DNA of 49,374 nucleotides from Candidatus Didemnitutus sp. (GTDB taxonomy: Bacteria; Verrucomicrobiota; Verrucomicrobiia; Opitutales; Opitutaceae): contig JAUXXD010000146.1 in the NCBI GenBank assembly GCA_030681265.1, positions 1-49,374 of the forward strand, read 5' to 3'. The translations under genes and the position numbers were made by a program. The notes beneath the pieces are model-generated. The model searched no databases. It worked only from the letters and a program-made list of their open reading frames with translations, and was not told the DNA's origin. Shown piece after piece: positions 1 through 49,374 of this stretch. Positions within the stretch are counted from its first letter, which is position 1. Every line of letters begins with the position of its first letter.

Positions 1-1214
1 ATGCACCAGTCCTGAATGTTTTCGAGCCAGTGCAAATAAACTTTCGACCAACGCTCCGGGTGAAAACGAATCACACCGTCGCGCACGACCGCCTTGGCCG
101 CTTCGACCTGCGGGTAACGCAACCACCATTGCCATGTGAGGCGCGGTTCGATCGGCACATCGGCACGCTCGGAGTAACCGACGTTGTTCTCGTAAGGCTC
201 CTCTTTCACCAGCGCGCCGCGTTCCTTGAGCAATTCCGCCGCACGCTTGCGGCCAGCAAAACGATCCATGCCCGCCAACTCGGGTCCGGCAAACTCGTTC
301 AACGTCCCCGCCGCATCAAGCACATCGATCACTTCGAGTTTATGCCGCTGCCCGATCTCGAAATCGACCTTGTCGTGCGCGGGCGTGACCTTGAGTGCGC
401 CGGAGCCAAATGCGCGATCAATGGCTGTATCCGCAATAATTGGAATCTCCGCCGCCGGTCCGAGCGGACGCCGCACGAGCTTGCCAATCCAGTCAGCGTA
501 ACGCGGATCGTCCGGATGCACCGCAATGGCCACGTCACCGGGGATTGTTTCCGGGCGCGTTGTTTTCACCGTGATAAATTGCCCCGGCGCATCGCTGCGT
601 TCGTAGCGCACTTCGTAGAGGAAGCCCCGGGCGGGCTTCATAATCACTTCTTCATCCGACAACGCCGTGAGTGAAACCGGGCACCAATTCACCATCCGCT
701 TGCCGCGGTAAATGTGTCCCTTCTGGAACAAATCTACAAACACGGTGAGCACCGCCTCCGAGTAATGCGGATCCATCGTGAATTGCGTGCGCTCCCAATC
801 ACACGACGCGCCGAGTGCCTGCAATTGTTGCAAAATGATGCCGCCCTTCTCGTCACGCCACTGCCAGACTTTTTCCAGAAATTTTTCCCGCCCGAGATCG
901 CGGCGGCTCACTTTCTGTTTGCGCAATTCGCGTTCCACCACGGTTTGCGTGGCGATGCCCGCGTGATCCGTGCCGGGCAACCACATCGCTTCGCGACCTT
1001 CGAGACGCGCGCGCCGGATCAGAATATCCTGCAACGTGTTGTTCAACACGTGTCCCATTGTGAGCACGCCCGTGACGTTGGGCGGCGGAATCATGATCGA
1101 GTAAGGCGGCTTGGCCGGATTCACCTTGCCCGCGAAGCAACCCGCCGTCTGCCAGTCGGCATACCACTTTTTTTCAACGTCGCGTGATTCGTAGCTCTTG
1201 GTGATCGAGGCCAT
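1..1214 (-). CDS. valS: Valine--tRNA ligase, N-terminal part (cut by window start)
   Basis: Class I aminoacyl-tRNA synthetase that charges tRNA-Val in the cytoplasm. About 404 codons are present; the rest lies to the left of the window. The ATG at 1214 gives MASITKSYESRDVEKKWY, the usual ValRS opening. It is followed by PPPNVTGVLTMGHVLNNTLQD, in which GHVL is the class I HIGH-type motif, and by the ValRS-typical PGTDHAGIATQ. The editing-domain approach (NWCPVSLTALSDEEV) follows near residue 180. The gene is separated by 100 bp from the next minus-strand gene upstream and is probably transcribed alone. Identity is certain; only the C-terminal KMSKS region cannot be checked here. Confidence 0.96.
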   Translation of the reverse strand, partial: MASITKSYESRDVEKKWYADWQTAGCFAGKVNPAKPPYSIMIPPPNVTGVLTMGHVLNNTLQDILIRRARLEGREAMWLPGTDHAGIATQTVVERELRKQKVSRRDLGREKFLEKVWQWRDEKGGIILQQLQALGASCDWERTQFTMDPHYSEAVLTVFVDLFQKGHIYRGKRMVNWCPVSLTALSDEEVIMKPARGFLYEVRYERSDAPGQFITVKTTRPETIPGDVAIAVHPDDPRYADWIGKLVRRPLGPAAEIPIIADTAIDRAFGSGALKVTPAHDKVDFEIGQRHKLEVIDVLDAAGTLNEFAGPELAGMDRFAGRKRAAELLKERGALVKEEPYENNVGYSERADVPIEPRLTWQWWLRYPQVEAAKAVVRDGVIRFHPERWSKVYLHWLENIQDWC

Positions 1215-1314
1215 GGATATGATTGAAGCCGCCCAGTGAAAACGCCCCATCCCACCCTGACAAGCCCTGTTCCTGCGCGAAGACCGACGATCTCTACTGC
1301 GTCGCCCAGCGCGC

Positions 1315-2253
1315 TTAGCGCAACTGCTCGAGTTCGAGTGCCAATTGACTGCGCGGACCGCGGGGCAGTTGGATGAAATTATCCTTCGCCATCGCCGCCG
1401 CGCATTCGTCGCTGAGCAAAAATTGGAGCAACGGCTGTAATTGCGGACCGGACGCACGGCGCAAGGCCAACAGCAGGGGCAATCGCAGCTGGTAGCCTGC
1501 CGGTAGATTCTCCGGAGTCGGCAAATAGGCCGCATCACTCATCGTCGCCGCCACCGCCAAGGCGCGCAGACCCGAATCCGGCGACGGCATTTGCGACGTC
1601 AGACCGATCGTGCCGTCCGCCGCCCGCACCCGTTGCCCGAGTTGTTCGAGGTTGGCCGCTTGCGTTACGGTCGGCTTAATCGCGCCGCCATTAAAAATCA
1701 ACCGCTGCGCCAACGTCTGCGTGATGCCCGCACTTGCTGCTAGAATATGCGGAGCAATCGCACGCGTGCGCCAATCGCCCGTCAGACCGATCATGCCCCA
1801 CGACGCAAAATTATCCAGCGCACCCAAGGCAAAAATACCGTGCAGTTGCGTGAAGGTGATCTGCGACAACGGCAACGCCTCCGGCACTATGACCACGATC
1901 GGTTGATACGCGAAAATCCGACCAACGAATGGCTCCACCAGTGCCGCATCGCCGGGCACCTGCGCCACAATTACCAAATCCGTTGTCCCCTCGCGCAACT
2001 TATCCATGGCCGGACGCGAACCGGGCATTTCGATCGTAATTTCGAGTTGATAATCTCGCGCAAACTCCGCGACGGCCTCACGAAACGCCGGGCCGAGCAG
2101 ATCCGAACTCGCCACGCGAATCTGCGCTGACGCCAACGCGGGCAACGCGAGCAAGACCAGTCCGAGGAGAGCAGTGCGAACGCGGGAATTCTCCGGCGAG
2201 CGCGCCGCGGTGCCGCAATCCGGGAGACAAGCAATTGGACGAAGATGCAACAT
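1315..2253 (-). CDS. PstS-like periplasmic substrate-binding protein
   Basis: Protein of about 312 aa with the type-2 periplasmic binding fold used by phosphate ABC transporter binding proteins. Visible family features are IRVASSDLLGP near the start of the mature chain, GTTDLVIVAQ, and a late region with the GTIGLTSQ and FLLSDECAAAMAK elements typical of PstS-like proteins. I chose the ATG at 2253, seven bases after the stop of the upstream kinase gene, rather than an upstream ATG inside that gene. The hydrophobic export segment (TALLGLVLLALPALASA) then starts unusually late, at about residue 27, so the true start may lie further in. It is the last gene of the exopolysaccharide operon, and no Pst permease genes are nearby. 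A sensory or polymer-related binding role is as likely as phosphate uptake. Confidence 0.8.
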   Translation of the reverse strand: MLHLRPIACLPDCGTAARSPENSRVRTALLGLVLLALPALASAQIRVASSDLLGPAFREAVAEFARDYQLEITIEMPGSRPAMDKLREGTTDLVIVAQVPGDAALVEPFVGRIFAYQPIVVIVPEALPLSQITFTQLHGIFALGALDNFASWGMIGLTGDWRTRAIAPHILAASAGITQTLAQRLIFNGGAIKPTVTQAANLEQLGQRVRAADGTIGLTSQMPSPDSGLRALAVAATMSDAAYLPTPENLPAGYQLRLPLLLALRRASGPQLQPLLQFLLSDECAAAMAKDNFIQLPRGPRSQLALELEQLR

Positions 2254-2260
2254 AGGAAAA

Positions 2261-4420
2261 TCAGCTCGGATCGCGCTCCTCGCGCGGCTCGCGAAACTCG
2301 AGTCGATCGGCACCGCGCGCATCCGCTCCAGCGCGAGTTGGCGGAGGCGAGTCACTCGCTTGCGCGTAGGAAGAATAGTTACTGGTGTAGTAGCCGTAGT
2401 CCTCTTCGGAACCCGACGGCACTTGATTCAGCACCACCCCGAAAATCGGCACCTTAAGCCCATCGATAATTTGGCGCGCGCGCATCACCATGCCTGCCGG
2501 ATTTCGCCGATGTTGGATCACAAACATCGAACCGTCCGTCACACTCGCCAACACAGCGGCATCGCTCACGCCAATGATCGGCGGCGAATCAAATAGAACC
2601 TTGTCGTAGTGTCCCTTGAACTCCGCGACCAACTCGCGTAGTTTATTCGCGTAAAGAAGACTGATCGTGGCGCCTGCGCGACCCGCCGGAATCATGTCGA
2701 GTCCGGCTACGCTGTCGTGTTGCACGGCCGCGTTCCATTGCACGCGGTTATGCAGCACATCGACAAAACCCGGTTCGCGTGGCGCGTTGGCCAGTTTGTG
2801 CTGCGTGGGACGACGCACGTCGGAGTCGATCAACAGCACGCGTTCCCCTGCCGCCGCCATCGCCAAGGCCAGGCGTCGCAATGTGGTCGATTTACCCTCA
2901 CCAGGCCCCGCGGAAAAAATCGCCAGCGCCACCGGTTGTCCCGCGCGCAGCGCGAGATTGAGATTTGTCTGCAACACGCGGAAGCATTCCTCTTCGCCGT
3001 TCTCATTGGTTTCACCGGTTGCGCGCTGGCGCGGGATGACGCCGAGCACGGGCAGTTTGAGCTTTGATTCGACATCGGCGATGTTGCGAAAGCTGGTGTC
3101 AAAATACTCGATGAGCACCGCGGCGCCTACACCAAGCACCAGACCGAAAACACCCGCGAACAGCAGATTCAGCGTCCAACTCGGGCGACTCGCCACGCGC
3201 GCAGGTTCGGCGGTGTTGAGGATTTCGATGGTTTTCTTGGGCACCTGAAAATCGATTTCGCGCTGGCGCAACGTCAGCTTCAAGGTCGTCTGGAGTCGCT
3301 GCTCGTCGTCGAGTTTGCTCGCGGCTTCTTCAAAGGGACGCATGCGTTCGCGCGCCGAGAGAATTTGATCGACCTTCGCTTGGGAGAGTTGGCGTTCCAA
3401 CTCACTGAAGCGCGCTTCTGATTCTTTGAAAGAAATCTCCAACGACTGTTCGTAGCCGTGCAGCAAGCGGTCGAGCTGATCTTGAATTTTCTCGCTGGCC
3501 TCTTTCGCCGCGATGAGATCGGGGTGAGCCTCGCCGAGTCGCCCTTTGAGTCGCGTGACGTTTTGCTCCGCGATGAGATAGGCTTGGAGCAGGTTCTGAA
3601 TGTTGGTGTCGGAAATTAATTCCGCGTTAACCATCGCCCGCCGCTCAGCTGGTGGAATAGTGCGAAAGCGTTCCCAACGCGTCTTGCGACCGATGGCGTC
3701 GACGCGCAAAGCGATCAGCGAATTTTGCATCTGCCGTAGCGTCTCAATCTCCATATCGGAGTGGCGCTGGTTGAGATCGAAGCCTGAGATATCGAGTTCC
3801 TTGCGGAGTTTCTCCACGAAGTCGCGTTGGGCGATGACGGCGCGTTCCTGTTTTTCGAGTTCGCCGCGCAATTTCGCGAGACCTTCGCGTTGTTCCGACG
3901 TGGCGAGTTGCACGCGGTCGTTGGCGTAAACGCGGGCGATCTCATTCGCGATGGCGGCAGCCAGCAGCGGATCGCCGGCATAGACGTTGATTTCGATGAT
4001 CGACGTCGCCCGGCGCGACTCCACCCGCAACATTTTGCGCAAAATGTATTGGTAGGTGAGCCCCGAGGGCAGCGGTTGGCCGTCGTTGAGCTGCTTACCC
4101 AGCACGTCATTTAACCGCAGGTTCTCGATGACGGGATAGATGATTTTCTCCTGCTGCAGGATCTCGAACTGGTCCTGCACGAAATACGGATCGTAGGCAC
4201 TCGTGCCTTGATTTTGGAAGAGTTTCACTTCGCTCTCGGGCTTCTCAACGCGGATCTTGGCGGTGGAGAGATACCACTTCGGTAAGAGTGCGGTGACCCC
4301 GGCTGTCGTGAGCCAGACGAGGCCGAACACGAGCAAAATGAGATTTTTCCGCAGACGAAGCAGCCCGACAAAATCGTTGAGCGAAAAAATCTCGGAGCCT
4401 GATCCGGTGACGGCAGCCAT
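2261..4420 (-). CDS. Wzc-like polysaccharide co-polymerase / tyrosine autokinase
   Basis: Inner-membrane protein of 719 aa that in this family controls chain length and export of exopolysaccharide and phosphorylates itself on tyrosine. It has an N-terminal Wzz domain with a membrane segment at about 27-46, a long coiled-coil periplasmic part, and a second membrane segment (LLFAGVFGLVLGVGAAVL). A cytoplasmic BY-kinase domain follows, with Walker A SAGPGEGKST, Walker A' VLLIDSDVRRP and Walker B VLFDSPPIIG. The C-terminus has the tyrosine cluster (DYGYYTSNYSSY) used for autophosphorylation. The gene lies 17 bp downstream of the barrel gene and 7 bp upstream of the PstS-like gene, which supports one operon. 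The fused Wzz plus kinase arrangement is the proteobacterial (Wzc) type. Confidence 0.93.
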   Translation of the reverse strand: MAAVTGSGSEIFSLNDFVGLLRLRKNLILLVFGLVWLTTAGVTALLPKWYLSTAKIRVEKPESEVKLFQNQGTSAYDPYFVQDQFEILQQEKIIYPVIENLRLNDVLGKQLNDGQPLPSGLTYQYILRKMLRVESRRATSIIEINVYAGDPLLAAAIANEIARVYANDRVQLATSEQREGLAKLRGELEKQERAVIAQRDFVEKLRKELDISGFDLNQRHSDMEIETLRQMQNSLIALRVDAIGRKTRWERFRTIPPAERRAMVNAELISDTNIQNLLQAYLIAEQNVTRLKGRLGEAHPDLIAAKEASEKIQDQLDRLLHGYEQSLEISFKESEARFSELERQLSQAKVDQILSARERMRPFEEAASKLDDEQRLQTTLKLTLRQREIDFQVPKKTIEILNTAEPARVASRPSWTLNLLFAGVFGLVLGVGAAVLIEYFDTSFRNIADVESKLKLPVLGVIPRQRATGETNENGEEECFRVLQTNLNLALRAGQPVALAIFSAGPGEGKSTTLRRLALAMAAAGERVLLIDSDVRRPTQHKLANAPREPGFVDVLHNRVQWNAAVQHDSVAGLDMIPAGRAGATISLLYANKLRELVAEFKGHYDKVLFDSPPIIGVSDAAVLASVTDGSMFVIQHRRNPAGMVMRARQIIDGLKVPIFGVVLNQVPSGSEEDYGYYTSNYSSYAQASDSPPPTRAGADARGADRLEFREPREERDPS

Positions 4421-4437
4421 GAACGCGGAGATCTGCG

Positions 4438-5613
4438 TTACAACGAGAGGCGGGCTGCCACGCCCACTCGATTGCGCTTCTGGTCGCGGTTGGCGTCGGC
4501 GGAGGCAATCCGATCAAGATCGTAAGTTGCCGTGAAAGTCCATTGGCGCACGGGTTGCCAGGAGAGCGCCAGACCGAGACGAGTCGTGCGTTCGGCAAGA
4601 TCGACCGTCACGCCGCGTCCTTGTAATTCGGCCGATTCATAACTGAGCGAGGCCGACACCGTAAAGGGTCCACTGAGGCGGTGTTGCACGTTGGCGAAAA
4701 CGCGATGGAGGCGAGAATCGGTGTAACGGATGACGTCTGATGCTTCTTCAAGCGTGTAGATGTAGCCACCGGAGAAAAAAGAGCCTTCGCTGTAAGTGTA
4801 GCGTGCGCTGAGTTCGGCATAAGGCACGGTGGCATCGGTCGCGCCTTCGCGGGAACGGTCTTCCATGCCGACGCGAGCGGAGAGCAACACTTGCTGTCCA
4901 GGGTTGTGATTGAAGCCGGCAAGCAGGAAATGTGACCGCTTGTTTTTCAAGGTGCCGGAATTGTCGTAACTGATGTCTTGGTAGCGATATTCTCCGACTA
5001 GTTTTGTTGCGGGAAGTAAGGCAAAATCCACTTCCAGTCCGCCGAGTTGTTCGCGGCGATCGAGCAAAAGGGCGAGGCTCGCCGCATCAAAGGAATATAC
5101 CATGTGCCGGTATTTGAACACCACGCCGGTTTTTGCACCGAGGCTGGTGTTAAAACGCATATCGAATTGGTTGAGTTTAAGCGATTGGTTGGTGTTGAGC
5201 GGAATGCCGGCGAGCAACGACTGGGGGTTTTTCGAGATCTGATAGAGCTCGTTGAAATCGATGCTCGTCGTGCTGTTGAATGCATGGGCTAACCGCCCGG
5301 TGAAGGTATGACTGGAGAGGTTTTGCTTGCCCGGACGATCGACGATGTGGTCGTAGCTGAGTTGGTAGCCGAGCGAGGCAAAGGTCTGATCGGTCAACGA
5401 ACCGTTGTAATTGATGGTGGGCGAGACGTTGTAAACCATGCTGCTCACCGCCCCGGTCGCGGAACCGAAAATGTTACTATCGTGGTAAACCGAGGAGCCT
5501 AAGCGCACGGATACTGCCTTGCCTTGATCCTGCTCCGGGATGGGGGCATAGACCGCCCAAACCGCCACGGGAACGAGGCTGCAGCCGAAGGCAAAAAGGA
5601 GACGCTTTTTCAT
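4438..5613 (-). CDS. Outer-membrane beta-barrel protein of exopolysaccharide operon
   Basis: Predicted outer-membrane protein of 391 aa. A signal peptide (MKKRLLFAFGCSLVPVAVWA) is followed by repeated alternating amphipathic strands and an aromatic-rich barrel pattern, such as the RLGSSVYHDSNIFGS opening seen in surface-polysaccharide-associated barrels. The last strand ends in a hydrophobic residue (VGVAARLSL), as barrel proteins usually do. It sits between a membrane glycosyltransferase-like gene and the Wzc-like kinase, so a role in polymer secretion or outer-membrane anchoring is inferred from context. I cannot name an exact family. The start at 5613 gives a clean signal peptide. Confidence 0.8.
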   Translation of the reverse strand: MKKRLLFAFGCSLVPVAVWAVYAPIPEQDQGKAVSVRLGSSVYHDSNIFGSATGAVSSMVYNVSPTINYNGSLTDQTFASLGYQLSYDHIVDRPGKQNLSSHTFTGRLAHAFNSTTSIDFNELYQISKNPQSLLAGIPLNTNQSLKLNQFDMRFNTSLGAKTGVVFKYRHMVYSFDAASLALLLDRREQLGGLEVDFALLPATKLVGEYRYQDISYDNSGTLKNKRSHFLLAGFNHNPGQQVLLSARVGMEDRSREGATDATVPYAELSARYTYSEGSFFSGGYIYTLEEASDVIRYTDSRLHRVFANVQHRLSGPFTVSASLSYESAELQGRGVTVDLAERTTRLGLALSWQPVRQWTFTATYDLDRIASADANRDQKRNRVGVAARLSL

Positions 5614-5672
5614 GGGGCGCGGGAGTCAAGAAGGACGCCAGCAGCAAGCCGCAAGCGCGCGGAGCACGCAAA

Positions 5673-7445
5673 TCAATTTCCCCTTGGCCGATAGACCGAG
5701 GGATCGACCAGTAATACCATGTTCTCCGTCAATCGCTGCGGCGGTGCATTGAGCGGAAAAGTAGTCGGCATGCGCCGGGTAATTAATCCGGCATAAACCG
5801 CGCCCCACCCGCCCGCGTCCGACACACTGCGGATGGCGTCCTCACGCCGCGCCGCGAGTTCGGTAAAAAACGGCCGGTCCAACGTCATCGGCGTCAACAG
5901 CAACGCACCCACGGGTTGCTGCACGGTGATTTCATAAAAATCGCCCAACCGCTCCGGCTTCGCCCACACGCGTTGATCGCCATACCACGCCGCGCCCGCC
6001 GGCACATCCGCCGCCACGCCCGTGCCCGGGAGAAATCGTTTTGTCGTGTCGCGCTTTAATTCCATGAAGAGATTCGGAAAATACGGCGGGTAATGAAAAT
6101 GGATTTTGCGTGGCTCCAAACAATCGCGCACCAGCGGTAACGCTTGCAGCAACAGCAGCGTCGCCACTGCCCAACGCCAGCGCTGCGCGAGCTGCGGTTG
6201 ACTGTCCACCAGCACAAAAAAGAATCCCGCCCCAAAAATAATCAGCAGCGGCGCGAGGTAATAGGCCGGCAACCGCGGACTCTCACCCGAGCCGAGAAAC
6301 GGCGGCAGCACGAACAAGACCAGCAGCATTCCGGCAAAAACCCAGCGCACCCGATTCGTCGTGTTGTGGCGAAATTGATAGGCGAGCCCCGCCACAAAAA
6401 ACGCGGTCAACAACAACCCGCCGCCCGACCACACACGCTCCTTCAGATTCATCTCCATCCCGGTGAGTCCCTTGTTGCCGATCTTTTTCAACGACCACAC
6501 CGGTCCGTCCGCCGTCGCCGTGTTGCGCAAGGCCCACGGTTGCGCCGTCGTGTCGCCGGCCTTCAACGCCAGATTTTGTCCGGCCAGCGCCAACGGATTG
6601 CCCGTCACCACCGTGTTGCGCGCCAACCACGGCAACGCCACCAGCAACGCCGCCCCCACGCACACACTCAACGCCACCACGCGAGTTCGCCCGCGCAACC
6701 GCCAGCCGAAGTAAGCCGCCGCCACGCCGAGCGCGAGTCCGGCGGAATATTCCGTTAAAAACAACAAGGCACTCACGACGCCAAGCGCGGCCACCGTGAG
6801 CAATAACCGCCGACTCAACGTCGCTGCCCCCGACCACTTTTCTTCGAACTGCGCTAAAAGATGAAACCAGCCGAGCAGCAGCACCAGCAACAGCGGCAAT
6901 CCACTCACGACGACCGTCTGTTGCCACAGCGTGACCGATACCGCACATGCCGCCGCTGACACCCACGCGACACGTTCATCAAAGAGTCGCCGCGCCAGCC
7001 GCCACACCAGCCAAATGCCAACCCAAAATCCAACCAAATTCACCGCCAACACGACGTAGTCCGGCACCCAACCGCCCGGCGGCGCTGGCACGTGTTTCCA
7101 CCCCGCCTCCGGCAACACCGCAAACACCGCCGCGAGCGTCAGCGCGTAGAGCGGCGCGTGTTGCACTTCGGGATAAGCGTGGCGCTCGTCGAACGGCGCG
7201 CCGCGCGCCTTGCGCATCGCGTAGGTTTGCGGGTAATTGACCTGCGTCGTGAAACCGTCGCCGCGCGAAATTTGCCGCGCCAGATCCAGCTGTTGCAACG
7301 TCCACTCCGTCGGCGGCCCGTGAAACTGGCTCCAACAAAAAATCAACGTCAGCAACAACCCGCCCAAACCCAAACTCGCCCGGCGCAGCCAGCCCGCTCC
7401 ACGGCCCTGTTCCAACCAATGGATAAATTCCTGCGTCGATTTCAT
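5673..7445 (-). CDS. Polytopic membrane protein, glycosyltransferase-39-like
   Basis: Integral membrane protein of 590 aa with about ten hydrophobic segments (for example LGLGGLLLTLIFCW, VVLAVNLVGFWVGIWLVW, LPLLLVLLLGWFHLL) and a soluble C-terminal part of about 150 aa. The layout of an acidic loop after the first helix (QLDLARQISRGDGFTTQ) resembles PMT/ArnT-type glycosyltransferases that use polyprenyl-phosphate sugars; this is a resemblance only. It is the first gene of the minus-strand run into the barrel, kinase and PstS-like genes, so sugar transfer during exopolysaccharide assembly is likely. It could also be a general hypothetical membrane protein of the same fold. Confidence 0.72.
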   Translation of the reverse strand: MKSTQEFIHWLEQGRGAGWLRRASLGLGGLLLTLIFCWSQFHGPPTEWTLQQLDLARQISRGDGFTTQVNYPQTYAMRKARGAPFDERHAYPEVQHAPLYALTLAAVFAVLPEAGWKHVPAPPGGWVPDYVVLAVNLVGFWVGIWLVWRLARRLFDERVAWVSAAACAVSVTLWQQTVVVSGLPLLLVLLLGWFHLLAQFEEKWSGAATLSRRLLLTVAALGVVSALLFLTEYSAGLALGVAAAYFGWRLRGRTRVVALSVCVGAALLVALPWLARNTVVTGNPLALAGQNLALKAGDTTAQPWALRNTATADGPVWSLKKIGNKGLTGMEMNLKERVWSGGGLLLTAFFVAGLAYQFRHNTTNRVRWVFAGMLLVLFVLPPFLGSGESPRLPAYYLAPLLIIFGAGFFFVLVDSQPQLAQRWRWAVATLLLLQALPLVRDCLEPRKIHFHYPPYFPNLFMELKRDTTKRFLPGTGVAADVPAGAAWYGDQRVWAKPERLGDFYEITVQQPVGALLLTPMTLDRPFFTELAARREDAIRSVSDAGGWGAVYAGLITRRMPTTFPLNAPPQRLTENMVLLVDPSVYRPRGN

Positions 7446-7518
7446 GCGCAGCGATGAAGCCGGCCCAGCCGCGCGACGGGAAAAAGCAACGACCGAAGCT
7501 GGCGCGGCGCACCCTTCA

Positions 7519-8889
7519 TCACCGATCGACGACGTCGAGTTCCGGCCATTGCGCGATCTTGCGGTGCAGCGTGCGTCGGCTGATGCCGAGCAACTCCGCC
7601 GCCGCCGTGCGATTGCCGCGACTCTTGATCAGAGCTTCGCGGAGCAGGCGTTTGCCATTCTCTTCCACCGACAGCGGATTCTCCGACGGCGGCGAATGCA
7701 GCGCGGGCAACTGATTCGTCTCGCCGCGGAATTTCGGGTCCAACTCAAATTCGCTCACGCTGCCACCACGTTGCAGCACGACGACATTTTCGGCAAAGTT
7801 GCGCAATTCGCGAATGTTCCCCGGCCAAGGATAAAGCTGCAGGTGCCGCATCGCGCCCAACTCGATCGTCACCGGTTCGTAGGCGTTTTCCTTGGCGTAT
7901 TGCCGAATGAAATGATCGAGCAAAATCGGGATATCCTCCGTGCGCTCGCGCAGCGGCGGCGTGGTAATGCCGACCACGTTGAGCCGGAAATACAAATCTT
8001 CGCGAAATTTTCCGTCCGCTACCATCTGGTGCAGATTGCGATTGGTCGCCGCCACAAGGCGCACATCGACCGTGAGTGTTTTTGTGCTGCCGACGCGTTC
8101 GAAACTCTTCGATTCGAGGAAGCGCAACAACTTCACCTGAATCTCCGGACAGATCTCGCCGATTTCATCGAGGAAAATCGTGCCGCCATCCGCCGCCTCA
8201 AACCGCCCGATGCGCCGCTCCGTCGCGCCGGTGAACGCGCCGCGTTCGTGACCGAACAGTTCGCTCTCGAGCAGATTCGCCGGCAACGCCGCGCAATGCA
8301 CCGGCACAAACGGTGCCCGTGACCGCGGACTCGATTGATGGATTGACTGCGCGATCAGCTCCTTGCCCGTGCCGGTCTCGCCTTCGATCAAGATGGTCGC
8401 CTTCGACGGCGCCACCAGCCGCACGCGCTCAATCACTTCCTTCAATTTCCGCGAATGCCCGATGATGCCCTCACTATTGAACTTCTCATCGAGCCGCTCG
8501 TGCAAATTCTTCACCTCCACTTCGAGCGTGCGCGTCTTCAACGCCCGCTGAATCAATATCTCCAGCCGCTCGATGTTCACCGGCTTGGTCAGAAAATCCA
8601 CCGCCCCGCGCCGCATCGCCTCCACCGCCGTATCGATGCTGCCGTATGCCGTCATCATGATCACTGCCGGCTTGTTCGCCAACGACAGCGCCTTGTCGAT
8701 CACCTTCAGACCGCTCTTCCCCGGCATCCGCAAGTCCGTCACGATCACGTCGAATTCCTGCGCTTCCATCAGGTTGAAACTCTCGTCCGCGCTCGCCGCG
8801 ACCGACACATCGTAGCTTTCCTGCAACGCTTGCTGCAGTCCTTCACGAGTGTGCTTCTCGTCGTCGACAATCAATACGCTCGACACCAT
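7519..8889 (-). CDS. NtrC-family sigma-54-dependent response regulator
   Basis: Transcription activator of 456 aa that works with RNA polymerase sigma-54 after phosphorylation. A receiver domain occupies about residues 1-118, with phospho-acceptor D52 (VTDLRMPG) and the conserved Lys in FLTKPVN. The AAA+ domain has Walker A GETGTGKE, the sigma-54 contact loop GAFTGA and Walker B GTIFLDEIGE. A Fis-type helix-turn-helix lies at the end (NRTAAAELLGISRRTLHRKI). I chose the ATG at 8889 because VSSVLIVDDE is the normal receiver start; an ATG 14 codons upstream adds no domain. A soluble NtrB-like kinase lies about 2.4 kb away with gltD between them, so the pair may work together, possibly in nitrogen control. 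Confidence 0.93.
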   Translation of the reverse strand: MVSSVLIVDDEKHTREGLQQALQESYDVSVAASADESFNLMEAQEFDVIVTDLRMPGKSGLKVIDKALSLANKPAVIMMTAYGSIDTAVEAMRRGAVDFLTKPVNIERLEILIQRALKTRTLEVEVKNLHERLDEKFNSEGIIGHSRKLKEVIERVRLVAPSKATILIEGETGTGKELIAQSIHQSSPRSRAPFVPVHCAALPANLLESELFGHERGAFTGATERRIGRFEAADGGTIFLDEIGEICPEIQVKLLRFLESKSFERVGSTKTLTVDVRLVAATNRNLHQMVADGKFREDLYFRLNVVGITTPPLRERTEDIPILLDHFIRQYAKENAYEPVTIELGAMRHLQLYPWPGNIRELRNFAENVVVLQRGGSVSEFELDPKFRGETNQLPALHSPPSENPLSVEENGKRLLREALIKSRGNRTAAAELLGISRRTLHRKIAQWPELDVVDR

Positions 8890-9058
8890 GTCCCGAAGAA
8901 ACCCGCGAACGCGGCTTCGGTCAACGGGCAAATGAGACGAGATGTCGCACTTTTAACACTTCCTCGTCCACACTTTCGTGAGCTTGGCCGCCGCGTCGCG
9001 CGGTCGGCGCAGTCACTTTTCCCTCGTTCAACAAAAGGAGCCGCGCCAACTTTGCCTC

Positions 9059-9676
9059 ATGCCCCCTGCCACGGATTCGCGCCTCGACGCCTACATTGCC
9101 AAGTCCGCCGACTTCGCCCAACCGATCCTCCGCCACCTCCGCAAGTTGGTCCATGCCGCTTCGCCCGACATTGCCGAAACGCTCAAGTGGGGCATGCCGA
9201 CCTTCATGCTCGGCCAGTCGATTCTGTGCCAGATGGCCGCCTTCAAAGCGCACGCCGTCTTCGGCTTCTGGCATATCGAGATGGAGCAACTCCTGATCAA
9301 AGAACTCGGCAAGACCGGCGAAGCGATGGGCGTCTTCGGCCGCCTCACCACGCCAGCCGACCTCCCGTCCGACCGCGATCTGCGACGCTACCTCAAGCAA
9401 GCTGTCGCGCTCGTGCACTCCGGCAAACCCGCCCGCCCGCGTGCGGCGATGCCCCCAAAGTCCGTCCCGCGCGTGCCGGCGGACCTCGCCGCGGCCTTGC
9501 GCAAGAACGCCAAAGCCAACGCCACGTGGAAAGCGTTCGCGCCCGGCCAACGCCGCGATTACCTTGTATGGATCGCGGAAGCGAAACAGGAAACAACGCG
9601 CGCCCGCCGCCTCGCCACCACCGTCGAATGGCTCAGCGAAGGAAAGCGGCGCAATTGGAAATACGAAAACTGCTAG
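9059..9676 (+). CDS. DUF1801 / YdeI-like small protein
   Basis: Protein of 205 aa in two recognisable parts. The first (about 1-115) is a DUF1801/YdhG-like fold with AETLKWGMPTFM and a core that ends near GVFGRLTTPADLP. The second part has a YdeI-type OmpD-associated segment (VPADLAAALRKNAKANATWKAFAPGQRRDYLVWI followed by AKQETTRARRLATTVEWL; written here as separated pieces of one run). I chose the ATG at 9059 because homologous sequence begins there; the upstream 27 codons look random. Its biochemical role is unknown. It is the only plus-strand gene between the NtrC-like regulator and gltD. Confidence 0.85.
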   Translation: MPPATDSRLDAYIAKSADFAQPILRHLRKLVHAASPDIAETLKWGMPTFMLGQSILCQMAAFKAHAVFGFWHIEMEQLLIKELGKTGEAMGVFGRLTTPADLPSDRDLRRYLKQAVALVHSGKPARPRAAMPPKSVPRVPADLAAALRKNAKANATWKAFAPGQRRDYLVWIAEAKQETTRARRLATTVEWLSEGKRRNWKYENC

Positions 9677-9723
9677 GCCGCGCGCGCCCGCCGTCGCCGG
9701 TGCGCGCATTGCCCCTCAGCATG

Positions 9724-11145
9724 TCACGTTGCCACGCTGAGGTGGTGGTGGATTCCCGCGGCCGCGATGCGGCCATCGCGCACGGCGTGCACGACCAGAC
9801 TCGGCCCACGCACCGAATCGCCGCCACCGAAGACGCCCGGCAAATTCGTCATTTGATTCGCATCGACGCGCATCCCATCCCATTGATCCAACTCCAATTC
9901 TTCAAATCCGCTCCCTGCCGGGAACGAAATTGGATCAAACCCATAGGCCACGAGCACGACGTCGGCCGCCACGGCAAATTCCGACCCCGGCACGGCCCGT
10001 GGCTTGCGCCGCCCCGAAGCGTCAGGCGCGCCGAGTTCCATGCGCACGCAGCGCACCTCGACGACAAAACCGTCACCGTTGCCTGCGATCTCCATAGGAT
10101 TCGCCAGGAAGTTAAACCGCGCGCCCTCTTCGATCGCGTTTTGGTATTCCTTACGACTGCCGGGCATGTTGGCGAAGTCGCGGCGGTAGAGACAGGTAAC
10201 CTCGCTCGCGCCACTGCGGAGCGACGTGCGCAGGCAATCCATCGCGGTATCTCCGCCTCCGAGCACGACGACTCGTTTGCCCCGCACATCAATCGGCGGC
10301 ACGTCTACGAGCGGTGAAGCGACATTTTTCTCGATCAGAAACGGCAAGGCATCGACCACGCCCTTGAGCTGTGCGCCGGAAATATCGAGCGGCTTGGGCT
10401 TTTGCGCACCGACGGCGAGAAACACCGCGTCAAAGTCGCGGCGGAGTTCGTGCAAAGTAACGTCCCAACCCACCTTCACTCCGAGTCGAAACTCCACCCC
10501 GTGGCGCACCAACAACTCAATCCGTCGTTCGACGATTTGCTTCTCCAGCTTGAACGCTGGAATGCCATTCACCAGCAAGCCGCCCGGAATCAACTGTGTT
10601 TCAAACACGGTGACGCCGTAGCCCAGTTTCACCAACTCGTCCGCGCAGGCGAGTCCGCCCGGCCCGGAGCCAATCACGGCGACGCGACGGCCGTTGGCGG
10701 GCGCTTGCACGAGTTCGAATCCGCCATGTTGAAAGGCGTATTCGTTGATAAAACGCTCTACTGCGCCAATCGCCACGGAGTCGGTGCGCGCCTGCAAAAT
10801 GCACGAGCCTTCGCAGAGTTTTTCCTGCGGACAAACCCGCGAGCAAATCTCCGGCATGTTGCTCGTGCTGCGCGAGAGTGCGGCGGCCTCCAGAAATTGC
10901 CCTTGCGCCGTCAACGCCAGCCACTCCGGAATGCGGTTACCCAGCGGACACGCTTTCACGCAACCCGGCACCGGACACTGAATGCACCGCGCTGCCTGCG
11001 CTCGCACGGTCGCCTCGTCGTAATCGGAGTAAATTTCTTGAAAATCCCCCACCCGTTCCTCGGCCCCGCGCTTCGGCGGCGAGACGCGACAAATCGCCGA
11101 CCAGGCGTATTTGGCAAGTTGAGGCGATGAAGAGGCGAACGGCAT
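9724..11145 (-). CDS. gltD: Glutamate synthase small-subunit-like NADPH oxidoreductase
   Basis: FAD- and NADPH-binding flavoprotein of 473 aa. In GOGAT this subunit passes electrons from NADPH to the large subunit. Four N-terminal cysteines (C54, C57, C62, C66 in CIQCPVPGCVKACP) and a second set (CSRVCPQEKLCEGSC) bind 4Fe-4S clusters. The FAD site is VAVIGSGPGGLACA and the NADPH site VVVLGGGDTAMDC. I chose the ATG at 11145; the upstream 41 codons match nothing in the family. No large subunit gene lies in the window, so it either pairs with a distant gltB or serves another electron acceptor. The histidine kinase gene lies 134 bp upstream on the same strand. Confidence 0.9.
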   Translation of the reverse strand: MPFASSSPQLAKYAWSAICRVSPPKRGAEERVGDFQEIYSDYDEATVRAQAARCIQCPVPGCVKACPLGNRIPEWLALTAQGQFLEAAALSRSTSNMPEICSRVCPQEKLCEGSCILQARTDSVAIGAVERFINEYAFQHGGFELVQAPANGRRVAVIGSGPGGLACADELVKLGYGVTVFETQLIPGGLLVNGIPAFKLEKQIVERRIELLVRHGVEFRLGVKVGWDVTLHELRRDFDAVFLAVGAQKPKPLDISGAQLKGVVDALPFLIEKNVASPLVDVPPIDVRGKRVVVLGGGDTAMDCLRTSLRSGASEVTCLYRRDFANMPGSRKEYQNAIEEGARFNFLANPMEIAGNGDGFVVEVRCVRMELGAPDASGRRKPRAVPGSEFAVAADVVLVAYGFDPISFPAGSGFEELELDQWDGMRVDANQMTNLPGVFGGGDSVRGPSLVVHAVRDGRIAAAGIHHHLSVAT

Positions 11146-11279
11146 GGAAGGCGCGGAATTCTCCGCGAAAACACGGGGAACCCAACAATCAGAGCATGCC
11201 CGAGCGGGCCGCTTCGTGCCCTTCGATTCTTGGCTAACGCTGCGCACCGATTGCCGCCGGCGCGGCATCGCCCAACTCG

Positions 11280-12440
11280 TTAGGTCAGCATCCGCACGCG
11301 GCGATGCTTTTGCGGGAACTGCAGTGTCACGACCGTGCCGATGTCTTCCTTGCTCTCGATTCCGACGAGACCGCCATGGTCGCGCAAGATGCGTTGCACG
11401 ATCATCAACCCCAGTCCGTGCCCACCCGTCTTGGTCGTGTGGTAAGGTGAGAAAAGTTTGGTCATGTCCGCCACTTTGATGCCGCTGCCGGTATCGGCGA
11501 CGGCAACATAAACGGAATCGTCGTCGGATCGCACCCGCAGACTCAAGCGACCGCCCGGAGCCATTGCCTCAAGCGCGTTCTTAATCAGGTTAAAAAAAAC
11601 CTGCTTGAGTTGATTTCGATCCGCCATGACGACGGGCAGGCTGCCGGGCAATTCTCCATCGACCGTGATGCCGCGATCCTCGATCTCCTGTGCTTGGAAA
11701 CGGAGCACGTCTTCGATCACTTCCACAATATTGATGTCCTCCAAATCCGGCGCGCGTGGCCGGATCGCTTCGAGGAAATTGCGGATGATGCCGTCAAGTC
11801 GCGTGACTTCGTTTTGGCAAATTGCAATCGAATCGGCCAACGCTTCCGTCTCTTTTGAACCGCGCAGTTTCTGCAACTTCCGGTCGATCAGTTGCAAATG
11901 TATCGTGAGCGAATTGAGCGGGTTGCCCAACTCATGCGCGACACTGGCGGCGAGCAGCAGAATCGAGGAAATTTTTTCGTTCTCAATCAGTTCCTCCGTG
12001 CTGCGCTTTTCGCGCGTGATGTCGGTTAGGATAATCGCATAGCGCGACACGCCACCCGGCCCTTCGTGAAACGGGACCCGATACAATCGCACCACGCGCG
12101 GTTGCGGGTAACTCAGTTCAAATTCCCGCGTCAGCAACGGCGCCTCGTGCGCGCTCTCGGCGTCGTCGAGCGAGTCACGCAACCCCGGCACGAGTCGCCA
12201 GAGCGAAGCACCCGTAGCACCATCCTTCGAACCGATCATGCTCGTCGCCGCGTCATTCGCATAATCGATCTGTCCCGTGGCATCGATCACCAGCACGCCT
12301 TCTTGGAGCGTGTTGAACACCGCTTCGAGCATCGCCCGCTCGCGCGCAAGCCGTTGCACGAGATTTTGCAGATTGGCGTGATCGAGTTGCTCGAGTCGGC
12401 CGAGAACTTTGTCGAGGGAGCTGTGCTTCTTGCCCGCCAT
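11280..12440 (-). CDS. Soluble PAS-domain sensor histidine kinase (NtrB-like)
   Basis: Two-component sensor of 386 aa without membrane segments, so it acts in the cytoplasm. A PAS domain lies at about residues 36-145 (LQEGVLVIDATGQIDYAND). The phospho-acceptor H-box has H169 (ASVAHELGNPLNSL), the N-box is QLKQVFFNLIKNALEAM, and the ATP-lid G-boxes are VADTGSGI and GGHGLGLMIV. The ATG at 12440 starts MAGKKHSSLDKV; codons further upstream overlap the porin gene and do not look coding. It probably signals to an NtrC-type regulator such as the one at 7519-8889. The link to gltD suggests nitrogen or redox sensing, but the ligand cannot be read from the sequence. Confidence 0.9.
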   Translation of the reverse strand: MAGKKHSSLDKVLGRLEQLDHANLQNLVQRLARERAMLEAVFNTLQEGVLVIDATGQIDYANDAATSMIGSKDGATGASLWRLVPGLRDSLDDAESAHEAPLLTREFELSYPQPRVVRLYRVPFHEGPGGVSRYAIILTDITREKRSTEELIENEKISSILLLAASVAHELGNPLNSLTIHLQLIDRKLQKLRGSKETEALADSIAICQNEVTRLDGIIRNFLEAIRPRAPDLEDINIVEVIEDVLRFQAQEIEDRGITVDGELPGSLPVVMADRNQLKQVFFNLIKNALEAMAPGGRLSLRVRSDDDSVYVAVADTGSGIKVADMTKLFSPYHTTKTGGHGLGLMIVQRILRDHGGLVGIESKEDIGTVVTLQFPQKHRRVRMLT

Positions 12441-12463
12441 GGTTTGCCCGAAGGCGTTACCAC

Positions 12464-13648
12464 TCAGAACATCACCTGCACGCGCGTCAACAACCTGCCG
12501 CCATCGTAAGGCGTGCCGGGATTGTCGCCGCGCAGGTAGTTCAACTGCAGCTTCAAGTCGTCGCCCTTGAGGTAATAATTTAGGCCGAACAACCACGAAT
12601 CGATCACATCACCGCCGCGCTGTCTATTCGGGTCAAACGACTCGCGGCGCACCACGCCTTGCAGTTTTTGCGGCACGAAAAAATATGCCGCGAGCAACTT
12701 CCACGCCCGGGCATCGAACTGCGCATCGGGCACGGCGTTGGTCGGACGGTAATCCATCTCCAGCCACTCGCCCGCAATTGTCAGCGGCCCGCGCACGAAA
12801 CTTGCGTCTGCCCCGATGCCGGAACGTTTTCCGGAAAACATATTACCGGAAAACCCCAGTCCGCTCCGCGAGACCGCCGCATCTTCCGTCCACAGTCCGT
12901 TCGCCGCGACGGTGAGTTTGCTCTCTTGCGACGAGAATGGTGTCGCGGTCACGCGGGCCGAATATTGAAAATTCTCGTTATCGTTCGCACTGACGTTCGC
13001 GCCGTTGCCGTTGCCCGCGACGACGTAATAGGAAAGTTTCTTGTCGAACATCTCCCCGAGCATGGCGACGGCCAGTTGGCGCCCGTCCGTCAGACGGTCG
13101 CTGCCCAAATAACGCTCTACCGTGAGCATCTTCGTATCACTCATCAATTGGTCGCCACCGAAAGCCGTCTTCAGTTGGCCGAAACGCACGTTGGCTGCGG
13201 GGTAGCGGTGCCAGTTTACGAAAATCTCATTCGCCTGCGCACGGTGACCTGTGCCCGCGCTCAGCGTGTTGCCCTGCAAATCCAACTCCGCCTTGAAATC
13301 AAAATGCTCGGCGAAACTGCCTGACACAAAAATGCGCGCGCGGCGGAAAAAGAAACGGTCGTTCACTCCGGCCCATCGCGGATCCGACGCGCCACCAAAC
13401 TCGGCTTGTCCCTGCAAAAATCCGCCCACGCGCAATTTCCCTTCGTTGCTCGCGGCTTGGACTGGTGCCGGAGTCGGCTTCGGCGCGAGTCCAAGTTGGC
13501 GTTTCAAATCCGCATTTTCTTCCGCGAGCATCTGCAGGCGCGATTCGAGGGCGTTCAAACGCTCCTCAATCGAAATTTGCGCCAAACTCACGACGCCAGA
13601 AAAGACCGTCACAATTAGAATAATGCAGTATCGGAGCATCGTAATCAT
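12464..13648 (-). CDS. Phosphate-selective porin O/P-type outer-membrane channel
   Basis: Outer-membrane porin of about 394 aa. A signal peptide (CIILIVTVFSGVVSLA) is followed by a short coiled coil (IEERLNALESRLQMLAEENA), which is the trimerisation or peptidoglycan-linking segment typical of OprO/OprP relatives. The barrel then starts with KLRVGGFLQGQAEF and continues with FFRRARIFVSGSF and FDFKAELDLQGN, which are family signatures. It ends LLTRVQVMF, with the terminal Phe of barrel proteins. The gene stops 23 bp upstream of the histidine kinase start and is transcribed the same way. Anion or phosphate selectivity is inferred from the family only. A second ATG three codons in is equally possible. 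Confidence 0.88.
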   Translation of the reverse strand: MITMLRYCIILIVTVFSGVVSLAQISIEERLNALESRLQMLAEENADLKRQLGLAPKPTPAPVQAASNEGKLRVGGFLQGQAEFGGASDPRWAGVNDRFFFRRARIFVSGSFAEHFDFKAELDLQGNTLSAGTGHRAQANEIFVNWHRYPAANVRFGQLKTAFGGDQLMSDTKMLTVERYLGSDRLTDGRQLAVAMLGEMFDKKLSYYVVAGNGNGANVSANDNENFQYSARVTATPFSSQESKLTVAANGLWTEDAAVSRSGLGFSGNMFSGKRSGIGADASFVRGPLTIAGEWLEMDYRPTNAVPDAQFDARAWKLLAAYFFVPQKLQGVVRRESFDPNRQRGGDVIDSWLFGLNYYLKGDDLKLQLNYLRGDNPGTPYDGGRLLTRVQVMF

Positions 13649-13715
13649 CGCTTAATTTCCGCGAACTTGCCGCGTCTTCCGGCGTAGCGCACGCCGAAAG
13701 ACGAAGAACTGCCCG

Positions 13716-14480
13716 TCATGTCTCGAAAAAAGTGAGTTGCCCTTCGAGATCGCGTGGTTTGGCGAGCAATTTGCGCAGGAAACTGGCGCGATGCACCGGA
13801 CAGCGCCCGAGGCGCACGACGGCCTCGCGATGTTCCTCCGTCCCGTAGCCCTTGTGCTGCGCAAACCCGTAGCCGGGATACAGTTTGTCCAACTCATCCA
13901 TCATCCGGTCGCGTGTCACCTTGGCGATGATCGACGCCATCGCCACACACAACGACCGCGCATCACCGCGGACGATGCCCTGATGCGGATATGGAAAATG
14001 CTTCAGCGGTAATCCATCGACGAGAATCTTGCACGACGCCGCCGGCGTGAAGGCGGCTTTCTCCGCGTCGCTGGCAAAAAGATCCGGCTCCTTCTTTGAC
14101 TCAAATGCACTCGGGGGATAAATTCCTTCCAGCGCGCGCCGCATCGCGAGTTTCGTGGCGCCGAGAATGTTGAACGTTTCCACTTCGCCGACTTCGCCCA
14201 CCCCGAACGTGGCGTGGATGTGTCCTTGCCGCGCCAACTCATCGAACTCGCCCCACAGTTGCGCACGCTCCTCCGCACCGAGTTGCTTCGAATCGTTCAC
14301 GCGGCCGGATTTGCTCACCGCCCAGCGCCCTTCGAGAAACTCGCGATTAACCAACACCGCGCCCGCCACCACCGGGCCCGCGAGTGCACCGCGTCCAGCT
14401 TCATCGACGCCGATCAGGCTGTCGAAGCCGAATAGCTGCTTCAGGTCGAAGCCGCGGAGTTGACGTCGCTTGGCCGGCAT
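13716..14480 (-). CDS. rnhB: Ribonuclease HII
   Basis: Cytoplasmic RNase of 254 aa that removes RNA from RNA-DNA hybrids and misincorporated ribonucleotides. The type 2 active site shows as GVDEAGRGALAGPVVAGA (D26, E27). Later acidic residues are in ILVDGLPLK and the family signature SLCVAMASIIAKVTRDRMM. The C-terminal YGFAQHKGYGTEEHREAV is also standard. The internal insertion around the KEPDLFASDAEKAAF segment is longer than in E. coli RnhB. The start at 14480 (MPAKRRQLRGFDL) was chosen over an ATG nine codons upstream. The neighbouring rnhC gene ends 11 bp before this start, so the two are probably co-transcribed. Confidence 0.95.
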   Translation of the reverse strand: MPAKRRQLRGFDLKQLFGFDSLIGVDEAGRGALAGPVVAGAVLVNREFLEGRWAVSKSGRVNDSKQLGAEERAQLWGEFDELARQGHIHATFGVGEVGEVETFNILGATKLAMRRALEGIYPPSAFESKKEPDLFASDAEKAAFTPAASCKILVDGLPLKHFPYPHQGIVRGDARSLCVAMASIIAKVTRDRMMDELDKLYPGYGFAQHKGYGTEEHREAVVRLGRCPVHRASFLRKLLAKPRDLEGQLTFFET

Positions 14481-14491
14481 TGTCGCAAGGC

Positions 14492-15505
14492 TCAGTCGCG
14501 CCGCCACTCCGTTTTCTCACGCGGCGGGGGCAGTGGTAATTCGTCCAGTTTACCCGCGGCCGCCACGACTTCGTAGGCGGTGCGAAAATGTAATTTGGCG
14601 AATTGTCCGAGCGCGCGCGCGCCGAGTTTCAGCACCATGTCCGCTGCTTGCGCCTTGGCCGCGGCCCCCGCGCCCTTTTGCAATTTGGCACCGAACTGCT
14701 GCGACAACTCATGCATCGCGCGCACAAATTCCGCCCGCGCCACGATCGAAGCGGCGGCCACCACCGGGTCCTCTTCTGCCTTCGTCCGCATCTGGAGGTC
14801 GAAGCGCGTGACGCCACGGCGCACGAGTTCCTTTTGCACCAGCGGCTCTTTCGTAAATTGGTCCAACAAACCACGCGGCACCCACTTTTTCGCGAGTGCT
14901 TTTTCCAGCGCGATCGCGTGCTGCCACGCGAGCAACCGGTTCAGGTTGGCGCGCGGCTTGAGCATCAGCTCGTTGTATTTTGCCATGCCGCAAGCGCACG
15001 TTTCCACGACCACGCCCGGCGTATTGCGAATGAGGTGATCGAGTTTGAGAATCTGGCTATCGACGACCGTCTTCGAATCGCGCACGCCGGCCTTCATCCA
15101 CGCGTCCACCGCCGCGCGGTCCGCCACGACGGTCGCGGCCACGACCGGGCCGAACAAATCACCCTTGCCCGACTCGTCGAGTCCGGCGTGGGGCTCGAAC
15201 CAATCGGGATGATTCACCTCGTCGTAACCGAGCTTGGCCTGACCGGTAACTTGCGCTTCGATGACGTTTTGCACGAAGTCCTCGGTTTCCTTGCCCGCCA
15301 CGACGACTTTGCCGCTGGTGTAAGCGGTGACGTTGACCTTCGGTCCTTTGAACGCGAAACGCGCATACGGCACCTCGGCACGCTCCCAGTATTTCGCGGC
15401 CACGGCGGCGTGCAGACGTTCCAGCTGCGCGTCGTCGAGCTTGATCGTGTAAGTGGAGAGCGCCTTGGGTTTTTCCTCCGCAGCGTCGTCGAACCGTTTA
15501 GGCAT
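14492..15505 (-). CDS. rnhC: Ribonuclease HIII
   Basis: RNA-DNA hybrid endonuclease of 337 aa. The N-terminal TBP-like substrate-binding domain (about 15-100, including YARFAFKGPKVNVTAYTSGKV) is specific to RNase HIII. The catalytic domain has DESGKGDLFGPVVAA with the D-E-S-G-K signature that separates HIII from HII, VRDSKTVVDSQ, and the late DPVVAAASIVARAEFVRAM. The start at 15505 (MPKRFDDAAEEK) excludes a 65-codon leader that is not conserved-looking. The pairing of rnhC with rnhB is known in Verrucomicrobia and Chlamydiae, which often lack RNase HI. It runs divergently from mutY across a 74-bp gap that must hold both promoters. Confidence 0.94.
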   Translation of the reverse strand: MPKRFDDAAEEKPKALSTYTIKLDDAQLERLHAAVAAKYWERAEVPYARFAFKGPKVNVTAYTSGKVVVAGKETEDFVQNVIEAQVTGQAKLGYDEVNHPDWFEPHAGLDESGKGDLFGPVVAATVVADRAAVDAWMKAGVRDSKTVVDSQILKLDHLIRNTPGVVVETCACGMAKYNELMLKPRANLNRLLAWQHAIALEKALAKKWVPRGLLDQFTKEPLVQKELVRRGVTRFDLQMRTKAEEDPVVAAASIVARAEFVRAMHELSQQFGAKLQKGAGAAAKAQAADMVLKLGARALGQFAKLHFRTAYEVVAAAGKLDELPLPPPREKTEWRRD

Positions 15506-15579
15506 AGCTGAGAGAGCCACAAAACACCGGAACAGCACAAAGAGAAAAACACCGCTTCCCACGGGAATCTTTTTGTGTC

Positions 15580-16662
15580 TTGTCGTCTGGCGTGGCCACC
15601 GCCCCTGCCTCCCTGATCGCCCGCCGCGCCGATTTCCACCGCGCGCTCCACCGCTGGTATCGCACGCACCAGCGCGCGTTGCCGTGGCGCACCGCGCCAT
15701 CGCTTTACTCGACCGTCGTCTCGGAGTTCATGCTGCAACAAACGCAAGTCGTTACGATGCTGCCGTATTTTCACCGGTGGCTGGCGGAGTTACCGGACTT
15801 CGGCGCGCTCGCGGCCGCTTCCGAGTCGCACGTTGTCAAACTCTGGGAAGGTCTGGGCTACTACGCGCGGGCGCGCAATCTGCACAAACTCGCGCAAGCC
15901 TTCGTCGCACGTCCGGCTGAGCCGCGCACGCCGCAGGAATGGCGCGAATTGCCCGGCATCGGCCCTTACACCGCGGCCGCCGTCACGAGCATCGCCTTCG
16001 GTCATCCGGCGGCGTGCGTCGATGGCAACGTCGTGCGGATCCTCGCGCGTTTGACCGGAGACGCGCGCGTGTTTGGCGACGGCTCCGCTGCCGCCAAACA
16101 CTTCACGCCGCTTGCCGACGCGCTGATTATTGAATCGGAGCCCGGCCTGCACAACCAGGCGATGATGGAACTCGGCGCGACCGTCTGCGCGCGGACCAAA
16201 CCGCTTTGCCTGACGTGTCCGGTCGCGGAATTTTGCGTCGCACGGCACCGCGGTGATCCGGAAGCGTTGCCGAAATTAGCGCCGAAGAAAATCGAGCAAC
16301 GCGCAGTTGCCCGCGTCTGGTGCGAGCACGCGGGAAAATTACTGCTGCGCCGCGGCGCGGCCGGCGCACGGCGTTTGGCGGGACTGCACGAGTTACCGGA
16401 ACCGACGGATGTCGGGCGCGACGTCCAAGCCGAAGATCTCCTCGCGACCGAACGCCGCACGATCACCCGTTACCAAATCACGGAACGTATTTATCGCGTG
16501 CAAACGAACGCTGCGTTGCGGCGGCGCGTGGAGCAATCCGCCGCCTTGGTGTGGGTCGATGCAACCGAACTCGCCTCACTCACCCTCTCTGGACCGCATC
16601 GGCGCTGGATTCGCCAGTTGCAAACCGGCGCGACTCCTCCGCCCAAATCACGGCGCCCTTAG
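15580..16662 (+). CDS. mutY: A/G-specific adenine DNA glycosylase
   Basis: Base-excision repair enzyme of 360 aa that removes adenine opposite 8-oxoguanine. Catalytic Glu is E49 (SEFMLQQTQV). The helix-hairpin-helix is ELPGIGPYTAAAV with Asp at D148 (ACVDGNVVRIL). The four-cysteine 4Fe-4S loop is CARTKPLCLTCPVAEFC. A C-terminal NUDIX-like MutT domain that reads 8-oxoG follows from about residue 235. A GTG four codons further in is an alternative start. The gene converges with the sugar isomerase gene: its TAG (16660-16662) overlaps the opposite TAA (16659-16661), so the two coding ends share two bases. Confidence 0.95.
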   Translation: MSSGVATAPASLIARRADFHRALHRWYRTHQRALPWRTAPSLYSTVVSEFMLQQTQVVTMLPYFHRWLAELPDFGALAAASESHVVKLWEGLGYYARARNLHKLAQAFVARPAEPRTPQEWRELPGIGPYTAAAVTSIAFGHPAACVDGNVVRILARLTGDARVFGDGSAAAKHFTPLADALIIESEPGLHNQAMMELGATVCARTKPLCLTCPVAEFCVARHRGDPEALPKLAPKKIEQRAVARVWCEHAGKLLLRRGAAGARRLAGLHELPEPTDVGRDVQAEDLLATERRTITRYQITERIYRVQTNAALRRRVEQSAALVWVDATELASLTLSGPHRRWIRQLQTGATPPPKSRRP

Positions 16663-17612
16663 GCGCCGAAACGCGCCGCTATCATCGCTTCAACGCGTTT
16701 CTTCGACAGCAGCACGTCTTCCACTTTCAAGCGCGGACTAAACTCCAACACGAGCGTGTGCTCCGGTCGCCAAAAACTGCTGACCATCTCGAAATCGATT
16801 TTGCCCGAGCCAATCGGTTGGTGGTCGTGGCCGTCGGCGCTGACATCGTGCAAATGAAAGCCGATCGCCCGCGGCGCATTTTTTTCCAAGTGCGCCCGAT
16901 GATTGAGCATTCCCATCGACTGTTTTATCTCGGCGTGACCGGTGTCGTGCCAGTAGCCGGCCAACAATTCCCGTGGTATCGTGGCGACAAACTCAGCGTA
17001 ATCTTCGTCCAGCGGCAGTTCCTCAAATTTTTCGCGATTCTCGAAGCCGAGCGCCACATTCTTGCTCGCCGCGTAGGGCATCAACTCCGCGATGCCGGCG
17101 CACATATTATCCCAATAAAGTTCTTTTCTTCTGCGCAGCTTGTTGAGCGAATTGGCGAGCAGTTTCACGTAGGCTGGATCAGTCCACACGTCGGTGTCCG
17201 GATGCTTGTCGAGGTAAGCGTCGACACGACGTCCAGGATTATACCAAAAAAATTCCACCGCGCCCAAGTGCACCACGAGTTTCTTGGCCCCAAGTTGATT
17301 AGCAAAATCGACCGTGCGCTTGCTGTGACGGAGCCATTGGTCGCGTTCGCGGGCATCTTTCGCACTCGGCATGTAAAGGTTGGGCGCGGCGTGGAGAACC
17401 CCCATGGGCAACGGACAGAAATTGTGACACGAAGCGACTTTGATAATGCCCTCTTCGACGGCGCGCAGAATGCCCGGCACGAGCGTGATGCGGATTCCAT
17501 GGCTCAACTCGACCCACTCGAAACCGAGCTGGGCCATTTCCTTGAGCATTTCATAACCGTCTTGGTGGCGGCCGGAGCACCAGCAGGACGAGAGGGCGAG
17601 AATCGGCTTCAT
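16659..17612 (-). CDS. Sugar phosphate isomerase/epimerase (xylose-isomerase-like TIM barrel)
   Basis: Predicted soluble TIM-barrel protein of 317 aa. Metal-site motifs of the AP_endonuc_2 superfamily are visible: FEWVELSHGI near the first strand, KLVVHLGAVEF, NVALGFENREKFEELP, GYWHDTGHAEI and IGFHLHDVSADGHDHQPIG. The last contains the His and Asp metal ligands. The substrate is unknown and the family is broad (inositol, tagatose and rare-sugar enzymes). I chose the ATG at 17612 (MKPILALSSCW), since the 34 codons upstream look random. It stands alone on the minus strand, tail to tail with mutY. Confidence 0.85.
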   Translation of the reverse strand: MKPILALSSCWCSGRHQDGYEMLKEMAQLGFEWVELSHGIRITLVPGILRAVEEGIIKVASCHNFCPLPMGVLHAAPNLYMPSAKDARERDQWLRHSKRTVDFANQLGAKKLVVHLGAVEFFWYNPGRRVDAYLDKHPDTDVWTDPAYVKLLANSLNKLRRRKELYWDNMCAGIAELMPYAASKNVALGFENREKFEELPLDEDYAEFVATIPRELLAGYWHDTGHAEIKQSMGMLNHRAHLEKNAPRAIGFHLHDVSADGHDHQPIGSGKIDFEMVSSFWRPEHTLVLEFSPRLKVEDVLLSKKRVEAMIAARFGA

Positions 17613-17755
17613 CAGAGAAAACCCACTAGGACAACAGATTGGACCGGTGGCAAGCCGAGCCGATGACCACTGCGATTTCGTTATCGCACCGCCGGAAAAT
17701 AACAAACCGGCCACGCACTAGGCGACAGCCGGCTGGAAAAACAAGTGAGTGGAAC

Positions 17756-17953
17756 TTAGTCTGCGTAACGGGCGCGAAGCATCGCGGTGAAGGCCGCGAC
17801 CTTGTCTTTACGACGGCGCTTTTCGCAGGGCTTTTCGTAGTAACGCTTGGCGCGCACGTCTTTGATGACGCTCTCACGTTCGAGCTTCTTCTTCATGCGG
17901 CGCAGCGCACGATCGATGGGCTCACTTTTGCGCAGTTTGATCTCGATGGACAT
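17756..17953 (-). CDS. rpsU: 30S ribosomal protein S21
   Basis: Basic 65-aa protein of the small ribosomal subunit that helps base-pairing between mRNA leaders and the 16S 3' end. The sequence starts MSIEIKLRKSEPIDRALRRM, continues with ERESVIKDVRAKRYYEKPCE and a lysine/arginine-rich tail (KRRRKDKVAAF). The length and pattern are those of bacterial S21. It is transcribed away from dnaE; the 184 to 262 bp between the two starts must contain both promoters. I see no convincing promoter boxes to report. Confidence 0.96.
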   Translation of the reverse strand: MSIEIKLRKSEPIDRALRRMKKKLERESVIKDVRAKRYYEKPCEKRRRKDKVAAFTAMLRARYAD

Positions 17954-18215
17954 GGTAAATTGGATGGTTCGGCAGTGACGAAAGTTCAGAAAGAACCTTT
18001 CGGCTGCGGCTCCGTCAACAGCATTTTTTAAACGGAATTTGCCGGTGCGACTGCCATGCGCGAGTCGATCACACCCAAAACCAACTGCGGCGACGAGGTT
18101 GCAGCACCGGTCGCACGGTGCCTAATGACACGGGCCAGTGGCATTTGCGCCCGAACTGCGCGCACGCCGTCTTTCCGCTTGCCCAGCCCTGAGCGGTGGC
18201 TTCCCATCGCTGCCT

Positions 18216-21200
18216 GTGGCCGCTCAAGACAACAGTTTCGTTCACTTGCACGTCCACACCGACTACAGCCTCCTCGACGGAGCGTGCCGGATCGACCGCT
18301 TGATGGACCGCGCCGCCGCGCTGGGCATGAACGCGCTGGCGCTAACGGATCACGGTAACATGTTTGGCGCCATCGAGTTCTTTAATGCCGCCAAGGCCAA
18401 AGGCATCAAGCCGCTCGTCGGTTGCGAGATTTACCTGACGGAGGGTTCTCGCCTCGAAAAGAACGGACGCTCGGAAGACGGAAAAAGCTATTACCACATG
18501 GGCTTGCTGGCGCGAAATCTGCGCGGTTACCAGAACCTGCTCAAACTCGTCTCCGACGCACACCTGAAGGGCTTTTATTACAAGCCGCGCGCCGACTACG
18601 AGACGCTCGCCCGCCACGCGGACGGCCTTATCGGGTTCACTGGTTGCCTGGCTGCCGTAGTGCCGCAACACTTGCTCCACGGTCGCATGGAAGACGCGCG
18701 CGCGGCCTGCGGCCGGTTCGTGGAAATTTTCGGTCGCGAAAACTTCTTCGTCGAAATCCAGGACCACGGCATCGCCGAGCAACGCAAAATTATCCCCGGC
18801 CTGCTCAAGCTCGGCGAAGAGTTTAAGCTGAAGGTGATTTGCACGAACGATGTGCATTACGTGAACGCCGACGACGCCGGCCCGCACGACGCGTTGTTGT
18901 GCATCCAGACTGGCTCGAAAATCGCCGAGACGAACCGGATGAAGTTCGACGGCACGCAATTCTACCTGAAGACGCGAGAGGAGATGGACCGGCTCTTCAG
19001 CGAAGTCCCCGAATCCGTCACGAACACGCAGCTCGTCGCCGAAATGTGCGAGCTGGCGATTCCGTTCCCCAAAGGCTCCGAGCGTTATCCCAAGTATCCG
19101 CTCCCGCCGGAGGTCAAGGACGACCGCGCCGGTTATCTCAAGGAACTTTGCATCACCGGCCTGCGTCGTCGCTACGAAGTCGATTACGCACACCCCGACC
19201 AAGCCGCTGATCCCGCGCTCGCCAAAACGCTCAACGAACGCCTCGACTTCGAACTCTCCATCATCGGCGGCACAGGCTTCATCGATTACTTCCTCGTCGT
19301 GTGGGATTTCATCGATTGGGCGCGGAAAAAAGACATTCCCGTCGGGCCGGGTCGCGGCTCCGGCGCCGGCTGTCTCGTCGCCTATCTGCTCGGCATCACC
19401 AATCTCGATCCGCTCCGCTTCAAGTTGCTCTTCGAGCGTTTCCTTAATCCCGAGCGCGTATCGCCGCCGGACTTCGATATCGATTTCTGCATGCGCCGCC
19501 GCAGCGAAGTCATCGACTACGTGCGCCAGAAATACGGCAACGACTGCGTGGCCAACATCATCACCTACGGCACGCTCGGCGCGAAAATGGTCATCCGCGA
19601 CGTCGCGCGCGTGCACGACCTGCCCTACGCCGACGCCGACCGCCTCGCCAAGATGATTCCCGATGAGCTCAACATCAGCCTGCGGGCGGCGATCGACAAA
19701 TCCGCCGAGCTGCGCAACGAATTCGAAAACAATCCCGTCGCCAAGCGTATCATCGACCAAGGCCTCGTCCTCGAAGGCATGGTGCGCAACACCGGCAAAC
19801 ACGCCGCCGGCATCATCATCACCGACCGGCCGCTCGACGAATTCGTGCCGCTGACGTTGCAGGAAGGCGACGTCACCGTCCAATACGACATGACCGCCGT
19901 GGGCAAACTCGGCCTGTTGAAGATGGACTTCCTCGGCCTCAAGACGCTCACCGTCATCGCCGACGCCGTGGCCAACATCCGCCGTAGCGCCGACCCGAAA
20001 TTCGACATTGAGGCACTCGATTTCGACGACGCAAAAACCTACGAACTGCTCAACTCCGGCCGCACCACCGGCGTCTTCCAACTCGAATCCGGCGGCATGC
20101 AAAATCTCTGCCGCCAGATCAGTCTGGCCTCCATCGATGAAATCGTCGCGCTCATCGCGCTCTACCGGCCCGGTCCGATGGAGTGGATTCCCGACTACAT
20201 CCGCGGCAAAAAAAACCCCGCGACCGTCCAGTTTCCCCACCCGTTGCTCGAGGAAGTCTGCCGCGAAACCTACGGCGTGATGGTTTATCAGGAACAGGTG
20301 ATGGAAGCCGCGAAAATCATCGCCGGCTACACCCTCGGCGGGGCCGACATGCTGCGCCGCGCCATGGGCAAAAAGGACGCCGAAGGGATGGCGAATGAAC
20401 GCGCGAAGTTCGTCGAAGGCGCCGCGCGCACCAACAAGATCGACGCCAAAACCGCCAACTCGATCTTCGACATTCTCAACAAGTTCGCCAGTTACGGTTT
20501 CAACAAATCGCACTCCGCCGCCTACGCCGTGCTCAGTTACCAGACCGGTTACCTGAAGGCGAATTACCCCGTTCAATTCATGGCCGCGATGCTCAGCGCG
20601 GAATTGGGCAACTCGGAGAAAGTCGCGCACTTCATCGCCGAGTGCGAAGCGATGAGTCTCACCGTGCTCGGTCCCGACGTGAACGAATCGCGCGACATGT
20701 TCACGCCCCTCGGCGGCAAAATCCGTTTCGGCCTTGCCGGCATCAAAGGCGTCGGCGAACAAGCCGCGCAAAAGATCATCGAAGAGCGCGAAGCCAACGG
20801 GCCGTTCGCGAGCTTCGAGGATTTCGTCGTGCGCGTCGATGGCCGCGCCATCAACAAGCGCGTGCTCGAACACTTGGTGAAGACCGGTGCGTTCGACTTC
20901 AGCGGTGCCTCGCGCAAACAACTCTTCGAAAGCATCGACTCCGCCCTCGCCGGGGCCGCCGCCCACGCCCGCGACCAAGCCGCCGGCCAGCACAGCTTTC
21001 TCGACCTGCTCGCCGAGCCCGCGCCGCCGAAGCGCCATAACGAAACCAACACCGTCACCGCGCAACGCGCCGCGGCCGTGGAAGATTTCACATCGGCTGA
21101 ACGCCTCCAATTCGAGAAGGAACTCGTCGGCTTCTACGTTTCCGGCCATCCGCTCAACGCCTTTTCCGGTCTCGCCGAGGCGCTCTGCACGCACAACGAG

Positions 21201-21782
21201 GACACCATTCTCCGCGAAGGCGACCGCGTGGAGTTCCGTCTCGCCGGCCTCGTCACTGGTATCACGAAGCGCCTTTCCAAACGCGACAACCGCCCGTGGG
21301 CCTTCTTCACGCTTGCGAGCAAACGCGGCACGCTCTCGGTCAACATGTATGCCGATGCCTACGAGACCTACGGCAAGCTACTCGCGGAGAATCTTCCCAT
21401 TGTCGCACTTGGTTCCGTGATGCGCGGCAACGACGGCGCGCGTCTCAACATCAAGGAAGTCTACCCACTCGAAAACCACCTGCCCGGCGTAGTCCGGCGC
21501 CTCACGTGGCTCTTGCATCCGTCGCATTCCGCGGCGCCGGATTTCCTACAGAAGCTACGCACGACGATCGACGCGGCGAGCGGCGACACCAAGATCGAAC
21601 TCGGTTTTCTCTTCGAGGGTAACATTGCCCCCGTCGCCGAAACTTCCTTCGCCCTCAAATGGCGCGTGAGCGGGCCGGCCTTCCAGGAATTGCGCAACCA
21701 CCCGGCTTGCGCCGGCGTCCAAGTCGAGACCCGTCCGCCCGAGCTCAAGGAAGTCCGCCGGTGGGGCAAGAAGTCGTTCTAA
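18216..21782 (+). CDS. dnaE: DNA polymerase III subunit alpha
   Basis: Catalytic subunit of the replicative DNA polymerase, about 1188 aa. The PHP domain opens with FVHLHVHTDYSLLDG and ALTDHGNMFGA. The palm carries GPGRGSGAGCLVAYLLGITN and the catalytic aspartates in PDFDIDFCM. The finger and tau-binding regions follow, then a helix-hairpin-helix and the OB-fold (VEFRLAGLVTGITKR). I favour the GTG at 18216, just before the PHP start; an in-frame ATG at 18138 would add 26 residues with no family counterpart. The stop is three bases from the next gene, so the methyltransferase is co-transcribed. This is the DnaE1 type, without an internal proofreading exonuclease. Confidence 0.96.
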   Translation: MAAQDNSFVHLHVHTDYSLLDGACRIDRLMDRAAALGMNALALTDHGNMFGAIEFFNAAKAKGIKPLVGCEIYLTEGSRLEKNGRSEDGKSYYHMGLLARNLRGYQNLLKLVSDAHLKGFYYKPRADYETLARHADGLIGFTGCLAAVVPQHLLHGRMEDARAACGRFVEIFGRENFFVEIQDHGIAEQRKIIPGLLKLGEEFKLKVICTNDVHYVNADDAGPHDALLCIQTGSKIAETNRMKFDGTQFYLKTREEMDRLFSEVPESVTNTQLVAEMCELAIPFPKGSERYPKYPLPPEVKDDRAGYLKELCITGLRRRYEVDYAHPDQAADPALAKTLNERLDFELSIIGGTGFIDYFLVVWDFIDWARKKDIPVGPGRGSGAGCLVAYLLGITNLDPLRFKLLFERFLNPERVSPPDFDIDFCMRRRSEVIDYVRQKYGNDCVANIITYGTLGAKMVIRDVARVHDLPYADADRLAKMIPDELNISLRAAIDKSAELRNEFENNPVAKRIIDQGLVLEGMVRNTGKHAAGIIITDRPLDEFVPLTLQEGDVTVQYDMTAVGKLGLLKMDFLGLKTLTVIADAVANIRRSADPKFDIEALDFDDAKTYELLNSGRTTGVFQLESGGMQNLCRQISLASIDEIVALIALYRPGPMEWIPDYIRGKKNPATVQFPHPLLEEVCRETYGVMVYQEQVMEAAKIIAGYTLGGADMLRRAMGKKDAEGMANERAKFVEGAARTNKIDAKTANSIFDILNKFASYGFNKSHSAAYAVLSYQTGYLKANYPVQFMAAMLSAELGNSEKVAHFIAECEAMSLTVLGPDVNESRDMFTPLGGKIRFGLAGIKGVGEQAAQKIIEEREANGPFASFEDFVVRVDGRAINKRVLEHLVKTGAFDFSGASRKQLFESIDSALAGAAAHARDQAAGQHSFLDLLAEPAPPKRHNETNTVTAQRAAAVEDFTSAERLQFEKELVGFYVSGHPLNAFSGLAEALCTHNEDTILREGDRVEFRLAGLVTGITKRLSKRDNRPWAFFTLASKRGTLSVNMYADAYETYGKLLAENLPIVALGSVMRGNDGARLNIKEVYPLENHLPGVVRRLTWLLHPSHSAAPDFLQKLRTTIDAASGDTKIELGFLFEGNIAPVAETSFALKWRVSGPAFQELRNHPACAGVQVETRPPELKEVRRWGKKSF

Positions 21783-21785
21783 CCG

Positions 21786-22919
21786 ATGCAAACTTCTCCT
21801 GTTCTCAACGAAGCCGCGCGCATCCTGCAACAAGTGCAGGCCGGCACGCCTGCTGATGCGGCGTTGCGCGAAAATCTCGCGCGCACCCGTCACGTGTCCG
21901 CTCCCGCGCGGAGGCGCGAGGTCAGTCATGCGGTGTTCACTTATTTCCGTTGGTGGCGTTGGCTGTCCCCGCGCGACTCGCTGCAAACGCAAGTCGCCGC
22001 CGCTCTCGCGCTCCAGCAACGCTTCGACCAATCACCGGCAAGTGTGAAACCCGAGGCACTCGCCGCGCGCGCCGTGCCGGATTGGCTCGCCACCGAGATG
22101 GACGCGGTGCCTGCGGCATGGTTGCAACAGCTCCAGCGCCCACCCGCACTGTGGATTCGCCCGCAACAAGCCGAAGCGACCGCCGTCGCCACCGCGCTGC
22201 GCGAGTGCGAACCCGCGGCTCCACTCTCCGGAACCACACTCGCGGCCTTGCGCTACACCGGCACGCGCGACTTGTTTCTCACGCAGCAATTTCAAAACGG
22301 ACAGTTCGAGATCCAAGATCTCGCGTCGCAACTCGTGGGCCACGCCTGCGCGCCACAACCGGGCGAAATCTGGTGGGACACCTGCGCAGGCGAAGGCGGC
22401 AAAACGATGCACTTGTCCGACCTCATGCAAAACAAAGGCAAGATTTGGGCGAGTGATCGCTCGTTGCGCCGCCTCGATCAGTTGAAGAAACGCGCCGCGC
22501 GCGCGAAAGCATTCAATTACCGCTCCGCACCGTGGGAAGGTGGCGAAAAGCTGCCGACGAAAACCAAATTCGACGGCGTGCTCGTTGACGCGCCGTGCAG
22601 CGGCATCGGCACCTGGCAACGCAACCCGCATGCGCGCTGGACGACACAGCCGACGGATGTGCACGAACTGGCCGCCGTGCAGCAACGCCTGCTCCAACAT
22701 GTCGCGCCGTCAGTAAAAAGCGGCGGCCGACTGATCTACGCCGTGTGCACGTTGGCGCGGGCTGAAACGACGGCGGTGGCCGAGGCTTTCAGCACCGCGC
22801 ATCCGGAGTTCGCGCCGTTACCGCTGACGTCGCTCGGCTCGGAAAAATCATCGCTCATGCTCTGGCCGCACGAGCTCAACGCCAACGGCATGTTCATCGC
22901 CGCGTGGCGCCGGCGGTGA
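21786..22919 (+). CDS. RsmB-like RNA (cytosine-C5) methyltransferase
   Basis: SAM-dependent RNA m5C methyltransferase of 377 aa. The Rossmann core shows TCAGEGGKTMHLSDLM (SAM site), the catalytic motif IV VDAPCSGIGTWQRNP and motif VI IYAVCTLARAET. Both cysteines expected for the Nol1/Nop2/Sun mechanism are therefore present. The N-terminal NusB-like region found in full-length RsmB is short or degenerate, so the exact rRNA target (16S C967 or another site) cannot be assigned. It begins three bases after the dnaE stop and is almost certainly translated from the same message. Confidence 0.87.
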   Translation: MQTSPVLNEAARILQQVQAGTPADAALRENLARTRHVSAPARRREVSHAVFTYFRWWRWLSPRDSLQTQVAAALALQQRFDQSPASVKPEALAARAVPDWLATEMDAVPAAWLQQLQRPPALWIRPQQAEATAVATALRECEPAAPLSGTTLAALRYTGTRDLFLTQQFQNGQFEIQDLASQLVGHACAPQPGEIWWDTCAGEGGKTMHLSDLMQNKGKIWASDRSLRRLDQLKKRAARAKAFNYRSAPWEGGEKLPTKTKFDGVLVDAPCSGIGTWQRNPHARWTTQPTDVHELAAVQQRLLQHVAPSVKSGGRLIYAVCTLARAETTAVAEAFSTAHPEFAPLPLTSLGSEKSSLMLWPHELNANGMFIAAWRRR

Positions 22920-23034
22920 CGCACGAGCTTAGTGGTCATTTTTCGAAATTCCGTCGTGCACCAGTGGCGGAGAATCGGTAAAGCGTTGGCTCGTTCATCG
23001 CCGCGCTGGGCCAAGTGGCGCCGTTCTCGCTCCT

Positions 23035-24957
23035 ATGATTACCGCATTCCTCCGCATTGTCCTGCTCCTTTCTCTCACTTGCGCTGGCGCCCTCGCGCGA
23101 CCTCCCGTCGGCGATTTCGTCAAGCGACCCGCCGTCAGTGCGGTGCAGATTTCCGAAGGCGGCCGTTACGTCGCCTTCCTGACGCCCAGCAACGCCCACT
23201 TTTTCGATCTGAACGTCTACGACCTGCAGACGCGGAGCGCGAAGAAGTTCGATATGGGCGGTGACGATGTGCTCGGTTTCGAGTGGATCGACGCCGATCG
23301 CATGGTGGTCTATAGCGAAAATCGCCCCGACACCCGCGGCCGGATGCGTGTGGTCGATATCAAGGGCGACAAAGTCAGCGCCAATCTGAGTTCGCGCCAC
23401 CACTACTTCCAACTCGTAAGCAGCCTGCGGCGTGATGAGAAATTTTTCGTCGCCCGTTTCTTCGACGACGGTCAGGGCTCGCAAGGCCTCGCCGTCATCA
23501 ACACCCGGTTGCGGCCCGCGACGATGGCCGGACAAAACAACGCCCGCTACAACGTGCACGAGTGGCTCGATCTGCCCAAAGGCGAGCACCACGGCACCAT
23601 GACCGATCTCGACGGCGAAGTGCGGCTGGTGAGCATTTATTGCGGCAAGAAACTTCGCTTTTTCTATCGCGCCTCCGCCAAGGCGGCCTGGATTGAATTG
23701 CCCTTCGACTACGAGATGACCGACGTGATCGGCTTCACTAACGATCCCGACGTCCTCTGGGTTTCCCATTACTCCGGCGATGCGACCAGCAGCCGCCTGC
23801 ATCGCTACCGTGTCAGTCAGGCGGATTTCGGCCCGCCGCTCTACGAGGATGCCCGCTATTCGCTGAGCGAAGCATCCCTGCTGGAAGTGCGCACTGCCAC
23901 CGGCCAAGCGCGCACCCTCGCGCTGCACTACCACCGCGACGTGCCCGCGCAACTGGCGCTCGATGCGGAGTTCGCCGCCGTGCAAAAGGCGATCAACGCC
24001 CGCCTGCCCGGCCGCCTCAATCTGATCACCAGTTGCGACCGCGAATTGAAGAATTTTGCCGTCTCCTCCACCAGCGGGCGCGAACCCGCGCGCTACGTGA
24101 TCTACCAACATGCCACGGGTGAATTCCTGCCCCTGCCCGAGCCGACGCCATGGTTCAACGCAGCCGCGATGAGCGTGATGCGCCCGATGAAATTCACCGC
24201 GCGCGACGGCCTGGAACTGGACGGCTATCTCTCGCTGCCCGCCGCCTCCGCCGACGGCCGCAAGCCCCCGCTGGTCGTCTATCCGCACGGCGGCCCATGG
24301 GTGCGCGACACCTGGGGCTTCGACTCCGACGTGCAGTTTCTCACCTCGCGCGGCTACGCGGTCTTCCAACCCAATTATCGCGGCTCCACCGGTTTTGCCA
24401 AAGCGGTTTCCAAGGACGACGATTTCGAGTTTCGCAAAATGCACGATGACGTCACCGACGGTGTGCGCCATCTTGTGGCACATGGCCTCGTCGATGAGAA
24501 ACGCCTCGCGATTTACGGCGGCAGTTTCGGCGGCTACCTCGCCGTCGCCGGCGTCGCGTTCGAGCCGACGCTCTACCAGTGCGCCGTCACCTTTGCCGGA
24601 GTGTTCGATTGGAAGCGCTTGATCAAACAATCGTGGAGTCAGTCGGACGACGACGAGTTCAACTACGACCGCTTGATGCAACGACTCGGCGATCCCGCGC
24701 AACAGGAGGATCGTTTTCTCACGATGTCGCCGATCGCGCACATCGCCGCCGTTCGCGCGCCGGTGCTAGTGGTGCACGGCAAGATGGACACCGTGGTAGA
24801 CTACCGTCAATCGACCAAGCTGCTCGCCGAACTCAGCGCACACAGGGTGCCGCACGAGAAGCTCTTTTTTGACACGGAATTCCACGGCTTCTCCGAGCGC
24901 GAAAACTACCAGAAGTTTCTCGAAACCTTGGAACGCTTCCTTGCCCAACACCTGTGA
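23035..24957 (+). CDS. Secreted S9-family prolyl-oligopeptidase-like serine peptidase
   Basis: Exported peptidase of 640 aa. The signal peptide is MITAFLRIVLLLSLTCAGALA. A beta-propeller spans about residues 25-370 and an alpha/beta hydrolase domain follows. The nucleophile is in YGGSFGGYLA (GxSxGG), the catalytic Asp in HGKMDTVVDY and the His in FHGFSERENY. The oxyanion region is VVYPHGGPWVRDTWGF. This resembles the dipeptidyl-aminopeptidase/acylaminoacyl-peptidase branch. Its stop overlaps the GTG of the following methyltransferase in a GTGA arrangement, which suggests translational coupling although the products seem unrelated. Confidence 0.92.
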   Translation: MITAFLRIVLLLSLTCAGALARPPVGDFVKRPAVSAVQISEGGRYVAFLTPSNAHFFDLNVYDLQTRSAKKFDMGGDDVLGFEWIDADRMVVYSENRPDTRGRMRVVDIKGDKVSANLSSRHHYFQLVSSLRRDEKFFVARFFDDGQGSQGLAVINTRLRPATMAGQNNARYNVHEWLDLPKGEHHGTMTDLDGEVRLVSIYCGKKLRFFYRASAKAAWIELPFDYEMTDVIGFTNDPDVLWVSHYSGDATSSRLHRYRVSQADFGPPLYEDARYSLSEASLLEVRTATGQARTLALHYHRDVPAQLALDAEFAAVQKAINARLPGRLNLITSCDRELKNFAVSSTSGREPARYVIYQHATGEFLPLPEPTPWFNAAAMSVMRPMKFTARDGLELDGYLSLPAASADGRKPPLVVYPHGGPWVRDTWGFDSDVQFLTSRGYAVFQPNYRGSTGFAKAVSKDDDFEFRKMHDDVTDGVRHLVAHGLVDEKRLAIYGGSFGGYLAVAGVAFEPTLYQCAVTFAGVFDWKRLIKQSWSQSDDDEFNYDRLMQRLGDPAQQEDRFLTMSPIAHIAAVRAPVLVVHGKMDTVVDYRQSTKLLAELSAHRVPHEKLFFDTEFHGFSERENYQKFLETLERFLAQHL

Positions 24958-25811
24958 GTAAAGCATCGGTTCCGATTACCGGCGAGACGGTCTGCGCGGA
25001 CTTCAACCATGTTCGCGCCGTGCTGCATTACACGAAGGCAGCCCATTCGCTCGGGCTGTGGCGCTCGGAGCAGGTCGTCATCGAGCGCTTCCTCACGGAC
25101 AAGTCCGCGCGCCTCCTCGAAGCCGGTTGCGGTGCCGGACGCGTCGCACTCGGTCTCGCGCAACTCGGTTACGCGGAAATCGTCGGTTTCGATTTCGCCA
25201 CCGAACTCGTTGAGCAAGCCGAGAGTCTCGCGCGGGAACGCGCCGTGACCAATGTGCATTTCGCCCACGCCGATGCCACCACCCTCGCCGCCCAGGGCAA
25301 ACTGAACGGCAACATGCCACAAAAATGCACGCGTGCTGCCCCGAGCACTTGTAACCTAATAGGTGACAAACGCACGGAGTGGGTGCGCGCGGAGTCGTTC
25401 GACGGAGCATTGTTTATGTTCAACGGGCTGATGCAAATACCGGGGCGCGAGAATCGCCGGTCGGCTCTGCGCGGTTTACACGCGCTCGCCCGCAAGGGTG
25501 CACCGCTGATTTTCACCACTCACGATCGCAATGACGAGGCGGCGGAGCGCCGGCATTGGAAACGGCAGGCGGAGATTTGGGCCGCGGGAAAGCAGGATCC
25601 GGCGCTGGTTGAGTTCGGTGATCGCTACTTTATCGATGACGACGATTACCGCGTGTTCATGCATTTGCCGGATCGTGCGGAAATTGTCGAAGACCTCGCG
25701 GCTACGGGTTGGACGCTCGAATTTGACGAAATGCGCCGACGTCTGGCAGTGGAGCTGAAACCGGTGCGCGACTTTTCCGACGAGTGTCGGTTCTGGGTTG
25801 CTCGTAAGTAA
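24954..25811 (+). CDS. SAM-dependent methyltransferase with in-frame insertion
   Basis: Class I methyltransferase of 285 aa. Motif I is LLEAGCGAGRVALGLAQLG, followed by IVGFDFATELVEQA and NVHFAHADATTL. The expected next strand, ESFDGALFMFNGLMQIPG, comes about 25-30 residues later than in normal relatives. The segment between (about residues 117-145) is cysteine- and charge-rich and is encoded by DNA with several palindromes, so it looks like an in-frame insertion. The substrate is unknown. The GTG start overlaps the TGA of the peptidase gene. A strong hairpin directly after the stop probably ends the transcript. Confidence 0.82.
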   Translation: MSKASVPITGETVCADFNHVRAVLHYTKAAHSLGLWRSEQVVIERFLTDKSARLLEAGCGAGRVALGLAQLGYAEIVGFDFATELVEQAESLARERAVTNVHFAHADATTLAAQGKLNGNMPQKCTRAAPSTCNLIGDKRTEWVRAESFDGALFMFNGLMQIPGRENRRSALRGLHALARKGAPLIFTTHDRNDEAAERRHWKRQAEIWAAGKQDPALVEFGDRYFIDDDDYRVFMHLPDRAEIVEDLAATGWTLEFDEMRRRLAVELKPVRDFSDECRFWVARK

Positions 25812-25840
25812 AGATCCCCCGAGCAAGCTCCGGGGGATCT
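25812..25840 (+). terminator. Hairpin after methyltransferase gene
   Basis: The arms AGATCCCCCG (25812-25821) and CGGGGGATCT (25831-25840) pair perfectly over 10 bp, immediately after the TAA of the methyltransferase gene. There is no long T run behind it, so termination may be weak. The loop carries GAGCAAGCTC, which recurs in the hairpin at 25930-25945, so it may also belong to a repeat family. Confidence 0.6.
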
Positions 25841-25867
25841 TGATCGAGACAGTTTTGTCCGTATTTT

Positions 25868-25945
25868 TGTGGGAGCGACCTCGGTCGCGGCTGTCGCGTG
25901 CAAGCACGCTCCCACAGATTCGATCCAAGCCGGAGCAAGCTCCGG
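25868..25945. repeat. REP-like palindromic element cluster
   Basis: The outer arms TGTGGGAGCG (25868-25877) and CGCTCCCACA (25907-25916) enclose two further hairpins: GCGACC-TC-GGTCGC (25875-25888) and GCGTGC-AA-GCACGC (25896-25909). The folded form would be a clover-like cruciform. A third hairpin, CCGGAGC-AA-GCTCCGG, follows at 25930-25945. This structure resembles REP/BIME elements mobilised by RAYT transposases. No RAYT gene is in the window. Confidence 0.7.
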
Positions 25946-25970
25946 GGTATTGGACTCACTGGGAATAAAA

Positions 25971-25994
25971 AGGCCGCGCGTTTCCGCGCGGCCT
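25971..25994 (-). terminator. Rho-independent terminator of the autotransporter gene
   Basis: On the minus strand the stem AGGCCGCGCG-GAAA-CGCGCGGCCT is directly followed by TTTTT. This is a textbook intrinsic terminator about 25 bases after the stop of the esterase autotransporter gene. Confidence 0.85.
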
Positions 25995-26019
25995 GAGAAA
26001 CTTAAGCGAAGTCTGCGAC

Positions 26020-27855
26020 TCAGAAGCCAGTCTGGATCGAGAAGGAGTATTGGCTCGCGGTGTTGCCGTCGTCGCGGAATTCCGCGGTGTAACCGGCGGC
26101 CCAACCCCAACGCTTTGACAATGTGCCGACCAAGCGGCCGCCGACCTTGATGCTCTTATCGAGACCATCGACGACGTTCGTCCGCGTGGTGGCCGACAAC
26201 GTGCCGCTCAAACGACCGGAGAGTTGGCGAGTGTCGTCGCCGAGATCCGATTGAAGCACGGCAAAGAGATTCACGTAGAGCGGTTTGTCGCCCGCAATCA
26301 TGCGCCAGTCAGCCGTCGCGCCAACGAGGCCGGCAAACGCGGTAGCCGATTGACTATCGAATTCATAATTGAGACCCGTCACGCCAGTTTCGCTGTAGCC
26401 ATCGAGTTCGGCTTTCGTGTAGCGCACACCAACGAATGGCGAGAAATGAAACTCATCGCTGCCGAAATCGCCGCCGAGGCGAACTGAGCCACCAAGGCGA
26501 TCACCCTTGGTTTTGCCAGAAGTGAGATAACCGCCAAAGGCCGTCTTGCGGCTGATGTCGCGCAGGTCTTGCGAACCGTAGCTCGCGGTGGCGTCGACAA
26601 ACAGCGGGCCGGATTTCCATTGGCCGTAAGCGGTGACCACTTGCCCGCCGAGTTTGAAGGAGCCGGCGGTCGCACCGAGCTTGGCATCAAATTTTTCAAC
26701 CGTAAGCGCGACCCCGCCGATGATGTTGCTCGTCAGCTGCCAATCGACACCGGCCGTCATGACGCTGCCCGTGTAATTGTATTGGTTGGTGTAGCCCGTG
26801 TAGTCGCGGGAACCGTCCTTGTAGCTGTAGCCGACGTAGCCATGTGCACCGGTGCGGCCCGCGCTGCTGCGCACGAGATCGAGGCGCGAGGTCACGACGT
26901 CAGCAGACATGTCCGAAGCGACGAGCACCGCCGAACCTTGCACGGCGGAGGTGCCGAGAACGAATTCCGGATTCAACACTTCCGTGAGCACGGTGGCGAA
27001 GATGGCATGGGCCTTGGTCGTGGGATGAATGCCGTCCCAGAATACAAACGTATTCACGTCGCCAACCATGCCGTTGCCGAGGAATTCCTGGCTTACGTTG
27101 GTGAATCCGAAGCGCGCCGGGTCCGCCAAAATGCGATTAAAAATTGCGCTGAGATCGAAAACCGTGACCTTGGCGTCGGCGGGGAGCGTCAGGCGGCCGA
27201 TGCGGCCAGCGATGTCGTTGTTGAAGGCGAGCGAACCGGCTTGGGCGAGCGTCGCCGCGGGGGCGCCACTGCCTGTGACGAAGCGTGCCGTCTTCGAGAT
27301 ATCGGGCAAGTTGAGCACGAGAATGTTTTTCGCCCCGAGGGTGGCGAGGCTCTGCACGGCACCCGCAACGGCCGTCGTGGCGGTAATGGCGGCGGCGGTG
27401 ACGGCCGGTCCGTTCTGCGTCGCGGGGTTGCCAATGGTGTTGAGCACGTCGTTCGCGCCCGCAAGGAGCACGAACAGGTCATTCGCGCCCGCCGTGATGG
27501 CACGCGATTGGTAGAGGCCGATTTGTTGCGCGAGGTTCGGCACCGCGCTACCCGGAGCGGCGGTGGCGCCGGCGAAGGCGAAATTGATGTTCGTTTTCAC
27601 CGTGCCGGCCGCCGTGCTGTGCGCCACGAGCCCGCTGCGCAAATACTCCGCGTAAGTGATGCCGTTGGAAACACGACCGTTGAAATACGGAGCCGGGGGC
27701 GAACCTGTCAGCGCGAAGGTGTTGCCATTGTCGGTGAGTGAATCACCGAAGAAAAAGTAGCTGCTGTAGCTACGGGGAGCTGGCTGGGCCAGCAGGCTCG
27801 AAACGAGGCCCAAAGCGGCCAGCCCGAGAACGAAACGAGAACGTAGTTTGCTCAT
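26020..27855 (-). CDS. GDSL/SGNH esterase autotransporter
   Basis: Outer-membrane esterase of 611 aa, EstA-like. The signal peptide ends near LLAQPA. The SGNH hydrolase passenger (about 30-300) has block I FFGDSLTDNG with the nucleophile Ser, block III VLLAGANDVL, and block V FWDGIHPTTKAHA with catalytic Asp and His. The C-terminal autotransporter barrel (about 335-611) has the alternating strand pattern and ends in YSFSIQTGF, the terminal Phe recognised by the Bam machinery. The enzyme would be displayed on the cell surface and act on lipids or esters. It has its own terminator and no close operon partner. Confidence 0.92.
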   Translation of the reverse strand: MSKLRSRFVLGLAALGLVSSLLAQPAPRSYSSYFFFGDSLTDNGNTFALTGSPPAPYFNGRVSNGITYAEYLRSGLVAHSTAAGTVKTNINFAFAGATAAPGSAVPNLAQQIGLYQSRAITAGANDLFVLLAGANDVLNTIGNPATQNGPAVTAAAITATTAVAGAVQSLATLGAKNILVLNLPDISKTARFVTGSGAPAATLAQAGSLAFNNDIAGRIGRLTLPADAKVTVFDLSAIFNRILADPARFGFTNVSQEFLGNGMVGDVNTFVFWDGIHPTTKAHAIFATVLTEVLNPEFVLGTSAVQGSAVLVASDMSADVVTSRLDLVRSSAGRTGAHGYVGYSYKDGSRDYTGYTNQYNYTGSVMTAGVDWQLTSNIIGGVALTVEKFDAKLGATAGSFKLGGQVVTAYGQWKSGPLFVDATASYGSQDLRDISRKTAFGGYLTSGKTKGDRLGGSVRLGGDFGSDEFHFSPFVGVRYTKAELDGYSETGVTGLNYEFDSQSATAFAGLVGATADWRMIAGDKPLYVNLFAVLQSDLGDDTRQLSGRLSGTLSATTRTNVVDGLDKSIKVGGRLVGTLSKRWGWAAGYTAEFRDDGNTASQYSFSIQTGF

Positions 27856-27936
27856 AGTTAGATGGGGGTAGAGAACAGTGCTAATACAGAACCTTGCTCC
27901 ACATGCGGCGCAAGGCTGATTCCGTCGATTTCGCTG

Positions 27937-28530
27937 CTAGCGACGAAGTCGCGTTTCCAACTGTGTGCGAGCAGCGAACCAATCGGCGGCTACCAGACTA
28001 TACATCGCGGTATTGCGGACAAAGCCGTCGTAACGCGTCTGATAGTTGCGCAAAATTCCCTCGAATACGCCGCCGATGCGGGCAATAGCGCGCCGAGAGG
28101 GCTCGTTGCGTTCATCAGTCTTCAGCTGCACCCGCACCGCGCCGAGGTCGTCGAAGGCATGGCGCAGTTGCAGTAGTTTCGCCTCAGTGTTGAGCGCGGT
28201 GCGCTGGGCCTCGCGGGCGATCCAAGTGCTGCCGATCTCGAGCGCCCGATGGCCGCGGCGGATATCCAGAAAGCGAGTTGAGCCCACGACGACACCGTCG
28301 CTCCGCCGCACCGTGGCCCACGTGACTTCGGTGCCAGCGGCCTGCTGCTTGAGCGCGTCGGCAATCCAGCGCTCCACCTCGGCCAAGGAGCCGAACTCAG
28401 GCGTCAACGCCCACGTCCATTCCTCGGGACGGTTGCCCGCGGCAAAAAGACCAGCAGCATGTCCGGGGGCGATGGGCTCCAGTCGAACATGCAGGCCTTC
28501 GAGCAAGATCGGACGGGGATCGAAATTCAT
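27937..28530 (-). CDS. GNAT-family N-acetyltransferase (RimJ/RimL-like)
   Basis: Soluble acetyltransferase of 197 aa. The opening LEGLHVRLEPIAPGHAAGLFA is the RimJ/RimL-type start. The acetyl-CoA region appears as ALEIGSTWIAREAQRTALNTEAKLLQL, and the pattern RVQLKTDERNEPSRRAIARIG is the family's conserved final part. Many relatives modify ribosomal proteins or antibiotics, and the substrate here is unknown. It is the last clear host gene before the prophage boundary. Confidence 0.88.
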   Translation of the reverse strand: MNFDPRPILLEGLHVRLEPIAPGHAAGLFAAGNRPEEWTWALTPEFGSLAEVERWIADALKQQAAGTEVTWATVRRSDGVVVGSTRFLDIRRGHRALEIGSTWIAREAQRTALNTEAKLLQLRHAFDDLGAVRVQLKTDERNEPSRRAIARIGGVFEGILRNYQTRYDGFVRNTAMYSLVAADWFAARTQLETRLRR

Positions 28531-28629
28531 GCCGAAGAGGTAAGCGTCAGGAAGGCCTCTGACTCAAGGACCGACTCCGGGTCGGCCGACCTGAACAGGG
28601 GCAGAATCAGTCGATTCGGCCTCTAAAAA

Positions 28630-28653
28630 TGGTCGGGCTGGTGAGATTCGAAC
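28630..28653 (-). other. tRNA 3'-end remnant: prophage attachment site
   Basis: Read on the minus strand this stretch is a tRNA T-loop (GTTCGAAT), the 3' half of the T-stem (CTCAC), the 3' acceptor strand (CAGCCCG), discriminator A and an encoded CCA. The 5' half of the T-stem and everything before it do not match a tRNA: CTCACA precedes the loop where a complement to CTCAC is needed. A G72 and A73 acceptor end suits tRNA-Pro. The break in tRNA sequence is what integration into a tRNA 3' end leaves at one end of an element. No second copy lies in the window, so the intact tRNA should be at the other end, beyond 49,374. Confidence 0.78.
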
Positions 28654-28787
28654 TGTGAGCGTGGTATGTGGTGCGGTTCGTGTTTGGTTTTATTCTAGGT
28701 GCGAACAGAGGCGGTCAGTTCGTCCGTAGATGCATGCTTCGAGCGTGTCATTGCAGCGTGGAAATAATAGCATCTGGCCCGGCTGAC

Positions 28788-29084
28788 TCATGCTGGCTTT
28801 TCTTTTTTGTGTCTTCGACGTTCGCGGCGCGTAGAGTAGTTTCCCACGTCTTCGGCGACTCGCAGTTGAAAAACCGGACTTTCAAAGCGGATCTTTAATG
28901 GAAACGTGATACTGCGGCCAGACTCGATGTAATGCTCGATCAACGCCCGCACCGCAAAGCGCCCGAGTGCCGAGGGGGTGTTATTACCGCAGATGGCAGC
29001 GAGCTGGTCCATCTCGTCTTTTTCAACCGCAGTCAGACGAACCATCAGCTGCTCTGAAAGTTTCGGCGTATCCTTGTCGCTCAT
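28788..29084 (-). CDS. Ribbon-helix-helix-like phage regulator (minus strand)
   Basis: Small basic protein of 98 aa. Residues 9-52 (KLSEQLMVRLTAVEKDEMDQ, then a SALGRFAVRALIEHY helix) fit an Arc/CopG-type ribbon-helix-helix; the C-terminus is highly basic (RRERRRHKKEK). It is transcribed divergently from a second small protein that shares the KLSEQ and VR start, so the two look like paralogues. It is the first gene inside the prophage and the only minus-strand gene in the early region apart from a broken one. By analogy it may be a lysogeny or copy-control repressor. The assignment rests on pattern only. Confidence 0.65.
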   Translation of the reverse strand: MSDKDTPKLSEQLMVRLTAVEKDEMDQLAAICGNNTPSALGRFAVRALIEHYIESGRSITFPLKIRFESPVFQLRVAEDVGNYSTRRERRRHKKEKPA

Positions 29085-29099
29085 CAGGCTAAGCTGTCA

Positions 29100-29163
29100 G
29101 GAAAAGATAGCGGGAGTAACTTTTTTCTTGCTAGTTAGGATAGCGCCGCTATCGCTGCTATCT
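29100..29163. promoter_or_regulatory. GATAGC operator between divergent regulators
   Basis: Four copies of the hexamer GATAGC lie in the 79-bp divergent gap: direct at 29106-29111 and 29139-29144, and inverted at 29148-29153 and 29157-29162. The middle pair forms GATAGC-GCC-GCTATC. The last copy ends one base before the ATG at 29164, so bound repressor would block translation start or transcription of the rightward gene. Dyad spacing suits a ribbon-helix-helix dimer pair. Confidence 0.6.
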
Positions 29164-29418
29164 ATGGGCGAGAAATTAAGTGAGCAGATTTTGGTCCGCG
29201 TGGCGGCGTCGGATATGGAGCGGATTCAGGCGGTTTGTGCGCGTCGAAAGACGCGGCCAACGCAGTTGGCGCGGGAGGGGTTGTTTGAGACGTTGGCGCG
29301 TTACGAGGTATCGGCCCCGGCGGTGGATGCGGAGACGGCGGAACTTGTGTCGCAGGCCAAATCAATGGGGCTTAATATTGCGGAAATGATTCGCGCGGCG
29401 TTGCGCAGTGCCGCCTGA
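29164..29418 (+). CDS. Ribbon-helix-helix-like phage regulator (plus strand)
   Basis: Protein of 84 aa that starts MGEKLSEQILVRVAASDMER and resembles the divergent 28788-29084 product in its first 40 residues. The predicted strand ILVRVA is followed by two helices (MERIQAVCARR and TQLAREGLFETLARY), as in ribbon-helix-helix proteins. The C-terminal tail (VSQAKSMGLNIAEMIRAALRSAA) may be for oligomerisation. I chose the ATG at 29164; a much longer open frame upstream crosses the operator and is not credible. It opens the long rightward early gene run. Confidence 0.65.
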   Translation: MGEKLSEQILVRVAASDMERIQAVCARRKTRPTQLAREGLFETLARYEVSAPAVDAETAELVSQAKSMGLNIAEMIRAALRSAA

Positions 29419-29432
29419 CGACCATGTATCTT

Positions 29433-29795
29433 ATGAGCGAAACAACGATCCCGCGAGCGCCCGGTTCCGGCGCGTCATCCCGCAGGCCTTCGGCGCTGCG
29501 TATTCTGCACCGGCTGTGCTGGCGTTTTCGTTCGAGCTCGGCGCCGCGATTGGGAGTTGAAGTGATGGCGGAGCAGCTGGCTCGGCAGGAGAAGGAAACA
29601 GTCTCGTGTGCGAAAGAGGCGACGAAGATCGAGGGATTCCTGCAAACGACGCGACAGGCGTTGACGGCGGCGCTGACGGATGACGAGACGCCGGGCGTAA
29701 TCACGCAGGCAGAAGCCGATGAAATCGCGCGAGTGATGATGAGGAACGCGTCGGCCGCGCACGCGCACACAAAGCACCTCAACGCGTTGCTCTGA
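29433..29795 (+). CDS. Hypothetical phage early protein
   Basis: Protein of about 120 aa with no recognised domain. The middle has a charged helical stretch (MAEQLARQEKETVSCAKEAT) that may form a coiled coil, and the end is ITQAEADEIARVMMRNA. An ATG three codons earlier (29424) is an alternative start and neither has a clear ribosome-binding site. Its TGA overlaps the ATG of the next gene (TGATG), so it is part of the early operon. Confidence 0.55.
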   Translation: MSETTIPRAPGSGASSRRPSALRILHRLCWRFRSSSAPRLGVEVMAEQLARQEKETVSCAKEATKIEGFLQTTRQALTAALTDDETPGVITQAEADEIARVMMRNASAAHAHTKHLNALL

Positions 29796-30073
29796 TGACG
29801 TTGGATGCTCCTACCCTCGACGCGCTGGCAGACCGCATCACGGTGCGCGTGCTGGCAGCGCTGCGTGGCACGGCTGCGGCACCGTTACCGCGTGTTTTAT
29901 CGGGCACGGAGGCGCTGAGCGTGGAGGGTTTCGCGGCGGCGGTGGGCCGCTCCGAGGTGTGGGTATATCGGCAAATTCGAGCCCGGCGCATTGCGGTGCG
30001 CAAGTGCGGCAAGCCCTACCAGATCCCGTGCGGCGAGATCGGGAAGTTCACCAAAACGACAGCGACAACCTGA
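29795..30073 (+). CDS. Excisionase-like helix-turn-helix protein
   Basis: Protein of 92 aa with a C-terminal MerR/HTH_17-type domain: LSVEGFAAAVGRSEVWVYRQIRA, then RRIAVRKCGKPYQIPCGEIGKF. This is the standard layout of phage excisionases and small DNA-binding factors. The N-terminal 35 residues (TLDALADRITVRVLAAL) form a predicted helix. It overlaps the previous gene at TGATG. Since the only integrase in the window lies about 12 kb away, whether this is its Xis partner cannot be told from the sequence. Confidence 0.72.
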   Translation: MTLDAPTLDALADRITVRVLAALRGTAAAPLPRVLSGTEALSVEGFAAAVGRSEVWVYRQIRARRIAVRKCGKPYQIPCGEIGKFTKTTATT

Positions 30074-30155
30074 GCGAAAATGAAATCTAACGAATGCAGC
30101 CCCGGCCCACTGGTGCGTTCCTTGACGCCGGAGTGTAAGAAGGAGGAGGTGGCAC

Positions 30156-30752
30156 GTGTATAACGCGCAATCATCTCGCTTCGAACCGCCGGCTATTCAA
30201 CAGGCTCGGGGCACTTCTTGTGGCGCATTGAATCGCGCGCTCTCAATTTCCTCCGTCGCTCGCACGGCTCACTCCGGCCCGGTGACAACCCCACTCGCTG
30301 TGCGAAAGCGCAGCGGTGCGGTCCACGCCAATGTCAGCGAAGTCCGGGCAGCGGGCGCCGGGGATTCTTTTCAGCTGAGCGCGAAGGCGGTGTCGGCGCT
30401 GACGGGGATCGTGGTGCTGGATCTCTACGAGTTGCACGGTGCGATGGGTTCGCCGGGGCATTTTTTCTACCGGTATAACCGCATCGTCTACACGGCGCGC
30501 GGGTTGGTGGAGTTGGCGAAGAATTTGCGGGAGGCGGGGCATCACTCAGGCGCGGAGCGGCTGAGTGATGCATTGCGGAGTGCCCGTTCGACAGGCTCAG
30601 GGCAGGCGGAATGCGGAGTGCGGAGGGCCGGGGAGAAGAATGCGGAGTGCGGAGGGCGGAGCGCGGAGGGCTGTGAAACAGTGAGCAGTGAGCGGGGAGC
30701 GGTGAGCGGGGGGCGTAGCTGGCTGAATGAGTGGGAGGATTTGCACGGATGA
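30156..30752 (+). CDS. Hypothetical phage protein with repeat-derived tail
   Basis: Protein of 198 aa. The GTG start at 30156 is set by a strong ribosome-binding site (AGGAGGAGGTG at 30141-30151). The central part (about 65-125, FQLSAKAVSALTGIVVLDLYE and FFYRYNRIVYTARGLVELAK) looks folded and could bind DNA. The last 60 residues are translated from repeat DNA (GCGGAGTGCGGAG and GTGAGCAGTGAGC type). A CCCGTTCGACAGGCTCAGGG element lies at 30583-30602. The frame stays open and ends with SWLNEWEDLHG in an ATGA overlap with the next gene, so the repeats were gained without breaking it. Confidence 0.6.
   Translation: MYNAQSSRFEPPAIQQARGTSCGALNRALSISSVARTAHSGPVTTPLAVRKRSGAVHANVSEVRAAGAGDSFQLSAKAVSALTGIVVLDLYELHGAMGSPGHFFYRYNRIVYTARGLVELAKNLREAGHHSGAERLSDALRSARSTGSGQAECGVRRAGEKNAECGGRSAEGCETVSSERGAVSGGRSWLNEWEDLHG
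30196..30212. repeat. First copy of ACAGGCTCRGGGC-type repeat
   Basis: TTCAACAGGCTCGGGGC at 30196-30212 differs at only two positions from the element at 30587-30603 (TTCGACAGGCTCAGGGC). Both fall in the same coding frame region of one gene. The motif resembles a short palindrome-like repeat that is widespread in environmental bacterial genomes. Confidence 0.5.
30540..30720. repeat. Low-complexity repeat block inside a coding region
   Basis: The block starts with a perfect 10-bp inverted repeat (CATCACTCAG at 30540-30549, CTGAGTGATG at 30561-30570). It then has the CCCGTTCGACAGGCTCAGGG element, two runs of TGCGGAGTGCGGAGGGC (about 30612-30626 and 30640-30656) and a GTGAGC-rich part (30680-30708). 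The composition is purine-rich on the plus strand. Confidence 0.65.
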
Positions 30753-30997
30753 GCGGGGCGTGTGCCATCTTTCGTGCGCCAGATCCGCGGCCGGCGTCGC
30801 GCTCGGAGGCGGATGCGTTGGCGGATTTTCATGCGCCGTTGGTGGATAGCGTGGATGCGCAGATCGCGGCGGGGCGCGGCGTGGCGGCGCCGTGGCCGAC
30901 GCGGACGCTGCTGCGGCGCATGGAGCGAATGAGCGTGTCGGCTCGGGCGGAGTTTATCCGCGCGGTCGAAAAACTGGCGGAGACTTTTGCGCCATGA
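30749..30997 (+). CDS. Hypothetical phage early protein
   Basis: Protein of 82 aa, MSGACAIFRAPDPRPASRSE at the start and a helical end (SVSARAEFIRAVEKLAETFAP). No known domain. The ATG overlaps the upstream TGA (ATGA at 30749-30752), and its own TGA overlaps the next ATG (30994-30997), which is good support for a real translated gene in a coupled operon. Confidence 0.62.
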   Translation: MSGACAIFRAPDPRPASRSEADALADFHAPLVDSVDAQIAAGRGVAAPWPTRTLLRRMERMSVSARAEFIRAVEKLAETFAP

Positions 30998-31827
30998 TGC
31001 ACCACGCGCTCGGGCGCTCTTATATTCGCACGGCGGATGGGGCCGAGGGGGTGGAGCTTCGGTCGCCGCGCGACTTTTTGGAGGCGTCTGAGGAGGTGAC
31101 GGCGTCGGAGGCGATGGCGATCCGTGTGGAGGCGGTGAACAGCGCGACGGCGTGGATACTTGAGGCTAGTCCGCATCCGCGGGATGTGGCGGTGAGGTTG
31201 TTGGTGGCGACGCGGGCTTTTGTGCCGGCGCTTGTCTACGCGCTGCCGACGGCGGATTTGCTGGCGGTGACGAAGCCAGATGCGCGGCAGCGGGAGATTG
31301 CATTGATGCGGGTGCTGATGGCGGCGCCGGAAGCATCGGCGGCGGCGGCGAGGAAGCATGGTTGGCGGATCACTGCGGCGCTGGCGCGGGCGCATCGGCG
31401 GGAGCGGCACACTTACCAGGCGAGCGCGACGCCGAGCGCGGTGGATCGGTTGCGCGCAGCTGCGCCGGACACTCCGGCTGCGGAGGTGGAGTTGCGCGAT
31501 GCGGCGCTGGTGCGGTGGGTTCGGCATCTGTGGCAGGGTCGATCGAGTCTGGTGGAGGCGTTGAAGCATTTTTATACGATCGCGCGTGCGCTGGCGCCGG
31601 AGCGGGTGCTGAACATGACGGGCGAGGAAATCGCGACGTTCTTCGGGCAGGGTCGCGCGGCGCAGAGTGCGCGGGAGAAAGCACAGATCAACAAGCGGCT
31701 GGAGCGCGCGGGCGTGCGGGCGACGACGATGCGGTTCCAGAAGAGCGCGACGGCGTGCGCAAAGTATGCCGCGGCCGCGCGGGGCAATCACCACCGGGCG
31801 GAATCGGTCCGGGCGAAGGTGGCGTGA
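30994..31827 (+). CDS. Hypothetical phage protein, HTH-like C-terminus
   Basis: Protein of 277 aa, mostly helical and alanine/arginine-rich. The last 70 residues (RVLNMTGEEIATFFGQGRAA, then SAREKAQINKRLERAG) look like a helix-turn-helix of the kind seen in small verrucomicrobial proteins, so DNA binding is plausible. The earlier part (about 45-150) has no recognisable motif. The start at 30994 overlaps the upstream stop as ATGA; a second ATG follows at once. Codons end mainly in G (GCG, CTG, GTG), unlike the host genes. Confidence 0.65.
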   Translation: MMHHALGRSYIRTADGAEGVELRSPRDFLEASEEVTASEAMAIRVEAVNSATAWILEASPHPRDVAVRLLVATRAFVPALVYALPTADLLAVTKPDARQREIALMRVLMAAPEASAAAARKHGWRITAALARAHRRERHTYQASATPSAVDRLRAAAPDTPAAEVELRDAALVRWVRHLWQGRSSLVEALKHFYTIARALAPERVLNMTGEEIATFFGQGRAAQSAREKAQINKRLERAGVRATTMRFQKSATACAKYAAAARGNHHRAESVRAKVA

Positions 31828-31836
31828 GGCGCATGG

Positions 31837-31914
31837 ACCACGGATTTTTTGACCACGAAAAACACGAAACACACGAAAACGGAGGAACCACGGATGACAC
31901 AGATGAACACGGAT
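31837..31914. repeat. CCACGAAACACACGAA-type interspersed repeat, copy 1
   Basis: The stretch contains CCACGGATTT, CCACGAAAAACACGAAA, CACACGAAAACGGAGG and ACCACGGATGACACAG units. It is a recurrent intergenic repeat seen in Verrucomicrobia and Planctomycetes genomes. Its 3' end supplies GGAGG and ATG, so it doubles as the ribosome-binding site and start region of the next gene. Confidence 0.75.
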
Positions 31915-32202
31915 GCGGTGGCGTTGCTGGCGACGGTGGCGCGGGGATTGAAGCTGGCCCGCGCAACCGAGTCCATCACGTGGATCGACCCGAAAAAAGA
32001 GAAGCCTGACGCGGAGACGACGGTGTTGCTCGCCTGCGCGGATGGGGAAGTCATCCCGGGCTATCTCAGCTCGCGACATGCAGACGCGCGACGTGGTCGC
32101 GTGGGCGGAGTGGCCGGTTGGGCCTCAGTCCTTTTCCCCATGACACCCGAAGATATCAAATTCCACCGCGACAACGCGCCTAGAGCGGAGAAATCTTTAT
32201 GA
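31894..32202 (+). CDS. DUF551-like small phage protein
   Basis: Protein of about 102 aa. The body (ITWIDPKKEKPDAETTVLLA, DGEVIPGYL, GWASVLFPM) has the W-x-x-x-x-x-x-P-x-x-x-x-x-VL pattern of DUF551-type phage proteins of unknown function. The start codon chosen lies in the interspersed repeat and yields MTQMNTDAVALLATVARGLK; an in-frame ATG at 31849 is inside the repeat and unlikely. GGAGG at 31881-31885 is at suitable distance. The TGA overlaps the following ATG. Confidence 0.62.
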   Translation: MTQMNTDAVALLATVARGLKLARATESITWIDPKKEKPDAETTVLLACADGEVIPGYLSSRHADARRGRVGGVAGWASVLFPMTPEDIKFHRDNAPRAEKSL

Positions 32203-32411
32203 ACGCCTGCAAAGACGAAGACGACTGCCCCACACCTACTCGCTGTCGGCATCTGTGGCGCTGCCCGAGGGCCGAGAGCGTAATCCGCCCGAACGAAGAA
32301 GGTTCGGCTGTCGCGCGTTCCTCTTTGGCTGCTGGTTCGAAAGCAGCGGAGGACAGACTCGCGATGATCGCTGCTCTGGATGCGATGGAGGACGAGCAAT
32401 GGGAAGAGTAG
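32199..32411 (+). CDS. Hypothetical small phage protein
   Basis: Protein of 70 aa starting MNACKDEDDCPTPTRCRHLW. Three cysteines near the start could bind metal. The end is acidic (IAALDAMEDEQWEE). It overlaps the previous stop as ATGA at 32199-32202. No function can be given. Confidence 0.5.
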   Translation: MNACKDEDDCPTPTRCRHLWRCPRAESVIRPNEEGSAVARSSLAAGSKAAEDRLAMIAALDAMEDEQWEE

Positions 32412-32518
32412 CAAGACTACGTGCGCCGCTGTGGTGGTATCCCTATTTCGAAAATCCCTGCGACGAAACCGCTGCGGTCGAACAATAAGATCAGCAATTC
32501 GGGGGCCTAAAAAACGTC

Positions 32519-32929
32519 ATGAGAAAAACAGACCTGCCTTTTCTTCCTGCGACTCAATCGGAGCCTCTGGCGTCCGCGCCCCCGAATTGCGCTGTATCGC
32601 CGGGTTCGGCGGCTCGGTGCCCGAAGTGCAACGGCGTCGGATACCACGTCCGCGTCCGCAACTTCGACACCGAGGACGCCGACGTGTGGGAATGCCAATC
32701 GCCGCTCTGCACGGCCTACGGCCTGCTGTGGCACTCGCCGCGCCCGAAGGATGCGCTCGGCGAAATGCGGTGCGCTCTCCTCGCGCTGGTCGAAGCCGAG
32801 AAGGCCAGCCGCGACAACTTCGACAGCAACGCAATCGATCGAATCGAGCGAGCGATGCAGCGCGCTGACCGCGTGCTCTTTCCGGAACGCTATTCGCCGA
32901 ACCCTGATTCTGCGAAGAATTCTGCATAA
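32519..32929 (+). CDS. Zinc-ribbon-like small protein with shared C-terminus
   Basis: Protein of 136 aa. A CPKCNGVGYHV knuckle and ECQSPLC form a likely zinc ribbon (about 34-66). The C-terminus MQRADRVLFPERYSPNPDSA matches that of the product of 42123-42395 (MMRADRMLSPNPDSAKN), and the DNA has a 28-bp identical stretch. Codons end mainly in C, unlike the G-ending codons of the genes on either side, so it looks like a late arrival. The ribosome-binding site is weak. Confidence 0.6.
   Translation: MRKTDLPFLPATQSEPLASAPPNCAVSPGSAARCPKCNGVGYHVRVRNFDTEDADVWECQSPLCTAYGLLWHSPRPKDALGEMRCALLALVEAEKASRDNFDSNAIDRIERAMQRADRVLFPERYSPNPDSAKNSA
32894..32921 (+). repeat. 28-bp direct repeat, left copy
   Basis: This stretch (core GAACCCTGATTCTGCGAAG) is identical over 28 bp to 42360-42387. 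Both copies form the last codons of small genes and are followed by similar GCATAAC/GCAGATAAC sequence. Confidence 0.9.
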
Positions 32930-32987
32930 CGAAATCCATAAATCTCGGAGCTGCTACGTTCTCTATTTTTCTGACCCATCTTAATTT

Positions 32988-34538
32988 ATGACCATCGCTT
33001 CCTCTCCTGTTCTCACGATCCGCGTTGCGGATATTACGGCTTCGCCGTTGAATCCGCGGCACACGCGCTCGCGCGCCTACGCTGAGGAGAAGTTGCGCGA
33101 GCTGGGGGAATCCATGCTGAGCGCGCCGGGGCAACTGGAGGCGGTGCTGGTGCGCCCGCGCTCCGCCGCTCCGGGCAAGTATGAGCTGGTGAACGGCGAG
33201 CGGCGCTGGCGCGCGGCGAAACTGGGGGGGATGGTGGAGATCGCGGCGCGGGTGTCGCCGCTGACGGATGGCGAGGCGCTGGATATCATGCTGGCGGTGG
33301 GCTCGGGCGCGAATGTCGAGCCGTTGACGGCGTTAGAACAGGCGGAGGGCTACCAGCGGCTCATGGCGTTGCGGGGCTACGACGTAGGCAAGCTGGCGAA
33401 GCATTTGGGGCGCTCGGATATGACGGTGTGCCGGAGCTTGGCATTGCTGGATTTGCCGCCGATTGGCCGCGAGGCGTTGGAGGCGGGCACGCTCTCAGCG
33501 ACGACGGCGTGGCGCATCGCACGCATCCCGGGCGCAGACATGCGCGAGCGGGCGGCGAAGGAAATATTGAACAACGACATGCATGGTGGTGTGATGCCGG
33601 AGCGGGCGGCGGCGGAGTGGATCGAAACGACGATCTGCCGGACGCTGAAGGGCGCGGTGTTTTCGATGCGTGATGCGACGTTGCTGCCGTCGGCGGGGGC
33701 GTGTGAGACGTGCCGCTTTCGTTCGGGGAACAATCCGGAGGAGTATGGCGACGTGCGCGATAAGTTCAAGTGCATGCATCCGGCGTGTTTCGAACAGAAG
33801 GTGGCGGCGCAGCGCGCGCGGGTGCTGGCGGAGGAGAAGAATGAGGGCAAGCAGCCGCTGACGCCGGAGGAAAATGCCGAGACGTTCAAGGCGGGCGAAC
33901 ATGGTCTAGCGTTTGATGCAGAGTTCGTTGCCTACACTCAGCCCCCGACGCTGGATTTGTTGAAAAAGGAAATCACCGGGCCGGTGCCGACGTGGCGGGC
34001 GCTGTGTGGCTCTCGAGTGCAGGTGTATGTGGGCATCAATCAAGACGGCATGGCCGTGGATCTGGTGCGGCTGGGTGAGGCGTTCGCGGCGGTGTCGGAG
34101 CCGACGATTTTCAATAAGGACACGGTGCGGCGCTACGGGTTGGCGATGGAGTCGGCGATCGTGACGCTGGCGGCGAAGGGTCGCACGGCGTCGGAGATTG
34201 CAGCGGAGAAGCATTTGCCGGTGGAGCATGTGCGGGCGGTGCTGGCGCGGACGCGGCAGCACCGGAGTGCGCCGGCCGTCGTGCGGCGGGCGAAGGCGGA
34301 AGACGGTGCTGGGGAGCAATACGGCACAGCGATGGCTGCTGAGCCTCGGCTGTGTGATCAGCTGGGCGCGAGTAAGCTGGTGTTCGAAGCTGATTTTAAT
34401 GCGTTGATGGAGCTGGTGGTGAATGCGCACCACGATTGGAAGTCCGCGCCGGAGGCATGGCTAATCGCGGCAGAGGCGGTGCTGCGGCGGCATGACCGGA
34501 TCGATGATGACGAAGAGGAGTCGACCACCGAAGGCTGA
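32988..34538 (+). CDS. ParB/RepB/Spo0J-family protein
   Basis: DNA-binding protein of 516 aa. The N-terminal ParB nucleotide-binding domain shows ITASPLNPRHTRS and ELVNGERRWRAAKLGG. The central helix-turn-helix is DVGKLAKHLGRSDMTVCRSL. A zinc-ribbon-like part (ACETCRFRSGNNP, later KCMHPACFEQK) follows at about residues 240-270, as in phage and plasmid ParB relatives. The C-terminal 200 residues are alpha-helical with a second possible HTH (GRTASEIAAEKHLPVEHVRA). No ParA partner is visible, so a role in gene regulation or replication is as likely as partition. It starts the replication block. Confidence 0.85.
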   Translation: MTIASSPVLTIRVADITASPLNPRHTRSRAYAEEKLRELGESMLSAPGQLEAVLVRPRSAAPGKYELVNGERRWRAAKLGGMVEIAARVSPLTDGEALDIMLAVGSGANVEPLTALEQAEGYQRLMALRGYDVGKLAKHLGRSDMTVCRSLALLDLPPIGREALEAGTLSATTAWRIARIPGADMRERAAKEILNNDMHGGVMPERAAAEWIETTICRTLKGAVFSMRDATLLPSAGACETCRFRSGNNPEEYGDVRDKFKCMHPACFEQKVAAQRARVLAEEKNEGKQPLTPEENAETFKAGEHGLAFDAEFVAYTQPPTLDLLKKEITGPVPTWRALCGSRVQVYVGINQDGMAVDLVRLGEAFAAVSEPTIFNKDTVRRYGLAMESAIVTLAAKGRTASEIAAEKHLPVEHVRAVLARTRQHRSAPAVVRRAKAEDGAGEQYGTAMAAEPRLCDQLGASKLVFEADFNALMELVVNAHHDWKSAPEAWLIAAEAVLRRHDRIDDDEEESTTEG

Positions 34539-34542
34539 GTGG

Positions 34543-34606
34543 CCCACGGAACACACGGAAGACACGAAAAGGGTTAACCACGAAAACCACGAAACACACG
34601 AAAGAG
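34543..34606. repeat. CCACGAAACACACGAA-type interspersed repeat, copy 2
   Basis: Second copy of the repeat: CCACGGAACACACGG, GACACGAAAAGGG, then AACCACGAAAACCACG and AAACACACGAAAGAGG. As in the first copy, it sits directly in front of a gene and provides a GAGGGG ribosome-binding site before the ATG at 34615. Confidence 0.75.
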
Positions 34607-34614
34607 GGGAACTT

Positions 34615-35541
34615 ATGGGCGCTGATACAAAAATCCAGTGGTGCGATGCCACGCTTAACCCGTGGATCGGGTGCACGAAGGTTTCTCCGGGGTGCAAGAA
34701 TTGTTACGCAGAGACGTGCACGCCGGTGCGGGCCTTCCGCATCGGCTGGGGCGCGGGTGCTCCGCGGTGGCGCGTGAAGAGCTTCGCGGCGGCGGCACGG
34801 GCGGCGAATCGCAAGGCCGGCCGGCTGGGGCGCCGGCTACGGGTTTTCCCGTCGCTGTGTGACTGGCTCGACATGGAGGTGGCGGAAGCGTGGCTGGCGG
34901 ATTTTGTGACGACGATCGCGGAGACGCCGGAGCTGGATTGGCTGTTGCTGACGAAGCGTCCGCAGGTGTGGCGCGCGCGGATGGTGGCGGTGCGGCATGT
35001 GCTGGCGTCGCGCGAACACGCGGGGGCGTATATGCTCGTAGATGCGTGGCTGGCGGGCTCGGCTCCGGCGAACGTGTGGATCGGTGTGAGCATCGAGGAC
35101 CAGGCGCGCGCGGAGCAACGGATGCCGGAGTTGGTGGAGATTCCAGCGCGGGTGAGGTTTCTTTCGTGTGAGCCGCTCATCGGCGGATTAGACCTTAATT
35201 ACTGGCTTACCGTTTGTCTGGTGCCACAGGTGCAATGGGTGATTGTCGGCGGTGAGAGCGGCGCTGGCGCGCGGCCATGCGATGCGGCGTGGGTGGAGTC
35301 GATTATCGAGCAGTGCGCGGCGGTGCGTGTCTCGTGTTTCGTGAAGCAACTTGGTGCGCGGGCGTATCGCGATGACTTGAATGGTCGCGAAGCGTTTATC
35401 GGCATCATCGGCGGCAAGTTGACGCATCGTGCGGAAGACGGGCAGCGCGTGTGGGCGAAGTGGAAGCATTCGAAAGGCGGCGATTCCGAAGAGTGGGCCG
35501 AGGTGTTTCGCGTGCGGGAGTTTCCGGGGGTGCGGTCATGA
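34615..35541 (+). CDS. Phage Gp37/Gp68 family protein (DUF5131)
   Basis: Protein of 308 aa common in phages and plasmids. The family start MGADTKIQWCDATLNPWIGC is followed by the cysteine motif TKVSPGCKNCYAE (C20, C27, C30), which resembles a radical-SAM-type cluster site. Further conserved pieces are LDWLLLTKRP, NVWIGVSIEDQ, RFLSCEPLIGG and VQWVIVGGESGAGARP. The biochemical role is unproven. I chose the ATG at 34615 because it gives the family start and has a ribosome-binding site; upstream codons lie in repeat DNA. Its stop overlaps the next start (ATGA). Confidence 0.9.
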   Translation: MGADTKIQWCDATLNPWIGCTKVSPGCKNCYAETCTPVRAFRIGWGAGAPRWRVKSFAAAARAANRKAGRLGRRLRVFPSLCDWLDMEVAEAWLADFVTTIAETPELDWLLLTKRPQVWRARMVAVRHVLASREHAGAYMLVDAWLAGSAPANVWIGVSIEDQARAEQRMPELVEIPARVRFLSCEPLIGGLDLNYWLTVCLVPQVQWVIVGGESGAGARPCDAAWVESIIEQCAAVRVSCFVKQLGARAYRDDLNGREAFIGIIGGKLTHRAEDGQRVWAKWKHSKGGDSEEWAEVFRVREFPGVRS

Positions 35542-35951
35542 CCACGCGGATTGTGTTGTTGGAATTACAGGTGGCTTGCCGAGCGCTGCAGGTGGCGGTG
35601 GACGGGGTGCTGGGGACGCTGCCGGCGGATAGCTCGGCACCGCGGGTGGAGCGGATCGTGGTGTATGTGGCGGATGCCTACGGCTACACGCTGACGATGT
35701 TGCAGGGGCGCGATCGGCACGCGCGCGTGAGCGAGGCGCGGCATGTTGCGATCTACTTGGCACGGTTGCGGACGGAGGCTGGTGTGGAGGTGCTGGGGAG
35801 GCTGCTGCATCGGGACCATGGGACGATTTCTTATGCGGCGAAGGCGATGCGTGAGCGGATTGAGTGCGACCAGCGCTTCGCCGCCCGCGTGCGTAAGATC
35901 GGCGAAGCGCTGGCGATGATGGAGATGGAGATGGGGAGGGACTTGCTGTGA
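35538..35951 (+). CDS. Stand-alone DnaA domain IV-like protein
   Basis: Protein of 137 aa. Residues about 60-107 (RVSEARHVAIYLARLRTEAG, then LGRLLHRDHGTISYAAKAM) carry the DnaA C-terminal DNA-binding signature, including the RDHGT element that reads DnaA boxes. The AAA+ part of DnaA is absent. The protein could bind host or phage origins and act as an initiator helper or competitor. The N-terminal 55 residues form a separate helical region. The ATG overlaps the TGA of the Gp37/Gp68 gene. No clear TTATCCACA boxes were noticed in the neighbourhood. Confidence 0.82.
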   Translation: MTTRIVLLELQVACRALQVAVDGVLGTLPADSSAPRVERIVVYVADAYGYTLTMLQGRDRHARVSEARHVAIYLARLRTEAGVEVLGRLLHRDHGTISYAAKAMRERIECDQRFAARVRKIGEALAMMEMEMGRDLL

Positions 35952-35998
35952 GCAAAATCATTCCCATCGCCGAAGGAGGTAGCGTGAACGTCTCCGCC

Positions 35999-36169
35999 TC
36001 AATCATCGTGTGCATGTTCTTCGGGCTCCATCAGGTTGCCGAGGACGTAGATCACGCCGCTCGGTCCGCCTGGCACCGCCGCGAGGAAGGCCTATTGGCC
36101 TGTTTCCAAATACTTGTTCGCTTCCTGCGCAGAGTTGAGCTGCGCCACTTCAGTAATGTTATCGTTCAT
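35999..36169 (-). pseudogene. Small minus-strand phage gene broken by an amber codon
   Basis: Read from the ATG at 36169 the frame gives MNDNITEVAQLNSAQEANKY, LETGQ, then TAG at 36092-36094, and continues AFLAAVPGGPSG, VIYVLGNLMEPEEHAHDD to TGA. Both halves read as one protein of 55 residues of the kind with a conserved Trp after the Gly (GW..LA...G..YVLG). TGG to TAG is one transition. The gene is opposite to all neighbours, with its start close to the primase ribosome-binding region. Confidence 0.55.
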
Positions 36170-36219
36170 GGGGTATATAGTGTATCACAGGCACCTCGCG
36201 CGGCGCGGAGGGCAGCGGC

Positions 36220-37728
36220 ATGACCGATTCCGCCACCCTTTCTCCAACGTCGGGCCAGAGTGCGATGCTGGCGTTTTTCGGGCTCACCGCGCGCTCGAAG
36301 GCGGAGGCTTCGCAGGTGCTGGGCAAGGCGTTGGAATTGCCGATGAACCAGCGGCGGTGGATTTGCGAGCGGGCGCGGCGGCTGGTGGCGACGATGCGGC
36401 CGGCCGTCTCCGGCGGCGGCGGGCATGATGCGACCTTTGCCGTGGCGTGCGCGCTGGTGCACGGATTCGACCTCACGATCAACGAGGCGATGGATGTGAT
36501 GCAGGATTACAACCGGCGGTGTGAGCCGCCGTGGAGTGACAGCGAACTATTCCACAAGCTGCAGACGGCGGAGACGTGGGGGAAGCATGACAAGCCGCGT
36601 GGTCATTTGATTGGCGACCGCGGCGGCGCGGGGCGCGCCGACGCGGCGGCTGGGGCGGCGGCGCGCAAGGCCTACGTGCCGCAGGCTCCAGTTCCGCAGG
36701 CAAAACAGCGCGTGGATTTTAATCCGGCAAAGTTGCGCGAGTTGGCGGGGCAGTGGCGCGACGCTGTAAATCTGATCTGGCTGGCGAATCGCTCGGCGGT
36801 GGACCCGGCTACGGTGTCGCCGGAGGGATTCCTGCAGCTGCTCTACCAGCGGGTGGAGAGCGTGTGGACGGGCGAAACGGATTGGGGGCGTAACGAGGCG
36901 CTATGGCCGGCGATGAAGCCGTCGGCTGGGAGCGTGGATGGCGTGAAGTTTCTGGCTCAGCCGCTCGACGGCAGGTTGCACCTGAATCGGCGCAAGCAGG
37001 TGTCGGCGGACAAAATCATGGCGGGGAAAAAGTATCAGGTCCACGTGGTGGGCGACACGGATTGGAAAGTGCTCGGTGCGGTGCGCGGCGTGGCGGGCGA
37101 AGTGTTTACGGCGAAGCTGGACCGCCGCGGCGAGGGTCGCGGCACGGGCACGGCGATGACTTACAGTCGGCGAATCGCGGAAGCGGTGACGAGCTTTCGC
37201 TACATAGTTCTCGAGAGCGACTCGGCGGATTTACAGGATTGGATCGGGCTGCTGGTGCAGTTGCCGTTGCGCATCGAAGCGCTCTACATGAGCGGCGGGA
37301 AGAGTGTGCATGCGCTTATCCGCGTCGACCAGCCGACGGCGAACACGTGGGATTTTTATAAAGAAAACACGCTGGCGCCGACGATCAATCTGCTGTGTCT
37401 GGGTGGCCTAGACCCGAAGGTGTTGAGCGCGGTGCGTCTGACGCGGCTGCCGAACACTTGGCGCGGGGAGAAGCTGCAGAAGTTGCTCTATGTGCGGCCG
37501 GCGGCACCGGTGCAGGCGTTAACCGAGGTGCCGGCGGTCCGCGATGTGGTGGAACAGTGGTGCGGCATCGCGGCGCTGGGGCCCTCGGATGCGGATGAGA
37601 CGGGCGAGGGCGTGCGCGCGGTGCGCGCGGCGTTGGAATTTTACGGCCCGGCGAACAAGCGCTGCCGGGAAGAGCTTATCAACTTTAACCGGCTGTGCGC
37701 TGAGGCCGGTTTTGACTGCGGGAAATAA
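36220..37728 (+). CDS. Archaeo-eukaryotic-type primase-like replication protein
   Basis: Protein of 502 aa. An N-terminal PriCT-like helical domain (about 65-125: GGHDATFAVACALVHGFDLT, NEAMDVMQDYNRRCEPPWSD) is followed by a low-complexity linker. A primase-like domain then has FRYIVLESDSADLQDW (about 327-340, acidic metal residues) and YMSGGKSVHALIRVD (about 355-370), which match the acidic and sGgkSxH motifs of AEP primases and PrimPols. Domain order (PriCT before AEP) is unusual. GGAGGG lies 8 bp before the ATG. The helicase gene starts four bases after the stop, so both work together in phage replication. Confidence 0.72.
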   Translation: MTDSATLSPTSGQSAMLAFFGLTARSKAEASQVLGKALELPMNQRRWICERARRLVATMRPAVSGGGGHDATFAVACALVHGFDLTINEAMDVMQDYNRRCEPPWSDSELFHKLQTAETWGKHDKPRGHLIGDRGGAGRADAAAGAAARKAYVPQAPVPQAKQRVDFNPAKLRELAGQWRDAVNLIWLANRSAVDPATVSPEGFLQLLYQRVESVWTGETDWGRNEALWPAMKPSAGSVDGVKFLAQPLDGRLHLNRRKQVSADKIMAGKKYQVHVVGDTDWKVLGAVRGVAGEVFTAKLDRRGEGRGTGTAMTYSRRIAEAVTSFRYIVLESDSADLQDWIGLLVQLPLRIEALYMSGGKSVHALIRVDQPTANTWDFYKENTLAPTINLLCLGGLDPKVLSAVRLTRLPNTWRGEKLQKLLYVRPAAPVQALTEVPAVRDVVEQWCGIAALGPSDADETGEGVRAVRAALEFYGPANKRCREELINFNRLCAEAGFDCGK

Positions 37729-37732
37729 AGGC

Positions 37733-39463
37733 ATGAGCGAAATGACCAAACAGCCGCCTGGACCGGCGGATGAACAGGCTGCTGCCGCTAATCGCGTGGC
37801 GCGGCAAATGGCAGGGTCGGCGATCGAGCCGACGGCTGCGCCCGCGGCACCGAAGCCGGATGCCGACGATCTCTCGGATGACGTGAAGCCGCATGTGCGG
37901 TTGCCGTGCGAGGGGTATGGGCTGCATCGCTTCGCGCGGGAGATCGGCGGGCTGTGCAAAATGAACGGGGTGTTTCGCATGCAGGATGTGCCGGTGCTGA
38001 TCAATTACGAGATTGGGCAGGCAGTGCCGCTCTCGCCGGGGCGGTTCCGGACTTACGCGCACCGGCTGTGTGTGCCGGCGAAGTTCAAATGGGACAAGGA
38101 GGGCAACCGCGACGAAGTGGAGATGACGATGAGCAAGGACGTGGCGGCGGACACGTTGCAGTCGTTGGAATTTATCGAGCAGCAGCGGGCGCTGGCGAAG
38201 GTGAATGCGGAGCGGATGCCGCTGGTGCGACCGAGCGACGGGCGGCTGGTGTTGCTCAAGCCGGGCTACGATGAGGAGTCGAAGATATACACGCTGCCGA
38301 CGGCGTTGGAGATCGATGAGGCGATGACGGTGGATGCGGCGCGGGCGTTCATCAACGACCTGGTGGGCGAAGTGCCGTGGGGCGATGTGAAGCCGGACAC
38401 GGAAGAGCATCGCGCGGCTGGTGTGGTGGGGCTGAGTCGCTCGAAGGCGGTTTGGCTGAGTTGTGCGGTGAGCTTGTATGGTTCGGGTTTGTTGCATCCG
38501 CTGAGCAACCGGATCCACTATGTTTTTGTGGCGAATGCGCAGCGCTCGGGCAAAACGCTGGTGGCGAAGATGGCGGTGGTGCCGATCTTCGGGTTGTCGA
38601 AATCGAAATCAAAGCCGCATGACGATAACGAGCTGCGGAAGATGCTGACTGCGGCGGCGCGCGGGAATGCGCCCTACTTTTTGCTCGATGATTTGGAGGG
38701 CATGCTGCGGAGCACGGATTTGAATGCGTTTATGACGGCTCCGACGTGGAGCGACCGGAAGTTCAACACGCAGGAAGAGATGAGTTCGCCGAAGCAGACG
38801 GTGGTGGTAATCACCGGAAACAATCTCGGTCTGTCGACGGACATCGCGAACCGCACGTTGCGTTGCCAGCTTTACACGGAAGAGTTCGACGCGCAGTCGC
38901 GAGTGATCAATCGTGTGATCGATGAGGAGTATCTGGCGCGGCCGAGTGTGCGGCGGCAGTTCCTGAGCGCGATGTGGTGCTTCGTTCGCGAGTGGGACAA
39001 GGCGGGGCGGCCGAAGGGCAAGCGCGTGCTGAAGGGCTTCGAGGCGTGGTGCGATATTTTCGGCGGCATCGTGTCGCACGCGGGCTTCGGCGATCCGGTA
39101 GAGGCGCCGCCGACGGATGATTTCTCGGGCGACACCGAGGGCGCGGACATGCAGACGCTGGTGGGCGTGCTGGTGGAGGACATGGGTGTGCTGACGAAGA
39201 AGGAGTATCAGTTTGCGGAGCTGGTGGACGCGGCGCGGGAGCACGATTGTTTCACGTGGATGATCAAGGGGCGCGAGCGGACGGAGAAGGAGAGCGACAA
39301 GACGACGTATGACCTAGAGCCGACGGCGAAGAGCTCGATGGGGAAGATGTTTTCCGCCAAATACGGCGGGCGGAAATTTCGCCTGGCGGACGGACGCGTG
39401 GTGCAGTTTGGCCAGCGCGGCCGCAACCGGCATCGGCGGTATGTGGTGGAGGTGCTGACGTGA
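37733..39463 (+). CDS. AAA+/SF3-like phage replicative helicase
   Basis: Protein of 576 aa. The ATPase core is Walker A FVANAQRSGKTLVAKMA (about 264-280), Walker B PYFLLDDLEGML (about 313-324) and a sensor asparagine in TVVVITGNNLGLSTDI (about 354-369), followed by the arginine-finger-like ANRTLRCQL. The N-terminal half (LPCEGYGLHRFAREIG and similar) has no recognised motif. It matches helicases found next to AEP primases in phages and plasmids. I chose the ATG at 37733 because upstream codons overlap the primase gene. Codons end mostly in G. It ends the G-ending early block. Confidence 0.78.
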   Translation: MSEMTKQPPGPADEQAAAANRVARQMAGSAIEPTAAPAAPKPDADDLSDDVKPHVRLPCEGYGLHRFAREIGGLCKMNGVFRMQDVPVLINYEIGQAVPLSPGRFRTYAHRLCVPAKFKWDKEGNRDEVEMTMSKDVAADTLQSLEFIEQQRALAKVNAERMPLVRPSDGRLVLLKPGYDEESKIYTLPTALEIDEAMTVDAARAFINDLVGEVPWGDVKPDTEEHRAAGVVGLSRSKAVWLSCAVSLYGSGLLHPLSNRIHYVFVANAQRSGKTLVAKMAVVPIFGLSKSKSKPHDDNELRKMLTAAARGNAPYFLLDDLEGMLRSTDLNAFMTAPTWSDRKFNTQEEMSSPKQTVVVITGNNLGLSTDIANRTLRCQLYTEEFDAQSRVINRVIDEEYLARPSVRRQFLSAMWCFVREWDKAGRPKGKRVLKGFEAWCDIFGGIVSHAGFGDPVEAPPTDDFSGDTEGADMQTLVGVLVEDMGVLTKKEYQFAELVDAAREHDCFTWMIKGRERTEKESDKTTYDLEPTAKSSMGKMFSAKYGGRKFRLADGRVVQFGQRGRNRHRRYVVEVLT

Positions 39464-39605
39464 GTGCGTGCCGTGGTGAGGATGATTGCGCGACATGAAT
39501 ACTGAAGACATGCGACAGCACTTTGAGGCAGACGGACGCCATCGCCAAGGCGGTCTCTGTCTTGGCCAACGCGGAGATCAGCCACAACCAGAACGGAGAA
39601 CCCTT

Positions 39606-39974
39606 ATGAACGAACAACCCAAAACAGACCCGTGGAAAACAGATATGGCGCCAGCGCAAAGCTACGCCTGCCGTGTGGGACCGAGCGCAGCAACCGCGCC
39701 CGAACAAGTGCAAACTAAGGTCGTTGCTGCTGTGCCGACCGGTTCGGGTCTTCTTGAAACCCTCGAAAGCATGGCGCGACAAAACTGCCACACCGGTCGC
39801 GTTGACCGCGACTACAACGGACAGGTCGCCGGAACACTCGTCACCGACAGCGGCGCGATTTCGGCACACGCGGACGCTCTCGAAACCCTAGCTGAACATG
39901 GTCGCTTCCGCATCGTCGCCGCGCGGGGCCGCATGGTAGTCGGCTACTGGCCGGAGAACGACCCGAACTCTTGA
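39606..39974 (+). CDS. Hypothetical small accessory phage protein
   Basis: Protein of 122 aa starting MNEQPKTDPWKTDMAPAQSY. The second half (SDSGAISAHADAL-like segment, then LETLAEHGRFRIVAARGRMV) could fold as a small alpha/beta unit. GGAG at 39594-39597 supports the ATG at 39606. Codons end in C or A, unlike the helicase before it. Function unknown. The preceding 142 bp contain no gene that I can support. Confidence 0.58.
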   Translation: MNEQPKTDPWKTDMAPAQSYACRVGPSAATAPEQVQTKVVAAVPTGSGLLETLESMARQNCHTGRVDRDYNGQVAGTLVTDSGAISAHADALETLAEHGRFRIVAARGRMVVGYWPENDPNS

Positions 39975-39975
39975 G

Positions 39976-40392
39976 ATGAGCAACGACGCGCCGATTACCC
40001 CCGCCTACACGATGCACCCCAAGATGCGGCGCAGACTGAGAAGCTACCGCATCCGGTCGGCTGCGCGTCGTTGGCTCAGGGGATTTTTTCGGCGTTTCCG
40101 GCAAGCGATATGCCGCCACGGATTCCGACTGGCCGACCTCACCAACACGGGCATCCCCCAACCGGCCAAGCCGACTGAAAACGCTGGATACTACGAGTGG
40201 CTGAACTACTACGCCCGACTGTCCGCGCACCCGGCAAACTCGCAGCGCGTGCGCTGGCCCTGCGCGAAATGCGGCAAGGTCTTCTTCGCTCACTGCGGCC
40301 TCGAAATCATGCACACACATGGCCCGATTCTTCCGCCGCCGAACAACCCGGTCAGCCACGGCCTGAGCGAAGCGAAGGACGTTGCGCTGTAG
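39976..40392 (+). CDS. Hypothetical zinc-finger-like small protein
   Basis: Protein of 138 aa. The N-terminus is strongly basic (MRRRLRSYRIRSAARRWLRG). Near the end a CAKCGK pair and AHCGLEIMHTHG offer four to five Cys/His ligands for zinc. It could bind nucleic acid. It starts almost directly after the previous stop. No family recognised. Confidence 0.55.
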   Translation: MSNDAPITPAYTMHPKMRRRLRSYRIRSAARRWLRGFFRRFRQAICRHGFRLADLTNTGIPQPAKPTENAGYYEWLNYYARLSAHPANSQRVRWPCAKCGKVFFAHCGLEIMHTHGPILPPPNNPVSHGLSEAKDVAL

Positions 40393-40415
40393 CGGACTGG
40401 TTAGCCTCCGAATTT

Positions 40416-40790
40416 ATGAGCGACAAAAACGAAAAAGACCTAGCGAACACCCGCGACCTCTTCGACTTCCTGCAAGGCAACTTGCCGGAGGGATACCAAG
40501 TCGCGCCCGACCACATGCCCAAGCTCACGGCCGATCAGGCCGCGACGGTGATCTGGTATCTCGGCAACCAATACTGGCAGGTCACGGACCACGTAGAGCG
40601 GTGCGAAGTCTGCGGCGACTGGTATAACGCATGGTGCGAAGGCGAGTGCCTCGATTTCGGAAAGGCGCCGTATCATTTCTGCGGCAACTGCTGCGCGGGC
40701 GAGGAAGCCCAACAGAAACGCCGCGTCGGCCGGGGCATCGAACGCGCCAAGAAGCGCCAGTGTCTTTTGGCTAACATAAAGAGCACCTAA
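40416..40790 (+). CDS. Hypothetical zinc-knuckle small protein (possible cassette gene)
   Basis: Protein of 124 aa, MSDKNEKDLANTRDLFDFLQ at the start. Cysteine pairs CEVCGDWYNAWCEGEC and FCGNCC suggest one or two zinc sites at about 70-100. The tail is basic (RGIERAKKRQ). The gene lies between GTTAGCC (40400-40406) and an inverted repeat that starts at its stop codon and ends GTTAGGT, an arrangement that resembles an integron gene cassette. Function unknown. Confidence 0.58.
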   Translation: MSDKNEKDLANTRDLFDFLQGNLPEGYQVAPDHMPKLTADQAATVIWYLGNQYWQVTDHVERCEVCGDWYNAWCEGECLDFGKAPYHFCGNCCAGEEAQQKRRVGRGIERAKKRQCLLANIKST

Positions 40791-40860
40791 CCCGGCCCCC
40801 GATGCACGACTCTCCAGCAGATCCTCGCGCCTACCAAGGCGGCAGCGACCGGGTTAGGTG
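40769..40860. repeat. attC-like inverted repeat
   Basis: Perfect 12-bp arms CACCTAACCCGG (40784-40795) and CCGGGTTAGGTG (40849-40860) enclose 53 bp. The ends read ACCTAAC and GTTAGGT, which match the RYYYAAC and GTTRRRY boxes of integron attC sites. GGCTAAC, complementary to the GTTAGCC in front of the gene, lies at 40769-40775. The stop codons of two convergent genes fall inside the arms, so a two-way terminator is the simplest alternative. Confidence 0.45.
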
Positions 40861-41039
40861 TCTCGCTTGGTTGGGGTCTTCTTTCGCAGCAGGAGCAGCA
40901 CTCCCGCCTGCATCGCCGCGCAGGGCTCAGCCCCGCGCATCCACAACTGGAGCGACCGCGGGGTCACTCCGCATACGCGAGCAGCCTCGGCAGTGCCGAG
41001 GCGCTCAACAAGCGGGCGGAGCTGGATCGCGAAGCTCAT
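40854..41039 (-). CDS. Small HTH repressor-like protein
   Basis: Protein of 61 aa. The helix-turn-helix is LGTAEAARVCGVTPRSLQLW, with a basic tail (RKKTPTKRDT). The length and layout suit a Cro/YdaS-type phage regulator. Its ATG overlaps the stop of the small minus-strand gene in front (ATGA). It is one of few minus-strand genes in the prophage and lies downstream of palindromic operator-like sites at 41254-41300, so autoregulation is likely. Confidence 0.7.
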   Translation of the reverse strand: MSFAIQLRPLVERLGTAEAARVCGVTPRSLQLWMRGAEPCAAMQAGVLLLLRKKTPTKRDT

Positions 41040-41239
41040 GCGACGGGATCAACGAGCTTCGACCACGTCCAGCCCGAGCCGGGGCACCGGCGATTGCGAG
41101 CCGCGCACTCGCGGCGGGCATCGACCTGCGTGAACGCCAGGTCGGACAAGTGGAACTGGTGGCGGCGGCTGGGAGCCGGGGAACCGGCGCAGACAGTGTG
41201 GGCGCGATAGAGGCCGTAGCGGAACATGGGGGTCTTCAT
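41036..41239 (-). CDS. Hypothetical small protein upstream of HTH repressor
   Basis: Protein of about 67 aa starting MKTPMFRYGLYRAHTVCAGS, rich in Arg, His and Cys. An ATG five codons earlier (41254) lies within the first palindrome. No family is recognised. Its stop overlaps the start of the HTH gene (ATGA), which supports a two-gene operon, but the protein could also be only a translated leader. Confidence 0.45.
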   Translation of the reverse strand: MKTPMFRYGLYRAHTVCAGSPAPSRRHQFHLSDLAFTQVDARRECAARNRRCPGSGWTWSKLVDPVA

Positions 41240-41253
41240 AGTGACTATGATCA

Positions 41254-41301
41254 TGCGAATTTATTTCGCACTTGCAAGCACGAAAGCGAAATAATTTCGC
41301 A
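41254..41301. promoter_or_regulatory. Paired palindromic operator-like sites
   Basis: TGCGAATTTATTTCGCA (41254-41270) and GCGAAATAATTTCGC (41286-41300) are two versions of one 15-bp palindrome. Their centres are 31 bp apart, about three helical turns. CTTGCAAG lies between. They sit in the gap between the minus-strand repressor operon and the plus-strand genes from 41365, as phage operators do. Confidence 0.68.
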
Positions 41302-41364
41302 CCCGGATTGTAATGACCCCAACAACCGAGATGTGCCGACGAGCGGCACGAACGGGGAACTCTT

Positions 41365-41571
41365 ATGAGCGACAACTACCCAAACTATCCCGACTACCAA
41401 CCCATGAATGCCTGCACCGGCAGCGAATTGCTGGAAGCCCCGAGCGCAGTGACCACGACCGAATCAGGTGCAGCGCCGCTCGTTGGCACTGGCTCGTGGA
41501 TGAACCAAGCCGCTGCGCGGCGCAGGGAATCGTGGACAGTGGCGACCATTGGCGTCAATGTGTGCGGGTGA
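41365..41571 (+). CDS. Hypothetical small phage protein
   Basis: Protein of 68 aa, MSDNYPNYPDYQPMNACTGS, tyrosine- and proline-rich at the start, then a Ser/Thr/Gly stretch. No domain. GGGG at 41351-41354 and the spacing to ATG support translation. It would be the first plus-strand gene behind the palindromic operator. Confidence 0.45.
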   Translation: MSDNYPNYPDYQPMNACTGSELLEAPSAVTTTESGAAPLVGTGSWMNQAAARRRESWTVATIGVNVCG

Positions 41572-41585
41572 CAGGGTTGGCGTGC

Positions 41586-41873
41586 ATGAAAATAAATTTC
41601 GCGAGTCCCGTAAGTAGGCATTTCAAGCGTTGCGCGTGCGCTGCGCGCTACGGCGCAGCAGAACGCTCAGAGTTGGGGCGCGGCGGCGGCGTGCTCATCA
41701 CGCTGCCTCTCTACCTCGTGCTTTGGAGCGCGGCGGAAATCCTGAATGACGCTACCGGCTACGTCGTGTTCGGCGTCAGCCTCATGCTCTGGCCCTGCCA
41801 GTGGGCCTTTGATCTAGGCCGCTCCGCCGCGCGCCCCAACGACGATAATGAGACACGCGGCACCAAATCCTAA
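41586..41873 (+). CDS. Hypothetical small membrane protein
   Basis: Protein of 95 aa with two hydrophobic segments (VLITLPLYLVLWSAAEIL and YVVFGVSLMLWPCQW) that should span the inner membrane. The N-terminus is basic and the C-terminus charged. An in-frame ATG at 41313 would overlap the preceding gene and is less likely. A superinfection-exclusion or lysis-related role is possible but unsupported. Confidence 0.5.
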   Translation: MKINFASPVSRHFKRCACAARYGAAERSELGRGGGVLITLPLYLVLWSAAEILNDATGYVVFGVSLMLWPCQWAFDLGRSAARPNDDNETRGTKS

Positions 41874-41880
41874 ATCACTA

Positions 41881-42119
41881 TGAAACCTTCCGAAAACCAA
41901 ATAACTCCCGCCCGCGTTGTCTCTGGTGATTGTTCGGCACTGCATTGGCTTTGGGTTTGGCCTCTCGCTATATTCGCAAGCCCAATCGGCATAATCTCGG
42001 TGGCAGCTCTCGCACCGGCCTTCTGGCCACTCCCGCTCGCCGCAATGTTAATCGGTCTGTGTGCGGCCGGCGTCGTCGATGACGAGCCTAACACGACAAG
42101 TGAGCCACGCGGAATTTAA
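41881..42119 (+). CDS. Hypothetical small membrane protein
   Basis: Protein of 79 aa starting MKPSENQITPARVVSGDCSA. Two hydrophobic stretches (LHWLWVWPLAIFASPIGII and AALAPAFWPLPLAAMLIGLC) predict an inner-membrane protein. It starts seven bases after the previous membrane protein gene, so the two may act together. No family recognised. Confidence 0.5.
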
Positions 42120-42122
42120 CCT

Positions 42123-42395
42123 ATGAAAAACACACCTGAGATTGCCCGCGTTGGCTCTACGAATGGTTCGGCGGTCTGCGCTTGGTGCCGTGAGCCAGCC
42201 GGGCACACGCTCGGCGAATGCCCGGCGGCACTCAATCGCGAGGAGGCTGTAGCCGCACTCCTGCAATCACGCGAGCTGCTACGAGAACTCGCCGATTGCT
42301 ACTTTCTGCGGCGCAGCGAAGGGCTGCTCGAACTGATGATGCGCGCCGACCGGATGCTCTCGCCGAACCCTGATTCTGCGAAGAATTGCAGATAA
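42123..42395 (+). CDS. Hypothetical small protein sharing C-terminus with 32519 gene
   Basis: Protein of 90 aa. CAWCREPAGHTLGEC suggests a zinc knuckle (about 19-34). The rest is helical with LLQSRELLRELADCYF, and it ends LMMRADRMLSPNPDSAKN like the product of 32519-32929. The shared DNA is identical for 28 bp at the 3' end. The gene lies three bases after the previous stop and 25 bases before the integrase start. Confidence 0.6.
   Translation: MKNTPEIARVGSTNGSAVCAWCREPAGHTLGECPAALNREEAVAALLQSRELLRELADCYFLRRSEGLLELMMRADRMLSPNPDSAKNCR
42360..42387 (+). repeat. 28-bp direct repeat, right copy
   Basis: Identical over 28 bp to 32894-32921, in the same orientation and in the same position relative to the gene end. 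The two copies bracket 9.5 kb that holds the parB-like, replication and small accessory genes. Confidence 0.9.
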
Positions 42396-42420
42396 CAAAA
42401 CTAACTAACCACGCATTGAT

Positions 42421-43422
42421 ATGAAGTTGCCAAAAAACGAGGTGCTGTCGCGATTGGAATCGAGCTTGCGGCTTTTGGGGCAGGACCGGAATACCGTCAC
42501 GTCGTATTGCCGCACAGCGGCGCATTTCTATGACTTCGTGCGGGAGCAGCGTCCGGGGCTCAACTCTGAGCGGTTGGCCGAAGCGTTTCTGACGATGCGC
42601 GTGCGGCGCGATGATGTGTCGGCCTCCACTCAGAATCACGATCTGGCGGCGCTCAATGCGCTGTTCGCGGCGTTCGGGCGCAAGCTGGGGAACGTGGACG
42701 CGCTGCGCGCCAAGCGTCCGCAGTTTGCCCGGCATTGCCCGACGACGCCGGAGTTGATGGCGTTGCTGCGCACGCTGGCGGACACGCCGAAGGTGCCGGC
42801 GCGGCTCATGGCGTTGACGATGGCGGCAACGGGGTTGCGGATCTCAGAGTGCTTGGGTGCGCGGATGAAGGATTTCCGGCGCGAGTCGGACAAGCTCCAC
42901 CTCGTGGTGCGTGATCCGAAGCAGGCGCACGATCGATGGGTGCCAATCCCCGCGATGTTGTGGCCGGCACTCCGCGGTCAGGCGCTGCACGCTAGGCGGG
43001 TTTTCGCACAGGACCAGGCGCGTGCGGAGCCGTTGCCGATCGCCATGCCGAATGCGTTGGCGAGGAAATACCCGCGGTCTGCGCACTCGGTGGGATGGAT
43101 GTTCCTGTTCCCCTCGCCGAATCCGCAGCGGCATCCGGAGAAGAAAGTGCTGATGCGCTGGCATCAGCCTCCCGGTGATGTGCAACACGCATTCTCGCGG
43201 GCGTGTGATGAGCTCGAGAGAGCGGGGCAACTCGTGGCGCGCATCACGCCGCATCACTTGCGGCATTGGTATGGGACGCATTTCAACGGCGATCTGCGCG
43301 ACCTGCAGGAGCTGATGGGACATCGATCGATTGAGACCACGGCGCTCTATCGGCATCCGCAGCTCGACCGGGCAAGCAGCCCGCTAGAGCAGTTCGGCGC
43401 GCAGCTGGCGCTGACGGGCTGA
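42421..43422 (+). CDS. Integron-integrase-like tyrosine recombinase
   Basis: Recombinase of 333 aa, close to the 337 aa of IntI1. Catalytic residues are R140 (ATGLRISECL), K167, H278 and R281 (TPHHLRHWYG), H301 (LMGHRSIETT) and nucleophile Y310 (ALYRHP). Between the two boxes it has the extra segment that separates IntI from XerC/D: MPNALARKYPRSAHSVGWMF (208-227), then FPSPNPQRHP and LMRWHQPPGDVQHAFSRA. IntI1 has [20 protein letters not shown] at that place. It is the only integrase gene in the visible prophage, so it may serve tRNA-site integration, cassette exchange or both. Codons end in G like the replication genes, unlike the small genes before it. Confidence 0.88.
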   Translation: MKLPKNEVLSRLESSLRLLGQDRNTVTSYCRTAAHFYDFVREQRPGLNSERLAEAFLTMRVRRDDVSASTQNHDLAALNALFAAFGRKLGNVDALRAKRPQFARHCPTTPELMALLRTLADTPKVPARLMALTMAATGLRISECLGARMKDFRRESDKLHLVVRDPKQAHDRWVPIPAMLWPALRGQALHARRVFAQDQARAEPLPIAMPNALARKYPRSAHSVGWMFLFPSPNPQRHPEKKVLMRWHQPPGDVQHAFSRACDELERAGQLVARITPHHLRHWYGTHFNGDLRDLQELMGHRSIETTALYRHPQLDRASSPLEQFGAQLALTG

Positions 43423-44007
43423 TACGGCCGCGCTAGCGCCGCTACGGTGGAGTTATGAGCCCTCGCCCGCCTCTGCGCGTGCGAGGGCTCTGTGCTTACG
43501 GCCGCCCTGTGGCTCCAACCCAAGCCGGTTCGGCCGGCGGCGGCCGTTGCCTACCGCTTCGGCCTGACCTGTGCCTTCACCTAGTCCTTGCGACCCGCCG
43601 TGCCGTCGCTGAACAAGGCCCGCCCGCGCCTCTCTCGGCTCTCTCTGTTGCGTTTCCGGCGCCCACCTTGTCCCACATCCTCCTTTTTTTGCTGACCTTT
43701 ACCTCTACCTCTTACTCTTCTACTAGAAGAAGTTGGGGAGCGAAGGGGATAAGGTGGGAGCAGGTGGTGCAGGGTCTTTTAAGTCTCTTTGGGGTGAAGG
43801 GCCATAGTCTGCGAGGCGTTGGCCCTTGCGACCGCTACCCGCGGCACCACGGCCCCCGTCCAAGGAATCTATTGGCCGACTGTGCGCGCCCTACGGTGTT
43901 CCCGTCCCCTGACCGTTTTGCCTGCGGCACGCGCGGAACCAATTTGGCACTTTGACACCCGCGCATGGGAATGAGCGCACGTTATTGAGACTGAGAGAAT
44001 TCCGCCC
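43423..44007. other. Structured non-coding region between integrase and terminase
   Basis: No credible gene in 585 bp. It begins with a perfect 10-bp hairpin GAGCCCTCGC/GCGAGGGCTC (43457-43466, 43481-43490), which may end integrase transcription. Around 43662-43758 a long pyrimidine-rich strand is followed by a purine-rich one: CCCACCTTGTCCC pairs with GGGATAAGGTGGG (12 of 13), with TCTTCTA-C-TAGAAGA (43716-43730) at the tip. The late promoter, a small RNA or a packaging/recombination site could lie here. Confidence 0.6.
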
Positions 44008-45072
44008 GTGACAAACCCGATCAACAGTGACTCGGTCCGCCAGGCGTTGCTGGCGGGGGCCGTGGCGAAGCTCGCCCGGGGCGGCGCGGCGAAACTCACC
44101 ACGGAAGAACGCAAGGTGCTCGCGACCGTGTCGCCGGAGTTCGCAGATCCCGCGCCCGCCACTGTGGCCGACACAGAGCCCGCGGATCCGCCCACCGGGG
44201 GGGCGCCGGCCCCGGCCGGCGCCCCCCCGGTGGTGGTGCGGAAGTTCGCCGGAGGCCGGCTAAAATTCGCGCATGGTTACGAGCACTACGCCGAGCAGCT
44301 CGGCGTGTCGTTGCGCACCATCAAGCGCTGGGTCCGCACCGGCAAAGAAAAGAGCGACCTCTGTCCGCTCGACGATCTCGCGCAACTGCACGGGTGGTGG
44401 ACGCGGTGCCAGAATTACGACGCGCCCACGCAAGTCGTCGCCGCCTCCGCCGAAGCCGCGCGCGCGAACGCCGAGGCCCCGCCGACGCCGTCGACGGGGG
44501 AGCAGGTGGCAGGCACGCCGGGAACCGCTAACGCTGAGGGGAAAGGGGCGCACGGTGCCACCACGCCGCCGCCGCCCGGCAAGCCTCTCATCGCGCACGG
44601 TGCGATGGAAAGCATCACGCTCGAAGACACGCTCGCGCGTGTTAGCCGGCAGCATCGCGCTAATCTCGATCTGCTCGATGAAGCTTACACCGGCACCAAC
44701 GAAGCCGCCCTCACCGCGCGTCTCCGGAACGCCCGCGCCTCCGGCGAAATGCTCGCGGCCGCGCAACGTGCGCTCGACGAATATCGCGCCGCCCGCGGCG
44801 ACATGGTGCCCATCGCCGATGTGCAGGACGAAGGCCGCCGCGTGCACACCGCGATGGCGCAATCTCTCCTCAACGCCGTCGTAGAACTCGGCGTGCACCG
44901 GGCGCGCGCCGCCACCGCCATCAACGATTGGTTTCTCCAGCTCCGAGAGTCCGACTTCTTCGCGGCCACGATTCCCACGCTCACGCCCGCACCGCCGCCA
45001 AGCGCCGCAACCACTCCCGTCGACGCAGTCACCGCCACCGCCACCGCGCCCGCCAACGCGGAATCGCCGTGA
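44008..45072 (+). CDS. Terminase small-subunit-like DNA-binding protein
   Basis: Protein of 354 aa in the TerS position. A helix-turn-helix (HYAEQLGVSLRTIKRWVRTG, about 92-111) would bind the packaging site. An N-terminal helical part, two Pro/Ala-rich linkers and a long helical C-terminal domain (about 200-330, ESITLEDTLARVSRQHRANL) follow, fitting oligomerisation and TerL contact. The GTG start at 44008 is 85 bp after any competing frame. The stop overlaps the GTG of terL. A near-perfect palindrome within the coding DNA spells the first linker. Assignment is mainly from position plus the HTH. Confidence 0.7.
   Translation: MTNPINSDSVRQALLAGAVAKLARGGAAKLTTEERKVLATVSPEFADPAPATVADTEPADPPTGGAPAPAGAPPVVVRKFAGGRLKFAHGYEHYAEQLGVSLRTIKRWVRTGKEKSDLCPLDDLAQLHGWWTRCQNYDAPTQVVAASAEAARANAEAPPTPSTGEQVAGTPGTANAEGKGAHGATTPPPPGKPLIAHGAMESITLEDTLARVSRQHRANLDLLDEAYTGTNEAALTARLRNARASGEMLAAAQRALDEYRAARGDMVPIADVQDEGRRVHTAMAQSLLNAVVELGVHRARAATAINDWFLQLRESDFFAATIPTLTPAPPPSAATTPVDAVTATATAPANAESP
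44192..44233. repeat. 42-bp GC palindrome within the TerS gene
   Basis: The left arm CCACCGGGGGGGCGCCGGCC (44192-44211) pairs with GGCCGGCGCCCCCCCGGTGG (44214-44233), 20 bp perfect, around two unpaired C bases. It encodes a Pro/Gly/Ala linker. Such a strong hairpin is unusual in a coding region. Confidence 0.9.
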
Positions 45073-47240
45073 TCTCCCCCGCCTTAGACGATCTTCCGCT
45101 CTTCGGCGCCGTCGCGGCCGCGTCGGATGCATCGTCCGCGTCCGCCGCGCCCGAGCTCACGCCACCGCCACGCATCGATCTTTCACCTGCGCCGCCCTCC
45201 ACGCGCCAATGGTTCCGCTCCGACATCCTTCTCCCTGCCTATCGTCCTATCATCCCCGAAAAAAATTCGTGGGAATGGGCCGATGACAAAAACGTCTACC
45301 TCGACGCCAAAGCCGCCGCGAAGCCCGGCTGGTATGCCTCGCGTCGCACGCCGCACGTCCGCGAATTCAACGAGACCCTCACCGACCACCGCTGGAAAGA
45401 GGATCTTGTCATCAAATCTTCTCGCACCGGCTACACCGAAGCCGCGCTGAACAACATCCGCTACGCCCCGCAAAACGCTCCCGGCAACGCGCTTTTCGCG
45501 ATCGATTCCAAGCTCGAAGCGAAAAACGTCTCCAAAGAGCGCCTCGAGAAAACACTCAAGAAAGCCGCTGGCGAGGAATTCCCTGACGATCCCGATGAAG
45601 CCGGCATTTACGCCGTCCGACTCCGCAACATGACGGTGCAACTCTCCGGCAGCTACAGCGCAGGCATCTTCCGCAACAAGTGGCTCCGCCAAGTCGTCCT
45701 CGATGAGTGCGAGGTGAAGAGCGTCATCCTTGACGAGGGGAACATCTTCGACCTCGCCGAGTCCCGCATCAACCGACATCCTCACGGCAAGCTTTTCGCG
45801 ATGAGTAAGCCGAAGAAGCCCGGCACGCCGTTCCACAAACGCTGGTGCACCGGCACGCGCTCCGTCCGTCTCGCGCCGTGCCCGCATTGCGGCACGTTTC
45901 AGGAGTTCACTTTCTTCGGCGAGTCTGCCTCAGAAAATCTGAAACCTCTCGCCGAGCGCGGAAAACCGCCCGTGCGCGAGACCGAAATCCCCCCGCCGCG
46001 TCTCGGCAAACTCGTCTTCTCCCACTGCAAGGACCTCACTGGGCACTGGGACCGCGAGCGCATCGTCGCCGCGACGCACTACGAATGCGTCCGCGGTTGC
46101 CGCATCACCGGTCGCGAGACTCTTGACGCATCGCACGCGTGGATTTTCCCCGGCACCGACCCCGGCGCCACCGAGGTTCGCACGCGCCTTTTCTCCGGCG
46201 AGACGCTCGAGTCGAAGGCCGCCATAATGCTCGCGGGGCAGTGGCTCGCCACCAATCCCAACCCACACCCGAAGCGCCGCTCGCGCCACATCTCCGACCT
46301 CTACTGCCTCGACGACGAGATCGTGTGGGGCGAGCTCGCGCTGATGTTCATCGACTGCGAAGGCGACCCGACGAAGTTGATGCACTTTTTCAACAACAAC
46401 CTCGGCTTCGTCTTCCGCCCGAAGTCCGCCGAGGTGTCGCAAGAAAAACTGCTCGCCCTCCGCGCCGCGTATCGCCGCGGCATGGTTCCCTTCGTCCCCG
46501 ACCTCGTCACGCTCGCTTTCGATACGCAGGATACGCATTACGTCGCCCTGATCTGTGCCTGGCTCGTCGACGGCACGTGCGCGATCGTCGATTGGTTCCA
46601 CGCCGTCTCCGATATCGACATCCAATCACGCTTCCACCGTGACTATTTTCTTAGCGAAAAACTTTTTCACGGCCCACCGCCCACCGAACCGCCCGCCTCC
46701 GTCCGCGTGCAATTCGGACTCTGCGACGCCGCCGGTCACCGCACTGACGAAGTCTACGATCTCTGCCAATCGCTCCCCGGCTTGCTCTATCCCAGCTTCG
46801 GTCGCGGCGGCATCCAGGTCACCACGCCCATCCGCGAGAGCAAAGTCACGCACCGGATGCAGCTGCTCCCCGTTTACTTTTTCGCCGACGACACCTTCAA
46901 AACCAAAATCTACGACGGCCGCTTCGCCAAAGCCGCCGAGATCGTCGCCGCCCAGCTCGAAGGCAAAGACCCCGTGCTCTTCAATCTCCCGCCGCGCACC
47001 TATCTCCCCAGCGATGCCGACGGACAACTCATCGCCGAACTCACCGCCGAGCGCCGCGACGAAGACGGCGAGTGGGACGAGAATCCCGGCGCCAACCATT
47101 TCGGCGACGCCTTCAAGCTCAACCTCGTGCTCTTCGAGTGGCTCCTCCCACGCCTCCGCGCCAGCAAAGCCGCCGAAGAAAAAGCCAAGCAAGACGCCGC
47201 CGCCAGGGCCCGACCTCCGGTCGGGCCGTCCCCAGCTTGA
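45069..47240 (+). CDS. Phage terminase large subunit, GpA type
   Basis: Packaging ATPase-nuclease of 723 aa. The ATPase shows a GpA-style P-loop KSSRTGYTEAA (about 113-123), Walker B VVLDECEVK (about 207-215) and coupling motif GKLFAMSKPKKPGTPF. A zinc-like CPHCGTFQEF follows. The nuclease domain has LAFDTQDTHYVAL (about 479) and LCDAAGHRTDEVY, supplying acidic metal ligands. I chose the GTG at 45069, which overlaps the TerS stop as GTGA; an upstream ATG lies inside terS. Codons end in C, as in host genes. GpA-type terminases cut at cos sites in lambda-like phages. Confidence 0.93.
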   Translation: MISPALDDLPLFGAVAAASDASSASAAPELTPPPRIDLSPAPPSTRQWFRSDILLPAYRPIIPEKNSWEWADDKNVYLDAKAAAKPGWYASRRTPHVREFNETLTDHRWKEDLVIKSSRTGYTEAALNNIRYAPQNAPGNALFAIDSKLEAKNVSKERLEKTLKKAAGEEFPDDPDEAGIYAVRLRNMTVQLSGSYSAGIFRNKWLRQVVLDECEVKSVILDEGNIFDLAESRINRHPHGKLFAMSKPKKPGTPFHKRWCTGTRSVRLAPCPHCGTFQEFTFFGESASENLKPLAERGKPPVRETEIPPPRLGKLVFSHCKDLTGHWDRERIVAATHYECVRGCRITGRETLDASHAWIFPGTDPGATEVRTRLFSGETLESKAAIMLAGQWLATNPNPHPKRRSRHISDLYCLDDEIVWGELALMFIDCEGDPTKLMHFFNNNLGFVFRPKSAEVSQEKLLALRAAYRRGMVPFVPDLVTLAFDTQDTHYVALICAWLVDGTCAIVDWFHAVSDIDIQSRFHRDYFLSEKLFHGPPPTEPPASVRVQFGLCDAAGHRTDEVYDLCQSLPGLLYPSFGRGGIQVTTPIRESKVTHRMQLLPVYFFADDTFKTKIYDGRFAKAAEIVAAQLEGKDPVLFNLPPRTYLPSDADGQLIAELTAERRDEDGEWDENPGANHFGDAFKLNLVLFEWLLPRLRASKAAEEKAKQDAAARARPPVGPSPA
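47207..47227. repeat. Hairpin at the 3' end of terL
   Basis: GGCCCGACC-TCC-GGTCGGGCC forms a perfect 9-bp stem just before the terL stop. No T run follows, so it may moderate transcript levels rather than terminate. Confidence 0.6.
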
Positions 47241-47478
47241 TGCACTCACGCGCGAGAGCTTGCTGGCGCGCTGGAAAAACAAGCCCACCCCCCGCTTCCC
47301 CATAGCGTCCGCGCGTCCCGCCCCCGCGCCCTTTGACACGCCCGCCCTCACGTCATCAGCCGCTCCGCCATGAGGTGTGTTATGTCCGCCGCGCGCCGGG
47401 TTTTTCGTGTTTCCCCGGCGCGCGGCCTTCCGCCCTCCGCCGTCCGCCGGCCGCGCAATTGACACGCCCGCGCAGGGT

Positions 47479-47754
47479 ATGGCCGACTTCAACCAGCTCG
47501 GAACGCTCAAACAATATCTCCGCATGAAATACCGCGCGGATATCGTCGGCCTGAAGCGGTTTGCCGACGAGATTTTTTGCGAGGCCACCGATACTATCAC
47601 GCTTACCGGCCAATCATTTGAAGGCGGCTCGCATACCGGCGTCATCAACTGTCCGCGCGGGCTCCTCCTCCAAGCCATCATGGAGACGATCGCGGAGCTC
47701 GACCCCACCGTCGCCCCGCCCGCCCCCAACTCCGTCGTTTGCGTCTTCCGCTGA
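47479..47754 (+). CDS. Small phage protein between terminase and portal
   Basis: Protein of 91 aa starting MADFNQLGTLKQYLRMKYRA. It has the position and size of gpW-type head-tail joining proteins, but I cannot confirm the family. The central part (IVGLKRFADEIFCEATDTIT) is helical, and the end VAPPAPNSVVCVFR is a strand. AGGG at 47474-47477 precedes the ATG. The 238 bp between terL and this gene hold no supported gene. Confidence 0.6.
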   Translation: MADFNQLGTLKQYLRMKYRADIVGLKRFADEIFCEATDTITLTGQSFEGGSHTGVINCPRGLLLQAIMETIAELDPTVAPPAPNSVVCVFR

Positions 47755-47755
47755 T

Positions 47756-47980
47756 ATGCTTCTCCCTGCCAAACTCCGCGAAGAGCGCCGCGACCACCAC
47801 ACCATCGTGCTCGTGCATGAGCCGGCGTCGCCCCCGGAAATCACGACGCCGCGGATAAATGAAGAATTGGCTTCGTGCCGGCACAGCCGACCGCGCGTCG
47901 CTGATTGCAGCGACTACAGCCGCCCCGCGCGCCGAACAAAGCACGCCATCCCCGCCCCCTTTTCAAAGTTTAAGCGCTGA
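47756..47980 (+). CDS. Hypothetical small protein before portal
   Basis: Protein of 74 aa starting MLLPAKLREERRDHHTIVLV, basic towards the end. It begins one base after the previous stop. The third codon positions are GC-rich in this frame, more than in the competing frame from 47859, which is why I prefer it. No domain is seen. Confidence is low because the last half could be non-coding. Confidence 0.4.
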   Translation: MLLPAKLREERRDHHTIVLVHEPASPPEITTPRINEELASCRHSRPRVADCSDYSRPARRTKHAIPAPFSKFKR

Positions 47981-48018
47981 GCATTCCGCCCACCGCCGCA
48001 CACCGTATTTTCCCTTCC

Positions 48019-49374
48019 GTGTCCGCCCAAATCGTCAACCAATTCGGCCGCCCCTACGATTCGCCGGCCCGCTACTCCGGCACCGAGGAAGATCGCCGCT
48101 TCATGAATCGCCCGAAGCTTGATGGCGACATGGCCACGCTGCTCTCGCGCTCGAAGCACAAGATGATTCTAAACGACGCGCGGTGGATCCGCGAATCGTT
48201 CCCGCTCGTCGGCGGCGCCGTCGAACAAAAAGCCGACTACGTATCCGCCGCCGGTTGGCTGCCCGAGTTCTTCGGCAACGACCGCGACTGGGGCGAGCTT
48301 GTCACCGAAAAGCTTCATCTCGCGCTCAACATCGCCGATGTCCGCGGACAACTCTTCGATTGGACCGATCTCTTCTGGACCGCCTCCAGCAGTCTCGATG
48401 TCGACGGCTCCGTTTTCCCGCTTCTCACCGAGACGGCCAGCGGCTTTCCGCAGACGCAGTTCCTCGAAGCCCACCGCATCGGCCAGCGCAGCCCCGGCCG
48501 ACTCGTCGGCACGCAAGATGCCTACACGCTCATCCCCCGCGCGCCCGGCCAGCCACCCGAAAAAGTGTGGGGCATTTTTTTTGGACGCAAAATCATCAAC
48601 GGCATCATCTACAACGAAGCATGCGCCGAGATCGGCTACCGCGTGCTCGGAGAGAATTCCACTGAGGATCGCGACATCTTCGCTCGCGACATGGTGCACA
48701 TCACGCACCCCCGCTGGTTCTCCGATGGTCGCCCGTTCCCCTCCATCGCCTACGCCGCGCTCGATTGGTATGATGTGAAGGAAGCCCGCGAGCTCCAGCG
48801 CACGCAGCAGAAGGTTCACGCTGCCCTCACGCTCATCGAGTCCAACGAAAGCGGCGCTCCGCCGCCCGTGCCCAAGCTCGGCGAAGGCCCGATCCGCGCC
48901 GGAGCCGATGCCGCCACCGAGCCGCAGACGCAGCTTCTCATGGGCGGCCTCGTGCGCTACGTCCGGAGCGCAGGCGGCAAACTCGACTCGCACGAGAGCA
49001 ACAGCCCCAGCGACGGCTGGCGCGCCTTCGATCGCACCATCATCGCCGGCGCCCTTTTCGGCATGGGCTGGCGCGCCGAGATGCTCGACCTCTCGCTGCT
49101 CGGCGGCGCGGGCGTCCGCGGCTTTCAGGACAACATCAACACCGTCATCCTCGGCCGCCACCGCCGCATCTCCCGCTACGCGCTGCGCATCGTCAAATAT
49201 TTTGTTTCCAAACTCATTCGCCGCGGCGACATCACGCCCAACGCCGAATGGTGGAAATGGTTCATCCCTCAGCCGCCCGAATTCAACGTCGATGCCTCGC
49301 GCGCGATGCAGCAGGACCGCGACAACATCCGCTTCGGCCTCGACTCGCACCCCGACGCCGTCCGCCGCTCGCTC
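48019..49374 (+). CDS. Phage portal protein, lambda family (cut by window end)
   Basis: At least 452 codons are present and the frame is open to the edge. Portal proteins form the dodecameric ring through which DNA enters the capsid. Family features include the N-terminal YDSPARYSGTEEDRRFMNRP, WIRESFPLVGGAVEQKADYV, DVDGSVFPLLTE, QFLEAHRIGQ, GRKIINGIIYN, DMVHITHPRWFSDGRPFPSI and LFGMGWRAEML, which is the typical lambda-gpB-like order. The GTG start at 48019 fits the family start. It follows the terminase genes as in cos-type siphophages. Confidence 0.9.
   Translation, partial: MSAQIVNQFGRPYDSPARYSGTEEDRRFMNRPKLDGDMATLLSRSKHKMILNDARWIRESFPLVGGAVEQKADYVSAAGWLPEFFGNDRDWGELVTEKLHLALNIADVRGQLFDWTDLFWTASSSLDVDGSVFPLLTETASGFPQTQFLEAHRIGQRSPGRLVGTQDAYTLIPRAPGQPPEKVWGIFFGRKIINGIIYNEACAEIGYRVLGENSTEDRDIFARDMVHITHPRWFSDGRPFPSIAYAALDWYDVKEARELQRTQQKVHAALTLIESNESGAPPPVPKLGEGPIRAGADAATEPQTQLLMGGLVRYVRSAGGKLDSHESNSPSDGWRAFDRTIIAGALFGMGWRAEMLDLSLLGGAGVRGFQDNINTVILGRHRRISRYALRIVKYFVSKLIRRGDITPNAEWWKWFIPQPPEFNVDASRAMQQDRDNIRFGLDSHPDAVRRSL

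Follow-up and report, generated by a model that had tools for sequence, protein, structure and literature searches.

Between the helicase and integrase genes of a prophage in Candidatus Didemnitutus sp. (GCA_030681265.1, contig JAUXXD010000146.1; the whole stretch of 49,374 nt analyzed is called the window here) lies a block of small genes, delimited by the helicase stop at 39463 and the integrase start at 42421, which raises the question of what kind of element these genes form. The first-pass annotation described the block as an accessory island. This was right in outline, as an island of cassette genes, but it missed the integron nature of the locus: the block and the flanking "integrase" very probably make up an integron within the prophage's early region, with that integrase as its own, and recombination is predicted. 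Most of what is known of integrons concerns bacteria, where they act as platforms for adaptive genes. The prediction is built on gene order, site structure and covariation, the conservation of attI, reading frames, the absence of the block from related prophages and its recurrence in other phages, each established at the level of sequence.

The block contains seven short ORFs on the plus strand and two on the minus strand, the latter overlapping each other by ATGA (Table 1). None of them matched a Pfam or NCBIfam family at the curated cut-off, and the PHROGs matches were weak throughout, which agrees with their earlier description as small orphan genes. The zinc-knuckle cysteines and two membrane proteins mentioned in that description also have counterparts in the sequence, namely CxxC pairs in several ORFs and two hydrophobic ORFs. 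The leader of the last plus-strand gene (MKNTPEIARVGSTNGSA) matches an ORF in phage contig L075 with 88% identity across 17 aa. The repressor proposed for the block is less firm: a 61-aa HTH-like protein is indeed encoded on the minus strand, with two near-palindromes (TGCGAATTTATTTCGC and GCGAAATAATTTCGCA, 41254-41301) facing its gene, but its profile match is marginal (PHROG 35, E 0.008). The contrast in codon usage with the G-ending flanks is real, the pooled third-position frequencies of the block being A.17, C.42, G.28 and T.14 versus G.59 in the helicase and G.56 in the integrase; it is insufficient on its own to call the block foreign, because terL is also C-ending (C.57). Finally, the idea that each gene has its own separate leader did not hold, as the genes outside the HTH region are 1-23 nt apart and the supposed leaders are the arms of putative recombination sites.

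Table 1 Features of the block, the integrase gene and the second attI-like locus in the window.
Feature	Coordinates	Strand	Basis
attC-like site of lone cassette	32477..32610	-	fold, site analysis
Lone cassette gene at second attI, CxxC protein	32519..32929	+	ORF list, site-frame analysis
Second attI-like site	32896..32930	-	sequence comparison
Site W1, long loop; least certain complete site	39564..39748	-	by eye, site-frame analysis
Cassette gene, leader ends ..VPTGSG	39606..39974	+	ORF list, site-frame analysis
Site W2, long stem; plus-side R' box TTTCGGC	39962..40093	-	fold, scan
Cassette gene	39976..40392	+	ORF list, site-frame analysis
Site W3, GTTAGCC type: in-frame TAG, next gene with own start	40338..40406	-	site analysis
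Cassette gene with own start, Cys-rich protein	40416..40790	+	ORF list, site-frame analysis
HTH-like putative repressor, 61 aa	40854..41039	-	ORF list; marginal profile match
72-aa ORF upstream of HTH gene	41036..41254	-	ORF list
Putative operators, two near-palindromic repeats	41254..41302	.	repeat search
Site W4, found as inverted repeat I8; intact stem arms, degenerate plus-side R' box	41317..41506 (3' bound approximate)	-	
Small cassette gene, leader ..LVGTGSW	41365..41571	+	ORF list, sequence
Site W5, degenerate or foreign, ORF tail "NV.."	41553..41672 (bounds uncertain)	-	weak
Cassette gene, small hydrophobic protein	41586..41873	+	ORF list, site-frame analysis
attC-like site W6	41834..41938	-	fold, structural scan, strict scan
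Cassette gene, small hydrophobic protein	41880..42119	+	ORF list, site-frame analysis
attC-like site W7, canonical top strand = minus	42086..42172	-	structural scan, fold, strict scan
Cassette gene, CxxC protein, leader MKNTPEIARVGSTNGSA	42123..42395	+	ORF list, site-frame analysis
attI-like site, ends in core box GTTCGGC	42362..42396	-	two copies in window; core common to other phages
intI-like integron integrase gene, 333 aa	42421..43422	+	TIGR02249, VchIntI4, tree

Most gene junctions of the block carry an attC-like site, with R boxes, an unpaired spacer and a covarying stem containing one extrahelical base. Reading along the genes, a box close to the 3' end of one gene is followed by a spacer and the first arm of the stem, then by the loop, the second arm and another spacer; the second box sits inside the following gene, whose start codon is often contained in the loop. 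When 12 sites were folded as minus strands, most gave R boxes, a spacer and a stem with one extrahelical base, most clearly W7, W6, W2 and the sites of viral contig L004. Across these 12 sites, 95.8% of the cells were paired and 16 were compensatory (0/500 shuffles as high), and slid structures reached at most 48% paired. A strict scanner detected three sites in the 49-kb window, all inside the block and all of one polarity, against a background of 2 hits in total over 40 shuffled windows; an exact-pattern search of the organism's own genome was too strict to recover the window sites. The R and L boxes, unpaired spacer and extrahelical base that define attC are thus predicted at these sites, except for the degenerate boxes of W2, W4 and W5, and one or few unrelated ORFs lie between sites, as is the case for integron cassettes. 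In W5, 39 bp also match perfectly a repeat close to the integrons of a genome of the same family (G060), which is weak evidence.

The degenerate boxes of W2, W4 and W5 count against the integron reading, as do the recovery of only three window sites by the strict scanner and an integrase score under the curated family cut-off (see below). Degenerate boxes would be expected if the integron had decayed or been domesticated, that is, if it was once built by IntI, its sites are now mere gene junctions and its genes are fixed in the phage. Most site stems are nevertheless intact and show compensatory changes, and we consider such decay possible but rather unlikely.

An attI-like site adjoins the integrase gene in the predicted functional integron. 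It reads TTTTGTTATCTGCAATTCTTCGCAGAATCAGG followed by the GTTCGGC box on the minus strand beside intI, and the last cassette gene takes its C-terminal tail, NPDSAKNCR-stop, from it. A second copy, in which AATTCTTCGCAGAATCAGGGTTCGGCGA is identical to the copy beside intI, is associated with a lone cassette at 32.5 kb, which also speaks against decay. Both copies are conserved as far as the box and divergent past it; the junction is therefore placed at that box. A core similar to AATCA[CG]..GTT[CA]GGC was also found beside intI in L004, L111, L113 and L060. The candidate attI thus adjoins intI with the array extending from it, and because it lies between the two, new cassettes would join beside intI. 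It should be noted that a scan for a Pc promoter by consensus gave promoter-like sites at chance level.

The best NCBIfam match of the integrase was the integron integrase family TIGR02249 (full length, E 7.5e-47, 160 bits), with a score about twice that of any Xer family. Because this full-length match falls below the curated cut-off of 265 bits, the protein is best viewed as a divergent member of the integron integrases. Its best PDB match was VchIntI4 (2a3v, E 7e-29), and the alignment spans the IntI-specific insertion ("PNALARKYP..W..LFPS...R.H") and the catalytic C-terminal part, as expected of an IntI-type tyrosine recombinase. A full-length IntI that aligns through its catalytic part is a further point against the decayed-integron alternative. 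In the tree, the window IntI clustered with two IntIs from phage contigs and one from genome G046 (97/92), and chromosomal IntIs from the same bacterial family formed a separate, well-supported group; two further phage IntIs and several other chromosomal sequences were placed without confidence. A scan of the genome contigs detected distant integrases only.

The polarity of the sites was assigned by comparison with chromosomal integrons of same-family genomes, in which a structural scan found 18 sites in L039, 12 in L044 and smaller arrays in L043, L045, L038 and L050. In those arrays for which intI was located, the chromosomal sites have a polarity opposite to intI and lie upstream of its start, and the phage arrays have this same standard geometry. 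The phage site arm GCCGAACCAGTCGCCAGAGCCAACG is letter-identical at chromosomal sites of G025, the genome carrying the 18-site chromosomal array. In folded attC sites, the arm with the extrahelical base is the 5' arm of the canonical top strand, and the position of this base in the phage sites, when tested, agreed with that in the chromosomal arrays. Our initial orientation, which placed the crossover at the box in the N-terminal leader, so that starts and leaders would be exchanged instead of tails, was dropped after the extrahelical bases and attI had been compared with those of chromosomal integrons. The leader frame is conserved too (11/12), as this orientation would have it, but it does not account for the fit of base position and array-intI geometry to chromosomal integrons, nor for two attI copies whose conservation stops at the GTT box found at the 3' end of the ORF, and a misassigned polarity seems very improbable.

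With the standard polarity, the ORFs of the phage arrays are antisense to the attC sites and read toward attI and intI, whereas the long ORFs of the chromosomal arrays are mostly sense and end near a site. ORFs reading away from attI are a usual but not a defining feature of integrons, and the locus is thus a variant in this respect. The frame in which the ORFs pass the predicted crossover box is also fixed. The Asn codon (box AAC) was in frame in 12/12 ORFs reaching this box in the window and L004, and the R' box was read as GGT TCG in 11/12 of those passing the other box, the exception being W2. Over 21 loci (the window and viral contigs whose IntI is of this type), the Asn frame was the longest one upstream at 42/51 sites (p 8e-13), compared with 20/48 sites in the chromosomal control (Fisher p 3e-5); these p-values are only indicative, as the sites are related and not fully independent. 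The bias could partly stem from a common origin of the cassette ends and not from selection. Given the fixed frame, the last residues and the stop of an ORF come from the following site or from attI. The second box is part of a fusion with the next ORF at 20/51 sites and holds a stop at 18/51, while 13/51 show neither. In L073, a single 287-aa ORF passes two sites without a stop.

Many ORFs start in the loop of a site and share a "...TGSA" leader as a result. This would also fit an ordinary moron block beside an IntI-like phage integrase, in which the arms are kept for a useful leader peptide (..TGSA) and not for recombination, and phage Rctr41k does encode an IntI-like integrase without detectable sites. 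Such a block is very improbable, since the stems covary, the 18/51 sites with an in-frame stop in the box have no leader, an identical arm occurs in chromosomal integrons with the opposite ORF direction, and the related prophages described below are devoid of the entire block, this integrase included.

The first-pass annotation had proposed comparing related prophages to see whether the flanks are kept and the block varies, and this is what was found. Three prophages of same-family genomes (G217, G776 and G675) carry the helicase, terS, terL and the following gene in conserved order, with a terL 68% identical to that of the window in G217. Their helicase-terS interval is about 500-770 bp, compared with 4545 bp in the window, and contains no site, no IntI and no block. 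The sequence directly upstream of terS, GGCACTTTGACAC, is partly common to the window and these prophages. With both genes conserved around a short, empty interval, the integron looks inserted behind the helicase stop. Scans of IMG/VR with the helicase and terL gave no relative, so the empty-site comparison is limited to prophages in whole genomes. The window array is known from a single copy, neither a recombination product nor a population variant was seen, and the search gave no close phage that combines this backbone with another array; shuffling was thus not observed in this lineage, which counts against the integron reading, and the lack of a rearranged relative is a point in favor of decay.

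The layout was found again in about 20 IMG/VR contigs. One of them, L004, belongs to a phage otherwise mostly unrelated to that of the window; its integrase is 56% identical and is preceded by a row of small orphan genes sharing the "..TGSA" leaders of the window genes. A scan with three phage IntIs found relatives at 40 viral loci, the weakest hits being doubtful. When 27 loci were analyzed with their upstream DNA, sites of the expected polarity upstream of intI numbered 53, compared with 11 sites having the other polarity and 4 lying downstream. No upstream site of the expected polarity was found at 6/27 loci (L148, L154, L155, L161, L164 and L168), which, like the IntI-like gene of Rctr41k, counts against the integron reading. 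Phage contig G454 encodes a truncated IntI, as decay would predict. The case that these arrays form a phage-specific integron class, with reversed cassettes, in-frame crossover near the 3' ends, genes that can do without their own stop, tails rewritten at each recombination and a single early operon shared with the integrase, is evenly balanced.

From what is known of its family, the window IntI would recombine folded single strands of the attC-like sites, either between two such sites or between a site and attI. The predicted crossover box is read in its fixed frame as x-Pro/Ala-Asn, so that any cassette joined to another cassette or to attI would read in frame into a short tail with a stop. 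Many ORFs start within their own site's loop and run in frame through its other box, giving the Gly-Ser-Ala leader. As the antisense ORFs lead from the helicase operon to attI and intI, they and intI could share a transcript that needs no Pc promoter. Such in-frame crossover predicts shared, swappable C-terminal tails and Gly-Ser-Ala leaders and, if true, would explain why orphan phage proteins have "..TGSA" starts and "..PN.." ends in common.

Integrons and CALINs are known in phage genomes, and recombination with attI1 is reported for the attC sites of three virulent phages (Qi et al. 2023, PMC9892861). The window resembles those elements in combining an integron integrase, attC sites and cassettes without annotated function inside a phage genome. 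As far as the accessible part of that study goes, its elements are host-integron fragments, class 1 integrons or CALINs, and neither antisense ORFs nor coding through sites is mentioned; the window array has both, and its IntI appears to belong to a separate, recurring phage lineage with its own arrays. Sedentary chromosomal integrons (G025, G052 and G016) share the attC arm sequence, the extrahelical base and the polarity relative to intI, but their ORFs are mostly sense and start just past a site instead of running through it. In the reverse integrons of Treponema (PMC3607928, PMC7691350), intI and the cassette genes also share one direction. There, however, intI is transcribed toward attI, whereas in the window the start of intI follows the putative attI, intI is directed away from it as usual and the cassette ORFs are the reversed part. 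No description of antisense or in-frame cassettes was found in a literature search mainly limited to open-access journal papers; relative to the literature found, it is new that ORFs antisense to sites of standard polarity keep one frame through the predicted crossover box.

A perfect inverted repeat in the block (CACCTAACCCGG/CCGGGTTAGGTG, 40784-40860) was rejected as an attC site, as its arms pair straight through and the spacer is absent. An Rfam search gave no match.

The cassette products may be small host-takeover or counter-defence proteins, the latter being a reasonable guess. The anti-defence screen suggested in the first-pass annotation did not help, as PADLOC, which covers mainly defence and is hence a weak test, had zero matches among ten window proteins. 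An anti-defence role is hinted at only by cassettes elsewhere. If phages own an integron lineage fitted to the early operon, it would be a route to collect and exchange small accessory genes, DNA-modification genes among them, and would offer a sequence handle for finding many more such elements. A cassette in viral contig L077 is methylase-like, with weak Pfam matches, and the cassette beside IntI in phage contig G730 encodes a Mom-family DNA-modification protein (PF25680, E 1.3e-13).

IntI lies in the prophage interior rather than at its edge and so is probably not the enzyme that integrates the prophage itself. Within the cassette block, which adjoins intI, a 39-bp segment perfectly matches a repeat of G060, a genome from the same bacterial family, where several copies surround its three intI genes; near copies occur in two same-genus genomes (G003 and G006). 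The three G060 genes (L040, L041, and L042) are near-identical to one another and are adjoined by repeated units of ~3.4 kb.

The main array is preceded, at a distance of ~7 kb, by a second integron-like unit with only one cassette.

The HTH operon, encoding the putative repressor, is oriented in the canonical sense direction inside a cassette, and a near-identical palindrome pair separates it from a divergent gene. Two convergent genes are linked at their stop codons by a perfect 12-bp inverted repeat, its arms 53 nt apart, which folds better than 200 of 200 shuffled sequences. This repeat was not counted as an attC site, as it is without attC spacers.

Among the viral relatives, the array-bearing contig L004 encodes a counterpart (43% identity) of a window gene that presumably resembles phage Gp37/Gp68 proteins. 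The counterpart directly precedes the L004 array; the rest of that phage is mostly unrelated to the window. L004 and L005 (IMG/VR contigs; samples 3300001535 and 3300039210) are identical across 16,951 bp and are therefore not independent. In L073, a single 287-aa ORF reads in frame across two attC-like sites and looks like a fusion of three apparent cassettes. Virus Rctr41k (KX853513.1) carries an IntI-like gene, annotated xerD and preceded by small same-strand genes, by which no attC sites were detectable.

Coordinates of the features in the window and in two compared contigs
Sequence	Position	Strand	Feature
Window	32477-32930		attI copy, antisense cassette gene, attC-like site (one each)
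Window	34492-35541		Gene shared with L004
Window	40416-40790	+	Convergent gene
Window	40784-40860		Inverted repeat
Window	41039-40854	-	Convergent gene
Window	41254-41302		Palindrome pair
Window	41365		Divergent gene
Window	41639-41677		Match to G060 repeat
Window	42421-43422		IntI
L004	3219-4247		Counterpart gene
L073	6868-7731		287-aa ORF
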